Assembly: GCF_004359195.1 (NCBI RefSeq)
Contig: NZ_CP037954.1
Location: forward strand, 1,488,001 to 1,552,000
Direction: 5' to 3'
Length of the DNA stretch: 64,000 nucleotides
Origin: Chryseobacterium salivictor
GTDB taxonomy: Bacteria > Bacteroidota > Bacteroidia > Flavobacteriales > Weeksellaceae
Shown here: positions 1 to 64,000 of the stretch, piece by piece
Numbering within the stretch: position 1 is the stretch's first letter
How the letters are laid out: the number at the start of each line of letters is the position of its first letter
Program-made: the position numbers and the translations under genes
The notes under the pieces: generated by a model
Database searches by the model: none
What the model saw: the letters and a program-made list of their open reading frames with translations, nothing else
Told to the model about the DNA's origin: nothing

Positions 1-812
1 ATGCTGAAAATGATCGGTTCATTACCCGGGAATTTATTTTTCACCGTGACTTGTCCTTTATGGAAAACCACCGAATTCGGGGCAATGCTTTGTGTAATCC
101 AGACGTTTCCGCCAATCAATGCATTTTCTCCGATGACCGTGTCGCCACCGAGAATAGTGGCGTTGGCATAAATGACCACATGATCTTCAATCGTCGGATG
201 GCGCTTGGTATTCTGCAAATTCTTAGTCACCGAATGGGCACCCAAAGTTACGCCCTGATAGATTTTCACATGATTTCCAATAACGGTGGTTTCACCGATG
301 ACGATTCCCGTGCCGTGGTCGATAACGAAATTATTACCGATTTCTGCTCCCGGATTGATGTCGATTCCGGTTTTACTGTGGGCAAATTCTGTCCATATTC
401 TTGGGATTAACGGAACATTGCTTTTGTAGAGTTCGTGGGCGAAGCGATAAACGGCAATGGCAAAAAAACCTGGATATGAAAACATGACCTCTTCCATACT
501 TTTTGCGGCAGGGTCGTTATCGAAGATTGCCTGGGCATCTTTTTCCAGAGATTCGTAGATTTTGGGGAAGCTTTCAAAGAAAAGCTCTGTTTCAGGACTT
601 TCTTTATCATCTGTAACCGAATACAGGATTTCTTTAAACTCATTTTTAAAATGATTCAAACGCATCTGGATGTCGCTAAGTTCTGAACACCGCTGATATT
701 CCAGAAAAAATATAAAGCGGAAAAACCGGTCGATAAAGTGTTCGATCTTCTTTTTATCAAGGTCATATTTCCGGTGGGCATAACCCTGATGTAAACGTTT
801 AGAAAAATCCAT
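1..812 (-). CDS. cysE: Serine O-acetyltransferase (3' end outside window)
   Basis: Transfers an acetyl group from acetyl-CoA to L-serine to give O-acetylserine, the first step of cysteine synthesis; cytosolic. The first 270 residues are visible; the C-terminus lies beyond position 1. After an alpha-helical N-terminal half (1-140) comes a left-handed beta-helix of hexapeptide repeats (about 148-255). The catalytic motif DHGTG is at 165-169. D151 and H166 match D143 and H158 of the E. coli enzyme, and RHP at 204-206 matches the H193 region. The N-terminal part is the long form. The ATG at 812 follows a TAACTTTG promoter box (832-839, minus strand) by a short leader. It is divergent from mdh. 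Confidence 0.93.
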
Positions 813-831
813 TCGGCATTTATATTTTGAG

Positions 832-839
832 CAAAGTTA
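832..839 (-). promoter_or_regulatory. Promoter -7 box of cysE
   Basis: TAACTTTG on the minus strand matches the Bacteroidota -7 consensus TAnnTTTG. The nearest upstream TTG (855-857) is only 15 bp away, shorter than the usual 17-23, so the -33 element is uncertain. Confidence 0.45.
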
Positions 840-952
840 CAGCATAAGCTTTGCCAAACAGGTTGATCTAGGGTAATAAATAAAAATAATAACCATCATT
901 GGCCTCAGCAGGAATTCTGAAAACCAGAACAGAACTTTAATAAGTGCAAAAA

Positions 953-983
953 TTGGTCAAAACTTTAACATTTCGTAAATTTG
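953..983 (+). promoter_or_regulatory. Promoter of mdh
   Basis: TTG at 953-955, 20 bp, then TAAATTTG at 976-983: a full match to the Bacteroidota consensus. Transcription should start near 990, leaving a leader of about 130 nt before mdh. The rest of the 813-1120 gap shows no gene. Confidence 0.65.
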
Positions 984-1120
984 AATGCTGATATTTAATA
1001 AGGTTCAGGAGTGTAAATGAAAACCCAGGTTTTGATGATCATTTAAAAAAAACAATAAATTAATAAATAGGAAAACGCAGGTTTCCAAATTTCCATTAAA
1101 AAATAAATAAATAAATTAAT

Positions 1121-2047
1121 ATGAAAGTTACCGTAGTTGGAGCAGGAGCCGTTGGTGCAAGTTGTGCAGAATACATCGCGATGAAAAATTTCGCAGCAGA
1201 AGTTGTTTTGGTTGACATTAAAGAAGGTTTTGCCGAAGGGAAAGCCATGGATTTGATGCAAACTGCTTCTCTGAATGGATTCGATACTAAAATTACCGGA
1301 ACAACCGGAGATTACAGCAAAACCGCTGGGTCAAAAGTTGCCGTAATTACTTCCGGAATCCCAAGAAAACCGGGAATGACCCGTGAGGAACTGATCGGGA
1401 TCAATGCAGGAATCGTGAAAGAAGTGACTGCAAACCTGGTAAAACATTCACCAAACGTAATCATCATCGTGGTTTCTAATCCAATGGATACGATGGCGTA
1501 TTTGGTTCACAAAACTTCTGGTTTACCAAAAAATCAAATCATTGGAATGGGTGGAGCTTTAGATTCTGCACGTTTCAAATACAGATTGGCGGAAGCATTG
1601 GAATGTCCAATTTCAGATGTTGACGGAATGGTCATCGCTGCTCACAGTGATACAGGAATGCTTCCTTTGATGACTAAAGCAACAAGAAACGGAGTTCCGG
1701 TGACTGAATTCTTAAGTGAAGAACAACAGACTTACGTTGCCGAAGAAACCAAAGTTGGTGGTGCAACATTGACGAAATTATTAGGAACTTCCGCTTGGTA
1801 TGCACCGGGAGCAGCAGTTTCTGTAATGGTACAGGCCATTCTTTGCGACCATAAAAAAATGATTCCGTGTTCATTAATGTTGGACGGAGAATATGGTGAA
1901 AGCGACATCTGCTTAGGCGTTCCGGCAATTATCGGCGCAAACGGTGTTGAGAAAATCGTTGAAATCAGTTTAACTGACGCTGAAAAAGAAAAATTCGCAA
2001 CCGCTGCAAAAGCAGTAAGAGAAGTAAACGGCGACTTAAAATTCTAA
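1121..2047 (+). CDS. mdh: Malate dehydrogenase
   Basis: NAD-dependent oxidation of malate to oxaloacetate in the TCA cycle; cytosolic. The 308-residue length is normal for the LDH-like MDH type. The Rossmann motif GAGAVG is at 7-12 and D32 at the end of strand 2 indicates NAD rather than NADP. Substrate arginines are R82 and R88 (IPRKPGMTR) and R151. The catalytic pair is D148 and H175; N120 lies in SNPMD. The start codon is the only ATG that gives the glycine-rich N-terminus at the right place. It is monocistronic: its own promoter upstream, a strong hairpin terminator behind. Confidence 0.97.
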   Translation: MKVTVVGAGAVGASCAEYIAMKNFAAEVVLVDIKEGFAEGKAMDLMQTASLNGFDTKITGTTGDYSKTAGSKVAVITSGIPRKPGMTREELIGINAGIVKEVTANLVKHSPNVIIIVVSNPMDTMAYLVHKTSGLPKNQIIGMGGALDSARFKYRLAEALECPISDVDGMVIAAHSDTGMLPLMTKATRNGVPVTEFLSEEQQTYVAEETKVGGATLTKLLGTSAWYAPGAAVSVMVQAILCDHKKMIPCSLMLDGEYGESDICLGVPAIIGANGVEKIVEISLTDAEKEKFATAAKAVREVNGDLKF

Positions 2048-2070
2048 GAATTTTCTGTAATGATATTGAA

Positions 2071-2100
2071 AACGCATCTTGAAAAAGGTGCGTTTTTTTT
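2071..2100 (+). terminator. Terminator of mdh
   Basis: A 10-bp stem (AACGCATCTT with AAGGTGCGTT, one G-T pair) followed by a run of T. Confidence 0.85.
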
Positions 2101-2227
2101 AGTTTAAAACAGCAATAATTCTTCGTTATTAAATTGAAAATACGGCTTTTAAAAAAAGCTGAACACCGAGAAAATGAAGCCCGCAGATCTGGTAAATAAC
2201 TCAGATTTGCTTGTGACCTAAAATCCC

Positions 2228-2255
2228 AAAACCTTTCAGATCATGAAAGGTTTTT
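2228..2255 (+). terminator. Terminator-like hairpin between mdh and pafA
   Basis: AAAACCTTTC and GAAAGGTTTTT form a 10-bp stem with a 7-nt loop and T-run. mdh already has its own terminator 130 bp earlier, so this is a second stop or the end of a short unannotated transcript; no ORF lies between. Confidence 0.5.
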
Positions 2256-2303
2256 AAAATCTGATAAGAAACATTACCTTTACAAAAGCTAAAAATTTAT
2301 TAA

Positions 2304-3947
2304 ATGTTCAGAAAAATTCAGATTATTGGGATTCTTGCGCTTTCCACTTTTTCGTTGAATGCACAGAAAAATAGATCAACACAACTCGAAAGACCCAAAC
2401 TTGTGGTTGGATTAGTCGTCGATCAGATGCGTTGGGATTACCTCTACCGCTATTATGAAAAATATGGGAATGACGGTTTCAAAAGATTGTTGAGTCAGGG
2501 TTATTCTCTCAATAATGTTCACATTAATTATATTCCGACCTATACGGCAATTGGTCACACTACCATTTATACTGGTTCTGTGCCTGCAATTCACGGGATT
2601 TCAGGCAATGACTGGTTTGATAAAACGACCGGAAAAAATGTGTACTGTACGGCAGATGATTCGGTAAAGCCGGTTGGGACCACCGATGCTAAAGTCGGCA
2701 GTCATTCACCAAGAAATTTGTGGTCAACGACCATTACAGACGAACTTCTGTTGGCAACCAATTTTAAAGCAAAAGTGGTAGGCGTTTCTTTAAAGGACCG
2801 CGCGTCGATTCTTCCTGCCGGTCATAATCCTACGGGAGCTTATTGGTTCGATGATACCACCGGAAATTTTGTAACAAGTTCTTATTACAGGAATGAATTG
2901 CCAAAATGGGTGAATGATTTTAACAGCCAGAAAATGGGAGATCAACTGGTGAAAAACGGCTGGAGCACTTTGCTTCCTATTGCCGAATATACCGAGAGTT
3001 CACCTGATAATTCTCCGTGGGAAGGACTTTTGGGAAGTGCGAAAACGCCGACTTTTCCTTACAGTAATTTGGCCGCAGATTATCAGGCCAAGAAAGACAA
3101 TATCCGTTCTACACCTTTCGGAAATACTTTAACATTGAAAGCAGCAGAAGCAGCCATCAGAGGAGAGCAGCTGGGCGCTGATGCCATTACCGATTTTCTC
3201 GCCGTCAACCTGGCCTCTACCGATTATGCGGGACATAAATTCGGCCCGAATTCTATTGAAGTTGAAGATGTTTATCTGAGATTAGACCGGGATTTGGCAG
3301 ATTTCTTTAAATATTTAGATCAAACAGTTGGTAAGGATCAGTACACCGTTTTCCTTTCTGCGGATCATGGCGGCGCCCATTCCGAGGGTTTTATGGAAGA
3401 ACATAAAATGCCGACCGGTTTTTATGGCGAAGACAATAAGGAATTTAATAAACAGTTAAAAGATAAATTTAACGTCGATAAATTAATTACTAAAATAACC
3501 AATAATCAGGTTTATTTAGACGATAAATTAATCGCTGATAATAAATTGGATGCAGAACAGGTGAAGCAATATCTGATCGATATTCTGAACAAAGACAAAT
3601 CGGTCTTATTCGCGGTCGATATGAAAAAAGCAGGTTCGTCCTCCGTTCCGGAACCGATTAAAACGCGGATTGTGAATGGTTACAATTGGCAGAGAAGTGG
3701 TGATATTCAGGTGATTTACCACGATTCCTGGTTGCCAAGTTATTCGAAACTGGGCACCACGCACGGCTCGTGGAATTCTTACGATTCCCATATTCCTTTA
3801 ATTTTTATGGGTTGGGGAATTAAAAGCGGCGAGAGCAATAAAGATTACAACATGACCGACATCGCACCCACTTTGTCTGCATTATTAAGAATCCAGTTTC
3901 CAAGTGGAAATATCGGAAACCCGATTGTCGAAGCGATTGGGAAATAA
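2304..3947 (+). CDS. pafA: PafA-type alkaline phosphatase
   Basis: Phosphate-irrepressible periplasmic alkaline phosphatase of the kind described from Elizabethkingia/Chryseobacterium; hydrolyses phosphomonoesters with two zinc ions. The 547 residues start with a Sec signal peptide ending near ALSTFSLNA|Q at 20. All key residues are present, offset by +2 from the characterised PafA: D40, nucleophile T81, N102, K164 and R166 (phosphate contacts), D307, H311, D354, H355, and a late His in the THGSW stretch. This Lys/Arg/Asn set separates it from phosphodiesterases of the same superfamily. A TACCTTTA box just upstream is a weak promoter candidate. Single gene with its own terminator. Confidence 0.93.
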   Translation: MFRKIQIIGILALSTFSLNAQKNRSTQLERPKLVVGLVVDQMRWDYLYRYYEKYGNDGFKRLLSQGYSLNNVHINYIPTYTAIGHTTIYTGSVPAIHGISGNDWFDKTTGKNVYCTADDSVKPVGTTDAKVGSHSPRNLWSTTITDELLLATNFKAKVVGVSLKDRASILPAGHNPTGAYWFDDTTGNFVTSSYYRNELPKWVNDFNSQKMGDQLVKNGWSTLLPIAEYTESSPDNSPWEGLLGSAKTPTFPYSNLAADYQAKKDNIRSTPFGNTLTLKAAEAAIRGEQLGADAITDFLAVNLASTDYAGHKFGPNSIEVEDVYLRLDRDLADFFKYLDQTVGKDQYTVFLSADHGGAHSEGFMEEHKMPTGFYGEDNKEFNKQLKDKFNVDKLITKITNNQVYLDDKLIADNKLDAEQVKQYLIDILNKDKSVLFAVDMKKAGSSSVPEPIKTRIVNGYNWQRSGDIQVIYHDSWLPSYSKLGTTHGSWNSYDSHIPLIFMGWGIKSGESNKDYNMTDIAPTLSALLRIQFPSGNIGNPIVEAIGK

Positions 3948-3977
3948 GTTTTTTATTCTTAAATTCAGTATCAATAC

Positions 3978-4003
3978 AAAACCGCCTTTGGGCGGTTTTT
4001 TTT
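3978..4003 (+). terminator. Terminator of pafA
   Basis: AAACCGCC, a TTTG loop, GGCGGTTT, then T-run. The rest of the 3948-4326 gap (about 4004-4280) holds nothing I can support. Confidence 0.9.
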
Positions 4004-4280
4004 GGTCTAAAAAACAACTTTTATAGTATTAATGAATTAGCATTCTTTCTGCTTTTTCAGAATCTGAAAGCGAATAATTAAATATCTTCCAACTATTTCT
4101 GCTCTTTAATTATCGTGTAATTATTGAAAATGTTTGTGACTTTAGTGTTGAAAAATTTTATTTAATTTAAACATTACAAAATGAATATTTATGAATATTT
4201 TTTTCAGAAACTCATAGTGAAAAGCGCTGAAAGTTCATGTCTTAAAAAACACACAAAAAAATATGACTCTTTGTGGCTAA

Positions 4281-4308
4281 AAAAAAGACTGATTACAAAA
4301 TCAGTCTT
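4281..4308 (-). terminator. Terminator of the DUF4136 gene
   Basis: AAGACTGATT and AATCAGTCTT form a perfect 10-bp stem. On the minus strand it is followed by T6, so it serves the lipoprotein gene that ends at 4327. Confidence 0.85.
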
Positions 4309-4326
4309 CTCTCTATTTAAATAAAA

Positions 4327-4860
4327 TTATTTGTTTCTGTTCGGCGGATAATTCGCCATGATTTCCGAAACAATTTCCGGAATCTGTTTTTGTTTCGCTT
4401 TTGGTGAATCTACAGCAATTCCGCTTCCTATTCCCTGCCAAACCAGTTTTTGGGTTCTGGCATCTATTAAATCTACAATCAGGGTGCCTTGAGAGTAATT
4501 CTGTGTCCAGGTTCTGTTCATTCCCATTCCCCAACCGAAAGGTCCGCCCCAACCGTAGATTCCGTAAGGGTTTGAAGACTGGATGTCCTGAATTTTTTTA
4601 TGGTTGGCTTTCACGTTCACGATCAAATCCGGAGTTTCTGAAACACTTAAGCCTTTTGTTTGCAATTGTTTCGAAACTTCATTCAGTACCCGGTCTTTAT
4701 CGATATCGTTCAGTTTCAGATCGTCGATCCGTAATTTATACGTTTTGTAAGAATTGAAATTGGCGGTTGCGGCATAATCAGATTTTATCTGAAAAGGGCT
4801 GCAAGAAGAAAGTCCCAATGTGGCAGAAGCCAGCAGCAGTAAGATATATTTTTTGCTCAT
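4327..4860 (-). CDS. DUF4136 lipoprotein
   Basis: A 177-residue lipoprotein of unknown function. The signal peptide ends in lipobox LSSC with the lipidated cysteine at 20, so the mature protein is membrane-anchored. The body matches my knowledge of the DUF4136 family: an N-terminal stretch after the Cys (SDYAATANFNSYKTYKL), conserved KGLSVSETPDLIVNV-type strand, a Gly/Trp-rich loop (YGWGGPFGWG), and the C-terminal GTLIVDLIDARTQKLVW strand. The Asp/Trp positions of that last strand are typical. It stands alone between two terminators on opposite strands. No substrate can be inferred. Confidence 0.85.
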   Translation of the reverse strand: MSKKYILLLLASATLGLSSCSPFQIKSDYAATANFNSYKTYKLRIDDLKLNDIDKDRVLNEVSKQLQTKGLSVSETPDLIVNVKANHKKIQDIQSSNPYGIYGWGGPFGWGMGMNRTWTQNYSQGTLIVDLIDARTQKLVWQGIGSGIAVDSPKAKQKQIPEIVSEIMANYPPNRNK

Positions 4861-4931
4861 GACGTTTATATTTTCTTGTTTATTTAAATTTTTAAAAAAG
4901 TTCAGTTTATATCACAATCACCCGAATACTC

Positions 4932-5132
4932 TCAATCTTCCCCAAATTTCTTCGTCTCAGGTCTAACAATCTTTTTAAACGTATCCGTTTTTTTATCATA
5001 ACCATACGGACAATGTTTGCAGCCGCTTTTGCAGCAATAACCGCGTTTTAAATGGTATGCTTCTGTAAAAACCTTATAACCCTGTTCGTTATAATAAAAG
5101 TCCTCGTGCTCTTTGATGATTTTCTGGTACAT
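4932..5132 (-). CDS. DUF5522-type small cysteine-rich protein
   Basis: A 66-residue cytosolic protein with four cysteines in a compact motif at 33-41 (CCKSGCKHC) followed by PYGY, a pattern that suggests metal or Fe-S binding. I recognise it as the DUF5522 type, common and short in Flavobacteriia. Function unknown. The ATG at 5132 is the only plausible start. It is divergent from the HExxH membrane protein gene, with only 39 bp between the starts. Confidence 0.75.
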   Translation of the reverse strand: MYQKIIKEHEDFYYNEQGYKVFTEAYHLKRGYCCKSGCKHCPYGYDKKTDTFKKIVRPETKKFGED

Positions 5133-5159
5133 AAGTTAAATCAGATTTCCCGAAATGAA

Positions 5160-5167
5160 TATCTTTG
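5160..5167 (+). promoter_or_regulatory. Promoter -7 box for the HExxH protein
   Basis: TATCTTTG matches TAnnTTTG. It lies 5 bp before the ATG at 5172, so the transcript would have almost no leader. No TTG at the right distance. Confidence 0.4.
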
Positions 5168-5171
5168 TTTC

Positions 5172-5501
5172 ATGATTGTGATTTGCCAAAGACTTCTCAA
5201 AAATACAAAAATTTCAGGGATTACTCTTTTCCCGTTCATCATTCTGAGAAAGCCGGAATATAGGCACGATCCCATTCTCATCAATCACGAAAAAATCCAT
5301 CTGAGACAGCAATTGGAACTTTTAATTATTTTCTTTTATCTCTGGTATGTGATGGAGTATTATTACCGGTTGTTCAAACTTAAGAATCGCGATCTCGCCT
5401 ACAGGTCCATTTCCTTCGAACGCGAAGCCTACGCCATGGAAGCCAATCCGGATTATTTGGAAAACAGGAACCACTGGAGTTTCTGGAAGTATATCAAGTA
5501 G
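5172..5501 (+). CDS. Small membrane protein with HExxH motif
   Basis: A 109-residue protein whose family I know only as conserved hypothetical in Bacteroidota. It carries HEKIH (an HExxH zinc-metallopeptidase signature) at 39-43, a hydrophobic segment directly after it (about 49-62, LLIIFFYLWYVMEYYY), then FEREAY, whose Glu could be the third zinc ligand. This is the gluzincin arrangement in a very small frame. A longer reading frame to 5052 exists but overlaps DUF5522 and lies upstream of the promoter box, so I chose the ATG at 5172. Protease activity is inferred from the motif only. Confidence 0.7.
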   Translation: MIVICQRLLKNTKISGITLFPFIILRKPEYRHDPILINHEKIHLRQQLELLIIFFYLWYVMEYYYRLFKLKNRDLAYRSISFEREAYAMEANPDYLENRNHWSFWKYIK

Positions 5502-5583
5502 TTTTTATTTGAGAGCTTTTTTAGTTTTCTCAACCTGCTTGTTTGTGGACGGAAAAAAGCTGTTAGAAAAAGTTTTCCAGTGA

Positions 5584-6000
5584 CTACTTCTTCAGCGTTT
5601 GCAAAAAACTCTCGGCATTCATCACGGGAATTAAAGCATTTTTAAAATCTTTTTCATTTCGGGTGACGATTAAATCACAATGCGAAGCAACAGCACTATA
5701 ATATTGCATCGCATCTTCAAAATCTTTGAAATCAGAATTAGTTGCTTTTTCAATAACTTCATCATCCATTATCGAAATGGAGCAGAGTACTTTAAACTTT
5801 CTGATCTTTTCCAACGCCATTTTTGTGTTTTCAAATTTTGACAGCAAATAAAAAGTGGTAGAAATGCTTATTGGCGAAACGAAAACTTTAATTTTCTTTT
5901 GATCTGCTAAAGTCATCATTTTTGCAGCAGGAAGATAAAATTCTTCACGTTCGCCCAAAAAATCGATAACAATATTTGTATCTAAAAATACCTTTTGCAT
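5584..6000 (-). CDS. PIN-domain ribonuclease toxin (VapC-like)
   Basis: The toxin half of a type II toxin-antitoxin module; PIN proteins cleave RNA with Mg2+/Mn2+. The 138 residues show the N-terminal FLDTNIVIDFL with acidic residue D7, the central FEDAMQ (E95/D96) and CDLIVTRN (D109), the usual acidic cluster. The second acidic position, often a Glu after the second strand, reads SISISTTFYLL here, as in many Bacteroidota PIN proteins. It starts 1 nt after the antitoxin gene stops, so the two are co-transcribed and probably translationally coupled. Target unknown. Confidence 0.87.
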   Translation of the reverse strand: MQKVFLDTNIVIDFLGEREEFYLPAAKMMTLADQKKIKVFVSPISISTTFYLLSKFENTKMALEKIRKFKVLCSISIMDDEVIEKATNSDFKDFEDAMQYYSAVASHCDLIVTRNEKDFKNALIPVMNAESFLQTLKK

Positions 6001-6001
6001 T

Positions 6002-6256
6002 TTATTGGTATTTTTGGCTTAAATATTCGGTGTAGTCTTTGCGCAAAGTTTTCTCGTCCAGATCTGCAGGAATACTTTTTCCGCTCGAAATGCTCTTGAC
6101 AAATGGAGAGATTTCAAAATCGTCATTTTGTTCATTAGTCAAAGAGTCGAGATAGTTTTCTATCAGTCTTGATAAGCTTAGGTGTTTATTTGAAGCGTAT
6201 TTTTTAGCACGTTTAATAACACTTTCGTTGAGCTTAAGAGTGAGTTTAGAATCCAT
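6002..6256 (-). CDS. Antitoxin (DUF6364-like, ribbon-helix-helix)
   Basis: An 84-residue partner of the PIN toxin. The N-terminal 40 residues (LTLKLNESVIKRAKKYA...SLSRLIENYL) read as a ribbon-helix-helix DNA-binding domain. The C-terminal half (FVKSISSGKSIPADLDEK) is the likely toxin-neutralising tail. First gene of the pair. Its promoter lies among palindromes and a direct repeat (6264-6320), which fits autorepression by the toxin-antitoxin complex. Confidence 0.83.
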   Translation of the reverse strand: MDSKLTLKLNESVIKRAKKYASNKHLSLSRLIENYLDSLTNEQNDDFEISPFVKSISSGKSIPADLDEKTLRKDYTEYLSQKYQ

Positions 6257-6263
6257 AATGCTG

Positions 6264-6320
6264 TTTTATACGAACAAAGATAATAATTTTATACGTACAA
6301 TTGTAGGTTAGTTGTACAAC
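6264..6320 (-). promoter_or_regulatory. Promoter and candidate operators of the TA module
   Basis: Minus strand: TATCTTTG (-7 box, 6275-6282). Around it lie two copies of CGTATAAAA (6264-6272 and 6287-6295), the palindrome TACAATTGTA (6296-6305) and the palindrome GTTGTACAAC (6311-6320). The direct repeats flank the -7 box, where a bound antitoxin would block transcription. Confidence 0.5.
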
Positions 6321-6369
6321 TTTTTGCATCTAAGAAGATTTTTTCAATTATTTCTCCGAAATTTGCTCC

Positions 6370-7275
6370 ATGAAAATCCCTGCAATTTCAATTCCCATCG
6401 TTGAAATCCCTTTAGAAAAAAACATCCGGCTTTTTCTGAAAAGAGAAGACCTCATTCATCTACAGATTTCAGGGAATAAATACTGGAAATTATTTTATAA
6501 TATCAATTCCTATCTAGACCGGAATCCGGCAGATCCTTTCCTGATTACTTTTGGTGGCGCTTTTTCCAATCATATTGCTGCAGTTGCCGCTTTGGGAAAA
6601 GAAGGTCATTTAAAAACTTTAGGAATTATCCGGGGGGAGGAAATTCAGGATAAATGGCAGGAAAATCCAACCTTGAAACTCGCACAGGAAAACGGTATGG
6701 ATTTTCGGTTTGTGACGCGCGAAATGTACAGAGACAAAGAAACTTTAACCCAAATTTTAGAAAAAGAATTTCCTCAGGCTTTGATTATCCCTGAGGGCGG
6801 AACCAATGAACACGCTGTGGAAGGCATAAAATATATGCTCACAGAGGAAACAAAAAGTTTTGATTATCTTTGCACCGCAGTCGGAACGGGCGGAACAATC
6901 GCCGGAATTTCGAAGTTTGCAGAAGAGAAACAGCAGGTTTTGGGTTTCAAAGCAGTAGATGACCCGTCCTTATATAATAAGGTGTCGGACCTTTCAACCA
7001 GAAATAACTTTCAACTGATTGAAGCACACGATGGAAAGTACGGTAAAATAACCGACGAAAATATTCGTTTTATCAATGACTTTAAACAAAAGTTCGGTAT
7101 TCAGCTCGACCCGGTTTATACCGGAAAGATGATGAAGACGCTTTTCGAAATGATTGAAAAAAAGGAGTTTCCGGAGGAGAGCAGGATTCTGGCTTTTCAT
7201 ACCGGTGGTTTGCAGGGGATATTTGGAGCTAATGAATTGCTGAAAAAACAAAACCGAGAACTGATTAGGTTTTAA
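6370..7275 (+). CDS. PLP-dependent D-cysteine desulfhydrase / ACC deaminase-family protein
   Basis: A 301-residue fold-type II PLP enzyme of the family that includes 1-aminocyclopropane-1-carboxylate deaminase and D-cysteine desulfhydrase. LKREDLI at 23-29 and SGNKYWK at 34-40 place the PLP lysine at K37. The phosphate-binding loop is GTGGTIAG, with the FSNHIAA segment binding substrate. It is somewhat short for the family (about 320-340). The likely reaction is breakdown of a D-amino acid such as D-cysteine; specificity cannot be read from the sequence. Single gene with no clear operon partner. Confidence 0.85.
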   Translation: MKIPAISIPIVEIPLEKNIRLFLKREDLIHLQISGNKYWKLFYNINSYLDRNPADPFLITFGGAFSNHIAAVAALGKEGHLKTLGIIRGEEIQDKWQENPTLKLAQENGMDFRFVTREMYRDKETLTQILEKEFPQALIIPEGGTNEHAVEGIKYMLTEETKSFDYLCTAVGTGGTIAGISKFAEEKQQVLGFKAVDDPSLYNKVSDLSTRNNFQLIEAHDGKYGKITDENIRFINDFKQKFGIQLDPVYTGKMMKTLFEMIEKKEFPEESRILAFHTGGLQGIFGANELLKKQNRELIRF

Positions 7276-7420
7276 ACCACATAGATTTAACCACAAGTGA
7301 TGTGAAGATGTTCAGAAATATAAGTTCATAAAGATGATCTTATTGAATAAAAATTAAAACCAAACTTGGTGACTTTATGGTTCATCACTCAATCAGTTTA
7401 AAAGTCATTAAATATAATAT

Positions 7421-8470
7421 ATGAAGAAAATATTTTTTGCTCTTGCATTAATATTATTTGCAAAATTCAACGCCCAGGGTTGGAAGACGGATGAGCAATA
7501 CATTCAGAAATTTGCGACCTACGCCGTCGAAGAAATGGAAAAATATAAAATTCCGGCTTCAATTACTTTAGCACAGGGACTTCTGGAAACCGGTGGCGGG
7601 CAAAGCCGGCTCGCACAACAAGGAAATAATCATTTCGGCATCAAATGTAAAGAAGATTGGAACGGAAAAACCATGACCCATACTGATGATGCGCCGAATG
7701 AATGTTTCCGGGTTTATGATGATCCCCGGGATTCGTACGAAGATCATTCGAAGTTTTTGGCGTACAGACCGTATTACGTGAATCTTTTCAAACTCGACAT
7801 GATGGATTATAAAGCGTGGGCGCATGGTTTGAAAAAAGCCGGCTATGCGACGAATCCAAGATACGCCTATATTCTGATCGATAAAATTGAAAAAAACAAA
7901 CTCTACGAATTTGATAAAACCAATTCCAGGGAAGTGTTGTATGCGGTTTTGAAAATGTATCCCGACTTAAAGAACGACCGTATTTTTATGGCCAGGTTGG
8001 ATCAGAGCGGGAGTTCGGGTAACCCTGTCACCGTAAAGGTTCCTTACGAACAAACCTCTTATGCAAAACAGCAGAAAAATGTAGAGAAAATAGTCTCAAA
8101 GGCAGAAACCTTGCAGTCTATTTTAATTAAAAGTCATCCGAATGGCGGCAAGAAATTCGTAATTGTTCCTGAGGATATTGATTTGGCAGCAATTTCAAAA
8201 AAATTCCAGATTACAGAAACTACGCTGATGAAATGGAACGAGCTCGATGGAACTCAATTAAAAAGAAATGACATTCTGTTTCTGGAACACAAATCTTCCA
8301 CCGGAAACGTAGCGACTTATAAAGCCCAGGTTGGAGAATCGATGCACGATATCGCCCAGAAATTCGGAATCAAACTCAAGAAGCTTTATTCCAAAAACCG
8401 GATGGATTACGGCCAGCAACCAACAAGCGGCCAGTTAATTTACCTTCAAAGCAAAAAACCAAAAAAGTAA
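7421..8470 (+). CDS. Secreted glucosaminidase with LysM repeats
   Basis: A 349-residue peptidoglycan hydrolase. A signal peptide (1-18, ending FNA|Q) is followed by a GH73-type N-acetylglucosaminidase domain (about 22-165) with the catalytic Glu at 56 in LLETGGGQS and the typical NNHFGIKC and CFRVYDDP motifs. The C-terminal part (about 225-349) holds two LysM-like units (one with the FVIVPEDIDLAAISKKF core, one with YKAQVGESMHDIAQKFGI) that bind cell-wall glycan. It probably acts in the periplasm in septum cleavage or wall turnover. Single gene. Confidence 0.9.
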   Translation: MKKIFFALALILFAKFNAQGWKTDEQYIQKFATYAVEEMEKYKIPASITLAQGLLETGGGQSRLAQQGNNHFGIKCKEDWNGKTMTHTDDAPNECFRVYDDPRDSYEDHSKFLAYRPYYVNLFKLDMMDYKAWAHGLKKAGYATNPRYAYILIDKIEKNKLYEFDKTNSREVLYAVLKMYPDLKNDRIFMARLDQSGSSGNPVTVKVPYEQTSYAKQQKNVEKIVSKAETLQSILIKSHPNGGKKFVIVPEDIDLAAISKKFQITETTLMKWNELDGTQLKRNDILFLEHKSSTGNVATYKAQVGESMHDIAQKFGIKLKKLYSKNRMDYGQQPTSGQLIYLQSKKPKK

Positions 8471-8530
8471 TCTAAGACCGAAAACTTGATAAATGGAAAT
8501 CGAAAATAAACTCTTTGATCTGCCTGTCAT

Positions 8531-8560
8531 CTATTCGTCTATTATCTATTCGTCTATTAT
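8531..8560 (+). repeat. 15-bp tandem repeat, two copies
   Basis: CTATTCGTCTATTAT is present twice head to tail (8531-8545, 8546-8560) just upstream of hemL. A related unit lies inverted in the 23S-5S spacer at 25757-25780. Confidence 0.8.
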
Positions 8561-8582
8561 CTAATATCTCATATCTGAAAAA

Positions 8583-9866
8583 ATGTTATACCAAAGAAGT
8601 TCAGCTTTATTTGATGAAGCCTATCACTATATTCCGGGCGGCGTAAATTCACCGGTTCGTGCTTTTAAATCCGTGGGAGGCGTTCCCATTTTTATGAAAT
8701 CTGCCAAAGGCGCTTATATGACCGATGCAGATGATAATCAATATATCGATTACATTAATTCCTGGGGTCCTGCGATTCTCGGACATACGCATCCCGAAGT
8801 TTTAGAAGCCATTACAAAGCAGGCAGAAAAGGGGTTTTCTTATGGAACTCCTACAGAACTCGAAACTGAAATTGCAAAGTTTATCGTAGAAAACGTTCCC
8901 AATATCGATCAGATCAGAATGGTTTCTTCCGGAACGGAAGCGTGTATGAGTGCCATCCGTTTGGCCAGAGGTTTTACCGGAAGAGATAAATTCATCAAGT
9001 TCGAAGGTTGCTACCACGGACATTCTGATTCTTTTTTAATTAAAGCGGGAAGTGGAATGGCAACTTTCGGAAATCCAAATTCTCCGGGAGTCACTGCAGG
9101 AACGGCAAAAGACACTTTGCTCGCGACATACAATGATATCGGGCAGGTCGAAGATTTGTTCAGACACCATCAAGGTGAAATTGCCGCCATCATCATCGAA
9201 CCGGTTGCCGGAAATATGGGGTGTGTCTTGCCTGAAAATGATTTCCTGCAAAAACTGAGAAAACTCTGCGACGAAAACGGAACTCTTCTTATTTTTGATG
9301 AAGTAATGACGGGATTCCGTCTCGCTTTTGGCGGCGCGCAGGAATTATACGGCGTGAAAGCTGATTTAGTCACTTTCGGAAAAGTAATCGGTGGAGGACT
9401 CCCCGTTGGTGCATTTGCCGGAAGAAATGAAATCATGGACCATCTGGCTCCAAAAGGTGCGGTTTACCAAGCCGGAACTTTGAGCGGAAATCCTCTGGCC
9501 ATGCGGGCGGGTTTAACCACTTTGCAACTCATTAAAAATGATGAAAATTTTTATCAAAATATCAATAAAACAACAGAGACTTTAGATTTTGAAATCGGGA
9601 AAATTCTTAACCACAAATCAATTCCGCACCGGATCAATAGAAAAGGGTCGATGATGAGTGTCTTTTTCCACGTGAATGCCGTTTCTAATTTTGAAGAAGC
9701 CGCCAATGCCAATCATGCTTTGTTCAATAATTTCTTCCACCAGCTTTTAGAAAAAGGAATATATTTACCACCAAGTGGTTATGAAACCTGGTTTATTTCA
9801 AATTCCATTAAGGAAAAGGAAATCGACAGAACTCTGGAAGTTATCAGAAATTTTGAATATTCATAA
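8583..9866 (+). CDS. hemL: Glutamate-1-semialdehyde 2,1-aminomutase
   Basis: Converts glutamate-1-semialdehyde to 5-aminolevulinate in the C5 haem pathway, with PLP/PMP. The 427 residues match the family length. The N-terminal [12 protein letters not shown] (17-28) is diagnostic. SSGTEA (115-120) binds the cofactor phosphate, FDEVMTGFR (238-246) contains the aspartate that contacts the PLP nitrogen, and K267 in [11 protein letters not shown] forms the Schiff base. The ATG at 8583 gives the expected N-terminus. No other haem genes are nearby; a strong terminator follows. Confidence 0.96.
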
Positions 9867-9870
9867 AGAA

Positions 9871-9910
9871 AAAAATCCGCTTCAAATTTTATTGGAGCGG
9901 ATTTTTTTTT
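9871..9910 (+). terminator. Terminator of hemL
   Basis: AAAATCCGCT and AGCGGATTTT enclose a short loop that can extend the stem (TCAA/TTGG); nine T follow. Confidence 0.88.
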
Positions 9911-9920
9911 GCGATAATTT

Positions 9921-9966
9921 TTGCCGTGAAGTCACCAATAAAAACTCATTCGTGCATTCACGGCAA
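9921..9966 (-). terminator. Inverted repeat behind the OYE gene
   Basis: TTGCCGTGAA and TTCACGGCAA are perfect 10-bp arms 26 nt apart, just past the stop of the minus-strand oxidoreductase gene. The T-run is weak, so it may be a terminator or an RNA-stabilising stem. Confidence 0.5.
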
Positions 9967-9974
9967 TTTTAATA

Positions 9975-11024
9975 TTAAATTCTTGCTCTTTCGTATTGGT
10001 GCGGAAAATCGCAGTCTCCTTTTCCCTCAAAAGATCCCTGAATTGCCAGATATGGATTTCTTAAAATTTCACGGGCAACAAGAATTAAATCTGCTTCCTT
10101 TTTCTGTAGAATTTCTTCCGCTAGTTCCGCTGTTTTGATCAAACCGACAGCGCCCGTTTTCATTCCTGCTTTGTTTTTAATTTCTGCGGCAAGCGGAACC
10201 TGATAACCATCAAACAAAGTGATTTTCGCTCCATGAATATTTCCACCGCTTGAAATATCCATTAAATCGACCTTTTTATCTTTCAGGATTTTGGCAAGCT
10301 GTACGCTTTCTTCAATATCCCAACCATTTTCAGCATATTCAGTGGCGGAAATCCGGACCAGTAACGGATGGTTTTCGTCCAGTACTTCATTCACAGATTC
10401 CACGATTTCTACCAAAAAACGAATTCTGTTTTCGAAACTTCCACCGTATTCATCGGTTCTTACATTGGATAATGGAGATAAAAATTCATGAATGAGATAA
10501 CCGTGTGCAGCGTGAATTTCAATCAAATCAAAACCTGCATCGATTGATCTTTGGGCAGCCGCTTTAAAGTCCTGAACCAGCTGTTTGATTTCTTCAACCG
10601 TTAATTCATGGGGGATTCTTTCCCCTTCAGCATACGGTATTTTTGAAGGCGCAACCGTTTCCCAGCCTTCTTCCAGAGAAAGCTGTTGGCCATTCCAGGT
10701 GGACGCTTTTCGGCCGGCGTGACCTAATTGGATTCCAATTTTGCTTTCAGAATTTTGGTGCACGAAATCCACGATTTTTTTCAGACTTTGCGCCTGCTCA
10801 TCATTCCAAAGTCCCATGCATTTGTGCGTAATCCGGCCTTCGGGAACTACGCCGGTTGCTTCTACAATGAGCAAACCTGTTCCGCCTTGTGCACGGCTGC
10901 CGTAATGAACAAAATGAAAATCATTGGCAACGCCGTTTTCGCAGGAGTACATACACATCGGCGACATCACCCAACGGTTCCTGAGTTCGAGGTTTCTAAG
11001 TTTTAGCGGAGAATATAAAATCAT
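9975..11024 (-). CDS. NADPH dehydrogenase, old yellow enzyme family (YqjM/NamA-like)
   Basis: A 349-residue FMN enzyme that reduces activated C=C bonds with NAD(P)H; cytosolic TIM barrel. It belongs to the thermophilic-like/YqjM subclass: C24 and Y26 in SPMCMYSC tune the flavin, the substrate-binding pair H171/H174 is in EIHAAHGYLIHEFLSP, and an Arg-containing C-terminus (YERARI) is present. The barrel pattern matches the family to the end. Physiological substrate unknown, possibly enones or quinones from oxidative stress. Convergent with hemL. Confidence 0.92.
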   Translation of the reverse strand: MILYSPLKLRNLELRNRWVMSPMCMYSCENGVANDFHFVHYGSRAQGGTGLLIVEATGVVPEGRITHKCMGLWNDEQAQSLKKIVDFVHQNSESKIGIQLGHAGRKASTWNGQQLSLEEGWETVAPSKIPYAEGERIPHELTVEEIKQLVQDFKAAAQRSIDAGFDLIEIHAAHGYLIHEFLSPLSNVRTDEYGGSFENRIRFLVEIVESVNEVLDENHPLLVRISATEYAENGWDIEESVQLAKILKDKKVDLMDISSGGNIHGAKITLFDGYQVPLAAEIKNKAGMKTGAVGLIKTAELAEEILQKKEADLILVAREILRNPYLAIQGSFEGKGDCDFPHQYERARI

Positions 11025-11168
11025 ATTTCTTATTATTTTATTAAAGTGCCAAATTTACGAAAAGTGAAGAGGACAATGTAGATTACATTATTTATAATGC
11101 CTATGATAAAACAAAAAAGCATCCACAAGAAAAATTTTAAATGTGTAAATGAAGCTGAAAAAACTGCT

Positions 11169-11726
11169 TTAATTTTTATAGCCCTCTACATGAGACGCCA
11201 GAAAAGTACTGATGATGTCATCCAAATTTTTGGAAACATACTCTTCTTCCTCCTGAACGCTGATTGCCAGTAGGGTTGCCGCTTTATAATAGTTCAGATT
11301 GATGGCTAGATGAGCCAGGCCACCGTAAGAAGCAATTTTATAATGAGCCAGTTTTTGCGAAAGAAGAATAAGCGCGATTTCCCAGTTGACGATATCATCT
11401 GAAAAAACGGAAAGGTGATTTTTCCCCTCAGTAAGCAAAGCGTTAAAGGTTGGGCAGGTTTTACTTTTTATACATTCATTTCTTTGTTGGAAGATTTTTT
11501 CGAGTCGCGCCTTATGTTTCAGGTGAATTTCATAATGAGTTTTAAGAATTTCCCTTAATTTTAAAGAAACAATTTTATCCTTTATAAGGGCGAATTCCTC
11601 TGCTATTGCAGTTTCTGCAAAATACATTTCCCGTAAAGAATTAATGAAAAAGTTGTCTAACAGAGATCTGGAATGTGAATATTCATCCTTTTTCGCTGAC
11701 TGAAGGGGGTGATGTGAATTTGGCAT
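11169..11726 (-). CDS. DUF892 ferritin-like protein (YciE/YciF type)
   Basis: A 185-residue helical protein related to the DUF892 family, a ferritin-like four-helix fold often induced in stress. The SLLDNFFINSLREMYFAETAI start and the closing EEEYVSKNLDDII helix fit the family. The middle is diverged and includes a short Cys-containing loop (NECIKSKTCPTFNALL) that standard members lack. Putative metal ligands are Glu/His in EMYFAETAI and THYEIHLKHK. Function unknown; metal binding or stress protection is an inference from the fold. Single gene. Confidence 0.72.
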   Translation of the reverse strand: MPNSHHPLQSAKKDEYSHSRSLLDNFFINSLREMYFAETAIAEEFALIKDKIVSLKLREILKTHYEIHLKHKARLEKIFQQRNECIKSKTCPTFNALLTEGKNHLSVFSDDIVNWEIALILLSQKLAHYKIASYGGLAHLAINLNYYKAATLLAISVQEEEEYVSKNLDDIISTFLASHVEGYKN

Positions 11727-12036
11727 AAGTCTTATTTATTGGGTTGATCAATACAGAAATCCAGAAATTGAACCGGCGAAAATGCGATATTGATGATATA
11801 ACGTTTTTTTTAATAGGTTTATTTTTTGCTGCCGGAAAGAATGAATTTATAAACAAAATCCAGACCTAACGAATGAAATTCACAAATTATTCCCAAAAAC
11901 GTTTAAGAGATTCATGCCCAAAGTAATGATTGTTAAATGACGTTTTTTAAAGAACCTATTAAGCAACTATTCCTTTTAAAAGAGAATACAGGCAATCTAA
12001 AAAAAAGCCTTATCTTTACTCTCCGATTTTTAATAA
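11727..12036. other. 310-bp intergenic region
   Basis: AT-rich DNA between the divergent DUF892 gene and cdd. The only signal I see is TATCTTTA at 12011-12018, a probable -7 box for cdd. Confidence 0.5.
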
Positions 12037-12516
12037 ATGGAAAAACAATTTAAAATTAATTTCGAAGCCATCGAAAGTTACGACCACCTCGATGCGATTG
12101 AGAAAACGCTTTTCGATAAAGCAATGCAAATCCGCGATTTAGCGTATGCACCCTATTCTGATTTCACCGTTGGTTGTGCCATTTTGCTGGAGAACGGCGA
12201 AATTATAACAGGAAGCAATCAGGAAAATGCGGCTTATCCTTCGGGACTGTGCGCAGAAAGAACGACAATTTTTTATACCGGAGCTAATTTTCCGGAAGTG
12301 AAAATTAAAAAACTCTTTGTAATCGGTGCGCCGAGAAAAGCTACTTCTTCTATTCCAATTCCGCCGTGTGGCGCCTGCAGGCAATCGATTCTGGAATATG
12401 AAGCGAAACAGAAGGATGATATAGAAATCTATTTTGCGTCATTGGGCGGCGAAATTTACAAAACCAAATCAATCCGGGAACTGTTACCCTTTTCTTTCGA
12501 CGCTTCTTACCTTTAA
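12037..12516 (+). CDS. cdd: Cytidine deaminase
   Basis: Deaminates cytidine and deoxycytidine to uridine forms in pyrimidine salvage; zinc enzyme. The 159 residues are typical for the homotetrameric class. Zinc ligands are C72 (in CAE, with catalytic E74) and C111/C114 (PPCGACRQ). N62/E63-type substrate contacts lie in the SNQENAAYP stretch. A TATCTTTA box lies 19 bp before the ATG. Single gene; ppx follows after 100 bp and is likely separate. Confidence 0.95.
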   Translation: MEKQFKINFEAIESYDHLDAIEKTLFDKAMQIRDLAYAPYSDFTVGCAILLENGEIITGSNQENAAYPSGLCAERTTIFYTGANFPEVKIKKLFVIGAPRKATSSIPIPPCGACRQSILEYEAKQKDDIEIYFASLGGEIYKTKSIRELLPFSFDASYL

Positions 12517-12615
12517 AACTCAAAAACAAAAGTTTCCGATCGCTGAATTTACCTGAATTTTGGCATTATTTTTTGTGGATTTAAAGAGCAATTTTATAAA
12601 ATTTATTTTTAACGA

Positions 12616-13500
12616 ATGAGAATAGCAGCGATAGATATCGGAAGTAATGCAGCCAGACTGCTGATTAATGAAGTGACGGAACCCAAAAAAGGGAAACCGC
12701 AGTTTACCAAGCTGAATCTCCTCAGGATTCCACTGCGTCTGGGAATGGATGTTTTCACCCATGGTGAAATTGGTCCGGAAAGAGAACAGATGGTAATCGA
12801 TTCCATGACTGTTTTCAGTAATCTGATGAAAATTTATAAAGTCGAACATTTCCGTGCCTGCGCGACCAGTGCGATGCGCGACGCAAAAAACGGAAAAGAA
12901 ATCATCAGACAGGTTAAAAAATCTTCAGGGATTGATATCGAAATTATTACCGGTGATCAGGAAGCAGCTTTGGTTTTTGAAAATCACGTGGCAGACGCGC
13001 TCGATAAAAACAATGCCTATCTCTACATCGATGTTGGCGGTGGTTCTACCGAACTCATGTTTTATGAAAACGGAAAGATGGAATATGAGAAATCCATTAA
13101 CATCGGTACCATCAGATTGCTGAATGGTTTGGTGAAAGACGATTTGTGGAAGGAATTAAAAGAGGAAATCCGCAAAAATATCAACAGTAAAAAACCAATT
13201 GTTGCCATTGGTTCCGGCGGAAACATCAATAAAATTTTCTCGATGAGCAAAACAAAAGACGGGAAACCGATGTCAACTGCTTTTCTGAAAAAATATTACA
13301 AAGAAATGAGCGGTCTTTCGGTAACCGAAAGAATGAGCAAATTCAACCTGCGCGAAGACCGGGCCGATGTTTTGGTTCCGGCGCTGCAGATTTTCAATAA
13401 TGTGATGTCCTGGAGCGATATCGATAAAATATTTGTTCCGAAAATTTCTGTTGCTGATGGTTTGATTCACAGTATTTATGAAGAGTTGCGACAGAAATAG
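12616..13500 (+). CDS. Ppx/GppA-family phosphatase
   Basis: A 294-residue member of the exopolyphosphatase/guanosine pentaphosphatase family, with the ASKHA fold. The first phosphate motif is AAIDIGSNAARLLI (4-17), the second LYIDVGGGSTELM (about 136-148), and AIGSGGN gives the adenosine motif. It lacks the C-terminal HD-like domain of long Ppx enzymes, so it corresponds to the short form common in Bacteroidota. It probably degrades polyphosphate or pppGpp; the two cannot be separated here. The hypothetical gene behind it is convergent. Confidence 0.9.
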   Translation: MRIAAIDIGSNAARLLINEVTEPKKGKPQFTKLNLLRIPLRLGMDVFTHGEIGPEREQMVIDSMTVFSNLMKIYKVEHFRACATSAMRDAKNGKEIIRQVKKSSGIDIEIITGDQEAALVFENHVADALDKNNAYLYIDVGGGSTELMFYENGKMEYEKSINIGTIRLLNGLVKDDLWKELKEEIRKNINSKKPIVAIGSGGNINKIFSMSKTKDGKPMSTAFLKKYYKEMSGLSVTERMSKFNLREDRADVLVPALQIFNNVMSWSDIDKIFVPKISVADGLIHSIYEELRQK

Positions 13501-13511
13501 CCTCGTATATT

Positions 13512-13988
13512 TTAGAATTCCCCGTCATCATCTTCGTCCAAAAAATTGAGTTCGTCATCTCTCTGTTCATAATCCTGCGGAATTCCCGGAGGATTAAAAA
13601 GACCCCATTCATCAACAATGAAATGTTTTGGATTAAAGCCGGCTACCCAATCTCTGAACAGCAAACGGAATTCTTCCAGTTGTACCCGCACAATTTGATA
13701 ATAATCTGCATCGGAAAATCCAAAAGCTTTCAGCGAATGCTGAAGGACCATTAATTCTCTCGCGCACTTTCTGATAAGAGCGGCATTTTCCATTTTCAAA
13801 TCCCACAATTTTACGGCTTCAGCACCCACCAGTTTTGCCTGTATGGTGTAAATGTTTTCTAAAATGTGCTGTTTGGTAAATTCTAAATGTTCGTTTTCCT
13901 CAGGAATTAAGTCGGTGATAATCCGTAAAGTGTCAAAGATTTCCTGCGATTTTTTAAAGATCGGCGTATTGCGGTATTTTTGCATCAT
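13512..13988 (-). CDS. Conserved hypothetical helical protein
   Basis: A 158-residue protein that I do not recognise with certainty. Residues 1-120 read as four amphipathic helices (one starts at FKKSQEIFDTLRIITDLIP), reminiscent of the four-helix S23/intervening-sequence or Avd-like fold. The tail (about 121-158) is proline-rich and then strongly acidic (DDELNFLDEDDDGEF), probably disordered. No signal peptide or membrane segment. Two adjacent ATGs (13988, 13985) are possible starts. It lies alone downstream of an inverted-repeat region. Confidence 0.65.
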   Translation of the reverse strand: MMQKYRNTPIFKKSQEIFDTLRIITDLIPEENEHLEFTKQHILENIYTIQAKLVGAEAVKLWDLKMENAALIRKCARELMVLQHSLKAFGFSDADYYQIVRVQLEEFRLLFRDWVAGFNPKHFIVDEWGLFNPPGIPQDYEQRDDELNFLDEDDDGEF

Positions 13989-14050
13989 TTTACATTTTAA
14001 TTAAAGTGATAATATTCATCATAATAAGTTAAAAGCCAGTTTGAATTTGT

Positions 14051-14177
14051 TTAAAAAACCACAACAGTCGCAAAAGCGATACTTTTTAAGTTTTTTCTAA
14101 AGATCAAAAAAGGAAAGTGGTCTAAAAAAGTTGCTTTTTTGGCGGTTTCTCTTTTCAAATGTTCTTTTGTGGTTTAA
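14051..14177. repeat. Long inverted-repeat region
   Basis: AAACCACAA (14056-14064) and TTGTGGTTT (14067+100, i.e. 14167-14175) form the outer arms; T/A-rich segments inside can pair further. It sits between two minus-strand genes and may act as terminator of the phosphodiesterase gene or be a small repeat element. Confidence 0.4.
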
Positions 14178-14227
14178 TTATTTTTTATCGTTTAGGTATC
14201 CGTAAATTTAATTAAAATGAAACTTTT

Positions 14228-14719
14228 CTACTTTTTCCCCAGTTCAATCACTTCCAGATTTTCGATTTGATCGCCGTTGATTTCAAAACGCATCATCGTG
14301 CGCATCTGATGCCAACCGACTTTTCCCATCGCACCGGGATTCAGGTGAAGGAGTTTGTTTTTCTGATCATACATCGCTTTCAGAATATGAGAATGTCCGG
14401 AAATAAATAGTTTCGGCGTTTTCTCTTCGATTTCTTTTTTGGCCAAAGGCGTGTATTTCCCGGGATAGCCACCAATGTGAATCATCAGAACTTCTACATC
14501 TTCGCATTTAAACCGTAAAACTTCCGGGAATATTTTTCTGATTTCTGTTCCGTCGATATTGCCGTAAACGCCGCGTAAAGGTTTTATTTTTTCCAGTTCC
14601 TCAATGACTTCCATGTTTCCGAAATCTCCGCAGTGCCAAATTTCATCTGCGCTTTTGGCATACTCTAAAATTCGGTCATCGATATAAGAATGAGAGTCGG
14701 AGAGGAGGAGTATTTTCAT
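14228..14719 (-). CDS. YfcE/MJ0936-type metallophosphoesterase
   Basis: A 163-residue phosphodiesterase of the calcineurin-like superfamily; two metal ions. All five motifs are present: D8-S-H10, GD32, GN54 (VYGNIDG), H81 and GHSH (H109, H111). The compact size matches YfcE. It probably hydrolyses phosphodiesters or nucleotides, but the natural substrate of this family is not settled. Cytosolic, single gene. Confidence 0.92.
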   Translation of the reverse strand: MKILLLSDSHSYIDDRILEYAKSADEIWHCGDFGNMEVIEELEKIKPLRGVYGNIDGTEIRKIFPEVLRFKCEDVEVLMIHIGGYPGKYTPLAKKEIEEKTPKLFISGHSHILKAMYDQKNKLLHLNPGAMGKVGWHQMRTMMRFEINGDQIENLEVIELGKK

Positions 14720-14961
14720 GCCGTAAATTTCTTAAATTTTTTTAAAAGGTAATCTATCAATTAGAAATTTTCCTATGCTCAATTGCTCATGCAGATTCTT
14801 TAATTTTTGATCGTAAAAAATGTGAAAAACAACCTGCTTTATATTTTAGCCCCGATAGAAGCGGCATCCTCTGGCTTTTTTGAAAAAAAAGGCAGAGATA
14901 TAGCGGATAGCGGGACTGCTTTCCCAACATATTTCCCATTTTGTGGCTCCTGAAAATTCAG

Positions 14962-14969
14962 TAAATTTG
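14962..14969 (+). promoter_or_regulatory. Promoter -7 box of truA
   Basis: TAAATTTG, 6 bp before the ATG at 14976. It lies inside a longer upstream frame (from 14943) and therefore decides against that earlier start. Confidence 0.55.
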
Positions 14970-14975
14970 CAGGCG

Positions 14976-15707
14976 ATGAGGTATTTTATAGAGTTTTCGT
15001 ATTCGGGTAAAAATTATTTTGGCTATCAGATTCAGCCGGACCAAATTTCTGTTCAGGAAGTTTTGGAAAAAGCCCTATCTACCATTCTTCGTGAGCAGAT
15101 AAAAACGACCGGAGCGGGAAGAACAGACACTGGCGTGCATGCGAAGAAAATATTTGCGCATTTCGATACTGAAAAAAATATCGGGGATAATCTGGCTTAT
15201 CAGCTGAACAGTTTTTTGCCGCAGGATATCGCGGTGAAAAGAATATTTGCGGTGAAAAATGATTCCCACGCCCGTTTCGATGCGACTTTTCGAACGTATG
15301 AATATTATATTTCTCTGGATAAAAATCCTTTTACGCAGGATTCTTCGTGGCAAATCTGGAAACGGGATTTGGACATCGAGCGGATGAATGAGGCCTGCAA
15401 AATTCTGTTTGAATACGAAGATTTCACGAGTTTTTCTAAATTACACACCGATAATAAAACCAATAACTGCAAAATCTATAAAGCGTTTTGGGAGCAGGAG
15501 GGTTCTGAACTGAAATTTACCGTTTCTGCGGACCGCTTTTTACGGAATATGGTTCGGGCAATTGTAGGCACCATGGTGGAAATCGGAAACCGAAAATTGG
15601 AACCGCAGGATCTGCACCGGATTATCAAAGATAAAAACCGAAATTCTGCCGGAACATCAGCGCCGGCGCAAGGTTTGTTTTTGGTGGATGTGTGTTATGA
15701 TTTTTAA
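14976..15707 (+). CDS. truA: tRNA pseudouridine(38-40) synthase
   Basis: Isomerises uridines 38-40 in the anticodon stem-loop of many tRNAs. With the ATG at 14976 the protein is 243 residues, the normal length, and begins MRYFIEFSYSG, as the family does. The catalytic aspartate is D51 in GAGRTDTGVHA; the second conserved block is FHARFDA-like SHARFDATFRTYEYYI. A frame extension to 14943 adds 11 residues unlike the family and lies upstream of the promoter box. The ABC exporter behind has its own promoter. Confidence 0.94.
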   Translation: MRYFIEFSYSGKNYFGYQIQPDQISVQEVLEKALSTILREQIKTTGAGRTDTGVHAKKIFAHFDTEKNIGDNLAYQLNSFLPQDIAVKRIFAVKNDSHARFDATFRTYEYYISLDKNPFTQDSSWQIWKRDLDIERMNEACKILFEYEDFTSFSKLHTDNKTNNCKIYKAFWEQEGSELKFTVSADRFLRNMVRAIVGTMVEIGNRKLEPQDLHRIIKDKNRNSAGTSAPAQGLFLVDVCYDF

Positions 15708-15769
15708 TTTTCGATTGCGGTAATTTCAAAACTCAATCTTTAAGCATCTTTCATCCCTGCAAAATTCTG

Positions 15770-15777
15770 TATTTTTG
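15770..15777 (+). promoter_or_regulatory. Promoter -7 box of the ABC exporter gene
   Basis: TATTTTTG, 21 bp before the start codon; matches TAnnTTTG. Confidence 0.5.
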
Positions 15778-15798
15778 CAAAGAATTTTTAAATAAAAT

Positions 15799-17541
15799 AT
15801 GAAGAAGCAATCGACCTGGGATATTATTAAACGACTATTTGTAATCGGAATGAAATTTCGTTCCTGGTTCATTTTGACGCTGATTATTTCCATCGTTCTG
15901 TCGGTTATTTCTACCTACCGGCCGTATTTGACGATGCAGATTGTAGATACAGACATTATTCAGCTTCGCGATAAGGGGTTGATGATGAAGCATATTTATA
16001 TTTTGGTGGCGCTGGTTTTCGGTGAAACGGTTTTGAATTTCTTTCTGGTTTATTTCTCCAACTTTATTTCGCAAAACGTCATTCGGGATATCCGCGAAAG
16101 ACTGTATCATAAACTTATTTACTTCCGCACTTCTTTCTTTGATAAAACCGCAATCGGACAACTGGTAACAAGAGCAGTTGGCGATGTAGAAACGATTGCC
16201 ACGGTTTATACCGATGGGTTTCTGATGGTTTTCGGTGATATTCTGCGCATCGTTTTCGTATTGATTATGATGTTTCAGGTGGATGTTCATTTAAGTTATA
16301 TTTCTTTGGCGATTCTTCCGCTGATGGTTTTGATTACGAGGTTTTTTCAGAAAAGATTAAAGAAAGCTTTTGGCGATGAAAGAACCTGGACGTCTAACCA
16401 GAATTCATTTGTACAGGAAAGACTTTCGGGAATGTCGATTGTGCAGGTTTTTAACAGACAGCAGGCGGAATTCAAAAAGTTCGATGATATTAATATTATT
16501 TTGAAATCGGCTTTGCTGAAAACGGTTTTTATTTTTTCGCTGTTTTTTCCCGTTGTCGAATTAATCTCTTCCTTATTTATAGGATTCATCCTTTTCTACG
16601 GCGGATTTATTACCATTAAAGCAGGAGCGGTAATCGCTTTTATTCAATATATTTCGATGTTGATCCGTCCGCTTCGGCAAATTGCGGATCGTTTTAATAA
16701 TATACAAAGAGGAATTGTTGGTGCAGAAAGAGTTCTTGGCGTGATGGACGAAGATTTTGCGATGCCGAATCACGGTACAATTGCTAAATCTCATTTTGAG
16801 GGAAAAATAGAATTTAAGAATGTTCATTTTTCTTATGACGAAAAACAGGAGGTTTTAAAGGGAATCAGTTTTAAAGTAAATCCAGGTGAAACCGTTGCGA
16901 TTGTTGGCGCGACCGGTGCCGGAAAGTCTACGATTATCAGTTTGATTACAAGATTATACGATATTAATTCCGGTAAAATTTTATTGGATGATGTTGAGCT
17001 AAAAGAATATGAACTTTATAATCTGAGAAGTCATATTGGCGTTGTTTTGCAGGATGTCTTTTTATTCCACGGAAGTATTTTTGAGAATCTTGCTTTCGGT
17101 GATGAGACCGTTACTTTAGAAAAGATAAAAAGTATTGCGAAAGATATTGAAGTTGATGATTTTATTGAAAGTCTTCCCGGCGGTTACAATTATGTTGTCC
17201 GCGAAAGAGGTTCTTCAATTTCTTTGGGGCAAAGGCAGTTGTTGTCATTTTTAAGAGCTTATCTTTCAGATCCGAAGATTTTAATTCTCGATGAAGCAAC
17301 ATCTTCCATCGATCACGAAAGTGAAAAATTAATCCAGCGTGCTACTGAAAAAATAACCAAAAACCGAACCTCAATTATTATTGCACACCGGCTTTCTACG
17401 ATTGAAAATGCAGATAAAATAATTGTGATGGAACACGGGAAAATTGTCGAGGAAGGTAAGCATGCCGAACTTTTGGAAAGAAACGGTTATTACGCGACTT
17501 TATACAGATCACAATTAAAAGTTGAAGCGAAAACGCTGTAA
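15799..17541 (+). CDS. ABC exporter, fused permease and ATPase
   Basis: A 580-residue half-transporter of the MsbA/MdlB type that works as a dimer in the inner membrane. Residues 1-310 hold six membrane helices; 335-580 is the nucleotide-binding domain with Walker A GATGAGKST (370-378), Q418, a degenerate signature SLGQRQ (475-480) in place of LSGGQ, Walker B ILILDE (494-499) and a switch His in IIIAHRLST. It ends in the EEGKHAELLE motif common in the MdlB branch. Substrate unknown; lipids or drugs are typical of the family. Confidence 0.92.
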   Translation: MKKQSTWDIIKRLFVIGMKFRSWFILTLIISIVLSVISTYRPYLTMQIVDTDIIQLRDKGLMMKHIYILVALVFGETVLNFFLVYFSNFISQNVIRDIRERLYHKLIYFRTSFFDKTAIGQLVTRAVGDVETIATVYTDGFLMVFGDILRIVFVLIMMFQVDVHLSYISLAILPLMVLITRFFQKRLKKAFGDERTWTSNQNSFVQERLSGMSIVQVFNRQQAEFKKFDDINIILKSALLKTVFIFSLFFPVVELISSLFIGFILFYGGFITIKAGAVIAFIQYISMLIRPLRQIADRFNNIQRGIVGAERVLGVMDEDFAMPNHGTIAKSHFEGKIEFKNVHFSYDEKQEVLKGISFKVNPGETVAIVGATGAGKSTIISLITRLYDINSGKILLDDVELKEYELYNLRSHIGVVLQDVFLFHGSIFENLAFGDETVTLEKIKSIAKDIEVDDFIESLPGGYNYVVRERGSSISLGQRQLLSFLRAYLSDPKILILDEATSSIDHESEKLIQRATEKITKNRTSIIIAHRLSTIENADKIIVMEHGKIVEEGKHAELLERNGYYATLYRSQLKVEAKTL

Positions 17542-17544
17542 AAA

Positions 17545-17575
17545 AACCTTCAGGATGTGAATAATCCTGAAGGTT
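17545..17575 (-). terminator. Terminator between the convergent ABC and ALDH genes
   Basis: AACCTTCAGGAT and ATCCTGAAGGTT form a perfect 12-bp stem. On the minus strand it runs into T6, so it mainly serves the ALDH gene, but it can also stop the ABC transcript. Confidence 0.85.
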
Positions 17576-17602
17576 CTGGTTTCTGATGATTAAAGTTGCC
17601 TT

Positions 17603-18889
17603 TTAATTGGCAACTACAGTTTTTACATTTACAAATTCCTTCAGCGCAACCAATGAAAGTTCTGTTCCATAACCGGAAGATTTCGTGCCGCCAAAAGGCA
17701 GTCTCGGATCTGAACTGGTTCCTTTATTAATGCTTACCGTTCCGGATTCCAAATTATCGATATAGAAATGCTGCCTTTTTTTATCTTTGGTCCAAACCGA
17801 ATCAGACAGTCCAAACGGAATTTCATTTGCCAGTTGAAGAGCGTGTTTATCATCTTTTGCAGTCATCACCATTCCGAGTGGTCCGAAAAGTTCTTCCTGA
17901 AGAATAGGATTTCCGGATTTTACTTTAATTAATCCGGGAACAAATTCATTTGCTGAAAGTCTTACGAGCGGCAAAATAATTTCGGCACCGTTTGCAAGCG
18001 CTTTATTATATTGCTGTTCCAACTCATCAGCCAGGTCCGGACGGGCCATTCCCGCCATATTGGTTTTCTTTTTTAAAGGATTGCCTGGTACAAATTTTTG
18101 ATATTCTTTAACAAAAATAGGAAGGAATTCTTTTTCTATATTTTTCTGAATGATGAATCTTTTCGCTGCGTTACAAGCTTGTCCGCAATTCATTAAGCGC
18201 GATTTTGCGCCGGATTCTGCCGCTGCTGCGAAATCTGCATCATCCAAAATGATGAATGCATCACTTCCACCTAATTCCAGCAAGGATTTTTTAATGTTTT
18301 TTCCGGCGATTGAAGCGACTTCTGCACCGGCTTTCTCGCTGCCCGTTAAACTTACACCTCTCACAACAGGATTTTCCAACACGGTTTTCACTTCAGCGTG
18401 ACCGATTTCTAAATTTTGGAAAACTCCTTTCGGGAAGCCGGCCTCCAAGAAAATCTTTTCAATTTCATTTCCACTTCCGAAGCAAATGGAAGCATGTTTT
18501 AATACCACTGTATTTCCTGCCAAAATCGCAGGAACTGCGAAACGGATAACCTGCCAAAAGGGAAAGTTCCACGGCATTACCCCCAAAATAACACCTTTAG
18601 GAATATAATGAATTTTAGAAATTCGGAATTCTGTTTTGATCTTTTCAGGTTTAAGGATATTTTCCGCAGCGGCATAATAGCTGACCATCGTCGCGCACTT
18701 CTTAACTTCCGCTATGGACTGCGTGATCGGCTTGTTCATTTCCTTAGTGATGATTTTCCCGAATTTTTCAGCATTATCGTCAAGAAGTTTCGCTAAAGTT
18801 TTGAGCAGTTGCTGCTTATCTTTAAATGGAACAGTTCTCCAAGTGTTAAAAGCTTTTTGGGAGATTTTTAATTTATTTTCAATGTTCAT
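17603..18889 (-). CDS. Aldehyde dehydrogenase (succinate-semialdehyde type)
   Basis: NAD(P)-dependent oxidation of an aldehyde to the acid; cytosolic. The 428 residues are shorter than classic ALDHs (about 490) but usual for the GabD/YneI-like branch that begins at this point. Active-site residues: N108 in PWNFP, K131, general base E206 in LELGG, and nucleophile C239 in NCGQACNAAKRF. Succinate semialdehyde is the probable substrate by subfamily, not proven. Two hairpins lie at its 3' end; one (GTTGCC/GGCAAC) overlaps the stop codon. Confidence 0.9.
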   Translation of the reverse strand: MNIENKLKISQKAFNTWRTVPFKDKQQLLKTLAKLLDDNAEKFGKIITKEMNKPITQSIAEVKKCATMVSYYAAAENILKPEKIKTEFRISKIHYIPKGVILGVMPWNFPFWQVIRFAVPAILAGNTVVLKHASICFGSGNEIEKIFLEAGFPKGVFQNLEIGHAEVKTVLENPVVRGVSLTGSEKAGAEVASIAGKNIKKSLLELGGSDAFIILDDADFAAAAESGAKSRLMNCGQACNAAKRFIIQKNIEKEFLPIFVKEYQKFVPGNPLKKKTNMAGMARPDLADELEQQYNKALANGAEIILPLVRLSANEFVPGLIKVKSGNPILQEELFGPLGMVMTAKDDKHALQLANEIPFGLSDSVWTKDKKRQHFYIDNLESGTVSINKGTSSDPRLPFGGTKSSGYGTELSLVALKEFVNVKTVVAN

Positions 18890-19129
18890 TTTTTTAAAAT
18901 TTTTTGGAATTGCAAAGTGCTCTTTATATAAAAGTAAAAGACAGCAAAAGACAATATATTAATTTAGAATCAGCAAATTTAAGAAAACAAGATAAATTAA
19001 AGGATTGATGCAGGCAATAATCGTCATTTCAAATGATAAGATGGATCAATCGGAACAATTCCCGCAGTAAATTCTGGAAATGTGTTTACTAAAAACGGGA
19101 GAAACTTTTGAATATCACATAATTTTAAT

Positions 19130-19137
19130 TATTTTTG
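19130..19137 (+). promoter_or_regulatory. Promoter -7 box of gcvH
   Basis: TATTTTTG. The TTG at its end could open a longer frame (19135), but a start there would lie inside the promoter, so the ATG at 19156 is the true start. Confidence 0.5.
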
Positions 19138-19155
19138 AAGAATAAAATAAAAAAA

Positions 19156-19533
19156 ATGAATTTACCAGTTGAATTAAAGTACACCAAAGATCACGAATGG
19201 GTGAAGATTGAAGGAAACACCGCAACCATAGGAATTACAGATTTTGCACAAGGCGAACTGGGTGATATCGTTTTTGTAGATGTTGATTCTGTAGACGATG
19301 AACTTTCTTCAGGAGATGTTTTCGGAAGTGTAGAAGCCGTGAAAACAGTTTCAGATTTATTCTTACCGTTGAAAGGGACTGTGTCAGCATTCAATACAGA
19401 CCTGGAAGATCAGCCAGAACTTCTAAATACCGATCCTTACGGGAAAGGATGGATTATTAAATTAGAAATAGCAGAGGATGCTGATCAGTCAGAACTCCTT
19501 TCTGCAGAAGAATACCAAGCATCACTTGGATAA
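19156..19533 (+). CDS. gcvH: Glycine cleavage system H protein
   Basis: Carries the aminomethyl group on a lipoyl arm between the P, T and L proteins of glycine cleavage. The 125 residues match the family. The lipoylated lysine is K63 in GSVEAVKTVSDL; TKDHEWVK (10-17) is the standard N-terminal signature. The chosen ATG follows an A-rich leader and gives the family N-terminus MNLPVELKYT. The VanZ-like gene overlaps or abuts its 3' end. gcvP and gcvT are not in the window. Confidence 0.95.
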   Translation: MNLPVELKYTKDHEWVKIEGNTATIGITDFAQGELGDIVFVDVDSVDDELSSGDVFGSVEAVKTVSDLFLPLKGTVSAFNTDLEDQPELLNTDPYGKGWIIKLEIAEDADQSELLSAEEYQASLG

Positions 19534-19885
19534 AATATTAAAAATATTTCGTAAGATATTGCCCATTTACTGGGCATTTCTTACTTATATGCTTCTAAAA
19601 CCCGGCGTAGAAAATTTCGAATATCCTTTTATGTTCGAGGGTATAGACAAGGTTTTGCATTTAAGTATTTTCGCGTTTCTGGGGTTCTCTTTCGTTGCGG
19701 CATTCCCGAAAATCAAGTTTGGTTATTTTATTCAGATTATGATTAGCTATGCTTTGCTCACTGAGATTCTTCAGGACGAAATGGGTTTAGGCCGCTCCTT
19801 GGAAGGTCTGGATTTAGTAGCAGACATTATTGGAGTCCTTATTGGATACTTTATCTTTAAAAAATTACAGCGTACTATTATATAG
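19478..19885 (+). CDS. VanZ-like family membrane protein
   Basis: A small membrane protein with about four hydrophobic segments, including ILPIYWAFLTYMLLKPG and the central HLSIFAFLGFSFVAAF, and the family motif DLVADIIGVLIGYFIF near the end. Function of VanZ-like proteins is unclear; some affect sensitivity to cell-wall antibiotics. The first ATG (19478) would overlap gcvH by 56 bp; a TTG at 19526 that overlaps only the gcvH stop gives a more family-like N-terminus, so the start is uncertain. Cotranscribed with gcvH. Its stop codon lies inside the terminator hairpin. Confidence 0.8.
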   Translation: MLISQNSFLQKNTKHHLDKILKIFRKILPIYWAFLTYMLLKPGVENFEYPFMFEGIDKVLHLSIFAFLGFSFVAAFPKIKFGYFIQIMISYALLTEILQDEMGLGRSLEGLDLVADIIGVLIGYFIFKKLQRTII

Positions 19886-19896
19886 TACGTTTTTTT
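19871..19896 (+). terminator. Terminator of gcvH-vanZ, overlapping the stop codon
   Basis: CGTACTAT and ATAGTACG form an 8-bp stem with loop TAT, then T7. The TAG stop (19883-19885) is in the 3' arm. Confidence 0.85.
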
Positions 19897-19901
19897 AATT
19901 A

Positions 19902-20042
19902 GGGCGGTCCCCTCTGCGGGTTTAGCCAAGCACCGTATCGTTTTCCCACTTTCGGGTCGGGCTATCCGTTTCAATTCCTCACGCCTTGGCTAAAGCCTGC
20001 GCTTGCTGCGGGATTTCCACTTCTATCCCTACCGCAAAAGGG
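19902..20042. repeat. GC-rich intergenic repeat element (putative)
   Basis: About 140 bp, clearly richer in GC than its surroundings, with CGGGCTATCCG and GGATTTCC...CTATCCCT segments. I recall elements with this skeleton scattered in many Flavobacteriia genomes, often near tRNA or rRNA genes; this is memory, not a search result. Arms TTTAGCCAAG (19921-19930) and CTTGGCTAAA (19985-19994) can fold into a stem. No coding sense. Confidence 0.55.
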
Positions 20043-20144
20043 ATGCTCTAGATAAAGTGGATAACTTTATGAAGCTGTAGCATTCTGTCAATCATAGTAT
20101 TATAAAAATATTTTCTTCAATGTTACTAAAAGTTCACAAAAGAG

Positions 20145-20175
20145 TTGCGAGATCTTTTAAGTGTGTTTACATTTG
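20145..20175 (+). promoter_or_regulatory. rRNA promoter P1
   Basis: TTG (20145-20147), 20 bp, TACATTTG (20168-20175). Confidence 0.7.
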
Positions 20176-20269
20176 CACCACTCTAAAAAACAGAGTAGCG
20201 AAGTAGACAGAGCAGGTAATGTAGAAAGGGTAGGAGGATTAGATTTCTTTTATTTAATTTTAAAAAAGC

Positions 20270-20299
20270 TTGTGGATTAACAAAAACTTCTTATCTTTG
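20270..20299 (+). promoter_or_regulatory. rRNA promoter P2
   Basis: TTG (20270-20272), 19 bp, TATCTTTG (20292-20299). The CTTGTGGATT around the TTG is shared with the downstream tRNA cluster promoter. Confidence 0.7.
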
Positions 20300-20404
20300 C
20301 AATCCCAAATCGAAAGAGTAGGGAGCGAAGGAGAAGCGGATTGGATGGGTATGAGGAGAGATTATTGGTTACTTAAAAAACTTTTAAATTTCTTTGAAAA
20401 ACAT

Positions 20405-20435
20405 TTGGTCATTAATAAAAAACGTTATACTTTTG
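20405..20435 (+). promoter_or_regulatory. rRNA promoter P3
   Basis: TTG (20405-20407), 20 bp, TACTTTTG (20428-20435). The following start region TTTGCACTCGCAA is identical to that of the tRNA cluster promoter at 57464. Confidence 0.65.
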
Positions 20436-20493
20436 CACTCGCAATTCGGAACCAACGACAGAAAGAGTTTTCGGATATAAGCGAGAAGAATAA

Positions 20494-20507
20494 AAGATCA
20501 TTGACAT
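20494..20507 (+). promoter_or_regulatory. boxA-like antitermination site, 16S leader
   Basis: AAGATCATTGACAT, similar to boxA (TGCTCTTTAACA type). The identical 14-mer recurs before the 23S gene at 22788-22801, the two places where boxA is expected. Confidence 0.55.
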
Positions 20508-20575
20508 ACAAATAACAACCAAAAAAGTAAGGAAAAACTAAAGCGGTAATAACTTTGAGTGAGTCAGACAAACAT

Positions 20576-22092
<1,517 letters not shown>

Positions 22093-22304
22093 TTGAGACT
22101 CTCCGTTAGGAGAGTATAAACAAACAACACGATACGCAAGTATCAGAGCACTTGCTCAAAGTTAGCTTCAGTTTTTTCTTATTTGGACGGTTGATTATTT
22201 AAAAAATATACCCACTAGGATTAGTAATCAGGGAAGGAGATAGAGTATGAGGGAGGAATTAAGTAAAAACATTACTAATTACCCATCACCCATTACTCAT
22301 TGAG

Positions 22305-22378
22305 AGTCTCGTAGCTCAGCTGGTTAGAGCGCTACACTGATAATGTAGAGGTCGGCAGTTCGAGCCTGCCCGAGACTA
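22305..22378 (+). tRNA. tRNA-Ile (GAT)
   Basis: 74 nt cloverleaf in the 16S-23S spacer. Acceptor AGTCTCG/CGAGACT with discriminator A; anticodon arm CTACA-CTGATAA-TGTAG; TTCGAGC T-loop. No encoded CCA. Confidence 0.97.
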
Positions 22379-22471
22379 CTAATTGCGAGTACAGGAGTTG
22401 TAAAATAGATGAGTTGTAGAGTAGCAGTACTCAAAGACTCAATTACTGATCACTCACCTACTCAGACTAGC

Positions 22472-22545
22472 GGGGAATTAGCTCAGTTGGCTAGAGCGCC
22501 TGCCTTGCACGCAGGAGGTCAAGGGTTCGACTCCCTTATTCTCCA
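22472..22545 (+). tRNA. tRNA-Ala (TGC)
   Basis: 74 nt. Acceptor GGGGAAT/ATTCTCC with discriminator A; anticodon arm CCTGC-CTTGCAC-GCAGG. Second tRNA of the spacer; no encoded CCA. Confidence 0.97.
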
Positions 22546-22921
22546 CGATACTATAGCAATATAGTGAGAATAGTTACAGAGATGTAACGAAACGCTTCAA
22601 AAAGAAGCAAGCACAGAAGATATTTACAATATAGAATTAAGAATGATGCCAGAGGAGGCAGAATAGACATAATAGAATGTTTATTATAAGGAGCGATACC
22701 TTAATTATTCACGTATTAAGCGTTTAGTTTAAAAGTTACGGAAAGAGCCAAAAACAATTTCTGTTCATTAGACGATTAATAAGATACAAGATCATTGACA
22801 TTAACGATAAGAACATCACAAAGAGAAAACCGAGCACTTTCGAGTGCCGAGTTTAAATAAAACTAGTCTCGTCACTAAGGTGACGAGACAACAAAACTGA
22901 ACTAATATATTATTAGGAAAG
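22546..22921 (+). other. tRNA-Ala to 23S spacer
   Basis: 376 bp of spacer without a gene. It holds the second boxA-like copy (22788-22801) and a perfect 10-bp hairpin GTCTCGTCAC/GTGACGAGAC (22866-22889) that probably marks pre-23S processing. Confidence 0.6.
22788..22801 (+). promoter_or_regulatory. boxA-like antitermination site, pre-23S
   Basis: AAGATCATTGACAT, identical to the copy in the 16S leader. Confidence 0.55.
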
Positions 22922-25686
<2,765 letters not shown>

Positions 25687-25756
25687 AGGTACTTGGAAGT
25701 GCAACAAGGTTTGCTCTTTGTGAACGTTTTTATCGATTTTTTAGTTAGACTAAAAG

Positions 25757-25780
25757 ATGATAGACGGATAGATGATAGAC
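25757..25780 (-). repeat. Diverged copy of the hemL-upstream 15-bp repeat
   Basis: ATGATAGACGGATAG followed by a partial second unit; in reverse complement it matches CTATTCGTCTATTAT with two differences. Confidence 0.45.
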
Positions 25781-25850
25781 CACGGTCTACCACCTAGCAT
25801 CTATAACCTACTAATATACATATACTGTACAACCTTTTGTACAAAACAAC

Positions 25851-25961
<111 letters not shown>

Positions 25962-25966
25962 TTTTT

Positions 25967-25999
25967 AAAGCTCATCAATTTATTTTGATGGGCTTTTTT
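25967..25999 (+). terminator. rRNA operon terminator
   Basis: AAGCTCATCAA and TTGATGGGCTT (one G-T pair) then T-run. The minus-strand transposase frame reads through into this hairpin before stopping. Confidence 0.85.
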
Positions 26000-27263
26000 T
26001 GTGACCTGAAATCAGGGGGAAAGGTGAACTAAATCGCCAGTTTAGGTAGTGTCTTAAAGAGTGTGTAAAAAAAATGTTGTCGTTGTTGTTGATTTGATTT
26101 AGAAATATGGATAACTTTTTTACGCTTCGCTTAAAGTTACCCACATTTCTAAACCAAACCGCTACTTCTATGTTTGCTTTTTTTTTAAGTTCCTCTATTT
26201 CTCGAAACGCTGTTACTGGATAACTGTAAGATTTATATTCTTTTTCCATCGCAACAGAACCCATTAAAAAAAGTATTGATTCTGGACTAGGCATCGCTCC
26301 ACGCATTTTCAAAACCCTTTTGTAATCCCTATTCAAGCGCTCGATCCAGTTCGTTGTATAAATCATTCGCTGGATCGAGGGTGGATAATTTAAGTAGGTA
26401 AAATAAGCGATGTTTCGCTCGTTTGAGAACGATTTCAAACTTGAATAACTTTTTTGGTACTTCTCTACAAAACTACACAAATTTTTAAATGCTTCTACAG
26501 CAGTGATACTTTTTGTTTCAATAGCAAATATTTCCAGTAGTTCTTTACCAATTTCCAGTCTTTTTGTACGTGGAAAAACTGCTAATATATTCCGTTTGAT
26601 ATGCACCACACAAAGCTGATGTGAAGCATTGGGAAAGGATTCTGCAATCGCATTCTCAATTGAAGTCAAACCATCTGAAGCAATTAATCCAACACTTTGT
26701 ACACCTCTTTCTTTTAGGGATTCCAGTTCCATTTGCCACAATGTAGCACCTTCTGTTGGATGATTGACAATACTCAGAACTTCTCTTGATCCGTCTTCTT
26801 TGATCCCCAAAATCGTATAATAACCTTCTTTACTAACTGATTTGTCTCTTCGTGTATGTACAAAAGTAGCATCAATGTAAAGTACCAAATAATGTGATTC
26901 TAATTTTCGTTTTAGCCAAATATCAACTTCCTCACGACTATCTTTCATCAGATAACTAATCTGCTGTTTGCTGTATTCTTTGCCATAAATCTCTTCGTAT
27001 ACATCGCTAACCTGCTCCGTGGTTAAGCCACGACGATATAAACTGAAAATTAATTTGCGGCGTTCTTCATCTTCGTTGCGAAGTACATTTAATAAAACTG
27101 GATAAAATGTACCATTTCTTGTTCTTGGTACTTTTAAAATCATCTCTTTGCCAAATCCCCTGGCTTTTCTCTCCCGGTATCCATTGCAATAGTCTCCTTC
27201 ATTCTCCTGCTGATGAAGATGTCTTTCAATTTTCATAAAAGCATTTAAGGTTAATTGCATCAA
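25980..27263 (-). CDS. IS256-family transposase, probably damaged
   Basis: Mutator-type DDE transposase. Visible signatures: YIDATFVHTRRD (first Asp), GLIASDGLTSIENAIAESFP (second Asp), HQLCVVHIKRN and the NWIERLNRDYKR region (Glu). Two oddities. Translation upstream of the ATG (27260, preceded by TTG) continues in frame with a family-like N-terminus (FTQEQISDLLLDVANSENG) up to about 27335 but meets no ATG, GTG or TTG; an ATA stands where a start would fit. At the 3' end the frame runs through the left inverted repeat and 65 bp beyond, ending in the rRNA terminator; a 7-T instead of 8-T run at 26067-26074 would restore a stop inside the repeat. Possibly inactive. Confidence 0.9.
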   Translation of the reverse strand: MMQLTLNAFMKIERHLHQQENEGDYCNGYRERKARGFGKEMILKVPRTRNGTFYPVLLNVLRNEDEERRKLIFSLYRRGLTTEQVSDVYEEIYGKEYSKQQISYLMKDSREEVDIWLKRKLESHYLVLYIDATFVHTRRDKSVSKEGYYTILGIKEDGSREVLSIVNHPTEGATLWQMELESLKERGVQSVGLIASDGLTSIENAIAESFPNASHQLCVVHIKRNILAVFPRTKRLEIGKELLEIFAIETKSITAVEAFKNLCSFVEKYQKSYSSLKSFSNERNIAYFTYLNYPPSIQRMIYTTNWIERLNRDYKRVLKMRGAMPSPESILFLMGSVAMEKEYKSYSYPVTAFREIEELKKKANIEVAVWFRNVGNFKRSVKKLSIFLNQINNNDNIFFTHSLRHYLNWRFSSPFPLISGHKKSPSK

Positions 27264-27405
27264 TAAGTTGCTCCCATTTTCAGAATTTGCTACATCTAAT
27301 AATAAATCCGAAATTTGTTCTTGTGTAAAGTTTATAAGTCTGTACGTTTATTTGTTGTAATTTAAAAATACAACTTTTTACTTTACACACTTTTTTAGTA
27401 CAGTA
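26047..27405 (-). mobile_element. IS256-family insertion sequence
   Basis: About 1.36 kb. The imperfect terminal inverted repeats are at 26045-26070 and about 27382-27407; both contain GTGTGTAAA and outer GGTA(G/C)TGT. Size and single transposase fit IS256. I see no 8-9 bp target duplication at the borders, which suggests old age or a recombination event at one end. It lies 50 bp behind the 5S terminator. Confidence 0.85.
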
Positions 27406-27407
27406 CC

Positions 27408-27649
27408 AACGCCCGATCTCTGACTCCTCTGAAGTTGCTTCTAAATTTTTTAATTTTTTGCGTTGAAAGATTCTGCCGAACCATTGGTACTTCTTTGGTC
27501 AAATTAAGTGAGATCTATATTAAAAAAATAATAATATTCTTCCAACCTCAAGTATTTAAGGTGTGTCTTATAAAAAAGTTAATATTTGAAAGACATGGAA
27601 TCAAACATTTATCATAACTTTTACTGATTCTAAATAACAAAAATTTGCG
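27408..27649. other. Intergenic region behind the IS
   Basis: About 240 bp of AT-rich DNA. A 60-codon frame (27435-27617) has no family resemblance or promoter and I do not call it. Confidence 0.4.
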
Positions 27650-27657
27650 TAAATTTG
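27650..27657 (+). promoter_or_regulatory. Promoter -7 box of mrp
   Basis: TAAATTTG, 24 bp before the ATG at 27682. A TTG at 27655 inside it opens a longer frame that should be ignored. Confidence 0.55.
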
Positions 27658-27681
27658 ACACTCAATTTATTATATAGAATT

Positions 27682-28785
27682 ATGTTGACAAAAGATAAAG
27701 TTCAGGCATTTCTGAAAGAAATAGAAGTAGATGATTTGGTTCAGAATTTCCAGGTAATGGGGAACGATGTATATATCGATATGACTGCGCATTCACCGGC
27801 AATGCACGAAAAGAAAAAATTAGAAGCTGCTATGAAACAGGCTTTCGCTTCTGAATTCGGTGAGGAAATCGTTCTGAAATTAAAAATTGCCTCTCCCGAA
27901 CCGTCTGAAATTCAACAAAGTCAGATCAAAGGAAAGCAGATTAAAGGCATTCAGAATATTATCGCAATTGCTTCCGGTAAAGGAGGTGTTGGGAAATCTA
28001 CGGTTGCAGCAAACATCGCGGTAACTTTAGCGAAAATGGGTTTCAAAGTCGGGATCTTAGATGCTGATATTTACGGGCCGTCTGTTCCGACGATGTTTGA
28101 TACCGAAGGCGCAAAACCAATCTCCGTAGAAATCGACGGTAAAAATTTAATGAAACCCGTTGAAAACTATGGTGTCAAAATGTTGTCTATCGGCTATTTC
28201 TCAGGTGCTAATCAGGCGGTAGTGTGGCGCGGACCGATGGCTTCGAAAGCGTTGAATCAAATGATTCGTGATGCGGCTTGGGGAGAACTGGATTTTCTTT
28301 TAGTCGATTTGCCTCCGGGAACAGGCGATATTCACTTGTCGATTATTCAGGAAGTACCTGTAACAGGAGCGGTTATCGTAAGTACTCCACAACATGTTGC
28401 GCTTGCCGATGTGAGAAAAGGAATTGCAATGTTCCAAATGGAAAGCATTAATATCCCAGTTTTAGGTTTAATCGAAAATATGGCGTATTTTACCCCTGAA
28501 GAATTACCAGATAATAAATATTATATTTTTGGAAATCAGGGAGCACAGTATTTGGCAGAAGATTTAGGAATTCCTGTTTTAGGCGAAATTCCTTTAATTC
28601 AAAGTATCCGTGAAGCCGGTGATGTTGGCAGACCTGCTGCTTTGCAGGACGGTTCGGCGATTGCTGAAATTTATATGAAGACCACTCAGAATATGATTGA
28701 AAGTCTGGTCGAAAGAAATAAAAACCTTCCCGCAACGGAAGCAGTAAAAATCACGACCATGGCAGGTTGTTCTCCAAAAAAATAG
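27682..28785 (+). CDS. mrp: Mrp/NBP35-type Fe-S carrier ATPase
   Basis: A P-loop ATPase that carries and inserts Fe-S clusters (ApbC/Mrp family); cytosolic. The 367 residues have an N-terminal MIP18/DUF59 domain (1-75) and the ATPase domain with deviant Walker A GKGGVGKST (99-107) and VDLPPGTGD. The usual CxxC of the C-terminal region is not evident: the tail ends MAGCSPKK with one Cys. The ATG at 27682 gives the family N-terminus. A NifU-domain gene follows 83 bp later, so the two probably form an Fe-S assembly unit. Confidence 0.93.
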   Translation: MLTKDKVQAFLKEIEVDDLVQNFQVMGNDVYIDMTAHSPAMHEKKKLEAAMKQAFASEFGEEIVLKLKIASPEPSEIQQSQIKGKQIKGIQNIIAIASGKGGVGKSTVAANIAVTLAKMGFKVGILDADIYGPSVPTMFDTEGAKPISVEIDGKNLMKPVENYGVKMLSIGYFSGANQAVVWRGPMASKALNQMIRDAAWGELDFLLVDLPPGTGDIHLSIIQEVPVTGAVIVSTPQHVALADVRKGIAMFQMESINIPVLGLIENMAYFTPEELPDNKYYIFGNQGAQYLAEDLGIPVLGEIPLIQSIREAGDVGRPAALQDGSAIAEIYMKTTQNMIESLVERNKNLPATEAVKITTMAGCSPKK

Positions 28786-28868
28786 GGAAACTATAATCCG
28801 GAGTGTCAAAAAAAATATTAAGAAAATTTTGACGGGTGGTTTACAATAACAAATCATGATTTAAAACG

Positions 28869-29117
28869 ATGAACAAAGAAATGAAACACGAAGAAACAGT
28901 AACCAAAGTGATGGATGCCCTCGAAAGTATTCGTCCGTTTCTGAATAAAGATGGCGGCGATATCGAACTCATCGATGTGCAGGGGCAAACAGTTTTGGTG
29001 AAGCTTCACGGGAACTGCAACGGTTGCCCAATGAGTTTTTCTACCATGAAGTTGGGCGTGGAAACCACGGTAAAACAATTTGCTCCGGAAATTCTGGAAG
29101 TGTTGGCAATAGAGTGA
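28869..29117 (+). CDS. NifU C-terminal domain protein
   Basis: An 82-residue Fe-S scaffold of the NfuA/NifU C-terminal type. KDGGDIELIDV at 28-38 and the cluster-binding C50-N-G-C53 (GNCNGCPMS) are diagnostic. It probably passes 4Fe-4S clusters to target proteins, in line with mrp just upstream. ATG at 28869; a second in-frame Met at 28881 is possible. A hairpin terminator follows. Confidence 0.92.
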   Translation: MNKEMKHEETVTKVMDALESIRPFLNKDGGDIELIDVQGQTVLVKLHGNCNGCPMSFSTMKLGVETTVKQFAPEILEVLAIE

Positions 29118-29147
29118 TTTTAAATAAAAAGATTTAATACAATCAGG

Positions 29148-29170
29148 AAACGGGCTTTTGTCCGTTTTTT
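29148..29170 (+). terminator. Terminator of mrp-nifU
   Basis: AAACGG, an 8-nt loop, CCGTTTTTT. Short stem, clear T-run. Confidence 0.65.
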
Positions 29171-29268
29171 ATTTGAAAAGCTCTTCGCAGCTTTAAAATC
29201 AATTATTTCTTTAAATCTAAAATGGATTGAAATTAAATTAATATTTTAGCAGATTAAACGATTATTAT

Positions 29269-30129
29269 ATGATTGCCATAATAGACGGCGGTTCTACCAA
29301 ATGTGATTGGGTGATCCTCGATAACGCAGGGAAACCTCATTTGAAAACAACAACTTTGGGCTTTAATCCCAATATTATAAATCCCGATTTTATCGGCCAG
29401 GAAATCGATAAAAACCAAGATTTGTTTTTTGTAAAAAATCACATCGAAAAAGTGTTTTTTTATGGATCAGGTTGCGGGACGCCCGCCAATGTAAAAAAAG
29501 TGGAAAATGAGTTTGTAAAAGCCTTTCCGCAGGCAGAGGTTAGGATTAAAGAAGATTTAACCGCCGCTGCTTATGCCGCTTACAATGGTATGCCAGCAAT
29601 CGTTTGCATTTTGGGAACCGGCTCTAATTCCTGCTTCTTTGATGGCGAAAAGATTAGGGTAGATTTGCCTTCGCTTGGTTTTTTAATTGGTGATGAAGGT
29701 AGCGGGAGCGCCTTAGGAAAACATCTTCTGCGTCGTTTTTTTATGAAAAAACTGCCGGCAGATTTAGAACGCGAGTTTAATAAAACTTACAACCTGACGA
29801 TTGAAGAAGCCATCCGAATGATGTACCATAATCCGCGGGCCAATGCGTACTTGGGGGAATTTAATAAATTTATTGCGGACCATAAAAGCCATCCTTATTT
29901 TCAAAATATGGTTTTCGACGAAATGAAAAATTTTCTGGATTACCAGGTTTTGCCTTATCCGGAATCAGGAGAAACTGAAATTAATTTCATTGGTTATATC
30001 GCTTATATTTATGAAGATATTCTGCGCGCCGCCGCCGCCGAACTTAATTTAAACATCGGAAAAGTGGTTCAGAAACCGATTGAAAGTCTGGTCGGTTATC
30101 ATAAGAAATACATCTTAAACCTCGACTGA
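29269..30129 (+). CDS. N-acetylglucosamine kinase, BadF/BadG ATPase family
   Basis: A 286-residue sugar kinase of the ASKHA fold. The phosphate-1 motif IDGGSTKCDWV (5-15), the LGTGSNS phosphate-2 loop and FLIGDEGSGSALGK are as in bacterial N-acetylglucosamine kinases. It would phosphorylate GlcNAc recovered from peptidoglycan or chitin. Substrate is assigned by family resemblance. It stands between two terminated units with its own weak TAnnTTTA-like promoter. Confidence 0.83.
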   Translation: MIAIIDGGSTKCDWVILDNAGKPHLKTTTLGFNPNIINPDFIGQEIDKNQDLFFVKNHIEKVFFYGSGCGTPANVKKVENEFVKAFPQAEVRIKEDLTAAAYAAYNGMPAIVCILGTGSNSCFFDGEKIRVDLPSLGFLIGDEGSGSALGKHLLRRFFMKKLPADLEREFNKTYNLTIEEAIRMMYHNPRANAYLGEFNKFIADHKSHPYFQNMVFDEMKNFLDYQVLPYPESGETEINFIGYIAYIYEDILRAAAAELNLNIGKVVQKPIESLVGYHKKYILNLD

Positions 30130-30187
30130 TTTTTCTTCAGACCGTATTAATAGAAACTATTTAAAACATACATCAATAGAGGTTTCG

Positions 30188-30195
30188 TACCTTTA
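30188..30195 (+). promoter_or_regulatory. Promoter -7 box of maeB
   Basis: TACCTTTA, 17 bp before the ATG. Near-match to TAnnTTTG. Confidence 0.4.
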
Positions 30196-30212
30196 TATAA
30201 AATCAATATATT

Positions 30213-32498
30213 ATGTCCAGTAAAAATAATAGAGACGAAAAAAACTTTAACCAGGCAGCACTTGATTATCATAGCGTTGAGCCAAAAGGGAAAATTGAAG
30301 TAATTCCATCCAAACCACATACTTCACAAAGAGATTTGTCTCTTGCTTATTCTCCGGGAGTCGCTATCCCTTGTTTGGAAATTGAAAGAGATCCAAAATT
30401 AGCTTACGAATACACCGGCAAAGGAAATTTAGTAGCAGTAATCTCAAACGGAACGGCTGTTTTGGGATTGGGTGATATCGGTGCAGAAGCTTCAAAACCG
30501 GTGATGGAGGGAAAAGGGCTTTTGTTTAAAATCTTTGCCGACATTAATGTTTTTGATATTGAAATTGATGAAAAAGATCCTGATAAATTCATCGAAATCG
30601 TTAAAGGAATTGCCCCAACATTTGGCGGAATCAATCTGGAAGACATCAAGGCTCCGGAAGCATTTTACATCGAACAGAGATTAAAAGAAGAACTGAATAT
30701 TCCGTTGATGCACGATGATCAGCACGGAACTGCGATTATTTCTGCTGCGGCATTATTAAACGCCCTTGAAATCGCGGGTAAAAATATAGGTGAGGTAAAA
30801 GTAGTTGTTAATGGCGCGGGAGCTGCGGCAATTGCCTGTACCAAACTCTATCTGGAACTCGGTCTGAAAAAGGAAAATGTGCTGATGTGCGATTCCAAAG
30901 GAGTCATCAACCATAAAAGAGAAAATTTAACTCCGGAAAAACTCGATTTTGTTGCCAATACCGAAATCGAAACCTTAGCAGATGCATTAAAAGGCGCAGA
31001 CGTTTTCATTGGACTTTCCAAAGCAGATGTCATGACGGCGGAAATGCTTTTGACCATGGCAGACAATCCTGTGGTTTTTGGTTTGGCAAATCCAAACCCC
31101 GAAATTGAATATGATCTGGCCATGGAAACCAGAAAAGACACCATCATGGCAACGGGTAGAAGTGATTATCCTAATCAGGTGAATAACGTTTTAGGATTCC
31201 CATATATTTTCCGTGGCGCGCTGGATGTTCAGGCGACTGGAATAAATGAAGCCATGAAACTGGCGGCAGTTCATGCTATTGCAAATCTGGCCAAAGAACC
31301 CGTTCCTGAAGCGGTTATTCTGACCTATAACCTAAAGAATTTGAGTTTTGGCCGCGAATATTTCATTCCAAAACCTTTTGATAACCGACTGATTACGCGA
31401 GTTTCAAAAGCAGTAGCCCAAGCCGCTATGGACAGTGGAATTGCGGGTAAACCGATTGAAGATTTCGACGAATACGAAAATACGCTTTTGGACAGAATGG
31501 GCCGTGACGAAAAACTCATCCGAATGATGCAGAACCGCGCAAAAGCCAATCCGAAAAGAGTGACTCTCGGAAATGCCGAAGAATACAACGTTCTGAAAGC
31601 AGCGCAAATTCTTTATGAAGAAGGAATTGCACAACCGATTCTGTTGGGTGATAAAAAATACATTCGGGAACAGATGAAGAAATTCGGGATTGAACTGAAT
31701 GTTCCGATTGTGGATCCTGCAGATGACGATCAGGAAGAAAACCGTAAAACGTACCGCGAATCGCTTTGGAAACTCCGTCAGCGAAAAGGCATGAACGAAT
31801 ATAAAGCTAAAAGATATGTCCGTCAGAGAGATTATTTCGGTCCGTTGATGCTGAAAAACGGTGATACCGATGCTTTGATTGTCGGTTTCTCCAAGAATTA
31901 TTCGTCAACGCTGAGACCGGTGTTAGAGGTCATTGAAAAAGAAAAAGGCGTTGACAAAGTATCATCGATGATGATGATTCTCACCGAGAAAAAACCTATT
32001 TTCTTTGCCGATACTTCGATTATCCAGAATCCTACCTCCGAAGATTTGGTTAACATTGCAAAAATGTCGGAAATGGTGGTGAAATCTTTTGCCATCGAGC
32101 CAAGAATCGCGATGCTGTCTTTTGAAAATTTTGCAGGAATCTCCGAGACTTCGAAAAAAGTAGCGAAAGCGGTTTCCATGCTTCATGAAAAATACCCGAA
32201 CATGATTGTGGACGGTGAAATACAGCCTGATTTTGCAATGGATGCTGATCATCTTTCAGATTATCCGTTTTCCAAACTGGGGACTACGCCGGCGAATGTA
32301 TTTGTGTTCCCTAATCTTGAAAGTGCCAACCTGTCCTACAAAATTATCCGCGGAATGAAAGTGGCACAGGTAGTGGGTCCTATTTTGATGGGGCTGAAAC
32401 AACCGGTTCACGTATTGCAGATGCGCGCCAGTGTAGATGAAATCGTAAATCTGGCGACCATCGCTGTTCTGGATGCCCAGATGAGAGAAAAGAAATAA
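30213..32498 (+). CDS. maeB: NADP-dependent malic enzyme, fused to a phosphotransacetylase-like domain
   Basis: Oxidative decarboxylation of malate to pyruvate with NADP reduction. The 761 residues are the usual MaeB layout: malic enzyme domain (about 1-430) with SLAYSPGVA, MHDDQHGTA and the Rossmann motif VVNGAGAAAIA; then a phosphate acetyl/butyryl-transferase-like domain (about 440-761) that is regulatory (acetyl-CoA) in characterised enzymes. The catalytic Lys/Asp lie in VFDIEIDEKDPDK and ANPNPEI regions. It precedes ruvA by 41 bp without a terminator and may be cotranscribed with ruvA-sprA. Confidence 0.95.
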   Translation: MSSKNNRDEKNFNQAALDYHSVEPKGKIEVIPSKPHTSQRDLSLAYSPGVAIPCLEIERDPKLAYEYTGKGNLVAVISNGTAVLGLGDIGAEASKPVMEGKGLLFKIFADINVFDIEIDEKDPDKFIEIVKGIAPTFGGINLEDIKAPEAFYIEQRLKEELNIPLMHDDQHGTAIISAAALLNALEIAGKNIGEVKVVVNGAGAAAIACTKLYLELGLKKENVLMCDSKGVINHKRENLTPEKLDFVANTEIETLADALKGADVFIGLSKADVMTAEMLLTMADNPVVFGLANPNPEIEYDLAMETRKDTIMATGRSDYPNQVNNVLGFPYIFRGALDVQATGINEAMKLAAVHAIANLAKEPVPEAVILTYNLKNLSFGREYFIPKPFDNRLITRVSKAVAQAAMDSGIAGKPIEDFDEYENTLLDRMGRDEKLIRMMQNRAKANPKRVTLGNAEEYNVLKAAQILYEEGIAQPILLGDKKYIREQMKKFGIELNVPIVDPADDDQEENRKTYRESLWKLRQRKGMNEYKAKRYVRQRDYFGPLMLKNGDTDALIVGFSKNYSSTLRPVLEVIEKEKGVDKVSSMMMILTEKKPIFFADTSIIQNPTSEDLVNIAKMSEMVVKSFAIEPRIAMLSFENFAGISETSKKVAKAVSMLHEKYPNMIVDGEIQPDFAMDADHLSDYPFSKLGTTPANVFVFPNLESANLSYKIIRGMKVAQVVGPILMGLKQPVHVLQMRASVDEIVNLATIAVLDAQMREKK

Positions 32499-32539
32499 AT
32501 TTTCATCAAAACTATAAACTTCAGTATAAAAAACACAAA

Positions 32540-33124
32540 ATGATTTATTCTTTAAAAGGAATTGTTCAACAACTTAATCCAACTTCCATAGTAATTGATG
32601 TACAGGGAGTTGGATATTTAGTTGGGGTCAGTTTGCAAACTTCCGAGAAATTAGTGTTAGGAAAAGAAACCTTTTTAAACATTCAACAGATTATCCGCGA
32701 AGATGCCAATCTGCTTTTCGGTTTTAACACAATTTTAGAAAAAGAAATGTTTAATCTGTTAATAAGCGTTAATGGAGTGGGACCGGTTTCTGCCCTGATT
32801 ATGCTTTCTTCTTTGTCCCTTACAGAGATTGCGGCAGGCATTCTTTCAAACAACAGTGCCCTGTTACAAAAAGTAAAAGGAATCGGTGTGAAAACTGCGG
32901 AAAGGATCGTTGTCGACTTGAGAGACAAAGTCCAAAAATTCAGCAGTTCCGATGAAAATATTTCTATATTTGTGAATAATAAAGTGAAAGAAGAATCGTT
33001 ATCTGCATTAGAGGTTTTGGGAATTTCCAGGAAGATGAGTGAGAAAATGGCAGACCGAATTCTAAAGCAGAATCCTGATCTTCGGGTAGAAGATCTGGTG
33101 AAGCAAATTTTAAAAAATATTTAA
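32540..33124 (+). CDS. ruvA: Holliday junction helicase subunit RuvA
   Basis: Binds Holliday junctions as a tetramer and guides the RuvB motor. The 194 residues have the OB-fold domain (1-64: MIYSLKGIVQ...), the helix-hairpin-helix pair (LLISVNGVGP and VKGIGVKTAERIV) and domain III at the C-terminus (EESLSALEVLGISRKM), which contacts RuvB. ruvB is not nearby. The stop lies 3 nt before the sprA start, so the two are in one operon. Confidence 0.96.
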   Translation: MIYSLKGIVQQLNPTSIVIDVQGVGYLVGVSLQTSEKLVLGKETFLNIQQIIREDANLLFGFNTILEKEMFNLLISVNGVGPVSALIMLSSLSLTEIAAGILSNNSALLQKVKGIGVKTAERIVVDLRDKVQKFSSSDENISIFVNNKVKEESLSALEVLGISRKMSEKMADRILKQNPDLRVEDLVKQILKNI

Positions 33125-33127
33125 CAT

Positions 33128-36100
33128 TTGGAGAAGAACAGTTTTTTTAAGCATAGATTTTTAATTTTTGTTTTGACGTGTTTCTCATTTGTCAGCATTT
33201 TTGCGCAACAGAAGCCCAGCGACAGTTCATCAGTTAGGACCGATTTTTCTTTGCCTAATCCGATGCGGTATGATGCGTTTTATGACGTGTCAAGCGGGAT
33301 GTACATCCTTTATCCCAAAATAGGAAATACAGTCGTCGGTAATCCCATGTCTATGACCTCTGCGGAATATCATCAGTACATGCTCAAGAATCAGTTGAGT
33401 GAATATTACAAAGAAAAATCTGCCACTAATGCTGTAGGTTACAGAAAAGACCAAACCGAAGCCATTAAAAAAGGACTGCTCCCAAGTGTTGATATTAAAA
33501 ATAAAATTTTCGAGAGTATATTCGGAGGTAATAAAATCGAAATTATTCCGCAAGGTTTCGCCTCATTCGATATTGGGGGCCTTTACCAGAAAATCGACAA
33601 TCCTTTAATTTTACCTCAGAACAGAACCAATTTCGCCGTTGATATCCAGCAGAGAATTCAAATGGGATTAATCGGTAAGGTTGGTGAGAACCTGCAGCTT
33701 AAAGCCAATTACGATACCCAAAGTGGTTTCGCTTTTGAGAACAGGATGAATCTGGTTTGGCAGGCAAAAGGATCGTGGAAGGATTTACAGTCAAAAGGTC
33801 TCACAGATAAAACCACTGGCGGCGAGGATAAAATTATAAAAAGAGTAGAATTCGGAAATGTGAATATGCCGCTTTCTACCAATTTAATTCGCGGGTCAGA
33901 ATCTTTGTTTGGTTTAAAGACCGAATTCCAGTTAGGTAAAACGTACGGAACTTTGGTGTTTTCCCAACAGCAGGGTGAAGCGCGGACCATCATCGCACAA
34001 GGTGGCGGGGTAATGAATTCCTTTAAATTAAACGCAATTGATTATGAAGATAATCAGCATTATTATTTAGACCATTATTTCTTAAATAATTACGACAAAG
34101 CACTTCTCAATTATCCACAGATTAATTCAAGAATCAGCATTACCAGAATTGAAGCCTGGGTTTTGGACCAAGGTTCAGGAAATCTTCAGGATCAAAAAGG
34201 GATTTTGGGAATTCGGGATTTGGGTGAAGGGATTTCCGGTTATCCGGATAATTCTCAAAATAATTTGTATCAAAGCATTTCCGCTGCTATTGGGATTCCC
34301 AGAGATGCAGGAACAGATTATGGAAATATCATCAAAGGTCAGCTTTTCCCCAATGCAAACGGTTCACCGGAAGCGTATGCTGACGGAGAGCAATATATTT
34401 TCAACAGAAAAGCCCGAAAATTAAATCCAAACGAGTTTGCATTTAATCCGCAACTGGGATATATGTCGCTTAATCAAAGATTAAATGACAACCAGCTTTT
34501 GGCGGTTTCTTACAGTTTTACGTTGAATGGTGATAATAAGGTATACAAAGTCGGAGAGTTTTCAGAAGAAAGTCCGGTTTTGATCACCAAAGTTTTGAAA
34601 CCGAACAGTACCGTAAAAACCACTTCGCCCATGTGGGATTTGATGATGAAGAATATTTATCCATTAAATACGAATCAAATCAATCCGGACGGTTTTTTAT
34701 TAAATGTGTATTACCGTGATCCGCAAAATGGCGGAAAGGTAAATTATCTGCCAACAACCGTTAATTCCCCAACAACGCAGGTTAATCCTAATCTTTTGAA
34801 ACTGTTCAACTGGGACCGTTTGAATATGAATAACGATTTACAGGAAGGTGGCGGAGAAACCGGCGACGGTATTTTCGATTTCGTGCCGGGAATAACGGTG
34901 GATCCTGAAAATGGAAAAGTGATTTTCACCAAAGCAAAACCTTTCGGTACTTATCTGCAAAATGTCTTGGGAACTAGTGATCCAAAATTTGTTTTTAATG
35001 AATTATACGACCAACAGAAACAGGTGGCTTCTCAAAGCAATTTGGCGCTGCGTTACACGATGGAAGGTCGGTTTAAAGGAACGCAGGGTTCCGGGATTTC
35101 TCTTGGCGCGATCAATGTTCCGCAAGGTTCTGTAAAAGTTTCTGCCAACGGTGTGCAACTTCAGGAAGGGGTAGATTATACGGTAGATTACATGTTGGGA
35201 TCGGTAAATATTATTAATGAAACGGTGAAACAATCCGGTCAGGCGGTAAGTATTTCTCTGGAAAATCAATTGATTTTTAATACCCAAAGAAAAAGATTTT
35301 TAGGTTTAAACCTAGAAAGAAAATTCAATGAACACCTTACCGTAGGTGCAACTGTTGTTAATTATGCCGAAACTCCATTAACACAGAAAGTAAACTTTGG
35401 CCAGGAAGCGGTGAATAATACCATGGCAGGATTCAATATTTTATATAATAATGAATTGCCGTTTTTGACCAGATTAACCGATAAAATTCCTTTTGTAAAT
35501 ACAGAAGCGCCGTCGAATCTGAGTTTCCTTGCCGAAGGTGCTTATCTTATTCCGGGACAAAATAAAGGAATTGGCGACCAGTCATATATCGATGATTTCG
35601 AACAGAGTACATCCAAGATTTCATTGAAAGAACCGGCGATGTGGAGTTTGGCTTCAAAGCCGGAAAAAAATCCTGAACCTTTCTTTTTAAATGGAGGTTT
35701 AAATGACAATCTTGCTTCCGGAAACGGTAGGGGATTGTTGACCTGGTATAACATCGACCCGAGATTTTACGGAATTGGCGGTAAAGCTCCGAACGGAATT
35801 AATGCTGCAGCAGTTTCCAATCATGCTTCACGGCGGGTTCAAATGTCGGAACTGTACAACAGCAGAGATTTCGTAGCAGGTGAACAGCTATACACCAATA
35901 CTTTTGATATCAGTTATTTCCCGAATGAAAGAGGGCCTTATAACATCAATAAAAATATAGAAACGACAAAGGAAAGATGGGCAGGTTTAATGAGACCGGT
36001 TTCGGTTTCTAATTTTGTGAATTCCAATATTGAATATGTAGAATTCTGGATGATGGATCCGCATGCTGATGGAAATCCCTTGGGAACTAATCCGAAATTA

Positions 36101-39100
36101 CTTTTACACTTAGGAAATGTTTCTGAAGATGTTTTGAAAGACGGCAAACTTCAGTATGAAAACGGAATGCCAACGCCGACAACTCCGGCAAATACCACGA
36201 CTACTAACTGGGGAATTCAGCCAAGTCAGTTTCCGGTTCTTTACGCTTTCTCTTCAGAAAATGAAGACAGAGCCGCTCAGGATTTAGGATATGACGGTTT
36301 AGATGCTGAAGGTGAAGCTGCAAAGTTCGGAACCAATTACGTGAATCCGGTGACCAATGTTTTGGATCCTGCTTCCGATGATTTCGTGTTTTATCTGTCG
36401 GATAAATTCCAGGGAAATCAAGCGTCTTCTTTAACGGAGCGTTATAAATATTTCCGCGGGCCGGAAGGCAATTCGAAAAGCAATACTTTGGAAGTTGCAA
36501 CTCAAATGCCGGATGCCGAGGACATCAACCGTGATTATAATTTAGATCAAAATGAAAATTACAACCAATATACTATAGAACTTGACAAGAACAAAATGGT
36601 GTTGGGCGAGAATTTTATTGTTGATGTTAAAGAAGTAGAAGCTAAATTCCAGAACGGGCAAACCGGAAAAAATAAGTGGTTTTTATTCCGTGTTCCTGTG
36701 GCGCAGTTTGATCCTTCAAGTGCTGGTGGGGAGGCTGATCCTTCTATTTTAAATAATGTCCGTTATGCCAGAATGCTACTGACAGGATTTGACCAGGCTT
36801 CAACCATCCGTTTCGGAACCTTGGATTTGGTGCGAAGCGACTGGAGAAAATACACCAAAAATATAGCAACCAATCTCAATGATTCTGATGAAGGAACTAA
36901 TTTTGTGACTGATCAGAATTTGGATGTCGGAAGTGTAAATTTAGAAGAAAATGGTTTAAACGAACCTCCTTATGTGCTTCCTCCGGGAATCGAAAGACAG
37001 ATTCTTAGCGGAAATGCCGGTGCACAAAGACAAAACGAAGCATCATTATATATGAAAGCGCAGCCATTGGAGAAAAATTCTTCCCGTGGAGTTTTCAAGA
37101 ATGTAGCGTTGGATATGCGCCGTTACAAAAATTTAGAATTATTCGTTCACGCTGAAGATTTGAAAAATGTAAATTCTTCGGACTATGATGAAGATGCAAA
37201 ATTCTTTATCCGTTTCGGAAGCGATGCCACTGATAACTATTATGAATACGAAGCATCTTTAAAATACACCTCTAAAAACGCAAGGTCACCCCTGGAAATT
37301 TGGCCAACTGAAAATACAGTAAATCTTGCCATTCAGCATTTTGTGGATGCGAAATTAAGAAGAGATCAGAATTTCCCATCGGGAATAGATATCCGTCGTG
37401 AAGATGTGGAATATGGTGCGCAGGATCCCAACAAAAAAATCTATATCAAAGGTCGCCCAAGTTTAGGGAATGTGACCACGATTATGCTGGGAGTCCGAAA
37501 TAAAAATACCCTGATCAATAAAGAAGTGGTTTTATGGGTTGATGAAATCCGTCTCTCGGAGATTGAAAATAAAGGCGGTTATGCCGGAAATGCAAGCGTG
37601 AATTTCAACCTCGGAGATTTTGCTTTGGTCAATGCGAATGCTTCCTATTCAACAATCGGCTTCGGTGGAATTGCAGAAAAACCTTCTGAAAGATCGCAGG
37701 CGGAACATTCTGCATACAGCATTAATACCACTGTAAATGTTGATAAATTCTTGCCGGAAAAAGCAGGTTTGAAAATTCCGGTAAACTATTCATACACGCA
37801 AACCATCGAGGATCCGAAGTATAATCCACTGGATAATGATGTGACTTTCGAAAATGCGCCGAACAGAGAAGAACTGAAAAAAGTAGCGAGAACCTATACG
37901 CAGCAAAGAAGTTTGGGCGTGGTGAATATGCGTAAAGACCGGATGAATCCAAACAAAAAAGCGAAGTTCTACGACGTAGAAAACGTGTCGGTAACTGCTA
38001 TTTATAATGACGACTATTACCGCGATGTTTATACCAAGAAGAATTACAGGCAATATTTGAGAGGATACGCAGATTACAATTATTCTTTCAAGCCATTTGT
38101 CATCAGGCCGTTTAATAAAATAGTGAGCGATACCGCGAAATCTTATAAGTATTTAAGATGGCTGAAAGAAGTGAACATTAATCCTGTACCAACAAGATTA
38201 TCTTTCAGAACAGAAATTGACCGTAATTATAACGAATTGGAGTTCAGAAATATCGATGCTATTCTTGGTGGAAATGCTGGTCAGGACTTTGATGTCATTA
38301 GAAACAGAAACTTCTATTTCGGCTGGCAATACGGTTTAGGATTTAATTTTACCAAATCACTGAAGTTGGAAATTAATTCTTCTATGCGAACTTTAAATGA
38401 CAATTTGAGTGTTTATGATATGAACAACAAATCGATTTTTGCGGATCCTTTCAGAGCAGGCCGCCCTGTTTTATACAACCACCGCGTTCAGCTGAATTAC
38501 AGATTGCCATTTGAATATTTACCTTATCTGGATTTTATTAATGCTGAATTAGGCTACGGCTTTACCTATAACTGGAATGCCAGAAGTACGGTGATGACCA
38601 GTTTCGTAAATCCGGAAACCAACCGTTCAGAAAGTTTGGGAAGTATTGGCCAAAACACCAGTAATATCATTGCGACTTCCGCCGTTGATGTGCCGAAATT
38701 CTTTGGAAAATTCAAGTATTTCCAAAACATCAGTATGAAGATGCAGAAGCGCAAACAGGAAATAGATTCCCTGAATAATGTGTACAATTTAGCATGGCAA
38801 AAGACCAATCAGAAAAAAACCTTCAAGAGCTATAAATTTAAAAATAAACTGAATCCGATGCAGAGTATTGCTTATGCATTAACTTCAATCAAGCAAATGG
38901 ATGTTTCTTATAATGAAAATAACGGTACCGTGCTGCCGGGATTGCTGTCTGCGCCAAATTGGTACGGTTACGGGCAAACTCTGGGCGGGCCAACTTACGG
39001 TTTCCTTTTAGGTTCGCAGGCAGATATCCGCAGAACGGTTTTGGAGCGCGGCTGGATTTCTGATTCAGATTATATGACCGATCCTTATGTTCAGATGAAA

Positions 39101-40210
39101 AACCAGAATTTCCTGGCGAACGTGCAGATCGTGCCGGTGAATGAATTTAGAATTGATATTAATTTCTTAAAAAATTATACCAGTAATTTCACGCAGTCAG
39201 GCTACAACGTAAGACAAAACTTAGCGTATCCAAATCATGATTTTGCCTTTGCAACCGAGATGATTACTTATTCCAGAACAGCGTGGACTTTCGGAACTTC
39301 ATTTACCGATGGTAAAAACATTTACGACAATATCATTTCGAATGCAAGAATCATTTCTCAACAAATGGGCGGGACTCTTGATTCCAATGGATTTACAGAC
39401 GGACATTCTTTAGCCAATGCCTACGTTTTGGTACCGGCGTTCCAGGCAGCAGTGGAAGGGAAAACACCAACCGGAATGACGGACGCCAAGAAATCAGGAT
39501 TCCCACTTCCGAACTGGAGGGTAATTTATTCCGGTTTGAAAAACATCCCGTTGGTTAACAGTCAGTTTTCTAAGTTTGATATTCTTCACGGGTATACTTC
39601 TACCTATACGGCGTCGGGAATCCAGTCGAGTATTGATTATTTTAATGTTCAGAAGAACGGAGCTTCAGACAGAGATGCGTTCGGTGATATTTATAATCCT
39701 TACACTTTCTCTCAGGTCGGTTATGTAGAAGCGTTTGCACCATTAATCGGAGCCGATGTTACGATGAGAAACAACATGCAGTTCCGGGCGCAGTATAATA
39801 TCGACCGCTTACTGATGTTGGGATTGGTAAACCATACTTTAACGGAAGATATGGGCAAAGAATACATTCTTGGATTTGGATATATTCTGAAAGATTTAAA
39901 AATGAAGATGAACTTCAAAGGAAAAGAAAGAACCATTAAAAGTGATTTGAACATCCGTGGAGATTTCTCTTTAAGAGACAGCCAAACCAGAATCACCAAT
40001 ATTTTACAGGATGATTCGCAGATCACCGGAGGACAGAAATTGATGAGTGTAAAATTATCTGCAGATTATAATATGTCCCAGAATTTCAATATCCGATTCT
40101 TCTACGATCAGTTGATGACGAAATATAAAATTTCTACCGCCTTCCCGCTTTCAACAGTTCGGGCAGGTTTAACGGCAACATTTACCTTTGGTGGAAGCAG
40201 CGGTTTCTAA
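33128..40210 (+). CDS. sprA: SprA, type IX secretion outer-membrane translocon
   Basis: A 2360-residue outer-membrane beta-barrel, the pore of the type IX secretion system (Sov in Porphyromonas), needed to export gliding adhesins and enzymes with C-terminal sorting domains. The length matches SprA. It begins with a signal peptide ending SFVSIFA|QQ (about 26-27). The first codon is TTG (33128), 3 nt behind ruvA; no in-frame ATG would keep the signal peptide. Long stretches of alternating aromatic/polar residues and an aromatic-ended C-terminus (ATFTFGGSSGF) fit a barrel. Other T9SS genes are not in the window. A terminator follows. Confidence 0.96.
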   Translation: MEKNSFFKHRFLIFVLTCFSFVSIFAQQKPSDSSSVRTDFSLPNPMRYDAFYDVSSGMYILYPKIGNTVVGNPMSMTSAEYHQYMLKNQLSEYYKEKSATNAVGYRKDQTEAIKKGLLPSVDIKNKIFESIFGGNKIEIIPQGFASFDIGGLYQKIDNPLILPQNRTNFAVDIQQRIQMGLIGKVGENLQLKANYDTQSGFAFENRMNLVWQAKGSWKDLQSKGLTDKTTGGEDKIIKRVEFGNVNMPLSTNLIRGSESLFGLKTEFQLGKTYGTLVFSQQQGEARTIIAQGGGVMNSFKLNAIDYEDNQHYYLDHYFLNNYDKALLNYPQINSRISITRIEAWVLDQGSGNLQDQKGILGIRDLGEGISGYPDNSQNNLYQSISAAIGIPRDAGTDYGNIIKGQLFPNANGSPEAYADGEQYIFNRKARKLNPNEFAFNPQLGYMSLNQRLNDNQLLAVSYSFTLNGDNKVYKVGEFSEESPVLITKVLKPNSTVKTTSPMWDLMMKNIYPLNTNQINPDGFLLNVYYRDPQNGGKVNYLPTTVNSPTTQVNPNLLKLFNWDRLNMNNDLQEGGGETGDGIFDFVPGITVDPENGKVIFTKAKPFGTYLQNVLGTSDPKFVFNELYDQQKQVASQSNLALRYTMEGRFKGTQGSGISLGAINVPQGSVKVSANGVQLQEGVDYTVDYMLGSVNIINETVKQSGQAVSISLENQLIFNTQRKRFLGLNLERKFNEHLTVGATVVNYAETPLTQKVNFGQEAVNNTMAGFNILYNNELPFLTRLTDKIPFVNTEAPSNLSFLAEGAYLIPGQNKGIGDQSYIDDFEQSTSKISLKEPAMWSLASKPEKNPEPFFLNGGLNDNLASGNGRGLLTWYNIDPRFYGIGGKAPNGINAAAVSNHASRRVQMSELYNSRDFVAGEQLYTNTFDISYFPNERGPYNINKNIETTKERWAGLMRPVSVSNFVNSNIEYVEFWMMDPHADGNPLGTNPKLLLHLGNVSEDVLKDGKLQYENGMPTPTTPANTTTTNWGIQPSQFPVLYAFSSENEDRAAQDLGYDGLDAEGEAAKFGTNYVNPVTNVLDPASDDFVFYLSDKFQGNQASSLTERYKYFRGPEGNSKSNTLEVATQMPDAEDINRDYNLDQNENYNQYTIELDKNKMVLGENFIVDVKEVEAKFQNGQTGKNKWFLFRVPVAQFDPSSAGGEADPSILNNVRYARMLLTGFDQASTIRFGTLDLVRSDWRKYTKNIATNLNDSDEGTNFVTDQNLDVGSVNLEENGLNEPPYVLPPGIERQILSGNAGAQRQNEASLYMKAQPLEKNSSRGVFKNVALDMRRYKNLELFVHAEDLKNVNSSDYDEDAKFFIRFGSDATDNYYEYEASLKYTSKNARSPLEIWPTENTVNLAIQHFVDAKLRRDQNFPSGIDIRREDVEYGAQDPNKKIYIKGRPSLGNVTTIMLGVRNKNTLINKEVVLWVDEIRLSEIENKGGYAGNASVNFNLGDFALVNANASYSTIGFGGIAEKPSERSQAEHSAYSINTTVNVDKFLPEKAGLKIPVNYSYTQTIEDPKYNPLDNDVTFENAPNREELKKVARTYTQQRSLGVVNMRKDRMNPNKKAKFYDVENVSVTAIYNDDYYRDVYTKKNYRQYLRGYADYNYSFKPFVIRPFNKIVSDTAKSYKYLRWLKEVNINPVPTRLSFRTEIDRNYNELEFRNIDAILGGNAGQDFDVIRNRNFYFGWQYGLGFNFTKSLKLEINSSMRTLNDNLSVYDMNNKSIFADPFRAGRPVLYNHRVQLNYRLPFEYLPYLDFINAELGYGFTYNWNARSTVMTSFVNPETNRSESLGSIGQNTSNIIATSAVDVPKFFGKFKYFQNISMKMQKRKQEIDSLNNVYNLAWQKTNQKKTFKSYKFKNKLNPMQSIAYALTSIKQMDVSYNENNGTVLPGLLSAPNWYGYGQTLGGPTYGFLLGSQADIRRTVLERGWISDSDYMTDPYVQMKNQNFLANVQIVPVNEFRIDINFLKNYTSNFTQSGYNVRQNLAYPNHDFAFATEMITYSRTAWTFGTSFTDGKNIYDNIISNARIISQQMGGTLDSNGFTDGHSLANAYVLVPAFQAAVEGKTPTGMTDAKKSGFPLPNWRVIYSGLKNIPLVNSQFSKFDILHGYTSTYTASGIQSSIDYFNVQKNGASDRDAFGDIYNPYTFSQVGYVEAFAPLIGADVTMRNNMQFRAQYNIDRLLMLGLVNHTLTEDMGKEYILGFGYILKDLKMKMNFKGKERTIKSDLNIRGDFSLRDSQTRITNILQDDSQITGGQKLMSVKLSADYNMSQNFNIRFFYDQLMTKYKISTAFPLSTVRAGLTATFTFGGSSGF

Positions 40211-40230
40211 TCAATTTTTAAGCTAAAATT

Positions 40231-40261
40231 AAAACTCAGGATTTCAATTCTGAGTTTTTTT
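40231..40261 (+). terminator. Terminator of sprA
   Basis: AAAACTCAG, an 11-nt loop with partial pairing, CTGAGTTTTTTT. Confidence 0.8.
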
Positions 40262-40407
40262 GTTTAGAATTAAAACCGTTCTTAAATTACATTTAAAGGT
40301 ATTGGGAAGCGAAGCGCCATCGTGCGTGGTATGTTGTACAAAGAATTTTTATTATTAAAATATCAATTTCATTATTAAACACTATAATTTAAATACGTTA
40401 AAAATCT

Positions 40408-40503
40408 ACCATTAAGAAATTAAGGAGAATTAAGAATTTTTCAAACAAATATTAATAATATATTCCATAAGGTTCTTTTGATTTTTCTTAATTCCTTAAT
40501 GGT
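40408..40503. repeat. REP-like inverted repeat
   Basis: ACCATTAAGAAATTAAG (40408-40424) and CTTAATTCCTTAATGGT (40487-40503) are inverted with one mismatch in 17. I recall arms of this kind repeated in Flavobacteriia genomes; unverified. Confidence 0.6.
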
Positions 40504-40604
40504 TAAATTGTTGTTTCTCAAAGTTTTAATATTATTTATGGTTCTCATCGGTTATAGAATTGACATTTAAAATAATTTCTATTCAGAATCGCCCGCGCGT
40601 CCGC

Positions 40605-40626
40605 AATGCTTCAGAAGCATTTTTTA
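40605..40626 (+). terminator. Orphan terminator-like hairpin
   Basis: AATGCTT, loop CAG, AAGCATT, then T-run. sprA already ended 390 bp earlier with its own terminator, so the transcript it would stop is unknown. Confidence 0.5.
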
Positions 40627-40755
40627 TTATCTTTTTCACCCCTGTGTTAAAAAAAATCTGATTTTTCAGAGATTCACTATTTTCTCACTTAAGATTTTCC
40701 AACCTCGCGAAAACAGAAATTAAATCCTTAATTTTGCTATTCATAATACAAACCT

Positions 40756-41421
40756 ATGAATCAAAATATCGATAACGACGACGATGTATTTACCGGAAAA
40801 GAGCATACGCCTTTGCGTCCTGACGCTTTTGAAAAATCTACCGAAGAAAAAATTGAAATTATCCAGCAGCATTTCCATCAGATTATGGAAACTTTAGGAA
40901 TGGATATGACTGATGATTCTCTGAAAGATTCTCCCAAAAGAGTGGCAAAGATGTACGTGAATGAAATTTTTGGCGGTCTTCTTCCAGAAAATAATCCACG
41001 GATTTCTACCTTTTCAAATAAATACAAATACCGCCAGATGTTGGTGGAAAAAGACATTACCGTCTATTCGTTCTGCGAGCATCACTTCCTGCCGATTATT
41101 GGCAGAGCGCATGTTGCTTATATTTCAAATGGCGAGGTAATCGGTCTTTCAAAGATCAACAGAGTCGTAGATTATTATGCAAAGCGCCCACAGGTTCAGG
41201 AACGTTTGACCATGCAGGTTGTAGATGCTTTGAAAAAAGCGCTCGGCACGAATGATGTTGCCTGTATCATCGAAGCGAAACATCTGTGTGTGAATTGTCG
41301 CGGTATAAAAGATACCGCAAGTTCGACCACTACTGCAGAGCTCAGTGGCCTTTTCAGAACCAATCCGATTACCCGACAGGAATTCCTGCATTATGTAGGA
41401 AATCGTTCGAATTTGGATTAA
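40756..41421 (+). CDS. folE: GTP cyclohydrolase I
   Basis: Makes 7,8-dihydroneopterin triphosphate from GTP, the first step of folate synthesis. The 221 residues fit the family. Zinc ligands are C107, H110 and C178 (FCEHHFLP and LCVNCRG). The GRAHVAYI and SKINRVV blocks are standard. A TAATTTTG box lies 19 bp upstream of the ATG. cysS follows after 18 bp, with no terminator between them, so the two are probably one operon. Confidence 0.96.
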   Translation: MNQNIDNDDDVFTGKEHTPLRPDAFEKSTEEKIEIIQQHFHQIMETLGMDMTDDSLKDSPKRVAKMYVNEIFGGLLPENNPRISTFSNKYKYRQMLVEKDITVYSFCEHHFLPIIGRAHVAYISNGEVIGLSKINRVVDYYAKRPQVQERLTMQVVDALKKALGTNDVACIIEAKHLCVNCRGIKDTASSTTTAELSGLFRTNPITRQEFLHYVGNRSNLD

Positions 41422-41439
41422 TATCAAATTTTACAAAAA

Positions 41440-42906
41440 ATGACTTTAAAAATATACAATTCCCTTTCCGGCGAAAAAGAAATATTCACACCCATTCACG
41501 ATCATAATGTCGGGATGTACGTTTGTGGACCCACAGTTTACAGCAATGTGCATTTGGGAAATGTGCGGACTTTCATGTCTTTCGATTTTATTTACCGGTC
41601 GTTGGTTCATTTGGGATACAAAGTCCGTTATGTCCGGAATATCACCGATGCCGGACATTTAACCGATGACGGCGATGTTGATAATGACCGTTTCGTCAAA
41701 CAGTCCCGTTTGGAAAAACTGGAGCCGATGGAAATCGTTCAGAAATACACCGTCGATTTTCATAAAGTTTTGGAAGTGTTTAATCTTCTTCCTCCGACGA
41801 TAGAGCCCACCGCAACCGGACATATTTTAGAACAGATTGAATTGGCTCAGAAATTAATCGATAAAGGATTTGCTTATGAAAGCAATGGTTCCGTTTATTT
41901 TGATGTTTTAGAATACAATAAACGGGGATTAAATTACGGTGAACTTTCCCGCAGAAATATCGAAGAACTTTTTGCCAATACCAGAGATCTGGATGGTCAG
42001 AACGAAAAGAAAAACCCGCAGGATTTTGCCCTTTGGAAAGCCGCTTCTCCCGCTCATATCATGCGTTGGAATTCCCCTTGGGGTGAAGGTTTTCCCGGCT
42101 GGCATCTGGAATGTACGGCGATGTCAACCAAATATCTCGGTGAAAAATTCGATATTCACGGTGGCGGAATGGATTTGAAATTCCCGCACCACGAATGTGA
42201 AGTCGCACAGGGAAAAGCCTGCAATGAAACAGAACCGGTGAATTACTGGATGCACGCTAATATGCTGACCATGAACGGACAAAGAATGAGTAAATCCACC
42301 GGAAATTATATTCTGCCCATGGAACTGGTTTCCGGCAAAAATGATTTCTTTGAAAAACCTTTTCATCCTACGATTGTGCGTTTCAATTTTATGCAGGCGC
42401 ATTATAGAAGTGTTTTAGATATTTCCAATGAAGCGATGGTTGCCAGTGAAAAAGGATTTCAGCGGTTAATGGAAGCTATGAAAGTGCTTTCAAATAATAA
42501 TTTTCCGACTGCTGAGGTTTCTACTTTTGATGTAAAAGCATGGAAAGAAAAATGCTACGCTGCTTTAACCGACGATTTCAATTCGCCGATCCTTATTGCG
42601 CATCTTTTTGAAGCCGTAAATTTCATCTTTAAATTAAAGGATGGCAAAGAAACAATTACCGAAAATGATTTGCAGGAATTAAAAACTTTGATGAATGATT
42701 TTATTTTCGATGTTCTCGGTTTGCAGAATATCGAAGAAAACAATAATGAGAAATTAGACCAGACTTTACAGGTTTTAATCGACTTAAGAAATCAAGCCAG
42801 AAAATCCAAAAACTTTGACCTTTCCGATCAGATCCGCGACCGTTTACTCGCAGAAGGAATTGAACTGAAAGACGGAAGAGAAGGAACGACTTATTCGATT
42901 TCATAG
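41440..42906 (+). CDS. cysS: Cysteinyl-tRNA synthetase
   Basis: Charges tRNA-Cys with cysteine. The 488 residues are typical of this class I enzyme. Zinc ligands are C29 (YVCGPTVY), C225, H250 and E254 ([10 protein letters not shown]). HLGN (38-41) is the HIGH signature and RMSKS (282-286) the KMSKS loop. The C-terminal anticodon-binding part is complete. It follows folE closely and ends at its own terminator. Confidence 0.97.
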
Positions 42907-42935
42907 AAATTAATTTACCGCCATATTTAAATAGT

Positions 42936-42964
42936 AAACCTTTCGAAAATTCGGAAGGTTTTTT
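42936..42964 (+). terminator. Terminator of folE-cysS
   Basis: AAACCTTTCGAA and TTCGGAAGGTTT (one T-G pair) with a 2-3 nt loop, then T-run. Confidence 0.85.
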
Positions 42965-43140
42965 CATTTGACAAATTTCATTTCCTTCATTTTTAATGAT
43001 TTATGGCATGTTTACAAGTTGTTCTTGTAACTTAATGGTTTTCAGTTTGTAAGCTCTGTTTAAGAAAATCTATACAAACCTTTTTTAATCAATAATTCAG
43101 CAAAAATTTCCTAAATTGCAGACACAAAAGAATAATTTTC

Positions 43141-45801
43141 ATGAAACTATATCTTAATATCAATTTCAGAACGAAAGTAGGTGAGAATCTGCAGGTTTGC
43201 GTTTTTGAACACGGAGGAGCTGAGGGAAAAATTCATCCTTTACAATATACCGATAACGGAAACTGGTCTGCCGAACTGGATTATTTTTCAAAATCGATTT
43301 CCTATAAATATCAGTTGATCGATAATAAAGGGATAATTCTGGATGAGGAGTTTTCTTTGCATCACTTGAATTTCTCTCATAACTATGATGAATTCGTTAT
43401 TTGTGATTTCTGGAATGCTAAAAATTTCCCCGAGAATTATCTCAATAATAAAATCTTAAAAAATAAACTCCGCCACTTTAAAGCTGAAAAGATTTCCGTC
43501 TTAAAAAAACACACCCATCTTTTCCGTCTGGAAGCACCGGTTTATCACCCAAACTGGAAAGTAGTAATTCTTGGAAATTGCGAAGAACTTGGCAACTGGC
43601 AATATTTAAAGACCGTACCGATGTTGCAAACCGATTTCGGGATTTGGGAAGCTGCTGTGGATATTGAGCAAGATCAAATGATCCAGTATAAATATGGATT
43701 AATGAATGCCGATTCCGGTGAGGTTTTCGATATCGAGTACGGCGACAACCGTTGGACGTTACCGAATACTGAAAAAAATGTGCTGCAGATTCAAGCGGAT
43801 CATTTTTTCAAATTCAAATCCCATGAGATGTATCACGCAGCGGGCGTGGCAGTTCCTGTTTTTTCATTAAGAACAGAAAACGGTTTCGGAGTTGGCGAAT
43901 TTCCGGATCTGAAAAATCTGGCAGATTGGGCGAAGAAAACAAATCTATCCATTTTGCAGATTTTACCGATTAATGATACGACTGCTAATTATGCCTGGAC
44001 GGATTCTTATCCTTACGCCGCGATTTCAGTGTATGCGCTTCATCCCCAATATTTGTCGGTTGAGAAATTGGAGTATCCTTTATCAAAGGATTTGGTTCAG
44101 GAATTTAAAGCTGAAAAAGAAGCTTTGAATGCTTTAAGTCTGATTGATTACGAGCAAATGATTTCCGGAAAATGGAAATATATTACCATCATTTTTGAAG
44201 CCCATAAAGAAGAAATTTTAAAAGACCGCAACTTTAAAAAGTTCATTAAAGAAAATGAAGACTGGCTGATTCCTTATGCGGCTTTTTGTGTGTTAAGAGA
44301 TAAATACAAAACGCCCAACTTTAATGATTGGAAAACGCACAGGAAATATATCGCCGGGAAAATTGCTCCTTTCTTCCTGCCAAAAAATAAAGAGTATGAA
44401 AATTCGATGCTGCATTCGTGGGTGCAGTATCAACTTCATTTACAATTAAAAGACGCCATCGATTATACCCATGATTTAGGGATTTCTGTTAAAGGAGATT
44501 TGCCGATTGGGATTTACCGCTATTCGGTAGAAGCCTGGGCAGAACCGGAATTGTTCGGTATGGATTTTCAGGCCGGAGCACCGCCAGATCAGTTCACCGA
44601 TTTAGGTCAAAACTGGGAATTCCCAACTTATAACTGGGAAGCGATGAAAGAAGATGGTTACTGCTGGTGGAAAAACCGTTTCAAAGCTTTAGAGCAATAT
44701 TTCGATGCGATGCGGATTGATCATATTCTGGGTTTTTTCAGAATCTGGAGAATGCCGATGAGCGCAACACAGGGAATTCTAGGCTATTTTTATCCAGCAG
44801 TTCCGGTGAAAGCTGAAGAGTTTTCGGCTAGAGGAATTTCTTTTAATGAAGACCGATACTGCAAGCCATTTATCAATGATCAGATTCTGTGGGATTATTT
44901 TGGGGAAGAAAGAGACGGAATCCGGAACCGTTTTATGAACAGTCATTTCGACGGGACGTATAGTTTCAAAGAAGAGTTTGATACGCAACGGAAATTAGCG
45001 GATTATTTTAAAACAAATCCGGTGGGCTCAGCAGGAGAACGTTTGATTTCGCTGGCCGCAAATGTTCTGTTCTTAAAAGAGCAATTAAGTGAAAAACAAG
45101 TGGTTTATCACCCAAGATTTAATATTGAAAAAACAGAATCTTATCACTATTTAAACGAAGCCGAAAAAAGGAAAATTTCTGATTTGTACGTCGATTATTT
45201 CTTCAAAAGGCAGGATGGTTTGTGGTATGAAAAAGCGATGGAAAAACTTCCGGTGATTTTGAATGCGACAGACATGTTGATTTGTGGCGAAGATTTAGGT
45301 TTGGTTCCAGAGTCCGTTCCTGTGGTAATGGACCGTTTAGGAATTACCGCTCTGAAAGTACAGAGAATGCCGTCGGATAATATCCCGTGGTACAATCCGA
45401 AAAACGCCGATTATATGAATGTGGTCACGGCGAGTTCCCACGACAGTTCTACACTGAGACAGTGGTGGCATGAAGACCGCGGTTTAACGCAGAAATATTT
45501 TCACGAACAACTTGGTCAGTATGGGACGGCGCCGTGGAATTTGGAACCTCAGTTGGCGGAGATGATTATGAAGCAGCATCTTTTTAATAATGCAATGTTG
45601 GCGATTTTTCCAATTCAGGAGTTTTTGGCAACGGAAAAAGAGTTGACGAATCCAAATATGGACGAGGAGAGGATTAATAATCCCGCAGTCTTCCCACATT
45701 ACTGGAGATACAGAATGCATTTGAAGGTAGAGGAGCTTTTGAATCACGATAATTTTAATCAGAAAATTGCAGGTTGGATTGCTGATGCAAACCGAATTTA
45801 A
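43141..45801 (+). CDS. malQ: 4-alpha-glucanotransferase with two starch-binding domains
   Basis: Amylomaltase/disproportionating enzyme, GH77. Of 886 residues, about 1-105 and 118-225 are two CBM20-like starch-binding domains (second: WKVVILGNCEELGNWQ). The rest is the GH77 barrel: the catalytic nucleophile in DAMRIDHILGFFRIW, acid/base in CGEDLGLVPESV, and stabiliser in SSHDSSTLRQWW. The twin-CBM layout resembles plant DPE2 rather than short bacterial MalQ. It would process maltodextrins in glycogen or starch use; no other glycogen genes are in the window. Confidence 0.93.
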   Translation: MKLYLNINFRTKVGENLQVCVFEHGGAEGKIHPLQYTDNGNWSAELDYFSKSISYKYQLIDNKGIILDEEFSLHHLNFSHNYDEFVICDFWNAKNFPENYLNNKILKNKLRHFKAEKISVLKKHTHLFRLEAPVYHPNWKVVILGNCEELGNWQYLKTVPMLQTDFGIWEAAVDIEQDQMIQYKYGLMNADSGEVFDIEYGDNRWTLPNTEKNVLQIQADHFFKFKSHEMYHAAGVAVPVFSLRTENGFGVGEFPDLKNLADWAKKTNLSILQILPINDTTANYAWTDSYPYAAISVYALHPQYLSVEKLEYPLSKDLVQEFKAEKEALNALSLIDYEQMISGKWKYITIIFEAHKEEILKDRNFKKFIKENEDWLIPYAAFCVLRDKYKTPNFNDWKTHRKYIAGKIAPFFLPKNKEYENSMLHSWVQYQLHLQLKDAIDYTHDLGISVKGDLPIGIYRYSVEAWAEPELFGMDFQAGAPPDQFTDLGQNWEFPTYNWEAMKEDGYCWWKNRFKALEQYFDAMRIDHILGFFRIWRMPMSATQGILGYFYPAVPVKAEEFSARGISFNEDRYCKPFINDQILWDYFGEERDGIRNRFMNSHFDGTYSFKEEFDTQRKLADYFKTNPVGSAGERLISLAANVLFLKEQLSEKQVVYHPRFNIEKTESYHYLNEAEKRKISDLYVDYFFKRQDGLWYEKAMEKLPVILNATDMLICGEDLGLVPESVPVVMDRLGITALKVQRMPSDNIPWYNPKNADYMNVVTASSHDSSTLRQWWHEDRGLTQKYFHEQLGQYGTAPWNLEPQLAEMIMKQHLFNNAMLAIFPIQEFLATEKELTNPNMDEERINNPAVFPHYWRYRMHLKVEELLNHDNFNQKIAGWIADANRI

Positions 45802-45870
45802 AAAAAATGATATCTTTATTAAAAAAAAGATAGTTTGTATTTTTAAACGTTGATAATCAATATTTTGTAT

Positions 45871-45904
45871 AAGAAGTTAGACTTATGGTTTAACTTCTTT
45901 TTTA
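45871..45904 (+). terminator. Terminator of malQ
   Basis: AAGAAGTTA and TAACTTCTT, 11-nt loop, T-run. Confidence 0.85.
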
Positions 45905-46029
45905 TTTAGGTATCCAAACAATATAACAGTAAAGAAATAGTTGTTTATTTTTTAATTGGGCTTATAATTAAAATAAAAAAACACGGTTTCCCTATCAGTT
46001 AAAATGATTAATTTAATACAAAGATTTTA

Positions 46030-46971
46030 ATGAAAAAGATACTACTCGGTTTATCAGTGTTGATGATGACATTGGTTTCCGCTCAGCATTATCCGGATAC
46101 TTATTCAAATAATAATTACGGTTCCGGTATTAATAATTACGGTGATAATGAAGATGAATATTATTTTCCGGATGATTATTATTACCAATATCCTGCCGAT
46201 TATTATACCAGTGATTTGTATTATGATTATTATAATGACTATCGCAAAAGTATTTATGATGTAAACTGGAATCAGTTTTTTGCGGCGCACAGATTGTCAC
46301 CTTGGCAAGTGCAGCAAATTATAATGTTGAATAACAGCTATCCTTCTTTCGCGTCATGGAGTTCTTATTACCGATACAATCCAGACAGATGGTATTACGA
46401 TCGTTTTTATGCAATCCAAAGAATTTTAGGGCCGAACATTTTCGTTGTTTTCCAGAATAATTATTATCACGGTTACAATCCGGTGGTGTATTATCAGAAT
46501 TATAACCGGAGACATTATGCGAGAAATGTTTACGTAGTTCCCCGATACCGCAATGTCAACATCAATGTTTATAAAGTGAACAGAGTTGCCTATCATCAAA
46601 GTAACCCGAGACAGAATATAGGTTTTCAGCCAGCCCGAAGAGAGGCACAAATTACCGCTCCGAACGGAACCAGAGATAATGGATTTAGAAATGATGTAGG
46701 TAATACCAGAAACAATTCCATAAGACCTGAAAATTATAATCAGGGGAATAGCGGGATTAGAGAACACCAGGCCGTTACCCGAAATAACAATATCAGAACA
46801 GAATCTCCAAGGTGGGAAAATAATCGGGAACTTCGGAATGATACAGGCAACAGACCAGAAACCCAAAGAAATAGCGTGCCTGCGAGAAAGATGGAAAATA
46901 ATTCTGGGAATCGCGGAAATCAGAATAGTGAATCCAGAACGTCAGGTTCAAACTCAAGAAACTCGGGTTAG
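46030..46971 (+). CDS. Exported Tyr/Asn-rich protein with LTXXQ-like core
   Basis: A 313-residue protein of unknown function. Signal peptide 1-18 (LMMTLVSA|Q). Residues 19-72 are very rich in Tyr, Asn and Asp; 73-160 form a core shared with the next gene (Y-x-S-I-x-DVNW, LSPWQ, LNN-Y, W..Y...PD.W..DR....QRI.G); 165-313 is a low-complexity Asn/Arg-rich tail, probably disordered and basic. The LSPWQ motif with spaced helices resembles LTXXQ periplasmic chaperones (Spy/CpxP), but that is an inference. A terminator follows. Confidence 0.75.
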   Translation: MKKILLGLSVLMMTLVSAQHYPDTYSNNNYGSGINNYGDNEDEYYFPDDYYYQYPADYYTSDLYYDYYNDYRKSIYDVNWNQFFAAHRLSPWQVQQIIMLNNSYPSFASWSSYYRYNPDRWYYDRFYAIQRILGPNIFVVFQNNYYHGYNPVVYYQNYNRRHYARNVYVVPRYRNVNINVYKVNRVAYHQSNPRQNIGFQPARREAQITAPNGTRDNGFRNDVGNTRNNSIRPENYNQGNSGIREHQAVTRNNNIRTESPRWENNRELRNDTGNRPETQRNSVPARKMENNSGNRGNQNSESRTSGSNSRNSG

Positions 46972-47017
46972 CGTTTTACAGCCCGATAATTTTAGATTTT
47001 AATGTTAATAATGATGG

Positions 47018-47047
47018 AGAGCAGTTTTGAAAGAAACTGCTCTTTTT
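47018..47047 (+). terminator. Terminator between the two paralogous exported-protein genes
   Basis: AGAGCAGTTT and AAACTGCTCT, perfect 10-bp stem, then T5. It overlaps a spurious upstream extension (TTG at 47027) of the next frame, which supports the later ATG. Confidence 0.85.
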
Positions 47048-47110
47048 CATACAATCTGTTTTTTTTGTGGCACAGTTATGGAGGTTCATGAAATACATAA
47101 ACCAAACAAT

Positions 47111-47635
47111 ATGAAAAAGTTAATCACCGTTTTAAGTTTAGGCGCTTTTGCTTTAGGATATTCTCAATCTGCATCTTACAGCGATTACCAGCGAAGTATT
47201 ACCGATGTAAATTGGGAGACTGTCGCAGCCAACTTACTATTAAGCCCACAGCAAAAATCAGATTTGTTTTCATTAAACAATCAGTATACCGACTACAATT
47301 CCTGGAATAATAAGTATGGGAACAATCCAGATCAGTGGACGACAGACCGATATTCATCTATTCAAAGAATAATGGGCCAGGATAAATATGTGAAATTTAA
47401 GAATAAGTATTACAAAGGTCAAAATCCGGTTGCTGTTTATAACAGGAACAAAAACAATCATAAAAAAGCCCAGGTAAAAAAATACAGCAGCATTCAGAGC
47501 AAGAGAGCGCAGCAATCTGTAAACGGACATAATACTAAACGGACATATCAATATACAAATGGGAATAAGTCGCACGGCAAAGCAAATGTGAACCATCAAA
47601 ATGCCGGAAAAAAAAACGGAAAGGGTCATAAATAA
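47111..47635 (+). CDS. Exported protein, paralogue of the preceding gene
   Basis: 174 residues with the ATG at 47111, which begins a clear signal peptide (LSLGAFALGYS|Q). The core (about 23-115) aligns with residues 73-160 of the preceding protein: YQRSITDVNW, LLSPQQ, LNNQY, PDQWTTDR, IQRIMG, YYKGQNPV. The tail is Lys/Asn/His-rich and basic. It lacks the Tyr-rich insert. The function is unknown; both proteins carry the LSPxQ motif seen in Spy/CpxP-like helix bundles. The TTG-started extension to 47027 lies inside a terminator. Confidence 0.78.
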   Translation: MKKLITVLSLGAFALGYSQSASYSDYQRSITDVNWETVAANLLLSPQQKSDLFSLNNQYTDYNSWNNKYGNNPDQWTTDRYSSIQRIMGQDKYVKFKNKYYKGQNPVAVYNRNKNNHKKAQVKKYSSIQSKRAQQSVNGHNTKRTYQYTNGNKSHGKANVNHQNAGKKNGKGHK

Positions 47636-47654
47636 TTTTGTAATGATTAATAAA

Positions 47655-47687
47655 AAAAAGGAGAGCAAATATTTTGTTCTCCTTTTT
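47655..47687 (+). terminator. Terminator after the second exported-protein gene
   Basis: AAAAGGAGAGCAAA and TTGTTCTCCTTTT pair with one mismatch, followed by a T-rich stretch. Confidence 0.75.
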
Positions 47688-47791
47688 CTTTTGTGGGTTT
47701 CTTAACAAAAGTTTATGAGTTTGGATTTTAACTATCTTTTAAAAACCATATCAAAAACATGTATAAGAACAAACCAATAAAGTATTATAAT

Positions 47792-48205
47792 ATGAGAAAA
47801 TTAATTTTAAGTGCCGCCTTTTTAGCAATAGGAACATTTGCAATGGCGCAGCAAACAGAAAAGATGAAGCAAATGGATCCTGTGAAAATGGAACAGAAAA
47901 GAGCAGAACACCTGAAAAAAATGCAGTCAGAATTAAATCTTTCCGATGCGCAGGTCTCTAAAATCAAAGCCTTACAAGATAAAAAAATGGCCGAACGAAT
48001 GAAGAATGCTCCACAAAAGCAGGCGGAAAGGAAAGCCAGGATGGAGAAGATGAACGCATTGAGAGCGCAGCACGAGGCGGAAATGAAACAGATTTTAACT
48101 CCGGAACAATACCAAAAATGGCAAGCCAATAAAAAACAAAAAATGCAGCATGAAGGAAAGATGATGAAAGGGAAAAGAATGATGGAAATGCAGAAAGCGA
48201 AATAA
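47792..48205 (+). CDS. Periplasmic LTXXQ-motif (Spy/CpxP-like) protein
   Basis: 137 residues from the ATG at 47792: signal peptide (1-19, FAMA|QQ), then a strongly helical, Met/Lys/Gln-rich body with ELNLSDAQVSKIKALQ and MKQILTPEQYQKWQ, two LTXXQ-like motifs as in Spy and CpxP. Such proteins chaperone periplasmic proteins or sense envelope stress; some Met-rich relatives bind metals. An upstream frame to 47759 has no signal peptide at its start and is rejected. Third in a row with this motif. A terminator follows. Confidence 0.8.
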   Translation: MRKLILSAAFLAIGTFAMAQQTEKMKQMDPVKMEQKRAEHLKKMQSELNLSDAQVSKIKALQDKKMAERMKNAPQKQAERKARMEKMNALRAQHEAEMKQILTPEQYQKWQANKKQKMQHEGKMMKGKRMMEMQKAK

Positions 48206-48235
48206 CTGGTTCATAATTTTATTTTTTAATGTTAG

Positions 48236-48259
48236 GCGGAACACATGTTCCGCTTTTTT
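48236..48259 (+). terminator. Terminator of the LTXXQ gene
   Basis: GCGGAAC, loop ACAT, GTTCCGC, T6. Confidence 0.88.
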
Positions 48260-48276
48260 AATGTTCAATTTTTAAT

Positions 48277-48284
48277 TATATTTG
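48277..48284 (+). promoter_or_regulatory. Promoter -7 box of the ferritin gene
   Basis: TATATTTG, 17 bp before the ATG. Confidence 0.5.
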
Positions 48285-48301
48285 TTTAAATTGAAATTAT
48301 G

Positions 48302-48811
48302 ATGATCAGTACAAAAATAGCAGATTTGCTCAACGACCAAATTACCAACGAGCAGTACGCTGCACAATATTATTTATCAATGTCTGCCTGGTTTTCTGCC
48401 AGAGATTTAGATGGGATTGCCAATTATTTCCGTATTCAGAGTAAAGAAGAGTTGCTGCACGCTGACAAAATGTTTGATTACCTAAACGATGTGGGTGCTG
48501 AAATCAGAATGGGTGCCATTGAACAGCCTCCTTATGAGTTCGAAAACGCAACCGATATATTTGTAAAAGCTTTGGAACATGAAAAAATAGTCACCAAAAG
48601 TATTTTTAATATTTTAAAAAATGCCAATGATGAAGGTGATTTTGCAACCGTATCTTTCCTGCAGTGGTTTGTTACCGAACAGGTAGAAGAAGAAGCCAAT
48701 GCATCTCAACTGGTAACCAAGATCAAAATGGTTTGCGAAAACCCCTCCGCTTTGTATCTTTTCGATCAGGAGTTAGCGCAGCGGGTTTTGGTTCCTCTAG
48801 CAGCGAATTAA
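48302..48811 (+). CDS. ftnA: Ferritin
   Basis: Iron-storage ferritin, 169 residues, forming a 24-mer shell. Counting from the second of two adjacent Met codons (48299/48302), the ferroxidase residues fall exactly on E. coli FtnA numbering: E17, E50, H53, E94, Q127, E130. That supports 48302 as start. The promoter box at 48277 is separate from the upstream gene. The DUF3857 gene follows after 20 bp and may be cotranscribed. Confidence 0.95.
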   Translation: MISTKIADLLNDQITNEQYAAQYYLSMSAWFSARDLDGIANYFRIQSKEELLHADKMFDYLNDVGAEIRMGAIEQPPYEFENATDIFVKALEHEKIVTKSIFNILKNANDEGDFATVSFLQWFVTEQVEEEANASQLVTKIKMVCENPSALYLFDQELAQRVLVPLAAN

Positions 48812-48831
48812 TCGATTAATAAACTATAAGG

Positions 48832-50718
48832 ATGATTAAAATCTACCAACTGTGCTTCACCGTTTTTTCACTGTGGAGTTTTGCGCAGGATTATGCTGTT
48901 GCCGCAATACCCCAGAATCTTCTCGAAAATGCCAATGCGGTCATCAGAGAACATTCCGAGGATTATATTTTGAAATCAGTCAACGAGATGACGATAAAAG
49001 AAACTCACGTGGTGACAGTTATGAGTGCAGCTGGTGATCGGTATTCAACCATTTTAATTCCTTATAATCCTACTACCAAAGTAAACAACATTAAAGTTGA
49101 AATGTATGACAGGACCGGGAAAATGATTAAAACTTATGCCAGGAAAGATTTCTCGGACTATACCAATACCCCAAGTGCGGCTTTGTATGTTGATGACCGG
49201 ATTTTAGTCCTTAAAACAATTTCTACAGCGTATCCTTTTACGCTGAAAACGTCCTACGAAACAAGCACGTCGAACACGGTTTATCTCAGTCATTTCTCGC
49301 CTTTTAATTCTTATAATATGGCATTGGAAAAAAGTACTTTTACCATTACCAATAATTCAGGAATTAAGATCCGTACAAAAATCAATGATAAAGCGTTGGC
49401 TAAAGTTTCGGAAACCAAAGACGGCAACATGTGGAAATATTCATATCAGAATATTCCGGCCATTACCCATGAGGATTTGTCGCCGAGTTTAGATTATTTG
49501 ATCCCAAATGTAGAGTTCTCTCCGGAAAAATTTTCTCTTGCAGGAAGACAGGGCGATCTCACCGATTGGACGAGTTTTGGAAAATGGTATTATCATGATT
49601 TAATAAGTCCGGTTTCACACATCACTGCTGAAATTTCTGCAGAAGTTGTCGCTCTGAATTTATCGGGAACAACTTCTGAAAAAGTAAAAACGCTTTACCA
49701 ATATATGCAGAACAAAACTAGGTATGTATTGATTGCGATGGGAATCGGCGGCTGGCAACCGATGCCTGCTTCGGAAGTGAGTAAAAAAGGATATGGAGAC
49801 TGTAAAGCGCTCACCAATTATATGCGGACTTTACTGCAGGCAGCGGGAATTCCTTCTTATTTTGCAGTCATTTATAATGATGATTCTGTCATTACTTTTG
49901 ATAAAGATTTTCCTAAAATGTCGGGTAATCATGCGATTTTAATGGTTCCTACAGAAAAAGATCCTATCTGGTTAGAGAATACTTCTCAGCGGATCGCCTT
50001 TAATCACCTTTCGTATTCCTCACACAACAGAAATGTTTTGGCAGTTGATGAAAACGGAATTAAAATCATCGATACGCCGACTTATAAACCGGAACAAAGC
50101 AAAGAATTATTGGTTGCCAAAGTTCAGTTAGAGGAAGACGGCAGCATTACTTCCAGTGCAAATTTCATATTCACCGGCGGACAGTACGATACGAATCTTG
50201 GTTTGTTTACTTTAAAAAATGAGGAGATTCAGGAGGCAATGAAAAGCCGGCATTATAATCTACAAATCGATAAAATTGCAGTTGATCATCTTTTGAACAA
50301 TAAAGATGATGTGAAAATCAGTTATGATCTTAATTTGAAAGCCAAAAGCTTTTCTAAAAAACTCGGGAACGATCTGTTTTTTCCGGTAATGCCTTTCTAT
50401 CAGACGGTTGCTTTTTCCTCAAATACCGAAAGAAAACTTCCGTTTGAAACGGCTTTTCCTTTTCAGGATGATTATGAAATAGAGTTTACGGCGCCTGTCG
50501 GTTATAAATTTGCCGACCTGCCTGAGCCTGCAGAATTTACTACGGAATTCGGTTCCTACTCTCTGCATTATAAAATGAAAGACGAAAAGCTTCTGGTTCA
50601 TAGGGTTCTGACGATTAAAAAAGGAATTTATCAAAAAGAGAAATTCAAAGATTACGTCGATTTCAGAAAAAAAACAGCCAGCAAAGACAATACTAAAATG
50701 TTAATCTCAAAAATATGA
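48832..50718 (+). CDS. DUF3857 protein with intact transglutaminase domain
   Basis: 628 residues, exported (signal peptide ends SLWSFA|Q near 18-19). Residues 50-225 are the DUF3857 beta domain; about 270-390 is a transglutaminase-like core with Cys324 (YGDCKALTNYM), His367 (SGNHAILMVP) and an acidic third position at E382 (IWLENTS); the C-terminal part is a beta-rich DUF3858-like domain. Substrate unknown; the family is common in Bacteroidota envelopes. Its stop overlaps the next start (ATGA), so the two paralogues are coupled. Confidence 0.88.
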   Translation: MIKIYQLCFTVFSLWSFAQDYAVAAIPQNLLENANAVIREHSEDYILKSVNEMTIKETHVVTVMSAAGDRYSTILIPYNPTTKVNNIKVEMYDRTGKMIKTYARKDFSDYTNTPSAALYVDDRILVLKTISTAYPFTLKTSYETSTSNTVYLSHFSPFNSYNMALEKSTFTITNNSGIKIRTKINDKALAKVSETKDGNMWKYSYQNIPAITHEDLSPSLDYLIPNVEFSPEKFSLAGRQGDLTDWTSFGKWYYHDLISPVSHITAEISAEVVALNLSGTTSEKVKTLYQYMQNKTRYVLIAMGIGGWQPMPASEVSKKGYGDCKALTNYMRTLLQAAGIPSYFAVIYNDDSVITFDKDFPKMSGNHAILMVPTEKDPIWLENTSQRIAFNHLSYSSHNRNVLAVDENGIKIIDTPTYKPEQSKELLVAKVQLEEDGSITSSANFIFTGGQYDTNLGLFTLKNEEIQEAMKSRHYNLQIDKIAVDHLLNNKDDVKISYDLNLKAKSFSKKLGNDLFFPVMPFYQTVAFSSNTERKLPFETAFPFQDDYEIEFTAPVGYKFADLPEPAEFTTEFGSYSLHYKMKDEKLLVHRVLTIKKGIYQKEKFKDYVDFRKKTASKDNTKMLISKI

Positions 50719-52649
50719 TGCAAAAATTTATTCTTTTTACAGCATGCTTCGTAGCAAGCATTGTTTATTCCCAACACAAATTTTTAAACGATCCTAAACT
50801 GTCTGAAGAGGATTTAAAAAGTACTCAATCTAAAATTGAAGTTGATGCTCCCGCAGAAATTTTATACCGCTCTGTGCATTTTATGATTGATTATAATGGC
50901 TATCTGACGCAGGAAATTGTAAGCCGGGTGAAAATTTATAATAAAGATAATGCCGGAGATTATCTGGATCACGAAATTTCGGTTTATGATAATGGCCGGG
51001 GCGACCGCGAAACCCTGAGTAACCTGAAAGCGGTGACTTATAATTGGGAAGACGGTAAAAAAGTAACCACGAAAATTGAACGTGATGAAAAATTTAAATC
51101 AAAAGAAGATAAAAATTATACCATTACCAAATTTGCCTATGCCAATGTGAAAAATGGTTCTGTGGTAGAGTATTCATACTCACTTTACAGTCCTTTTTTA
51201 TCGTCAACACCAAGGATTTTGATTGAAGAAGAAGTCCCCGTGAAATACGTGGAGTATGTTTTTGACAATCCGAAACCGCTGGGCTACTCCATTAATTATA
51301 AAGGAAGTGTGACGCCTACTCATCGTGATAGCGGCGAAAGACAATTATATGGAAATGAATATAATACCTATAGATTTGCATACGAAAATATTCCTGCCTT
51401 CAAAGATGAGAAGTTTGTGCTGAATAATAATAATTATAAAACAGGTATTAAGGCAGAACTTAATTCTACGTCGATTAATAATGTTTTTAAGTCATATTCC
51501 TTGTCCTGGAAAGATATTCAAAAACGCTTGTACGAGCACGATAATTTTGGTTTACAGCTCAAAAAAGAAAATCTGATTAAAAATATTCTGCCGGCAGAAA
51601 TTTTAGCTTTGCCCACCAGCATGGCAAAAGCAAATGCAATTCTGAAATTCGTACAAAAAAATTACACCTGGAATAAAGAAGATGATACTTTTACCGACAA
51701 AGGAATTAAAAATCTTTTAACAACAAAAATCGGCAATACCGCTGAAATTAATCTTCTTTTAACCATGCTTTTAAAAAGTGCAGCAATTAACGCTGATCCG
51801 GTTGTTTTGTCGACTGTAAAAAGAGGAATGTTGCTGGCTTACAATCCATCCATCTCCCAGCTTAATTTTGTCCTGGCATCTTTTGAGGAAAATGGCAAGA
51901 TTTATCTTTTGGACGGCACCTCAAAATTGACGGAAATTAATATGATTTCCCCGCGGGCTCTTAATCAATACGGAATTGTGATGACCAAGAATGATGCAAA
52001 ACAGATTAATGTATTGTTTCCCGAATTAAGTAAAACCGTACTATCTATTGATGCAAAACTAAAACCGGATGGAACTTTCGAAGGCCGTTTTGCCGATCGC
52101 GACACTAAATTATATGCGATGATTGCCAATGAAAATTATACAGATAATGAAAAAGTTTTTGCTAAAAATTATCAGGATGAATACAGATTCCCTTTTACCA
52201 ATATGAAACACGGATTGCAGCCGAACAATGATTTTGAAACGAGTTTTGATTTTACTTCAGATACTTTTGTAGATAATATCGGGAGCAAATTAGTGTTTAA
52301 TCCGTTGCTGTTTTTATATTCTCAAAATCATGGTTATAATCAAAAAGAAGAAAGGCGTGCGCCGCTTGAGTTTTATTCCGCCTATGATCGGGTGAAGAAA
52401 GTAACCATCGCCCTTCCTGATAATTATGTATTTGAAAATGTACCGGCTTCGAAAAAGTTTAGAACAGAAGACAACTCGATACAATACAGTTATGTAGTTA
52501 CTCAGAACGGAAATGAATTAACGGTGGAGGCCACGATTACCATTGATGATACCGTTTTCCCGAAAGAGTATTATCCTGCTTTCAAACAGATTTATGACAA
52601 TGTCACCAAGATGGAAGCGCAAGTGGTAACTGCGGTGAAGAAAAAATAA
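50715..52649 (+). CDS. DUF3857 paralogue with degenerate transglutaminase core
   Basis: 644 residues, exported (signal peptide to about 19, SIVYS|Q). Same three-part layout as the preceding gene, but the aligned active-site positions are changed: GDC324 reads G-N-T at 340-342, H367 reads N384 (LNFVLA) and only the third acidic residue remains (D400, YLLDGTS). It is therefore probably not an enzyme but a binding or structural partner of the first. It overlaps the first gene by 4 bp and ends at a shared terminator. Confidence 0.85.
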   Translation: MMQKFILFTACFVASIVYSQHKFLNDPKLSEEDLKSTQSKIEVDAPAEILYRSVHFMIDYNGYLTQEIVSRVKIYNKDNAGDYLDHEISVYDNGRGDRETLSNLKAVTYNWEDGKKVTTKIERDEKFKSKEDKNYTITKFAYANVKNGSVVEYSYSLYSPFLSSTPRILIEEEVPVKYVEYVFDNPKPLGYSINYKGSVTPTHRDSGERQLYGNEYNTYRFAYENIPAFKDEKFVLNNNNYKTGIKAELNSTSINNVFKSYSLSWKDIQKRLYEHDNFGLQLKKENLIKNILPAEILALPTSMAKANAILKFVQKNYTWNKEDDTFTDKGIKNLLTTKIGNTAEINLLLTMLLKSAAINADPVVLSTVKRGMLLAYNPSISQLNFVLASFEENGKIYLLDGTSKLTEINMISPRALNQYGIVMTKNDAKQINVLFPELSKTVLSIDAKLKPDGTFEGRFADRDTKLYAMIANENYTDNEKVFAKNYQDEYRFPFTNMKHGLQPNNDFETSFDFTSDTFVDNIGSKLVFNPLLFLYSQNHGYNQKEERRAPLEFYSAYDRVKKVTIALPDNYVFENVPASKKFRTEDNSIQYSYVVTQNGNELTVEATITIDDTVFPKEYYPAFKQIYDNVTKMEAQVVTAVKKK

Positions 52650-52665
52650 TTCGACATTTTGAAAT

Positions 52666-52702
52666 AAAAACCCTGCCTCCGGTTAAGAGGCAGGGTTTTT
52701 TA
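52666..52702. terminator. Bidirectional terminator
   Basis: AAAAACCCTGCCTC and GAGGCAGGGTTTTT, perfect 14-bp arms with a 7-nt loop, between the convergent DUF3857 and addA genes. Confidence 0.93.
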
Positions 52703-55700
52703 TTACACATAAATAATCTCTGTTTCTACAACCTTCTTGCCCAGTTTTTCTAATACCGATTTGTATTCATCAACCTGCAGTTGATGTTTTTCCTGCTCAT
52801 CACCGGTTTTGAAATCAATGATGATGAACCCGTTTCCGGTATCAATCAGCCGGTCCGGGCGGTATACGGTTGAAGTTCCATTTTCCGAAATCATGATATC
52901 TTTTTCATTAATGACGGTTTGATTTTCTTTGAAATATTTCGAATAATTTTCATGAGTAATGATATTGAAAATCCGATCATTGATTTGCGATTTTTCTACA
53001 TCGGTAATCGTTCCTTCCAGCAAATAGCTTTCCAATACTTTTTCCACATCTTTTGCCGTATTGATTTGGGCTAAAATCTCGTGCGTGAAAATTCCCATTC
53101 TTACTTTTTCAACCCGGTTTTGGTAGTTTTTCGTAGGTGTTGCAATCTTAATCGCGTCCGGATATTTCTCTTTTTCGGTCGTAAGATGAATGGCTTTTGT
53201 TATAAATTCCGCGTTTTTTTTCTCCGTTTTCTTTCGCAGATTTTCATCTGAAACAGGATATAAATCAAATGAAGAAATTGGTTCTGCGGCTTCGTCTCTG
53301 GGGATTTTAGATTCCAGAAAATCGTAAATCTCTAGATGATTGGCCGATTTGTTAGGTTGTTCGATATAGAAAAAAAGCTGTTCTGCCGCTCTGGTGGTCG
53401 CCACATATTGCAAACAGAATTGATCAATTTTTTCCTGATAAGAATTTTCATAATTAAAGTCTGCGATTTCAGCATCATAAATTTCCAAAGTGCTGTCGAA
53501 GAAGTTGACATTCACAGAATTGAGCTGGTCTTCGGAACTGGTTCCAAACCAATAGCTGCTTTTTTTGGAACCTGCCGCATTTTTCATCGGTAACAGAACA
53601 ACCGGAAATTCCAGACCTTTTGATTTATGAATCGTCATAATTTGTACCGCATCTACGTTTTCAGAAGCTTGAATCGTTTTACTGTTCGCTTCTTCATTCC
53701 AATATTTTAAAAATTCTTTCAAGGTAGAACCCGCATTTTGAGAATACGCGTAAAGCATTTCTAAATAATTGAAAAGAAAATCGGTTTCTTTGTCTTTTAC
53801 CGAAAATTCATGTAAGAAATGTTCAATGAAATTATACAGATTCAGTTGCAGCAAATCCTTCGACTGAAGTTGAAGTCCGTATTTTTCTGCAATCAGAACT
53901 TCCATTTTTGATTTCGTTTTCAAAGCCAGTATTTCCATAATTTCATTGCTGAAATCCTCCATTTCAATTCGTCCTAAAACCTTTAAATAATAAAGCATTT
54001 TCACGACAAACTGAAAGTTTTTGGGATTTTCTTCCCATTTTAAAAACTCGGTTAACGCTAATAAAGTCAGCGATAAATTCAAGGTTAATCCTGATTCTGA
54101 AATCGTTTTAATGTAAACTTCTTCACCTTTATAGTTCGCTTTTAAATTCCCTAATAACTGAGAGAAAGTAAAAATATCAAAATTTCCGCGGCAAAGAATC
54201 GTGATGTCTGAAAATCGGTAACCGTTCGCTAAACAGCTTTCAATATCATCGCGCATTTTTTCCGTAGCATCTTCATAAAACATGATTTTCTTACTGGCAT
54301 TTTCAATAAGATTAATTCTCACCCGACCTTCCAAATCGGATTTTGCTGCCTGCTGCGACCCGCTTCCGAAGATTTCCTGATGTTCTTTTTCAGTAAACTG
54401 CGACATATACTGATACAGTTGATTGTTGAAATCGACAATATTCTTTGCGCTCCGGTAATTGTTTTCCAGATTTTCAACTCTCGCTTTAACGGGTGAGTTT
54501 TCTTTTTGATTAATGATGTCCAGCATCAGTTGAGAATCGCCGCCACGAAAGCGATAAATGCTTTGTTTTGGATCGCCAACCAAAGTAAAACTCATGTGTT
54601 CCTGTGAAACTGCATGATCTCTTAACGGTAAAAAATTTTGCCATTGCAGTAAAGAAGTATCCTGAAATTCGTCAAAGAAATAATGAGAAAATTTCGTCCC
54701 TATTTTTTCATAAATGAATGCAGTAGGTTCTTTCCGAAGATTTTCATGAATCATAATATTGAATTTCGACAGTAGAACCAAATCGTTTTCCTGCTCGATT
54801 TCGGCTAATTTGTCCTGAATATCTTTATTTACTTTTAAAGGTAAAAGCGCATTGAGGATTTTTTGTTTCTTTTCCGCTTCAACGTGATTATTAATGATGT
54901 TTTTTCGGTGCTGTAAAAGGTGATCCAGAATTTCAAAAATTTCACTTTCTTTATGTTTGGATTTCGAGGAAGCTCCTTTCCGGATTTTCTCTTCTCTGCC
55001 AGTTTCCTGTTCTATAGTTTCATAGAGAAGCGGAATTTTTTTATGCAGGAATTTCTCGAAAAAACCACCGATTCCGTTCTTTCCGTCGGCAAAATCACCA
55101 ATTTCCAGATCTTTTTCCTGCAGCAGAATCATCACTTCGTCGGCGATTTTCAGGGAGTTTTCCCTTAAATCTCTGATGCTTTGCCTCAGACTTATTTTCG
55201 TATTTTCGTAAACTTCCCAATCGAAATCTTTGTTTTCATTCAACTGGAAATAATGTTTGTCCTGAACGTATTCTTTTGCGGAATTATACAATGTTTTGTT
55301 GAGGTCGATCCGGTCATTATTATCCAGGGTATAGTTCACGAAATCCATAAATGCTTCAGAAATTTTATTTTCTTCACCGATATCTTCCAGCATTTTATCC
55401 ACGGCTTCGATAAGAAAAGGCTCGGGATTGATTTCCAGATTAAAGTTTTGCGCTAAACCCAATTCCTGAGCAAAACTTCTCACCAGCTTTGAATTAAACT
55501 TATCAATCGTACCGATATTTAGAGTAGAGTAGTGGTGTAGAACGTAATCCAGCATTTTTTTGGAACGCTCGTGTAATTCTTTCAACGGAATAGTAAAACC
55601 TTCATTTTTCAATTTTTCCTGAATATTGATGAGGTCGTTATTCGATTCATAAGTGTCCAGGGAAAACTTTTTCAACCAATCGATGATCCGGTGTTTCATT

Positions 55701-55861
55701 TCATTGGCTGCTTTATTGGTAAAAGTTAATGCCAGGATATTTCGGATTTTATCAGCCTGAGAAGGATACTTTAAACAGATGGCTAACAGGTTCTGAACCA
55801 GTGCGTAAGTCTTTCCGGATCCTGCCGAGGCGTTGATTACTTTATAGTCGGGTTGCATCAT
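52703..55861 (-). CDS. addA: UvrD/RecB-family helicase-nuclease (AddA-like)
   Basis: A 1052-residue DNA repair enzyme: superfamily 1 helicase with Walker A ASAGSGKT (11-18), LALTFTNKAANEM (motif Ia), DEFQDTSLLQW (motif II), VGDPKQSIYRFRGGD (motif III), and TIHKSKGLEFPVVLLP and QLQYVATTRA-type motif VI; the C-terminus carries a PD-(D/E)XK nuclease core (RPDRLID..., IIIDFKTG). It would process double-strand breaks for recombination. AddB, usually its partner, is not adjacent. It is divergent from rpsU with 87 bp between the starts. Gene symbol by family. Confidence 0.92.
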   Translation of the reverse strand: MMQPDYKVINASAGSGKTYALVQNLLAICLKYPSQADKIRNILALTFTNKAANEMKHRIIDWLKKFSLDTYESNNDLINIQEKLKNEGFTIPLKELHERSKKMLDYVLHHYSTLNIGTIDKFNSKLVRSFAQELGLAQNFNLEINPEPFLIEAVDKMLEDIGEENKISEAFMDFVNYTLDNNDRIDLNKTLYNSAKEYVQDKHYFQLNENKDFDWEVYENTKISLRQSIRDLRENSLKIADEVMILLQEKDLEIGDFADGKNGIGGFFEKFLHKKIPLLYETIEQETGREEKIRKGASSKSKHKESEIFEILDHLLQHRKNIINNHVEAEKKQKILNALLPLKVNKDIQDKLAEIEQENDLVLLSKFNIMIHENLRKEPTAFIYEKIGTKFSHYFFDEFQDTSLLQWQNFLPLRDHAVSQEHMSFTLVGDPKQSIYRFRGGDSQLMLDIINQKENSPVKARVENLENNYRSAKNIVDFNNQLYQYMSQFTEKEHQEIFGSGSQQAAKSDLEGRVRINLIENASKKIMFYEDATEKMRDDIESCLANGYRFSDITILCRGNFDIFTFSQLLGNLKANYKGEEVYIKTISESGLTLNLSLTLLALTEFLKWEENPKNFQFVVKMLYYLKVLGRIEMEDFSNEIMEILALKTKSKMEVLIAEKYGLQLQSKDLLQLNLYNFIEHFLHEFSVKDKETDFLFNYLEMLYAYSQNAGSTLKEFLKYWNEEANSKTIQASENVDAVQIMTIHKSKGLEFPVVLLPMKNAAGSKKSSYWFGTSSEDQLNSVNVNFFDSTLEIYDAEIADFNYENSYQEKIDQFCLQYVATTRAAEQLFFYIEQPNKSANHLEIYDFLESKIPRDEAAEPISSFDLYPVSDENLRKKTEKKNAEFITKAIHLTTEKEKYPDAIKIATPTKNYQNRVEKVRMGIFTHEILAQINTAKDVEKVLESYLLEGTITDVEKSQINDRIFNIITHENYSKYFKENQTVINEKDIMISENGTSTVYRPDRLIDTGNGFIIIDFKTGDEQEKHQLQVDEYKSVLEKLGKKVVETEIIYV

Positions 55862-55895
55862 TATATTTTATTGAGTTTAAAAATAGTAAAATAAT

Positions 55896-55925
55896 TTGTC
55901 AATTCGGAAAAAAATCTTACTTTTG
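55896..55925 (+). promoter_or_regulatory. Promoter of rpsU
   Basis: TTG (55896-55898), 19 bp, TACTTTTG (55918-55925): a full consensus match. Transcription should begin near 55932, so the mRNA leader is about 17 nt and consists almost entirely of the Shine-Dalgarno. Confidence 0.7.
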
Positions 55926-55931
55926 CAGTCC

Positions 55932-55943
55932 AAAATGAGATGT
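55932..55943 (+). promoter_or_regulatory. Extended, non-canonical Shine-Dalgarno of rpsU
   Basis: AAAATGAGATGT is the exact reverse complement of 22082-22093 at the 3' end of the 16S rRNA (ACATCTCATTTT). The core TGAGA (55936-55940) pairs with the altered anti-SD TCTCA and lies 8 nt before the ATG, the standard distance. No other start in the window shows a comparable match. Confidence 0.88.
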
Positions 55944-55948
55944 AAATT

Positions 55949-56146
55949 ATGTTAATAATCCCAGTAAAAGATGGTGAATCCATCGACAGAGCTTTAAAAA
56001 AGTACAAAAGAAAGTTTGACAAAACAGGAACTATCAGAGCTCTTAGAAGTCGTCAGCAATTCAATAAGCCTTCTGTTGTGAAGAGAGCAGCGAATACCAA
56101 AGCAGCTTACAAACAAAGAAACTTAAGCATCGAAGAACAAGCTTAA
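55949..56146 (+). CDS. rpsU: 30S ribosomal protein bS21
   Basis: A small basic protein (65 residues) on the 30S platform near the 3' end of 16S rRNA. Lys/Arg-rich helices with DGESIDRALKKYKRKFD and RALRSRQQFNKPS mark it as bS21. In Bacteroidota ribosomes bS21 helps to hide the anti-SD, and in Flavobacterium rpsU is autoregulated through an unusually strong SD used by ribosomes that lack bS21. The 12-nt SD here matches the unusual 16S tail of this genome. The gene has its own promoter and a strong terminator. Confidence 0.96.
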   Translation: MLIIPVKDGESIDRALKKYKRKFDKTGTIRALRSRQQFNKPSVVKRAANTKAAYKQRNLSIEEQA

Positions 56147-56173
56147 AGAAACATTTCTTTCAGAAAATACCTC

Positions 56174-56213
56174 AATCACTTTTCAAATACTTATATTTGG
56201 AAAGTGATTTTTT
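56174..56213 (+). terminator. Terminator of rpsU with embedded xerC promoter box
   Basis: AATCACTTTTCAAATA and TATTTGGAAAGTGATT form a long stem, then T-run. The loop side contains TATATTTG (56192-56199), a -7 box that fits xerC (ATG at 56226). Confidence 0.85.
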
Positions 56214-56225
56214 GTTGGTTATAAT

Positions 56226-57125
56226 ATGATGACAGACCGGTTTTTAGAATATATTGAAGTAGAAAAACGATATTCGCCACATACGGTGACGAGTTACCGC
56301 AAAGATTTAACTGATTTCTCAGCTTTTCTGCTAAAGACGGAATCGCATCAGGATTTTACAAAAGTCGATAAAAAGATCATTAAAAATTTTATGACCGAAT
56401 TGAGTTTGTCCGGGATTTCTAAACGGAGCATCAATAGAAAACTCTCTTCTTTGCGGAGCTTTTTTCTCTTTCTGCTCAAGATTGATGAAGTGAAGGTTTC
56501 GCCGCTTGAAAGTATTCACTCCCTGAAATTTTTTGCCGAAAAACAAATTCCTTTTTCAGAAGAGGAAATGTTGGAACTCGAATCGATTGAAGGGAAGCCT
56601 AAAACCGGAAGTTTCCTGAAGGAATTAATTATCGAAACGCTGTATCAAACAGGAATGCGGAGGGCAGAATTAACAGGTCTTTTGTTTGATAATGTTGACT
56701 TTAGCAAAAAAGAAATCATGGTAACCGGTAAAGGGAATAAGTCTCGCATCATCCCTGTCTCCGAAAAACTTATTAAAGGTTTTGAACAGTATTTACCCAC
56801 AAGAAAACCTCTGAAAACGGATGAGGCGTATTTTTTTGTAAGTAAAAAAGGTGAAAAACTCAATGATAAATTTGTCTATTCTGCTGTAAATTCCTACCTT
56901 GGTCTTGTTACTTCGAAGTCGAAAAAGAGCCCTCATATTTTACGGCACAGTTTTGCTACTCATGTTTTAGAAAATGGGGCTGAAATTTCTAAGCTGAAGA
57001 AATTAATGGGACATTCGTCTTTGGCCTCAACCCAGGTTTATACCACAGCGAATATTGAACAATTAAAAAAAGTGTTTAACAATGCTCATCCTAGAGCGAT
57101 AAAAAATGTAGATTATGAAAATTAA
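56226..57125 (+). CDS. xerC: Tyrosine recombinase XerC/XerD
   Basis: Site-specific recombinase that resolves chromosome dimers at dif. 299 residues: SAM-like N-terminal domain (1-95) and catalytic domain. R145 (TGMRRAEL), K169 (GKGNKSR), H237 and R240 (HILRHSF), H263 (GHSS) and nucleophile Y272 have exactly the spacing of E. coli XerD (148, 172, 244, 247, 270, 279). XerC versus XerD is assigned loosely. The hpf gene starts inside its 3' end (11-bp overlap), so the two are coupled. Confidence 0.94.
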   Translation: MMTDRFLEYIEVEKRYSPHTVTSYRKDLTDFSAFLLKTESHQDFTKVDKKIIKNFMTELSLSGISKRSINRKLSSLRSFFLFLLKIDEVKVSPLESIHSLKFFAEKQIPFSEEEMLELESIEGKPKTGSFLKELIIETLYQTGMRRAELTGLLFDNVDFSKKEIMVTGKGNKSRIIPVSEKLIKGFEQYLPTRKPLKTDEAYFFVSKKGEKLNDKFVYSAVNSYLGLVTSKSKKSPHILRHSFATHVLENGAEISKLKKLMGHSSLASTQVYTTANIEQLKKVFNNAHPRAIKNVDYEN

Positions 57126-57405
57126 AGTTCAGTCAATGGGATTGACTCCACATGCACCACTTGAAGAGTATTTAGACAAGAAACTCAATAAGTTAGAAAC
57201 TTTTTATGACAAGATCCATGGCTGCCAGGTTTTTCTGAAAGTAGAAAATACCGGAGGTAAAGATAATAAGACAGCAGAGATTAAACTGGAAGTTCCGGGC
57301 GATGATATTGTAGTTAAAAAGACTTCTGCTTCTTTTGAAGAGAGTATTGATCTTTGTGCTGATGCAGCTAAAAAACTGTTAATCAAGAAGAAAGAACTTG
57401 CTTAA
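57115..57405 (+). CDS. hpf: Ribosome hibernation promoting factor (short HPF/RaiA)
   Basis: Binds the 30S decoding site and inactivates or dimerises ribosomes in slow growth. The 96 residues fit the short form: MKIKVQSMGL start, LEEYLDKKLNKLETFY helix, VENTGGKDNKTAEIKLEVPG strands and SFEESIDLCADAAKKLL helix. It overlaps xerC by 11 bp and precedes the tRNA cluster. Confidence 0.93.
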   Translation: MKIKVQSMGLTPHAPLEEYLDKKLNKLETFYDKIHGCQVFLKVENTGGKDNKTAEIKLEVPGDDIVVKKTSASFEESIDLCADAAKKLLIKKKELA

Positions 57406-57417
57406 ATTTTTTTTCAT

Positions 57418-57603
57418 AAAAAGCATCAAAAAACTTGTAGATTTAAAATAAACTACCTTATATTTGCACTCGCAAAAACAGATAAGAAGTTCTTTTAAAA
57501 TCTACAAATTTTTTTTAAAAAAAAGTATCAAAATACTTGTGGATTTAAAATAAACTACCTTATATTTGCACTCTCAAAAACAGATAAGAAGTTCTTTAAA
57601 ATA
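57418..57603 (+). repeat. Tandemly duplicated promoter of the tRNA cluster
   Basis: Two copies of about 84 bp (57418-57501 and 57520-57603), offset 102 bp. Each holds TTG, 21 bp, TATATTTG: 57435-57466 and 57537-57568. Leader GATAAGAAGTTCTTT follows in both. The TTTGCACTCGCAA start region of copy 1 equals that of rRNA promoter P3. Confidence 0.85.
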
Positions 57604-57606
57604 TTT

Positions 57607-57680
57607 GCCTCCGTAGCTCAGCTGGCTAGAGCAGCTGATTTGTAATCAGCAGGTCGTGGGTTCGAGTCCCTCTGGAGGCT
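57607..57680 (+). tRNA. tRNA-Thr (TGT)
   Basis: 74 nt. Acceptor GCCTCCG/TGGAGGC, discriminator T; anticodon arm GCTGA-TTTGTAA-TCAGC. First of four tRNAs behind the duplicated promoter. Confidence 0.97.
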
Positions 57681-57699
57681 CATTGAAAAAAATAAAATT

Positions 57700-57782
57700 G
57701 GGGAGGTTCCAGAGTGGCCAAATGGATCAGACTGTAACTCTGCTGTCTTACGACTTCGTAGGTTCGAATCCTACCCTCCCCA
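57700..57782 (+). tRNA. tRNA-Tyr (GTA)
   Basis: 83 nt with a long variable arm. Acceptor GGGGAGG/CCTCCCC, discriminator A; anticodon loop CTGTAAC. Confidence 0.97.
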
Positions 57783-57867
57783 CATTTTTTTCTAATTTAT
57801 TTTGCGTAGTTGTAAATTTTATAGTAGATTTGCAAACCGTTTACCAACAGTTTTTGGAAACAAAAAT

Positions 57868-57940
57868 GCGGAAGTAGCTCAGTTGGTAGAGCGTCAGCCT
57901 TCCAAGCTGAATGTCGCGAGTTCGACCCTCGTCTTCCGCT
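57868..57940 (+). tRNA. tRNA-Gly (TCC)
   Basis: 73 nt. Acceptor GCGGAAG/CTTCCGC, discriminator T; anticodon arm TCAGC-CTTCCAA-GCTGA. Confidence 0.97.
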
Positions 57941-57943
57941 CTA

Positions 57944-57977
57944 AAAAATCACAACCAATACAGCGGCTTGTGATTTT
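57944..57977 (+). terminator. Hairpin with T-run between tRNA-Gly and tRNA-Thr
   Basis: AAATCACAA and TTGTGATTT then T-run. It may partly separate the last tRNA from the other three. Confidence 0.6.
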
Positions 57978-57990
57978 TTTTTAAATTTTC

Positions 57991-58062
57991 GCCGACTTAG
58001 CTCAGGGGTAGAGCGTTTCCTTGGTAAGGAAGAGGTCGTGAGTTCAAATCTCATAGTTGGCT
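57991..58062 (+). tRNA. tRNA-Thr (GGT)
   Basis: 72 nt. Acceptor GCCGACT/AGTTGGC, discriminator T; anticodon arm TTTCC-TTGGTAA-GGAAG. In many bacteria tuf follows this tRNA; here it does not. Confidence 0.96.
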
Positions 58063-58069
58063 CTGTTTT

Positions 58070-58100
58070 AATCTCTCTTTTTTAAGGGAGATTTTTTTTT
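58070..58100 (+). terminator. Terminator of the tRNA cluster
   Basis: ATCTCTCTT and AAGGGAGAT pair with one G-T, then T9. Confidence 0.8.
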
Positions 58101-58137
58101 GCTTATATTTTCCTAAATTTACTTTTCAATTCTTATT

Positions 58138-58818
58138 ATGAAAATTCTTTTGTTAGAAGATGATCTTATCCTCGCGACCGAACTGGCTGCGTTTTTGGAG
58201 GGCAGTGAATTTGAGGTAAAAAAAGTGTATGATGGCGATCTCTTCTTGCAGGAAGTTCAGCAAAATACTTATGACATCTATTTACTCGACATCAATGTGC
58301 CTACAATAAACGGCCTGGATGTTTGTGAGAAAATAAGACTGGTAGATCACAATACCCCAATCATTATGATTTCTGCCTACGGTGATTTATCGGATAAGAA
58401 AGATGCCTTCAATCGGCTTGCTGACGATTATCTGGTGAAGCCTTTTCAGTTCGAAGAGTTACTGATGAGAATTCAGTCGCTTATCAGACGGAAGAATACG
58501 CAGGAAAAGTCCGTTGACGACATTTTTTCTATTGAAGATCTTACGATTAATAAAACGGATCAGAAAGTTTTCAGGGGCGAACAGGAAATCGCACTGACGG
58601 TGAAGGAATTTCAACTTTTGGTTTTTTTGGCAGAAGCGCAGGGAAGAACGGTTTCTAAACAACAGATTACTGAACATGTCTGGGAACAGAATTTTAATAC
58701 CAATACCAATACGGTCGAAGTGTACATTAATTTTTTGAGAAAGAAGATTGATAAGGATTTTGCCGTAAAATTAATTCATACCCGGTCAGGGTACGGTTAT
58801 TATCTGAATGCATTATAA
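58138..58818 (+). CDS. OmpR-family response regulator
   Basis: 226 residues: receiver domain with E7/D8/D9-type acidic pocket, phospho-acceptor D51, S79 and K101 (LVKPF), then a winged-helix DNA-binding domain (about 130-226, LTVKEFQLLVFLAEAQGRTVSK and HTRSGYGYYL). Its stop overlaps the start of the histidine kinase gene by one base. It most likely binds the four TTAAG half-sites in front of the efflux operon that follows, giving metal-responsive control in the manner of CusR/CzcR. The signal is inferred. Confidence 0.93.
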   Translation: MKILLLEDDLILATELAAFLEGSEFEVKKVYDGDLFLQEVQQNTYDIYLLDINVPTINGLDVCEKIRLVDHNTPIIMISAYGDLSDKKDAFNRLADDYLVKPFQFEELLMRIQSLIRRKNTQEKSVDDIFSIEDLTINKTDQKVFRGEQEIALTVKEFQLLVFLAEAQGRTVSKQQITEHVWEQNFNTNTNTVEVYINFLRKKIDKDFAVKLIHTRSGYGYYLNAL

Positions 58819-60185
58819 TGAGGTCTCTTAAACGTAAAATTGCTTTAAATCTGAGCATTGCGTTTTCATTACTTTTTGGTATCGTAATGACTATTATTTA
58901 TGTCTCTTTTAATTCTTTTAGAAGAGAAGAATTTAAAGACCGCTTTGTGCAAAGACTTGATTTTACAACGAATTTCATTTCACAATCTGAAGGATTTAAT
59001 GAGAAAGGGCCAATCGTTTTCAGTGAAAATGCAGATAATATCCTGTTCAATGAAAATATCATTATTTTTGATGCGCGCAAAAAGTTGCTTTACAGCACGG
59101 TTAAAGATCAAAATATAACCTGGGAAAATGAGTTGCTCGACCGGCTCGACCGGGAAAAGACCATTTATACTGAAAATACAAAGCCTGAGACATACGCTGC
59201 TTTACGAAGTATCCATGGCAAAAATTATTATATCATAACCAGCGCAATCGATAGCTCTGGTCAGTCGAAACTGGCTTATCTTAAATACCTGTTGATTTTT
59301 TCTTATTTGCTGAGTATTGCGCTTATTTGGTTTTTCTGTTATTATATTATAGGTAAATTTTTGCAGCCTTTAGAAAAACTGAAGAAAGAAATTTCAGAAG
59401 TTACGGCACATAAACTTACTACTCAGATTCCGGTGAAAGCTTCCAATGACGAAATCGGTGTTTTAGCGCAGTCTTTTAATACAATGATTGTCCGGTTAAA
59501 TGATGTTTTTCAGTCTCAGAAAGATTTTACAGCCAGTGCTTCTCACGAGATCCGAACTCCTTTAACGAGAATGGCTTTTCAGCTGGAGAATTTAAAAAAA
59601 TCAGACCAACATTCCCCAAAAACATTAGCAGTATTGTCGCAGATTTCAAAAGAGATTTTCCAGCTGTCGGATCTTACGAATTCGCTTTTGGTGCTTACCA
59701 AATTTGATAAAGAAAATATAAAGACTATTTATGAAGAGGTAAGAATTGATGAAGTTATTTTTGATGCCTACCAAAAAGTGGAAAAAAACTTCCCGAAATT
59801 GAAAATGGATTTTCAAATTTCTGAACAGAGCGTAGAAAGTTCTCAACTGTCGGTTCTCGGAGTGAAGTCTTTATTGGAGATTGTATTTATCAATCTGTTC
59901 AAAAATGCCGCGATTTATACTGATAACGATTTCGTCAATGTAACTATTGAAGAGTCTTCACATACTTTAGTGGTAAATGTTCTTAGTTTTGGAAGCACTA
60001 TTTCTGCGGAAGAACAAAAGCGTTTATTCGATCCGTTTATGAGAGGAAGTAATTCTCAAAAAACTTCCGGTTCTGGTCTGGGACTGAAAATTGTAAAACG
60101 GATTCTGGAATATCACAAAGCAACAATTTCTTATCACAGTGCGTCAGCCAACCAAAATATCTTTACGATTAACTTTCCTTTGTAG
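58818..60185 (+). CDS. Sensor histidine kinase
   Basis: 455 residues in the inner membrane: TM1 about 8-30, a periplasmic sensor loop about 31-154, TM2 about 155-177, HAMP linker about 178-230, H-box SASHEIRTPLTRM with phosphorylated H243, N-box NLFKNAAIY and G-box SGSGLGLKIVKRILE. It is translationally coupled to the regulator gene. The sensor loop is about 125 residues and lacks an obvious His/Met metal cluster, so what it senses is open; the efflux operon suggests a metal cation. Confidence 0.92.
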   Translation: MRSLKRKIALNLSIAFSLLFGIVMTIIYVSFNSFRREEFKDRFVQRLDFTTNFISQSEGFNEKGPIVFSENADNILFNENIIIFDARKKLLYSTVKDQNITWENELLDRLDREKTIYTENTKPETYAALRSIHGKNYYIITSAIDSSGQSKLAYLKYLLIFSYLLSIALIWFFCYYIIGKFLQPLEKLKKEISEVTAHKLTTQIPVKASNDEIGVLAQSFNTMIVRLNDVFQSQKDFTASASHEIRTPLTRMAFQLENLKKSDQHSPKTLAVLSQISKEIFQLSDLTNSLLVLTKFDKENIKTIYEEVRIDEVIFDAYQKVEKNFPKLKMDFQISEQSVESSQLSVLGVKSLLEIVFINLFKNAAIYTDNDFVNVTIEESSHTLVVNVLSFGSTISAEEQKRLFDPFMRGSNSQKTSGSGLGLKIVKRILEYHKATISYHSASANQNIFTINFPL

Positions 60186-60189
60186 CTTT

Positions 60190-60227
60190 TTAAGTTTTTT
60201 TTAAGCTAAACTTAAGTTCCTTTTAAG
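60190..60227 (+). promoter_or_regulatory. Four TTAAG half-sites, putative response-regulator operator
   Basis: TTAAG at 60190, 60201, 60212 and 60223: exactly 11 bp apart, one helical turn, the spacing used by OmpR/PhoB-type dimers bound head to tail. The array ends about 8 bp before a CATTTTTG sequence (60238 area) that may be the -7 box of the efflux operon. Confidence 0.78.
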
Positions 60228-60266
60228 GTTATCTCTTCATTTTTGCCCTTCTTAAAAAGGACTGAT

Positions 60267-61508
60267 ATGAATAGAATACTCGTGATCGCTCTGCTGATTT
60301 CTTCCTGCGCTTTTTCACAGAAAAAAATCACCCTTCAACAGGCAGAGCAATCTTTTGTTAAAAACAATTTGCAGCTTATCGCGCAACAGTACAATATTTC
60401 TGCTGCGGACGCAGATATTGTACAGGCAAAAATTTGGGAACTTCCGCAGGCATCTTTTGAAGCCAACGTTTTCAGCCCGGAGAATAACACCTTTTTTAAT
60501 CTTGGACCCAGCAAAAGTCTGGCATTGCAGCAGCTTTTTCTGTTGGGCGGAAAAAGAAAAAATGAGATAGAATTTGCAAGATCTAATAAAGAGCTGAGCC
60601 AGCTTCAGTTTAATCAATTATTATTTGAACTTAAGTCCCAGCTGCGGGAAACTTTTTATTCCATTTATTTCGATCAGAGAAAATTAGAGAATCTCGATGG
60701 TCAGTTGGCTTTTTTAACTGATTTGGTCAAAGCATACAAAGTACAAACAGCGAAAGGAAACATCGCGCTTAAAGATGAAGTGAGGTTGCAGACAATGGTT
60801 TTGGCCCTTAATAACGAGAAATTTCAAATAAGAAATGCTGTTTTTTCTCAACTTCAGAATCTTCATACTTTGACAGGAATCAGCGACGATATTATTCCTG
60901 AAATGTCGGAAGACGAAGTTCAAATATTGATTAAAAATCAACCACTCATTTCTTTAAATGAATTAAAAAAGATCGCATTAGAACACAATGCTGATTATTT
61001 ATACGGTTTAAAATCCATTGAAAACAGCAAGTCGTATTACAAATGGCAAAAATCCCTGAACATTCCCGATGTGACCGGTGGATTACAATGGAATCAAAAC
61101 AGCGGTATTTTCAAAAACGAAATTAATTTTACCGTTGCAATCCCAATTCCCTTGTGGAAGCAGAATCAGGGGAACGTTCAGAAAGCGCAGATCTTAGTGG
61201 AGCAAAGTCAGAAAAATACCGACTATCAAAAACAAGAACTCGAAAATAAAATAACGGCGGCTTATCAAAACTGGCAAAATAATTATACCCAATATTTTGG
61301 TATCGAGCTGGCCGACCTCAATAATTTGAATGCGGTATATAAAGGAATGCAGAACAATTTCAGAAAAGGAAATATTACTTTGATGGACTTTACTGATTTT
61401 AGCAACAGTTATAAAGAAACTGTTTTACAAATCGACGAAATAAAAAAGCAGGTCGTGATTTCGGCTGAACAATTAAATCAACTTATACAAACTCCCATTT
61501 TCAATTAA
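60267..61508 (+). CDS. TolC-family outer-membrane efflux protein (CzcC-like)
   Basis: 413 residues with the ATG at 60267, which begins a signal peptide (LLISSCAFS|Q). The repeated long helices (QLQFNQLLFELKSQLRETFYS and the IDEIKKQVVISAEQLNQL end) fit the outer-membrane tunnel of tripartite RND pumps. A Cys in the signal region (SSC) could also make it a lipoprotein. It is the first gene of the metal efflux operon, followed by the adaptor after 2 bp. A TTG-started extension to 60243 is rejected. Confidence 0.88.
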   Translation: MNRILVIALLISSCAFSQKKITLQQAEQSFVKNNLQLIAQQYNISAADADIVQAKIWELPQASFEANVFSPENNTFFNLGPSKSLALQQLFLLGGKRKNEIEFARSNKELSQLQFNQLLFELKSQLRETFYSIYFDQRKLENLDGQLAFLTDLVKAYKVQTAKGNIALKDEVRLQTMVLALNNEKFQIRNAVFSQLQNLHTLTGISDDIIPEMSEDEVQILIKNQPLISLNELKKIALEHNADYLYGLKSIENSKSYYKWQKSLNIPDVTGGLQWNQNSGIFKNEINFTVAIPIPLWKQNQGNVQKAQILVEQSQKNTDYQKQELENKITAAYQNWQNNYTQYFGIELADLNNLNAVYKGMQNNFRKGNITLMDFTDFSNSYKETVLQIDEIKKQVVISAEQLNQLIQTPIFN

Positions 61509-61510
61509 CC

Positions 61511-62596
61511 ATGAAGAAAAATTTAATCATTTTGCTCGCCCTTTTTACCTTGATAAACTGTAAAAAAGAGGACGATAAAAAAGAGGTTGAAGCTGCAAAA
61601 GGTTTTGTTATTAGTAATCTGATGATGAAATCCACCACAGTTGTGGAAGTTAAGAACGATTACATTAAAGATGAAATAAGCTTTTTCGGAAAAATCGCAG
61701 CCGATAAAAATCAATACATCGATGTTTTTCCTCTGGTCGGCGGGAATGTAATTTCCATCAATGCGGAGCTGGGCGATTACGTGAAAAAAGGGCAGGTGCT
61801 GGCGACGATCCGGAGTACTGAAGTTGCAGGTTATCAAAAAGATTTGAGTTACGCGAAAACAGATTTAGTGGTTGCTCAGAAAAACCTTCGGGTGGCGCAG
61901 GATATGTACAACGGGAAATTGAGTACCGAAAGAGAAGTTCTGGAAGCCAAAAGCCAGGTTCAAAAAGCGGAAGATGAGCTGCGTAGATCACAATCGGTGA
62001 ATCAGGTTTACAATATCAGCAAAGGAAATGTGTATTCGGTGGTTTCGCCGATCAGCGGGTATATCGTTCAGAAAAACATTAATAAAGATATGCAGCTCAG
62101 AAGCGACCGTTCAGATAATATCTTCGATGTTGCCAATACGAAGAATGTTTGGGCGATTTTAAATATTAACCAAAGTGATATTCATAAAATTTCTTTGGGG
62201 ATGAAAGCGGAGGTTTCTACTTTGGCGGCACCTGATAAAGTTTTCTACGGGAAAATCGATAAAATCTTTAAAATTATCGATCCCGAAACCAATTCCATGC
62301 AGGCTAGAGTTGTTTTGGATAATGCAAACGGCGAGCTGATTCCTGAAAGCAAAGCTACCATCAAAGTCTTTAATACAGAAAATACAACCGCACTCTCTGT
62401 TCCTTCTAACGCATTAATTTTCGATGATAACCGATATTATGTCATTCTTTTTAAAAGCCAGAGTAATGTAAAAGTGCAGGAAGTAAAAGTAGCCAAACAA
62501 ACTGGGAATGTTTCTTATATTTCTGATGGACTTAAAGAAGGCGACAAGGTGGTTACCAATAATCAACTGTTGTTTTACAGATCGTTAAACGAATAA
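61511..62596 (+). CDS. RND efflux periplasmic adaptor (CzcB/CusB-like)
   Basis: 361-residue membrane-fusion protein. Lipobox LINC places the lipidated Cys at 17. The biotinyl-lipoyl-like half motifs (VGGNVISINAELGDYVKKGQVLATI and VVSPISGYIVQKNI) flank a short alpha-hairpin (YAKTDLVVAQKNLRVAQDMY...), followed by beta-barrel and membrane-proximal domains. No Met-rich copper site is evident. It links the outer-membrane channel to the RND pump. Confidence 0.9.
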   Translation: MKKNLIILLALFTLINCKKEDDKKEVEAAKGFVISNLMMKSTTVVEVKNDYIKDEISFFGKIAADKNQYIDVFPLVGGNVISINAELGDYVKKGQVLATIRSTEVAGYQKDLSYAKTDLVVAQKNLRVAQDMYNGKLSTEREVLEAKSQVQKAEDELRRSQSVNQVYNISKGNVYSVVSPISGYIVQKNINKDMQLRSDRSDNIFDVANTKNVWAILNINQSDIHKISLGMKAEVSTLAAPDKVFYGKIDKIFKIIDPETNSMQARVVLDNANGELIPESKATIKVFNTENTTALSVPSNALIFDDNRYYVILFKSQSNVKVQEVKVAKQTGNVSYISDGLKEGDKVVTNNQLLFYRSLNE

Positions 62597-62658
62597 TTTA
62601 AGCGCTGTTTCTATTAAATGAAATCCACAAAAATTGGTTTTTAGCAAATATAAAATTC

Positions 62659-64000
62659 ATGAATAAATTTATAAAAAATATCATTGCTTTTTCACTTAAG
62701 AATAAAGCCTTTACTTTTATTTGGGTTGCACTCCTGGCGATCTGTGGGTATATCAGTTTTAAAAATATGCCGATCGAAGCATTTCCGGATGTTACCAATA
62801 CGCAGATGGTCATCATTACCCAGTGGAACGGTAGAAGCGCCGAAGAAGTAGAACGTTTCGTGACCACTCCAGTAGAATTATCGATGAGTTCCGTTCAGAA
62901 AAAATCCAGTATCAGGAGTACGACGATGTTTGGACTTTCTATTATTAAAATTATTTTTGATGATGGAGTAGATGATGCTTTTGCCAGAATTCAGGTGAAC
63001 AACCAACTGCGGACCGTGAAGTTTCCCGAAGGTGCAGAGCCCGAAGTTCAGCCGCCGTACGGGCCAACCGGAGAAATCTACCGATATATTCTGCAAAGTC
63101 CGAAGAAAGATTCGCGTGAATTGTTGACGTTGCAAACCTGGGTCGTTGACCGTGCTTTGCGCGGGATTCCGGGTGTTGCAGATGTGAATGTTTTTGGCGG
63201 TCAGGAGAAAATATTTGAATTAAGCATCGATCCCAGAAAGTTGGAGCAATATAATCTGACGACCTCCCAGGTTTACAATGCCGTTAATCAGGGGAATTTA
63301 AATGTCGGCGGAGATGTCATCGAAAAAAACGGGCAGTCTTATGTGGTTCGGGGAATCGGTTTACTGAAATCCATTGCCGATATCGAAAATGTGACCATTC
63401 AAAATGACCATGGCAATCCTATTTTAATTAAAAGTGTCGCAACGGTTCACGAAAGTTCATTGCCAAGAGTCGGTCAGGCGGGCTTCAACAATCAGAATGA
63501 TGTGGTCGCCGGTATTATTGTCATGCGGAAAGGAGAAAATCCTGTCGAGGTTTTGAAACTGGTTAAAGATAAAATAGAAGAACTGAATACCAAGATTTTA
63601 CCTAAAGACACGAAGATAATCACCGTTTACAACCGGGAAAATTTAATGGATTTCACCACGAAAACCATTATGCATAACCTGATCGAAGGAATTATTTTCG
63701 TTACGGTAATCGTATTTCTTTTCATGGCAGATTGGCGTACGACTTTTATTGTGTCGATTATTATCCCGCTGTCGTTGCTGTTTGCTTTTCTGTGTTTAAA
63801 GATCGCGGGAATGAGTGCGAATCTGCTGTCGTTAGGCGCTGTAGATTTCGGGATCATCATTGATGGTGCCGTCGTCATGGTCGAAGGGATTTTCGTAATG
63901 CTGGATCATAAAGCCAAAAAATACGGCATGGAACGATTCAATAAACTGGCAAAGGGCGGTTGGATTAAAACCACAGGAATCGGTCTGGGGAAGGCGATTT
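62659..64000 (+). CDS. Heavy-metal RND pump, CzcA/CusA family (3' end outside window)
   Basis: The first 447 codons are visible. After TM1 (about 16-33) comes the FPDVTNTQMVIITQW signature of RND pumps, then the periplasmic porter domains and TM2-TM4. The TM4 motif reads DFGIIIDGAVVMVE, the charged form of HME-type divalent-cation pumps (Zn/Co/Cd), not the CusA (Cu/Ag) form, so divalent metal export is the better guess. The start ATG lies 62 bp behind the adaptor. Proton-driven; inner membrane. Confidence 0.92.
   Translation, partial: MNKFIKNIIAFSLKNKAFTFIWVALLAICGYISFKNMPIEAFPDVTNTQMVIITQWNGRSAEEVERFVTTPVELSMSSVQKKSSIRSTTMFGLSIIKIIFDDGVDDAFARIQVNNQLRTVKFPEGAEPEVQPPYGPTGEIYRYILQSPKKDSRELLTLQTWVVDRALRGIPGVADVNVFGGQEKIFELSIDPRKLEQYNLTTSQVYNAVNQGNLNVGGDVIEKNGQSYVVRGIGLLKSIADIENVTIQNDHGNPILIKSVATVHESSLPRVGQAGFNNQNDVVAGIIVMRKGENPVEVLKLVKDKIEELNTKILPKDTKIITVYNRENLMDFTTKTIMHNLIEGIIFVTVIVFLFMADWRTTFIVSIIIPLSLLFAFLCLKIAGMSANLLSLGAVDFGIIIDGAVVMVEGIFVMLDHKAKKYGMERFNKLAKGGWIKTTGIGLGKAI

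Follow-up and report, generated by a model that had tools for sequence, protein, structure and literature searches.

An extended rpsU Shine-Dalgarno sequence matched to the altered 16S rRNA tail of Chryseobacterium salivictor, and its covariation with that tail across the Weeksellaceae

Flavobacteriales typically possess one gene with a strong Shine-Dalgarno sequence (SD; PMC9976891). In F. johnsoniae, ribosomes lacking bS21 favour rpsU, the gene encoding this protein, which amounts to autoregulation (PMC9976891), and single changes at 16S positions 1535-1537 are tolerated (PMC8710568). About 80% of Flavobacteriales satisfy the two criteria of PMC9976891, the exceptions being mostly Blattabacteriaceae, so that some exceptions are already known. 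The closest described cases are the chryseobacteria and related genera, in which the anti-SD reads UCUCA and rpsU is preceded, "in all these organisms", by the full complement (PMC9976891, citing Jha et al. 2021), a covariation restated in PMC8710568. Genomes described as SD-scarce and without CCUCC include those of Weeksella virosa, a Chryseobacterium, Riemerella anatipestifer and a Cardinium (PMC10783764).

We analyzed a stretch of 64,000 nucleotides of the C. salivictor genome (the window), in which rpsU is preceded by an SD complementary to the tail of the organism's own 16S rRNA. It should be noted that the core of this finding, a UCUCA tail matched at rpsU, is already known: the window shares core, gene and full complementarity with the group of Jha et al. 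2021, as described in PMC9976891 and PMC8710568, and is an example of the published type. The covariation of leader and tail, presented as new in the initial annotation of this DNA, is likewise already in print in these two papers. Compared with the group as printed, position 1543 also covaries here and a UCUCU state is added. As far as the literature compared here goes, in which Jha et al. 2021 is represented by the papers citing it alone, the new elements are the UCUCU step, the exceptions within the family, the lack of an rpsU match of 8 nt or more in 18 of 18 altered genomes outside it, and a link between loss of the SD and drift of the tail. The main text of PMC9976891 makes no mention of UCUCU, Weeksella, Empedobacter or Apibacter, and the consulted portions of PMC10783764, PMC10931766, PMC9723584 and PMC10250234 contain neither a UCUCU state nor SD loss in Weeksella.

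The rpsU gene (55949..56146, + strand) encodes a bS21 protein of 65 aa (Pfam Ribosomal_S21, 5e-17; 7jil chain z, 6e-23). Its extended SD, AAAATGAGATGT (55932..55943, + strand), read directly from the sequence, is the exact complement of the 16S 3' tail ACATCTCATTTT (22082..22093, + strand), giving 12 nt of complementarity to 16S 1532-1543. The SD ends 5 nt before the ATG at 55949, and the spacing from its TGAGA core to the ATG is 8 nt; the match, the coordinates and the spacing given in the initial annotation were all borne out by re-reading. The 16S rRNA gene occupies 20576..22092 (+ strand, Rfam span), with the altered anti-SD core UCUCA at 22085-22089. A genome-wide search allowing up to 3 mismatches returned four identical 16S tails and would have revealed any copy with CCTCC; there is none. 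The tail differs from that of E. coli at three positions. Its description as altered stands for 1535 and 1539, which are special, and falls for A1532, which is ordinary for the order, being present in all 15 genomes of other families from which a tail was read.

The exact 12-mer occurs five times in the whole genome (one contig of 3,139,453 bp), four of the occurrences lying antisense to the 16S tails and the fifth before rpsU. We also took a census of SD windows for 493 ORFs drawn from the window and 30 further stretches (664 kb together, 21% of the genome), the starts being the first ATGs of long ORFs rather than those of curated genes, with a mock window farther upstream of the same ORFs as a control. 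The pairing of rpsU with its own tail (12 nt, -14.4 kcal/mol, ViennaRNA) stood apart from the second-best SD window (6 nt, -9.1 kcal/mol) and from the longest other match, of 8 nt. A longest match of 8 nt was likewise obtained in the mock window, where one instance reached -10 kcal/mol or below. TGAGA was found 5' of four genes, rpsU counted, vs. seven in the mock window, and pairing at -3 kcal/mol or below was seen for 63 of 493 genes vs. 134 of 493, respectively; SD-like pairing is thus otherwise avoided in this genome. Within the 64-kb window, words resembling the 12-mer with 2 mismatches allowed were not in excess (14 observed vs. 16.3 expected), and inspection by eye of the rpsR and rpsF leaders showed no comparable SD (bS18 was identified by Pfam; bS6, which adjoins it, was named by eye). 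By the genome-wide search for the exact 12-mer, the ORF census and these two leaders, no gene other than rpsU has such an SD. This agrees with the statement in the initial annotation that other genes show no such match, and the signal is not spread over many genes of the 493-ORF sample.

The rpsU mRNA leader folds unremarkably (z -0.96). A candidate promoter element upstream, TACTTTTG (55918..55925, + strand), resembles TAnnTTTG, which we take to be a -7 box motif. The candidate ends 6 nt before the SD, so that transcription would start close to the SD and the rpsU leader would contain hardly anything else. A sigma-70 scan of the + strand at rpsU found no promoter, its model not covering the TAnnTTTG type. 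Downstream of rpsU, and before the next gene, lies a terminator-like hairpin of 16 pairs followed by a T run (56174..56209, + strand; a consensus match only). A XerC/D-like tyrosine recombinase gene (56226..57125, + strand) is found downstream of rpsU here and in most relatives. Elsewhere in the window is a Flavo-1 sRNA (14844-14921; Rfam RF01705, 63 bits). The prfB gene is a single open frame of 370 aa, covering profile positions 1-352 with no internal stop and no frameshift; Weeksellaceae seem without exception to lack this frameshift (PMC8710568).

The anti-SD may also be masked in the rRNA precursor. A predicted pre-16S hairpin, UCUCA-UUUU-UGAGA (22085..22098, + strand), would hide it before maturation, and may keep unfinished subunits off rpsU; 38 nt of the precursor are predicted to fold into two hairpins of -14.8 kcal/mol together (z -3.2). 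Nearly every tail examined is followed by a trailer GAG that might pair with the CUC that is invariant in the anti-SD.

The locus resembles the F. johnsoniae bS21 circuit in having one gene with an extended SD and a Tyr54 homologue in bS21. With its 12 pairs and -14.4 kcal/mol, rpsU falls within the published range for such SDs (9-13 consecutive pairs, below -13 kcal/mol; PMC9976891), the energies coming from ViennaRNA here and from free_scan there. Residues 1-57 of the C. salivictor protein align to 7jil_z, and Tyr54, described as uniquely conserved in Bacteroidia and as stacking on A1534 (PMC9976891), is present. Unlike in F. johnsoniae, the anti-SD is altered and the helix is weaker and A/U-richer, as known here from sequence; rpsU of a canonical relative (G297) pairs at -20.8 kcal/mol, vs. 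-14 to -15 kcal/mol here. By analogy with F. johnsoniae, bS21, bS18 and bS6 would normally sequester the 16S tail. In a shortage of bS21, the tail of 30S subunits lacking this protein would be free, and such subunits would favour rpsU mRNA for initiation, yielding more bS21. We consider it highly probable that pairing of the 12-nt SD with 16S 1532-1543 drives bS21 autoregulation in this organism.

The tail pocket may differ within the window's UCUCA clade. Among 59 bS21 proteins of the family, residue 54 is His in 24 of 32 genomes of this clade (e.g. L011, L012, L021, L028 and L033), and Tyr in 27 of 27 genomes from the remaining genera. The His54-rich clade retains the rpsU SD. Homologues of bS21 are also encoded by phages, in 11 of 50,697 phage records (LR756504.1 and ten more), mostly uncultured or metagenomic.

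Of the 296 genomes in the family, at least 221 match the first 16S-tail pattern. We searched 80 of the 296, picked to span all 28 genera and to thin the largest ones. The leader search matched 71 of them (some not at rpsU) and the tail search 58, resulting in a comparison table of 59 rpsU leaders and 49 leader-tail pairs. Twenty further leaders, left out of the table, all carry TGAGATG; no bS21 was found in one genome (G040). Genomes of the family include Apibacter adventoris, A. mensalis, A. muscae, Profundicola chukchiensis, Flavobacteriaceae bacterium Ap0902, Moheibacter lacus, M. sediminis and Weeksella virosa; Apibacter and Moheibacter are Weeksellaceae in the NCBI taxonomy.

An rpsU match of 11-13 nt to the genome's own tail was found in 38 of the 49 Weeksellaceae genomes, with the SD ending 4-6 nt before the ATG in every one. 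Twenty-nine of these, from the 17 genera of the window's clade, have a UCUCA tail. The other nine have a UCUCU tail and a perfect match of 13 nt (four Apibacter, two g16 genomes, namely Profundicola and Ap0902, and three g25 genomes). The match shrinks when leader and tail are of different classes: UCUCA leaders match UCUCU tails over 6-7 nt, UCUCU leaders match the UCUCA tail over 7 nt, and the match of either class drops to 3-4 nt on a canonical tail, the two kinds of UCUCU tail still giving 11 nt with each other's leaders. We counted pair types in 43 genomes with at least 10 of 13 matches (39 from the family and 4 from other families). Position 1535 is U-A in 39 and C-G in 4; position 1539 is A-U in 29, U-A in 10 and C-G in 4; position 1543 is U-A in 31, A-U in 5 and C-G in 4, with one wobble and two unpaired, and position 1544 is paired in 13. 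Leader and tail therefore covary at 1535, 1539 and 1543 across the family and the order, 1539 and 1543 each showing three pair types once the canonical relatives are included. Compensatory evolution, proposed in the initial annotation from the two loci of the window, is upheld by the own-tail matches and by their loss on swapped tails. The covariation that it suggested seeking across the Weeksellaceae is indeed there, along with 11 exceptions in 49 genomes that it did not foresee.

We weighed two other explanations of the rpsU match. That leader and tail agree over 12 nt by chance is vanishingly improbable: the SD is the sole non-rRNA copy of the 12-mer in 3.14 Mb and sits at SD distance, and own-tail matches recur in the relatives. 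We rejected chance on this genome-wide uniqueness and these recurrent matches. A less simple case is an extended SD that merely raises basal rpsU translation, with no feedback by bS21-less ribosomes in this lineage. Species with no rpsU SD live, and sequence alone cannot separate constitutive from regulated use, autoregulation having been demonstrated in F. johnsoniae (PMC9976891). Against this, SD-like pairing is otherwise avoided in the 493-ORF sample (63/493 vs. 134/493 in the mock window) and Tyr54 of bS21 is kept; an occluded tail is thus to be expected, and intact ribosomes would make poor use of an SD that was simply strong. We regard a purely basal role as rather unlikely, and prefer autoregulation by bS21-lacking ribosomes.

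The 11 family genomes lacking a long rpsU match indicate that the circuit is dispensable in some lineages. Seven of them, four of genus g18 and three of g24 (including W. virosa), have a UCUCA tail and at most 6 matching nt at rpsU, which contradicts the phrase "in all these organisms" as read in PMC9976891. Apibacter muscae and Moheibacter are UCUCU genomes. A. muscae has a changed tail (C1533U) with an rpsU match of 5 nt, and no rpsU SD. The three g8 genomes (Moheibacter and a related MAG) have matches of 6, 7 and 9 nt, i.e. a weak SD, and an additional g8-like MAG has a match of 4 nt. PMC10783764 describes functional anti-SDs as lost, whereas in most of the Weeksellaceae studied here one gene still matches the altered tail. 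The SD-less rpsU leaders of g18 and g24 share the sequence AAAGAAA(A)TAGAT before the ATG (L020, L025, L027, L029, L032 and the g18 leaders). Moheibacter lacus (L039, G007), where the SD of the main rpsU is weak, has a second bS21-like gene, 44% identical to that of the window.

Tails were also obtained from 15 of 33 genomes representing 14 other families of the order. Five of these have an altered core (ACUCC, CCUCA, UCUCC, UCUCU and UCUCA, respectively), and none of the five has an rpsU SD, the match being 4-5 nt. The leader was read in nine of the ten outgroups with a canonical core: six match over 7-12 nt with GGAG, and three (G301, G320 and G312) match over 6 nt, keeping CCUCC without an rpsU SD. 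Loss of the SD is thus not always followed by drift of the tail.

A scan of named genomes for UCUCU tails yielded 33 loci, of which 23 were taken into a bS21 search and 20 gave a bS21; the ten loci left out belong to additional strains or contigs of Apibacter, Blattabacterium and Moheibacter. Six of the 20 are Weeksellaceae-like, five of them already in the family table, with an rpsU match of 13 nt in three, 9 nt in one and none retained in two. The other 13 (Blattabacterium, Shikimatogenerans, three Cardinium, an Amoebophilaceae MAG, a Chitinophagales MAG, and six MAGs or single cells that bear the labels Flavobacteriales, Bacteroidetes or Bacteroidota and are counted here as outside the family) match over 4-7 nt, the single 7-nt match being A-rich and worth -4.5 kcal/mol. 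None of the 18 genomes with an altered anti-SD outside the family thus reaches an rpsU match of 8 nt or more, a count in which some MAGs could be misbinned and which should be read alongside the 7 nt accepted as an SD among the canonical outgroups and in the rate test below. A Polaribacter MAG (L197/L228) was dropped from this count; its 16S contig is probably misbinned, since the tail equals that of two Flavobacteriales MAGs with another type of bS21, and its own rpsU SD is of the canonical type.

To place these changes we used tail-blind trees of 16S and XerC, each gene apart, with FastTree supports. Apibacter is sister to the window's clade (1.00 in both trees). Genera g18 and g24 group together (0.98 in 16S, 0.97 in XerC), g18 not being one clade in 16S, and Moheibacter adjoins them (0.59 and 0.96, respectively). 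The family is monophyletic in 16S (0.96) and not in XerC, where G298 groups with g16 and g25 (0.82). Fitch parsimony on the 16S tree places C1535U on the stem of the Weeksellaceae (f1) together with families f4 and f15, C1539U on the f1 stem, and U1539A twice, matched by rpsU in the window's clade and unmatched in g18 and g24. The anti-SD would accordingly have moved from CCUCC to UCUCC, then to UCUCU, and twice from there to UCUCA. After C1535U, and again after C1539U, the old SD would still pair strongly with the tail through a G.U wobble: idealised duplexes along this path have energies of -19.2, -16.6, -17.2, -14.5 and -14.8 kcal/mol, the G.U steps being those at -16.6 and -14.5. The U1539A mismatch weakens the idealised duplex to -10.6 kcal/mol, so that the final step must have passed through a less stable pairing.

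Tail changes per unit of 16S branch length numbered 6 in 2.48 where the rpsU SD is kept and 14 in 1.20 where it is lost or weak. Over six codings, the ratio of the two rates ranged from 3.6 to 10.1 (simple binomial p 0.0007-0.015, uncorrected for tree or reconstruction error or for the six codings), in a test based on one 16S tree, few events and a Fitch reconstruction with arbitrary ties. This roughly 4- to 10-fold higher rate of tail change in lineages with a lost or weak rpsU SD suggests that one mRNA holds the anti-SD in place. The fast tails of SD-less lineages could instead have arisen through AT bias, small population size or a host-bound lifestyle, with no release from the rpsU constraint involved, and many SD-less altered tails do belong to endosymbionts or small-genome MAGs (Blattabacterium, Cardinium, Shikimatogenerans). 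The rates are, on the other hand, already expressed per 16S branch length. The excess also persists without family f15, composed mostly of genomes of 0.3-0.6 Mb (ratio 3.7), and when the window's family is taken by itself (10.1, or 8.1 if Moheibacter is scored as having kept the SD), where the g24 (Weeksella) and g8 (Moheibacter) genomes measure 2.3-3.2 Mb. We find this explanation possible, if somewhat doubtful. It is likely that the rpsU SD is the main force keeping the 16S tail in place, the tail drifting where the SD is lost. The more detailed scenario strikes us as an even call: rpsU mRNA anchors the anti-SD, the Weeksellaceae tail walked over G.U steps together with rpsU, and drift followed where the SD was dropped, in the Weeksella-like genera, Apibacter muscae, in part Moheibacter, and lineages outside the family.

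The window thus holds a published example of natural covariation between an rRNA and an mRNA. The family around it, with three tracked tail states and several losses of the SD, constitutes a natural experiment. With it, one can ask directly if conservation of the anti-SD, in a lineage that makes no other use of this element, is due to a single customer gene.
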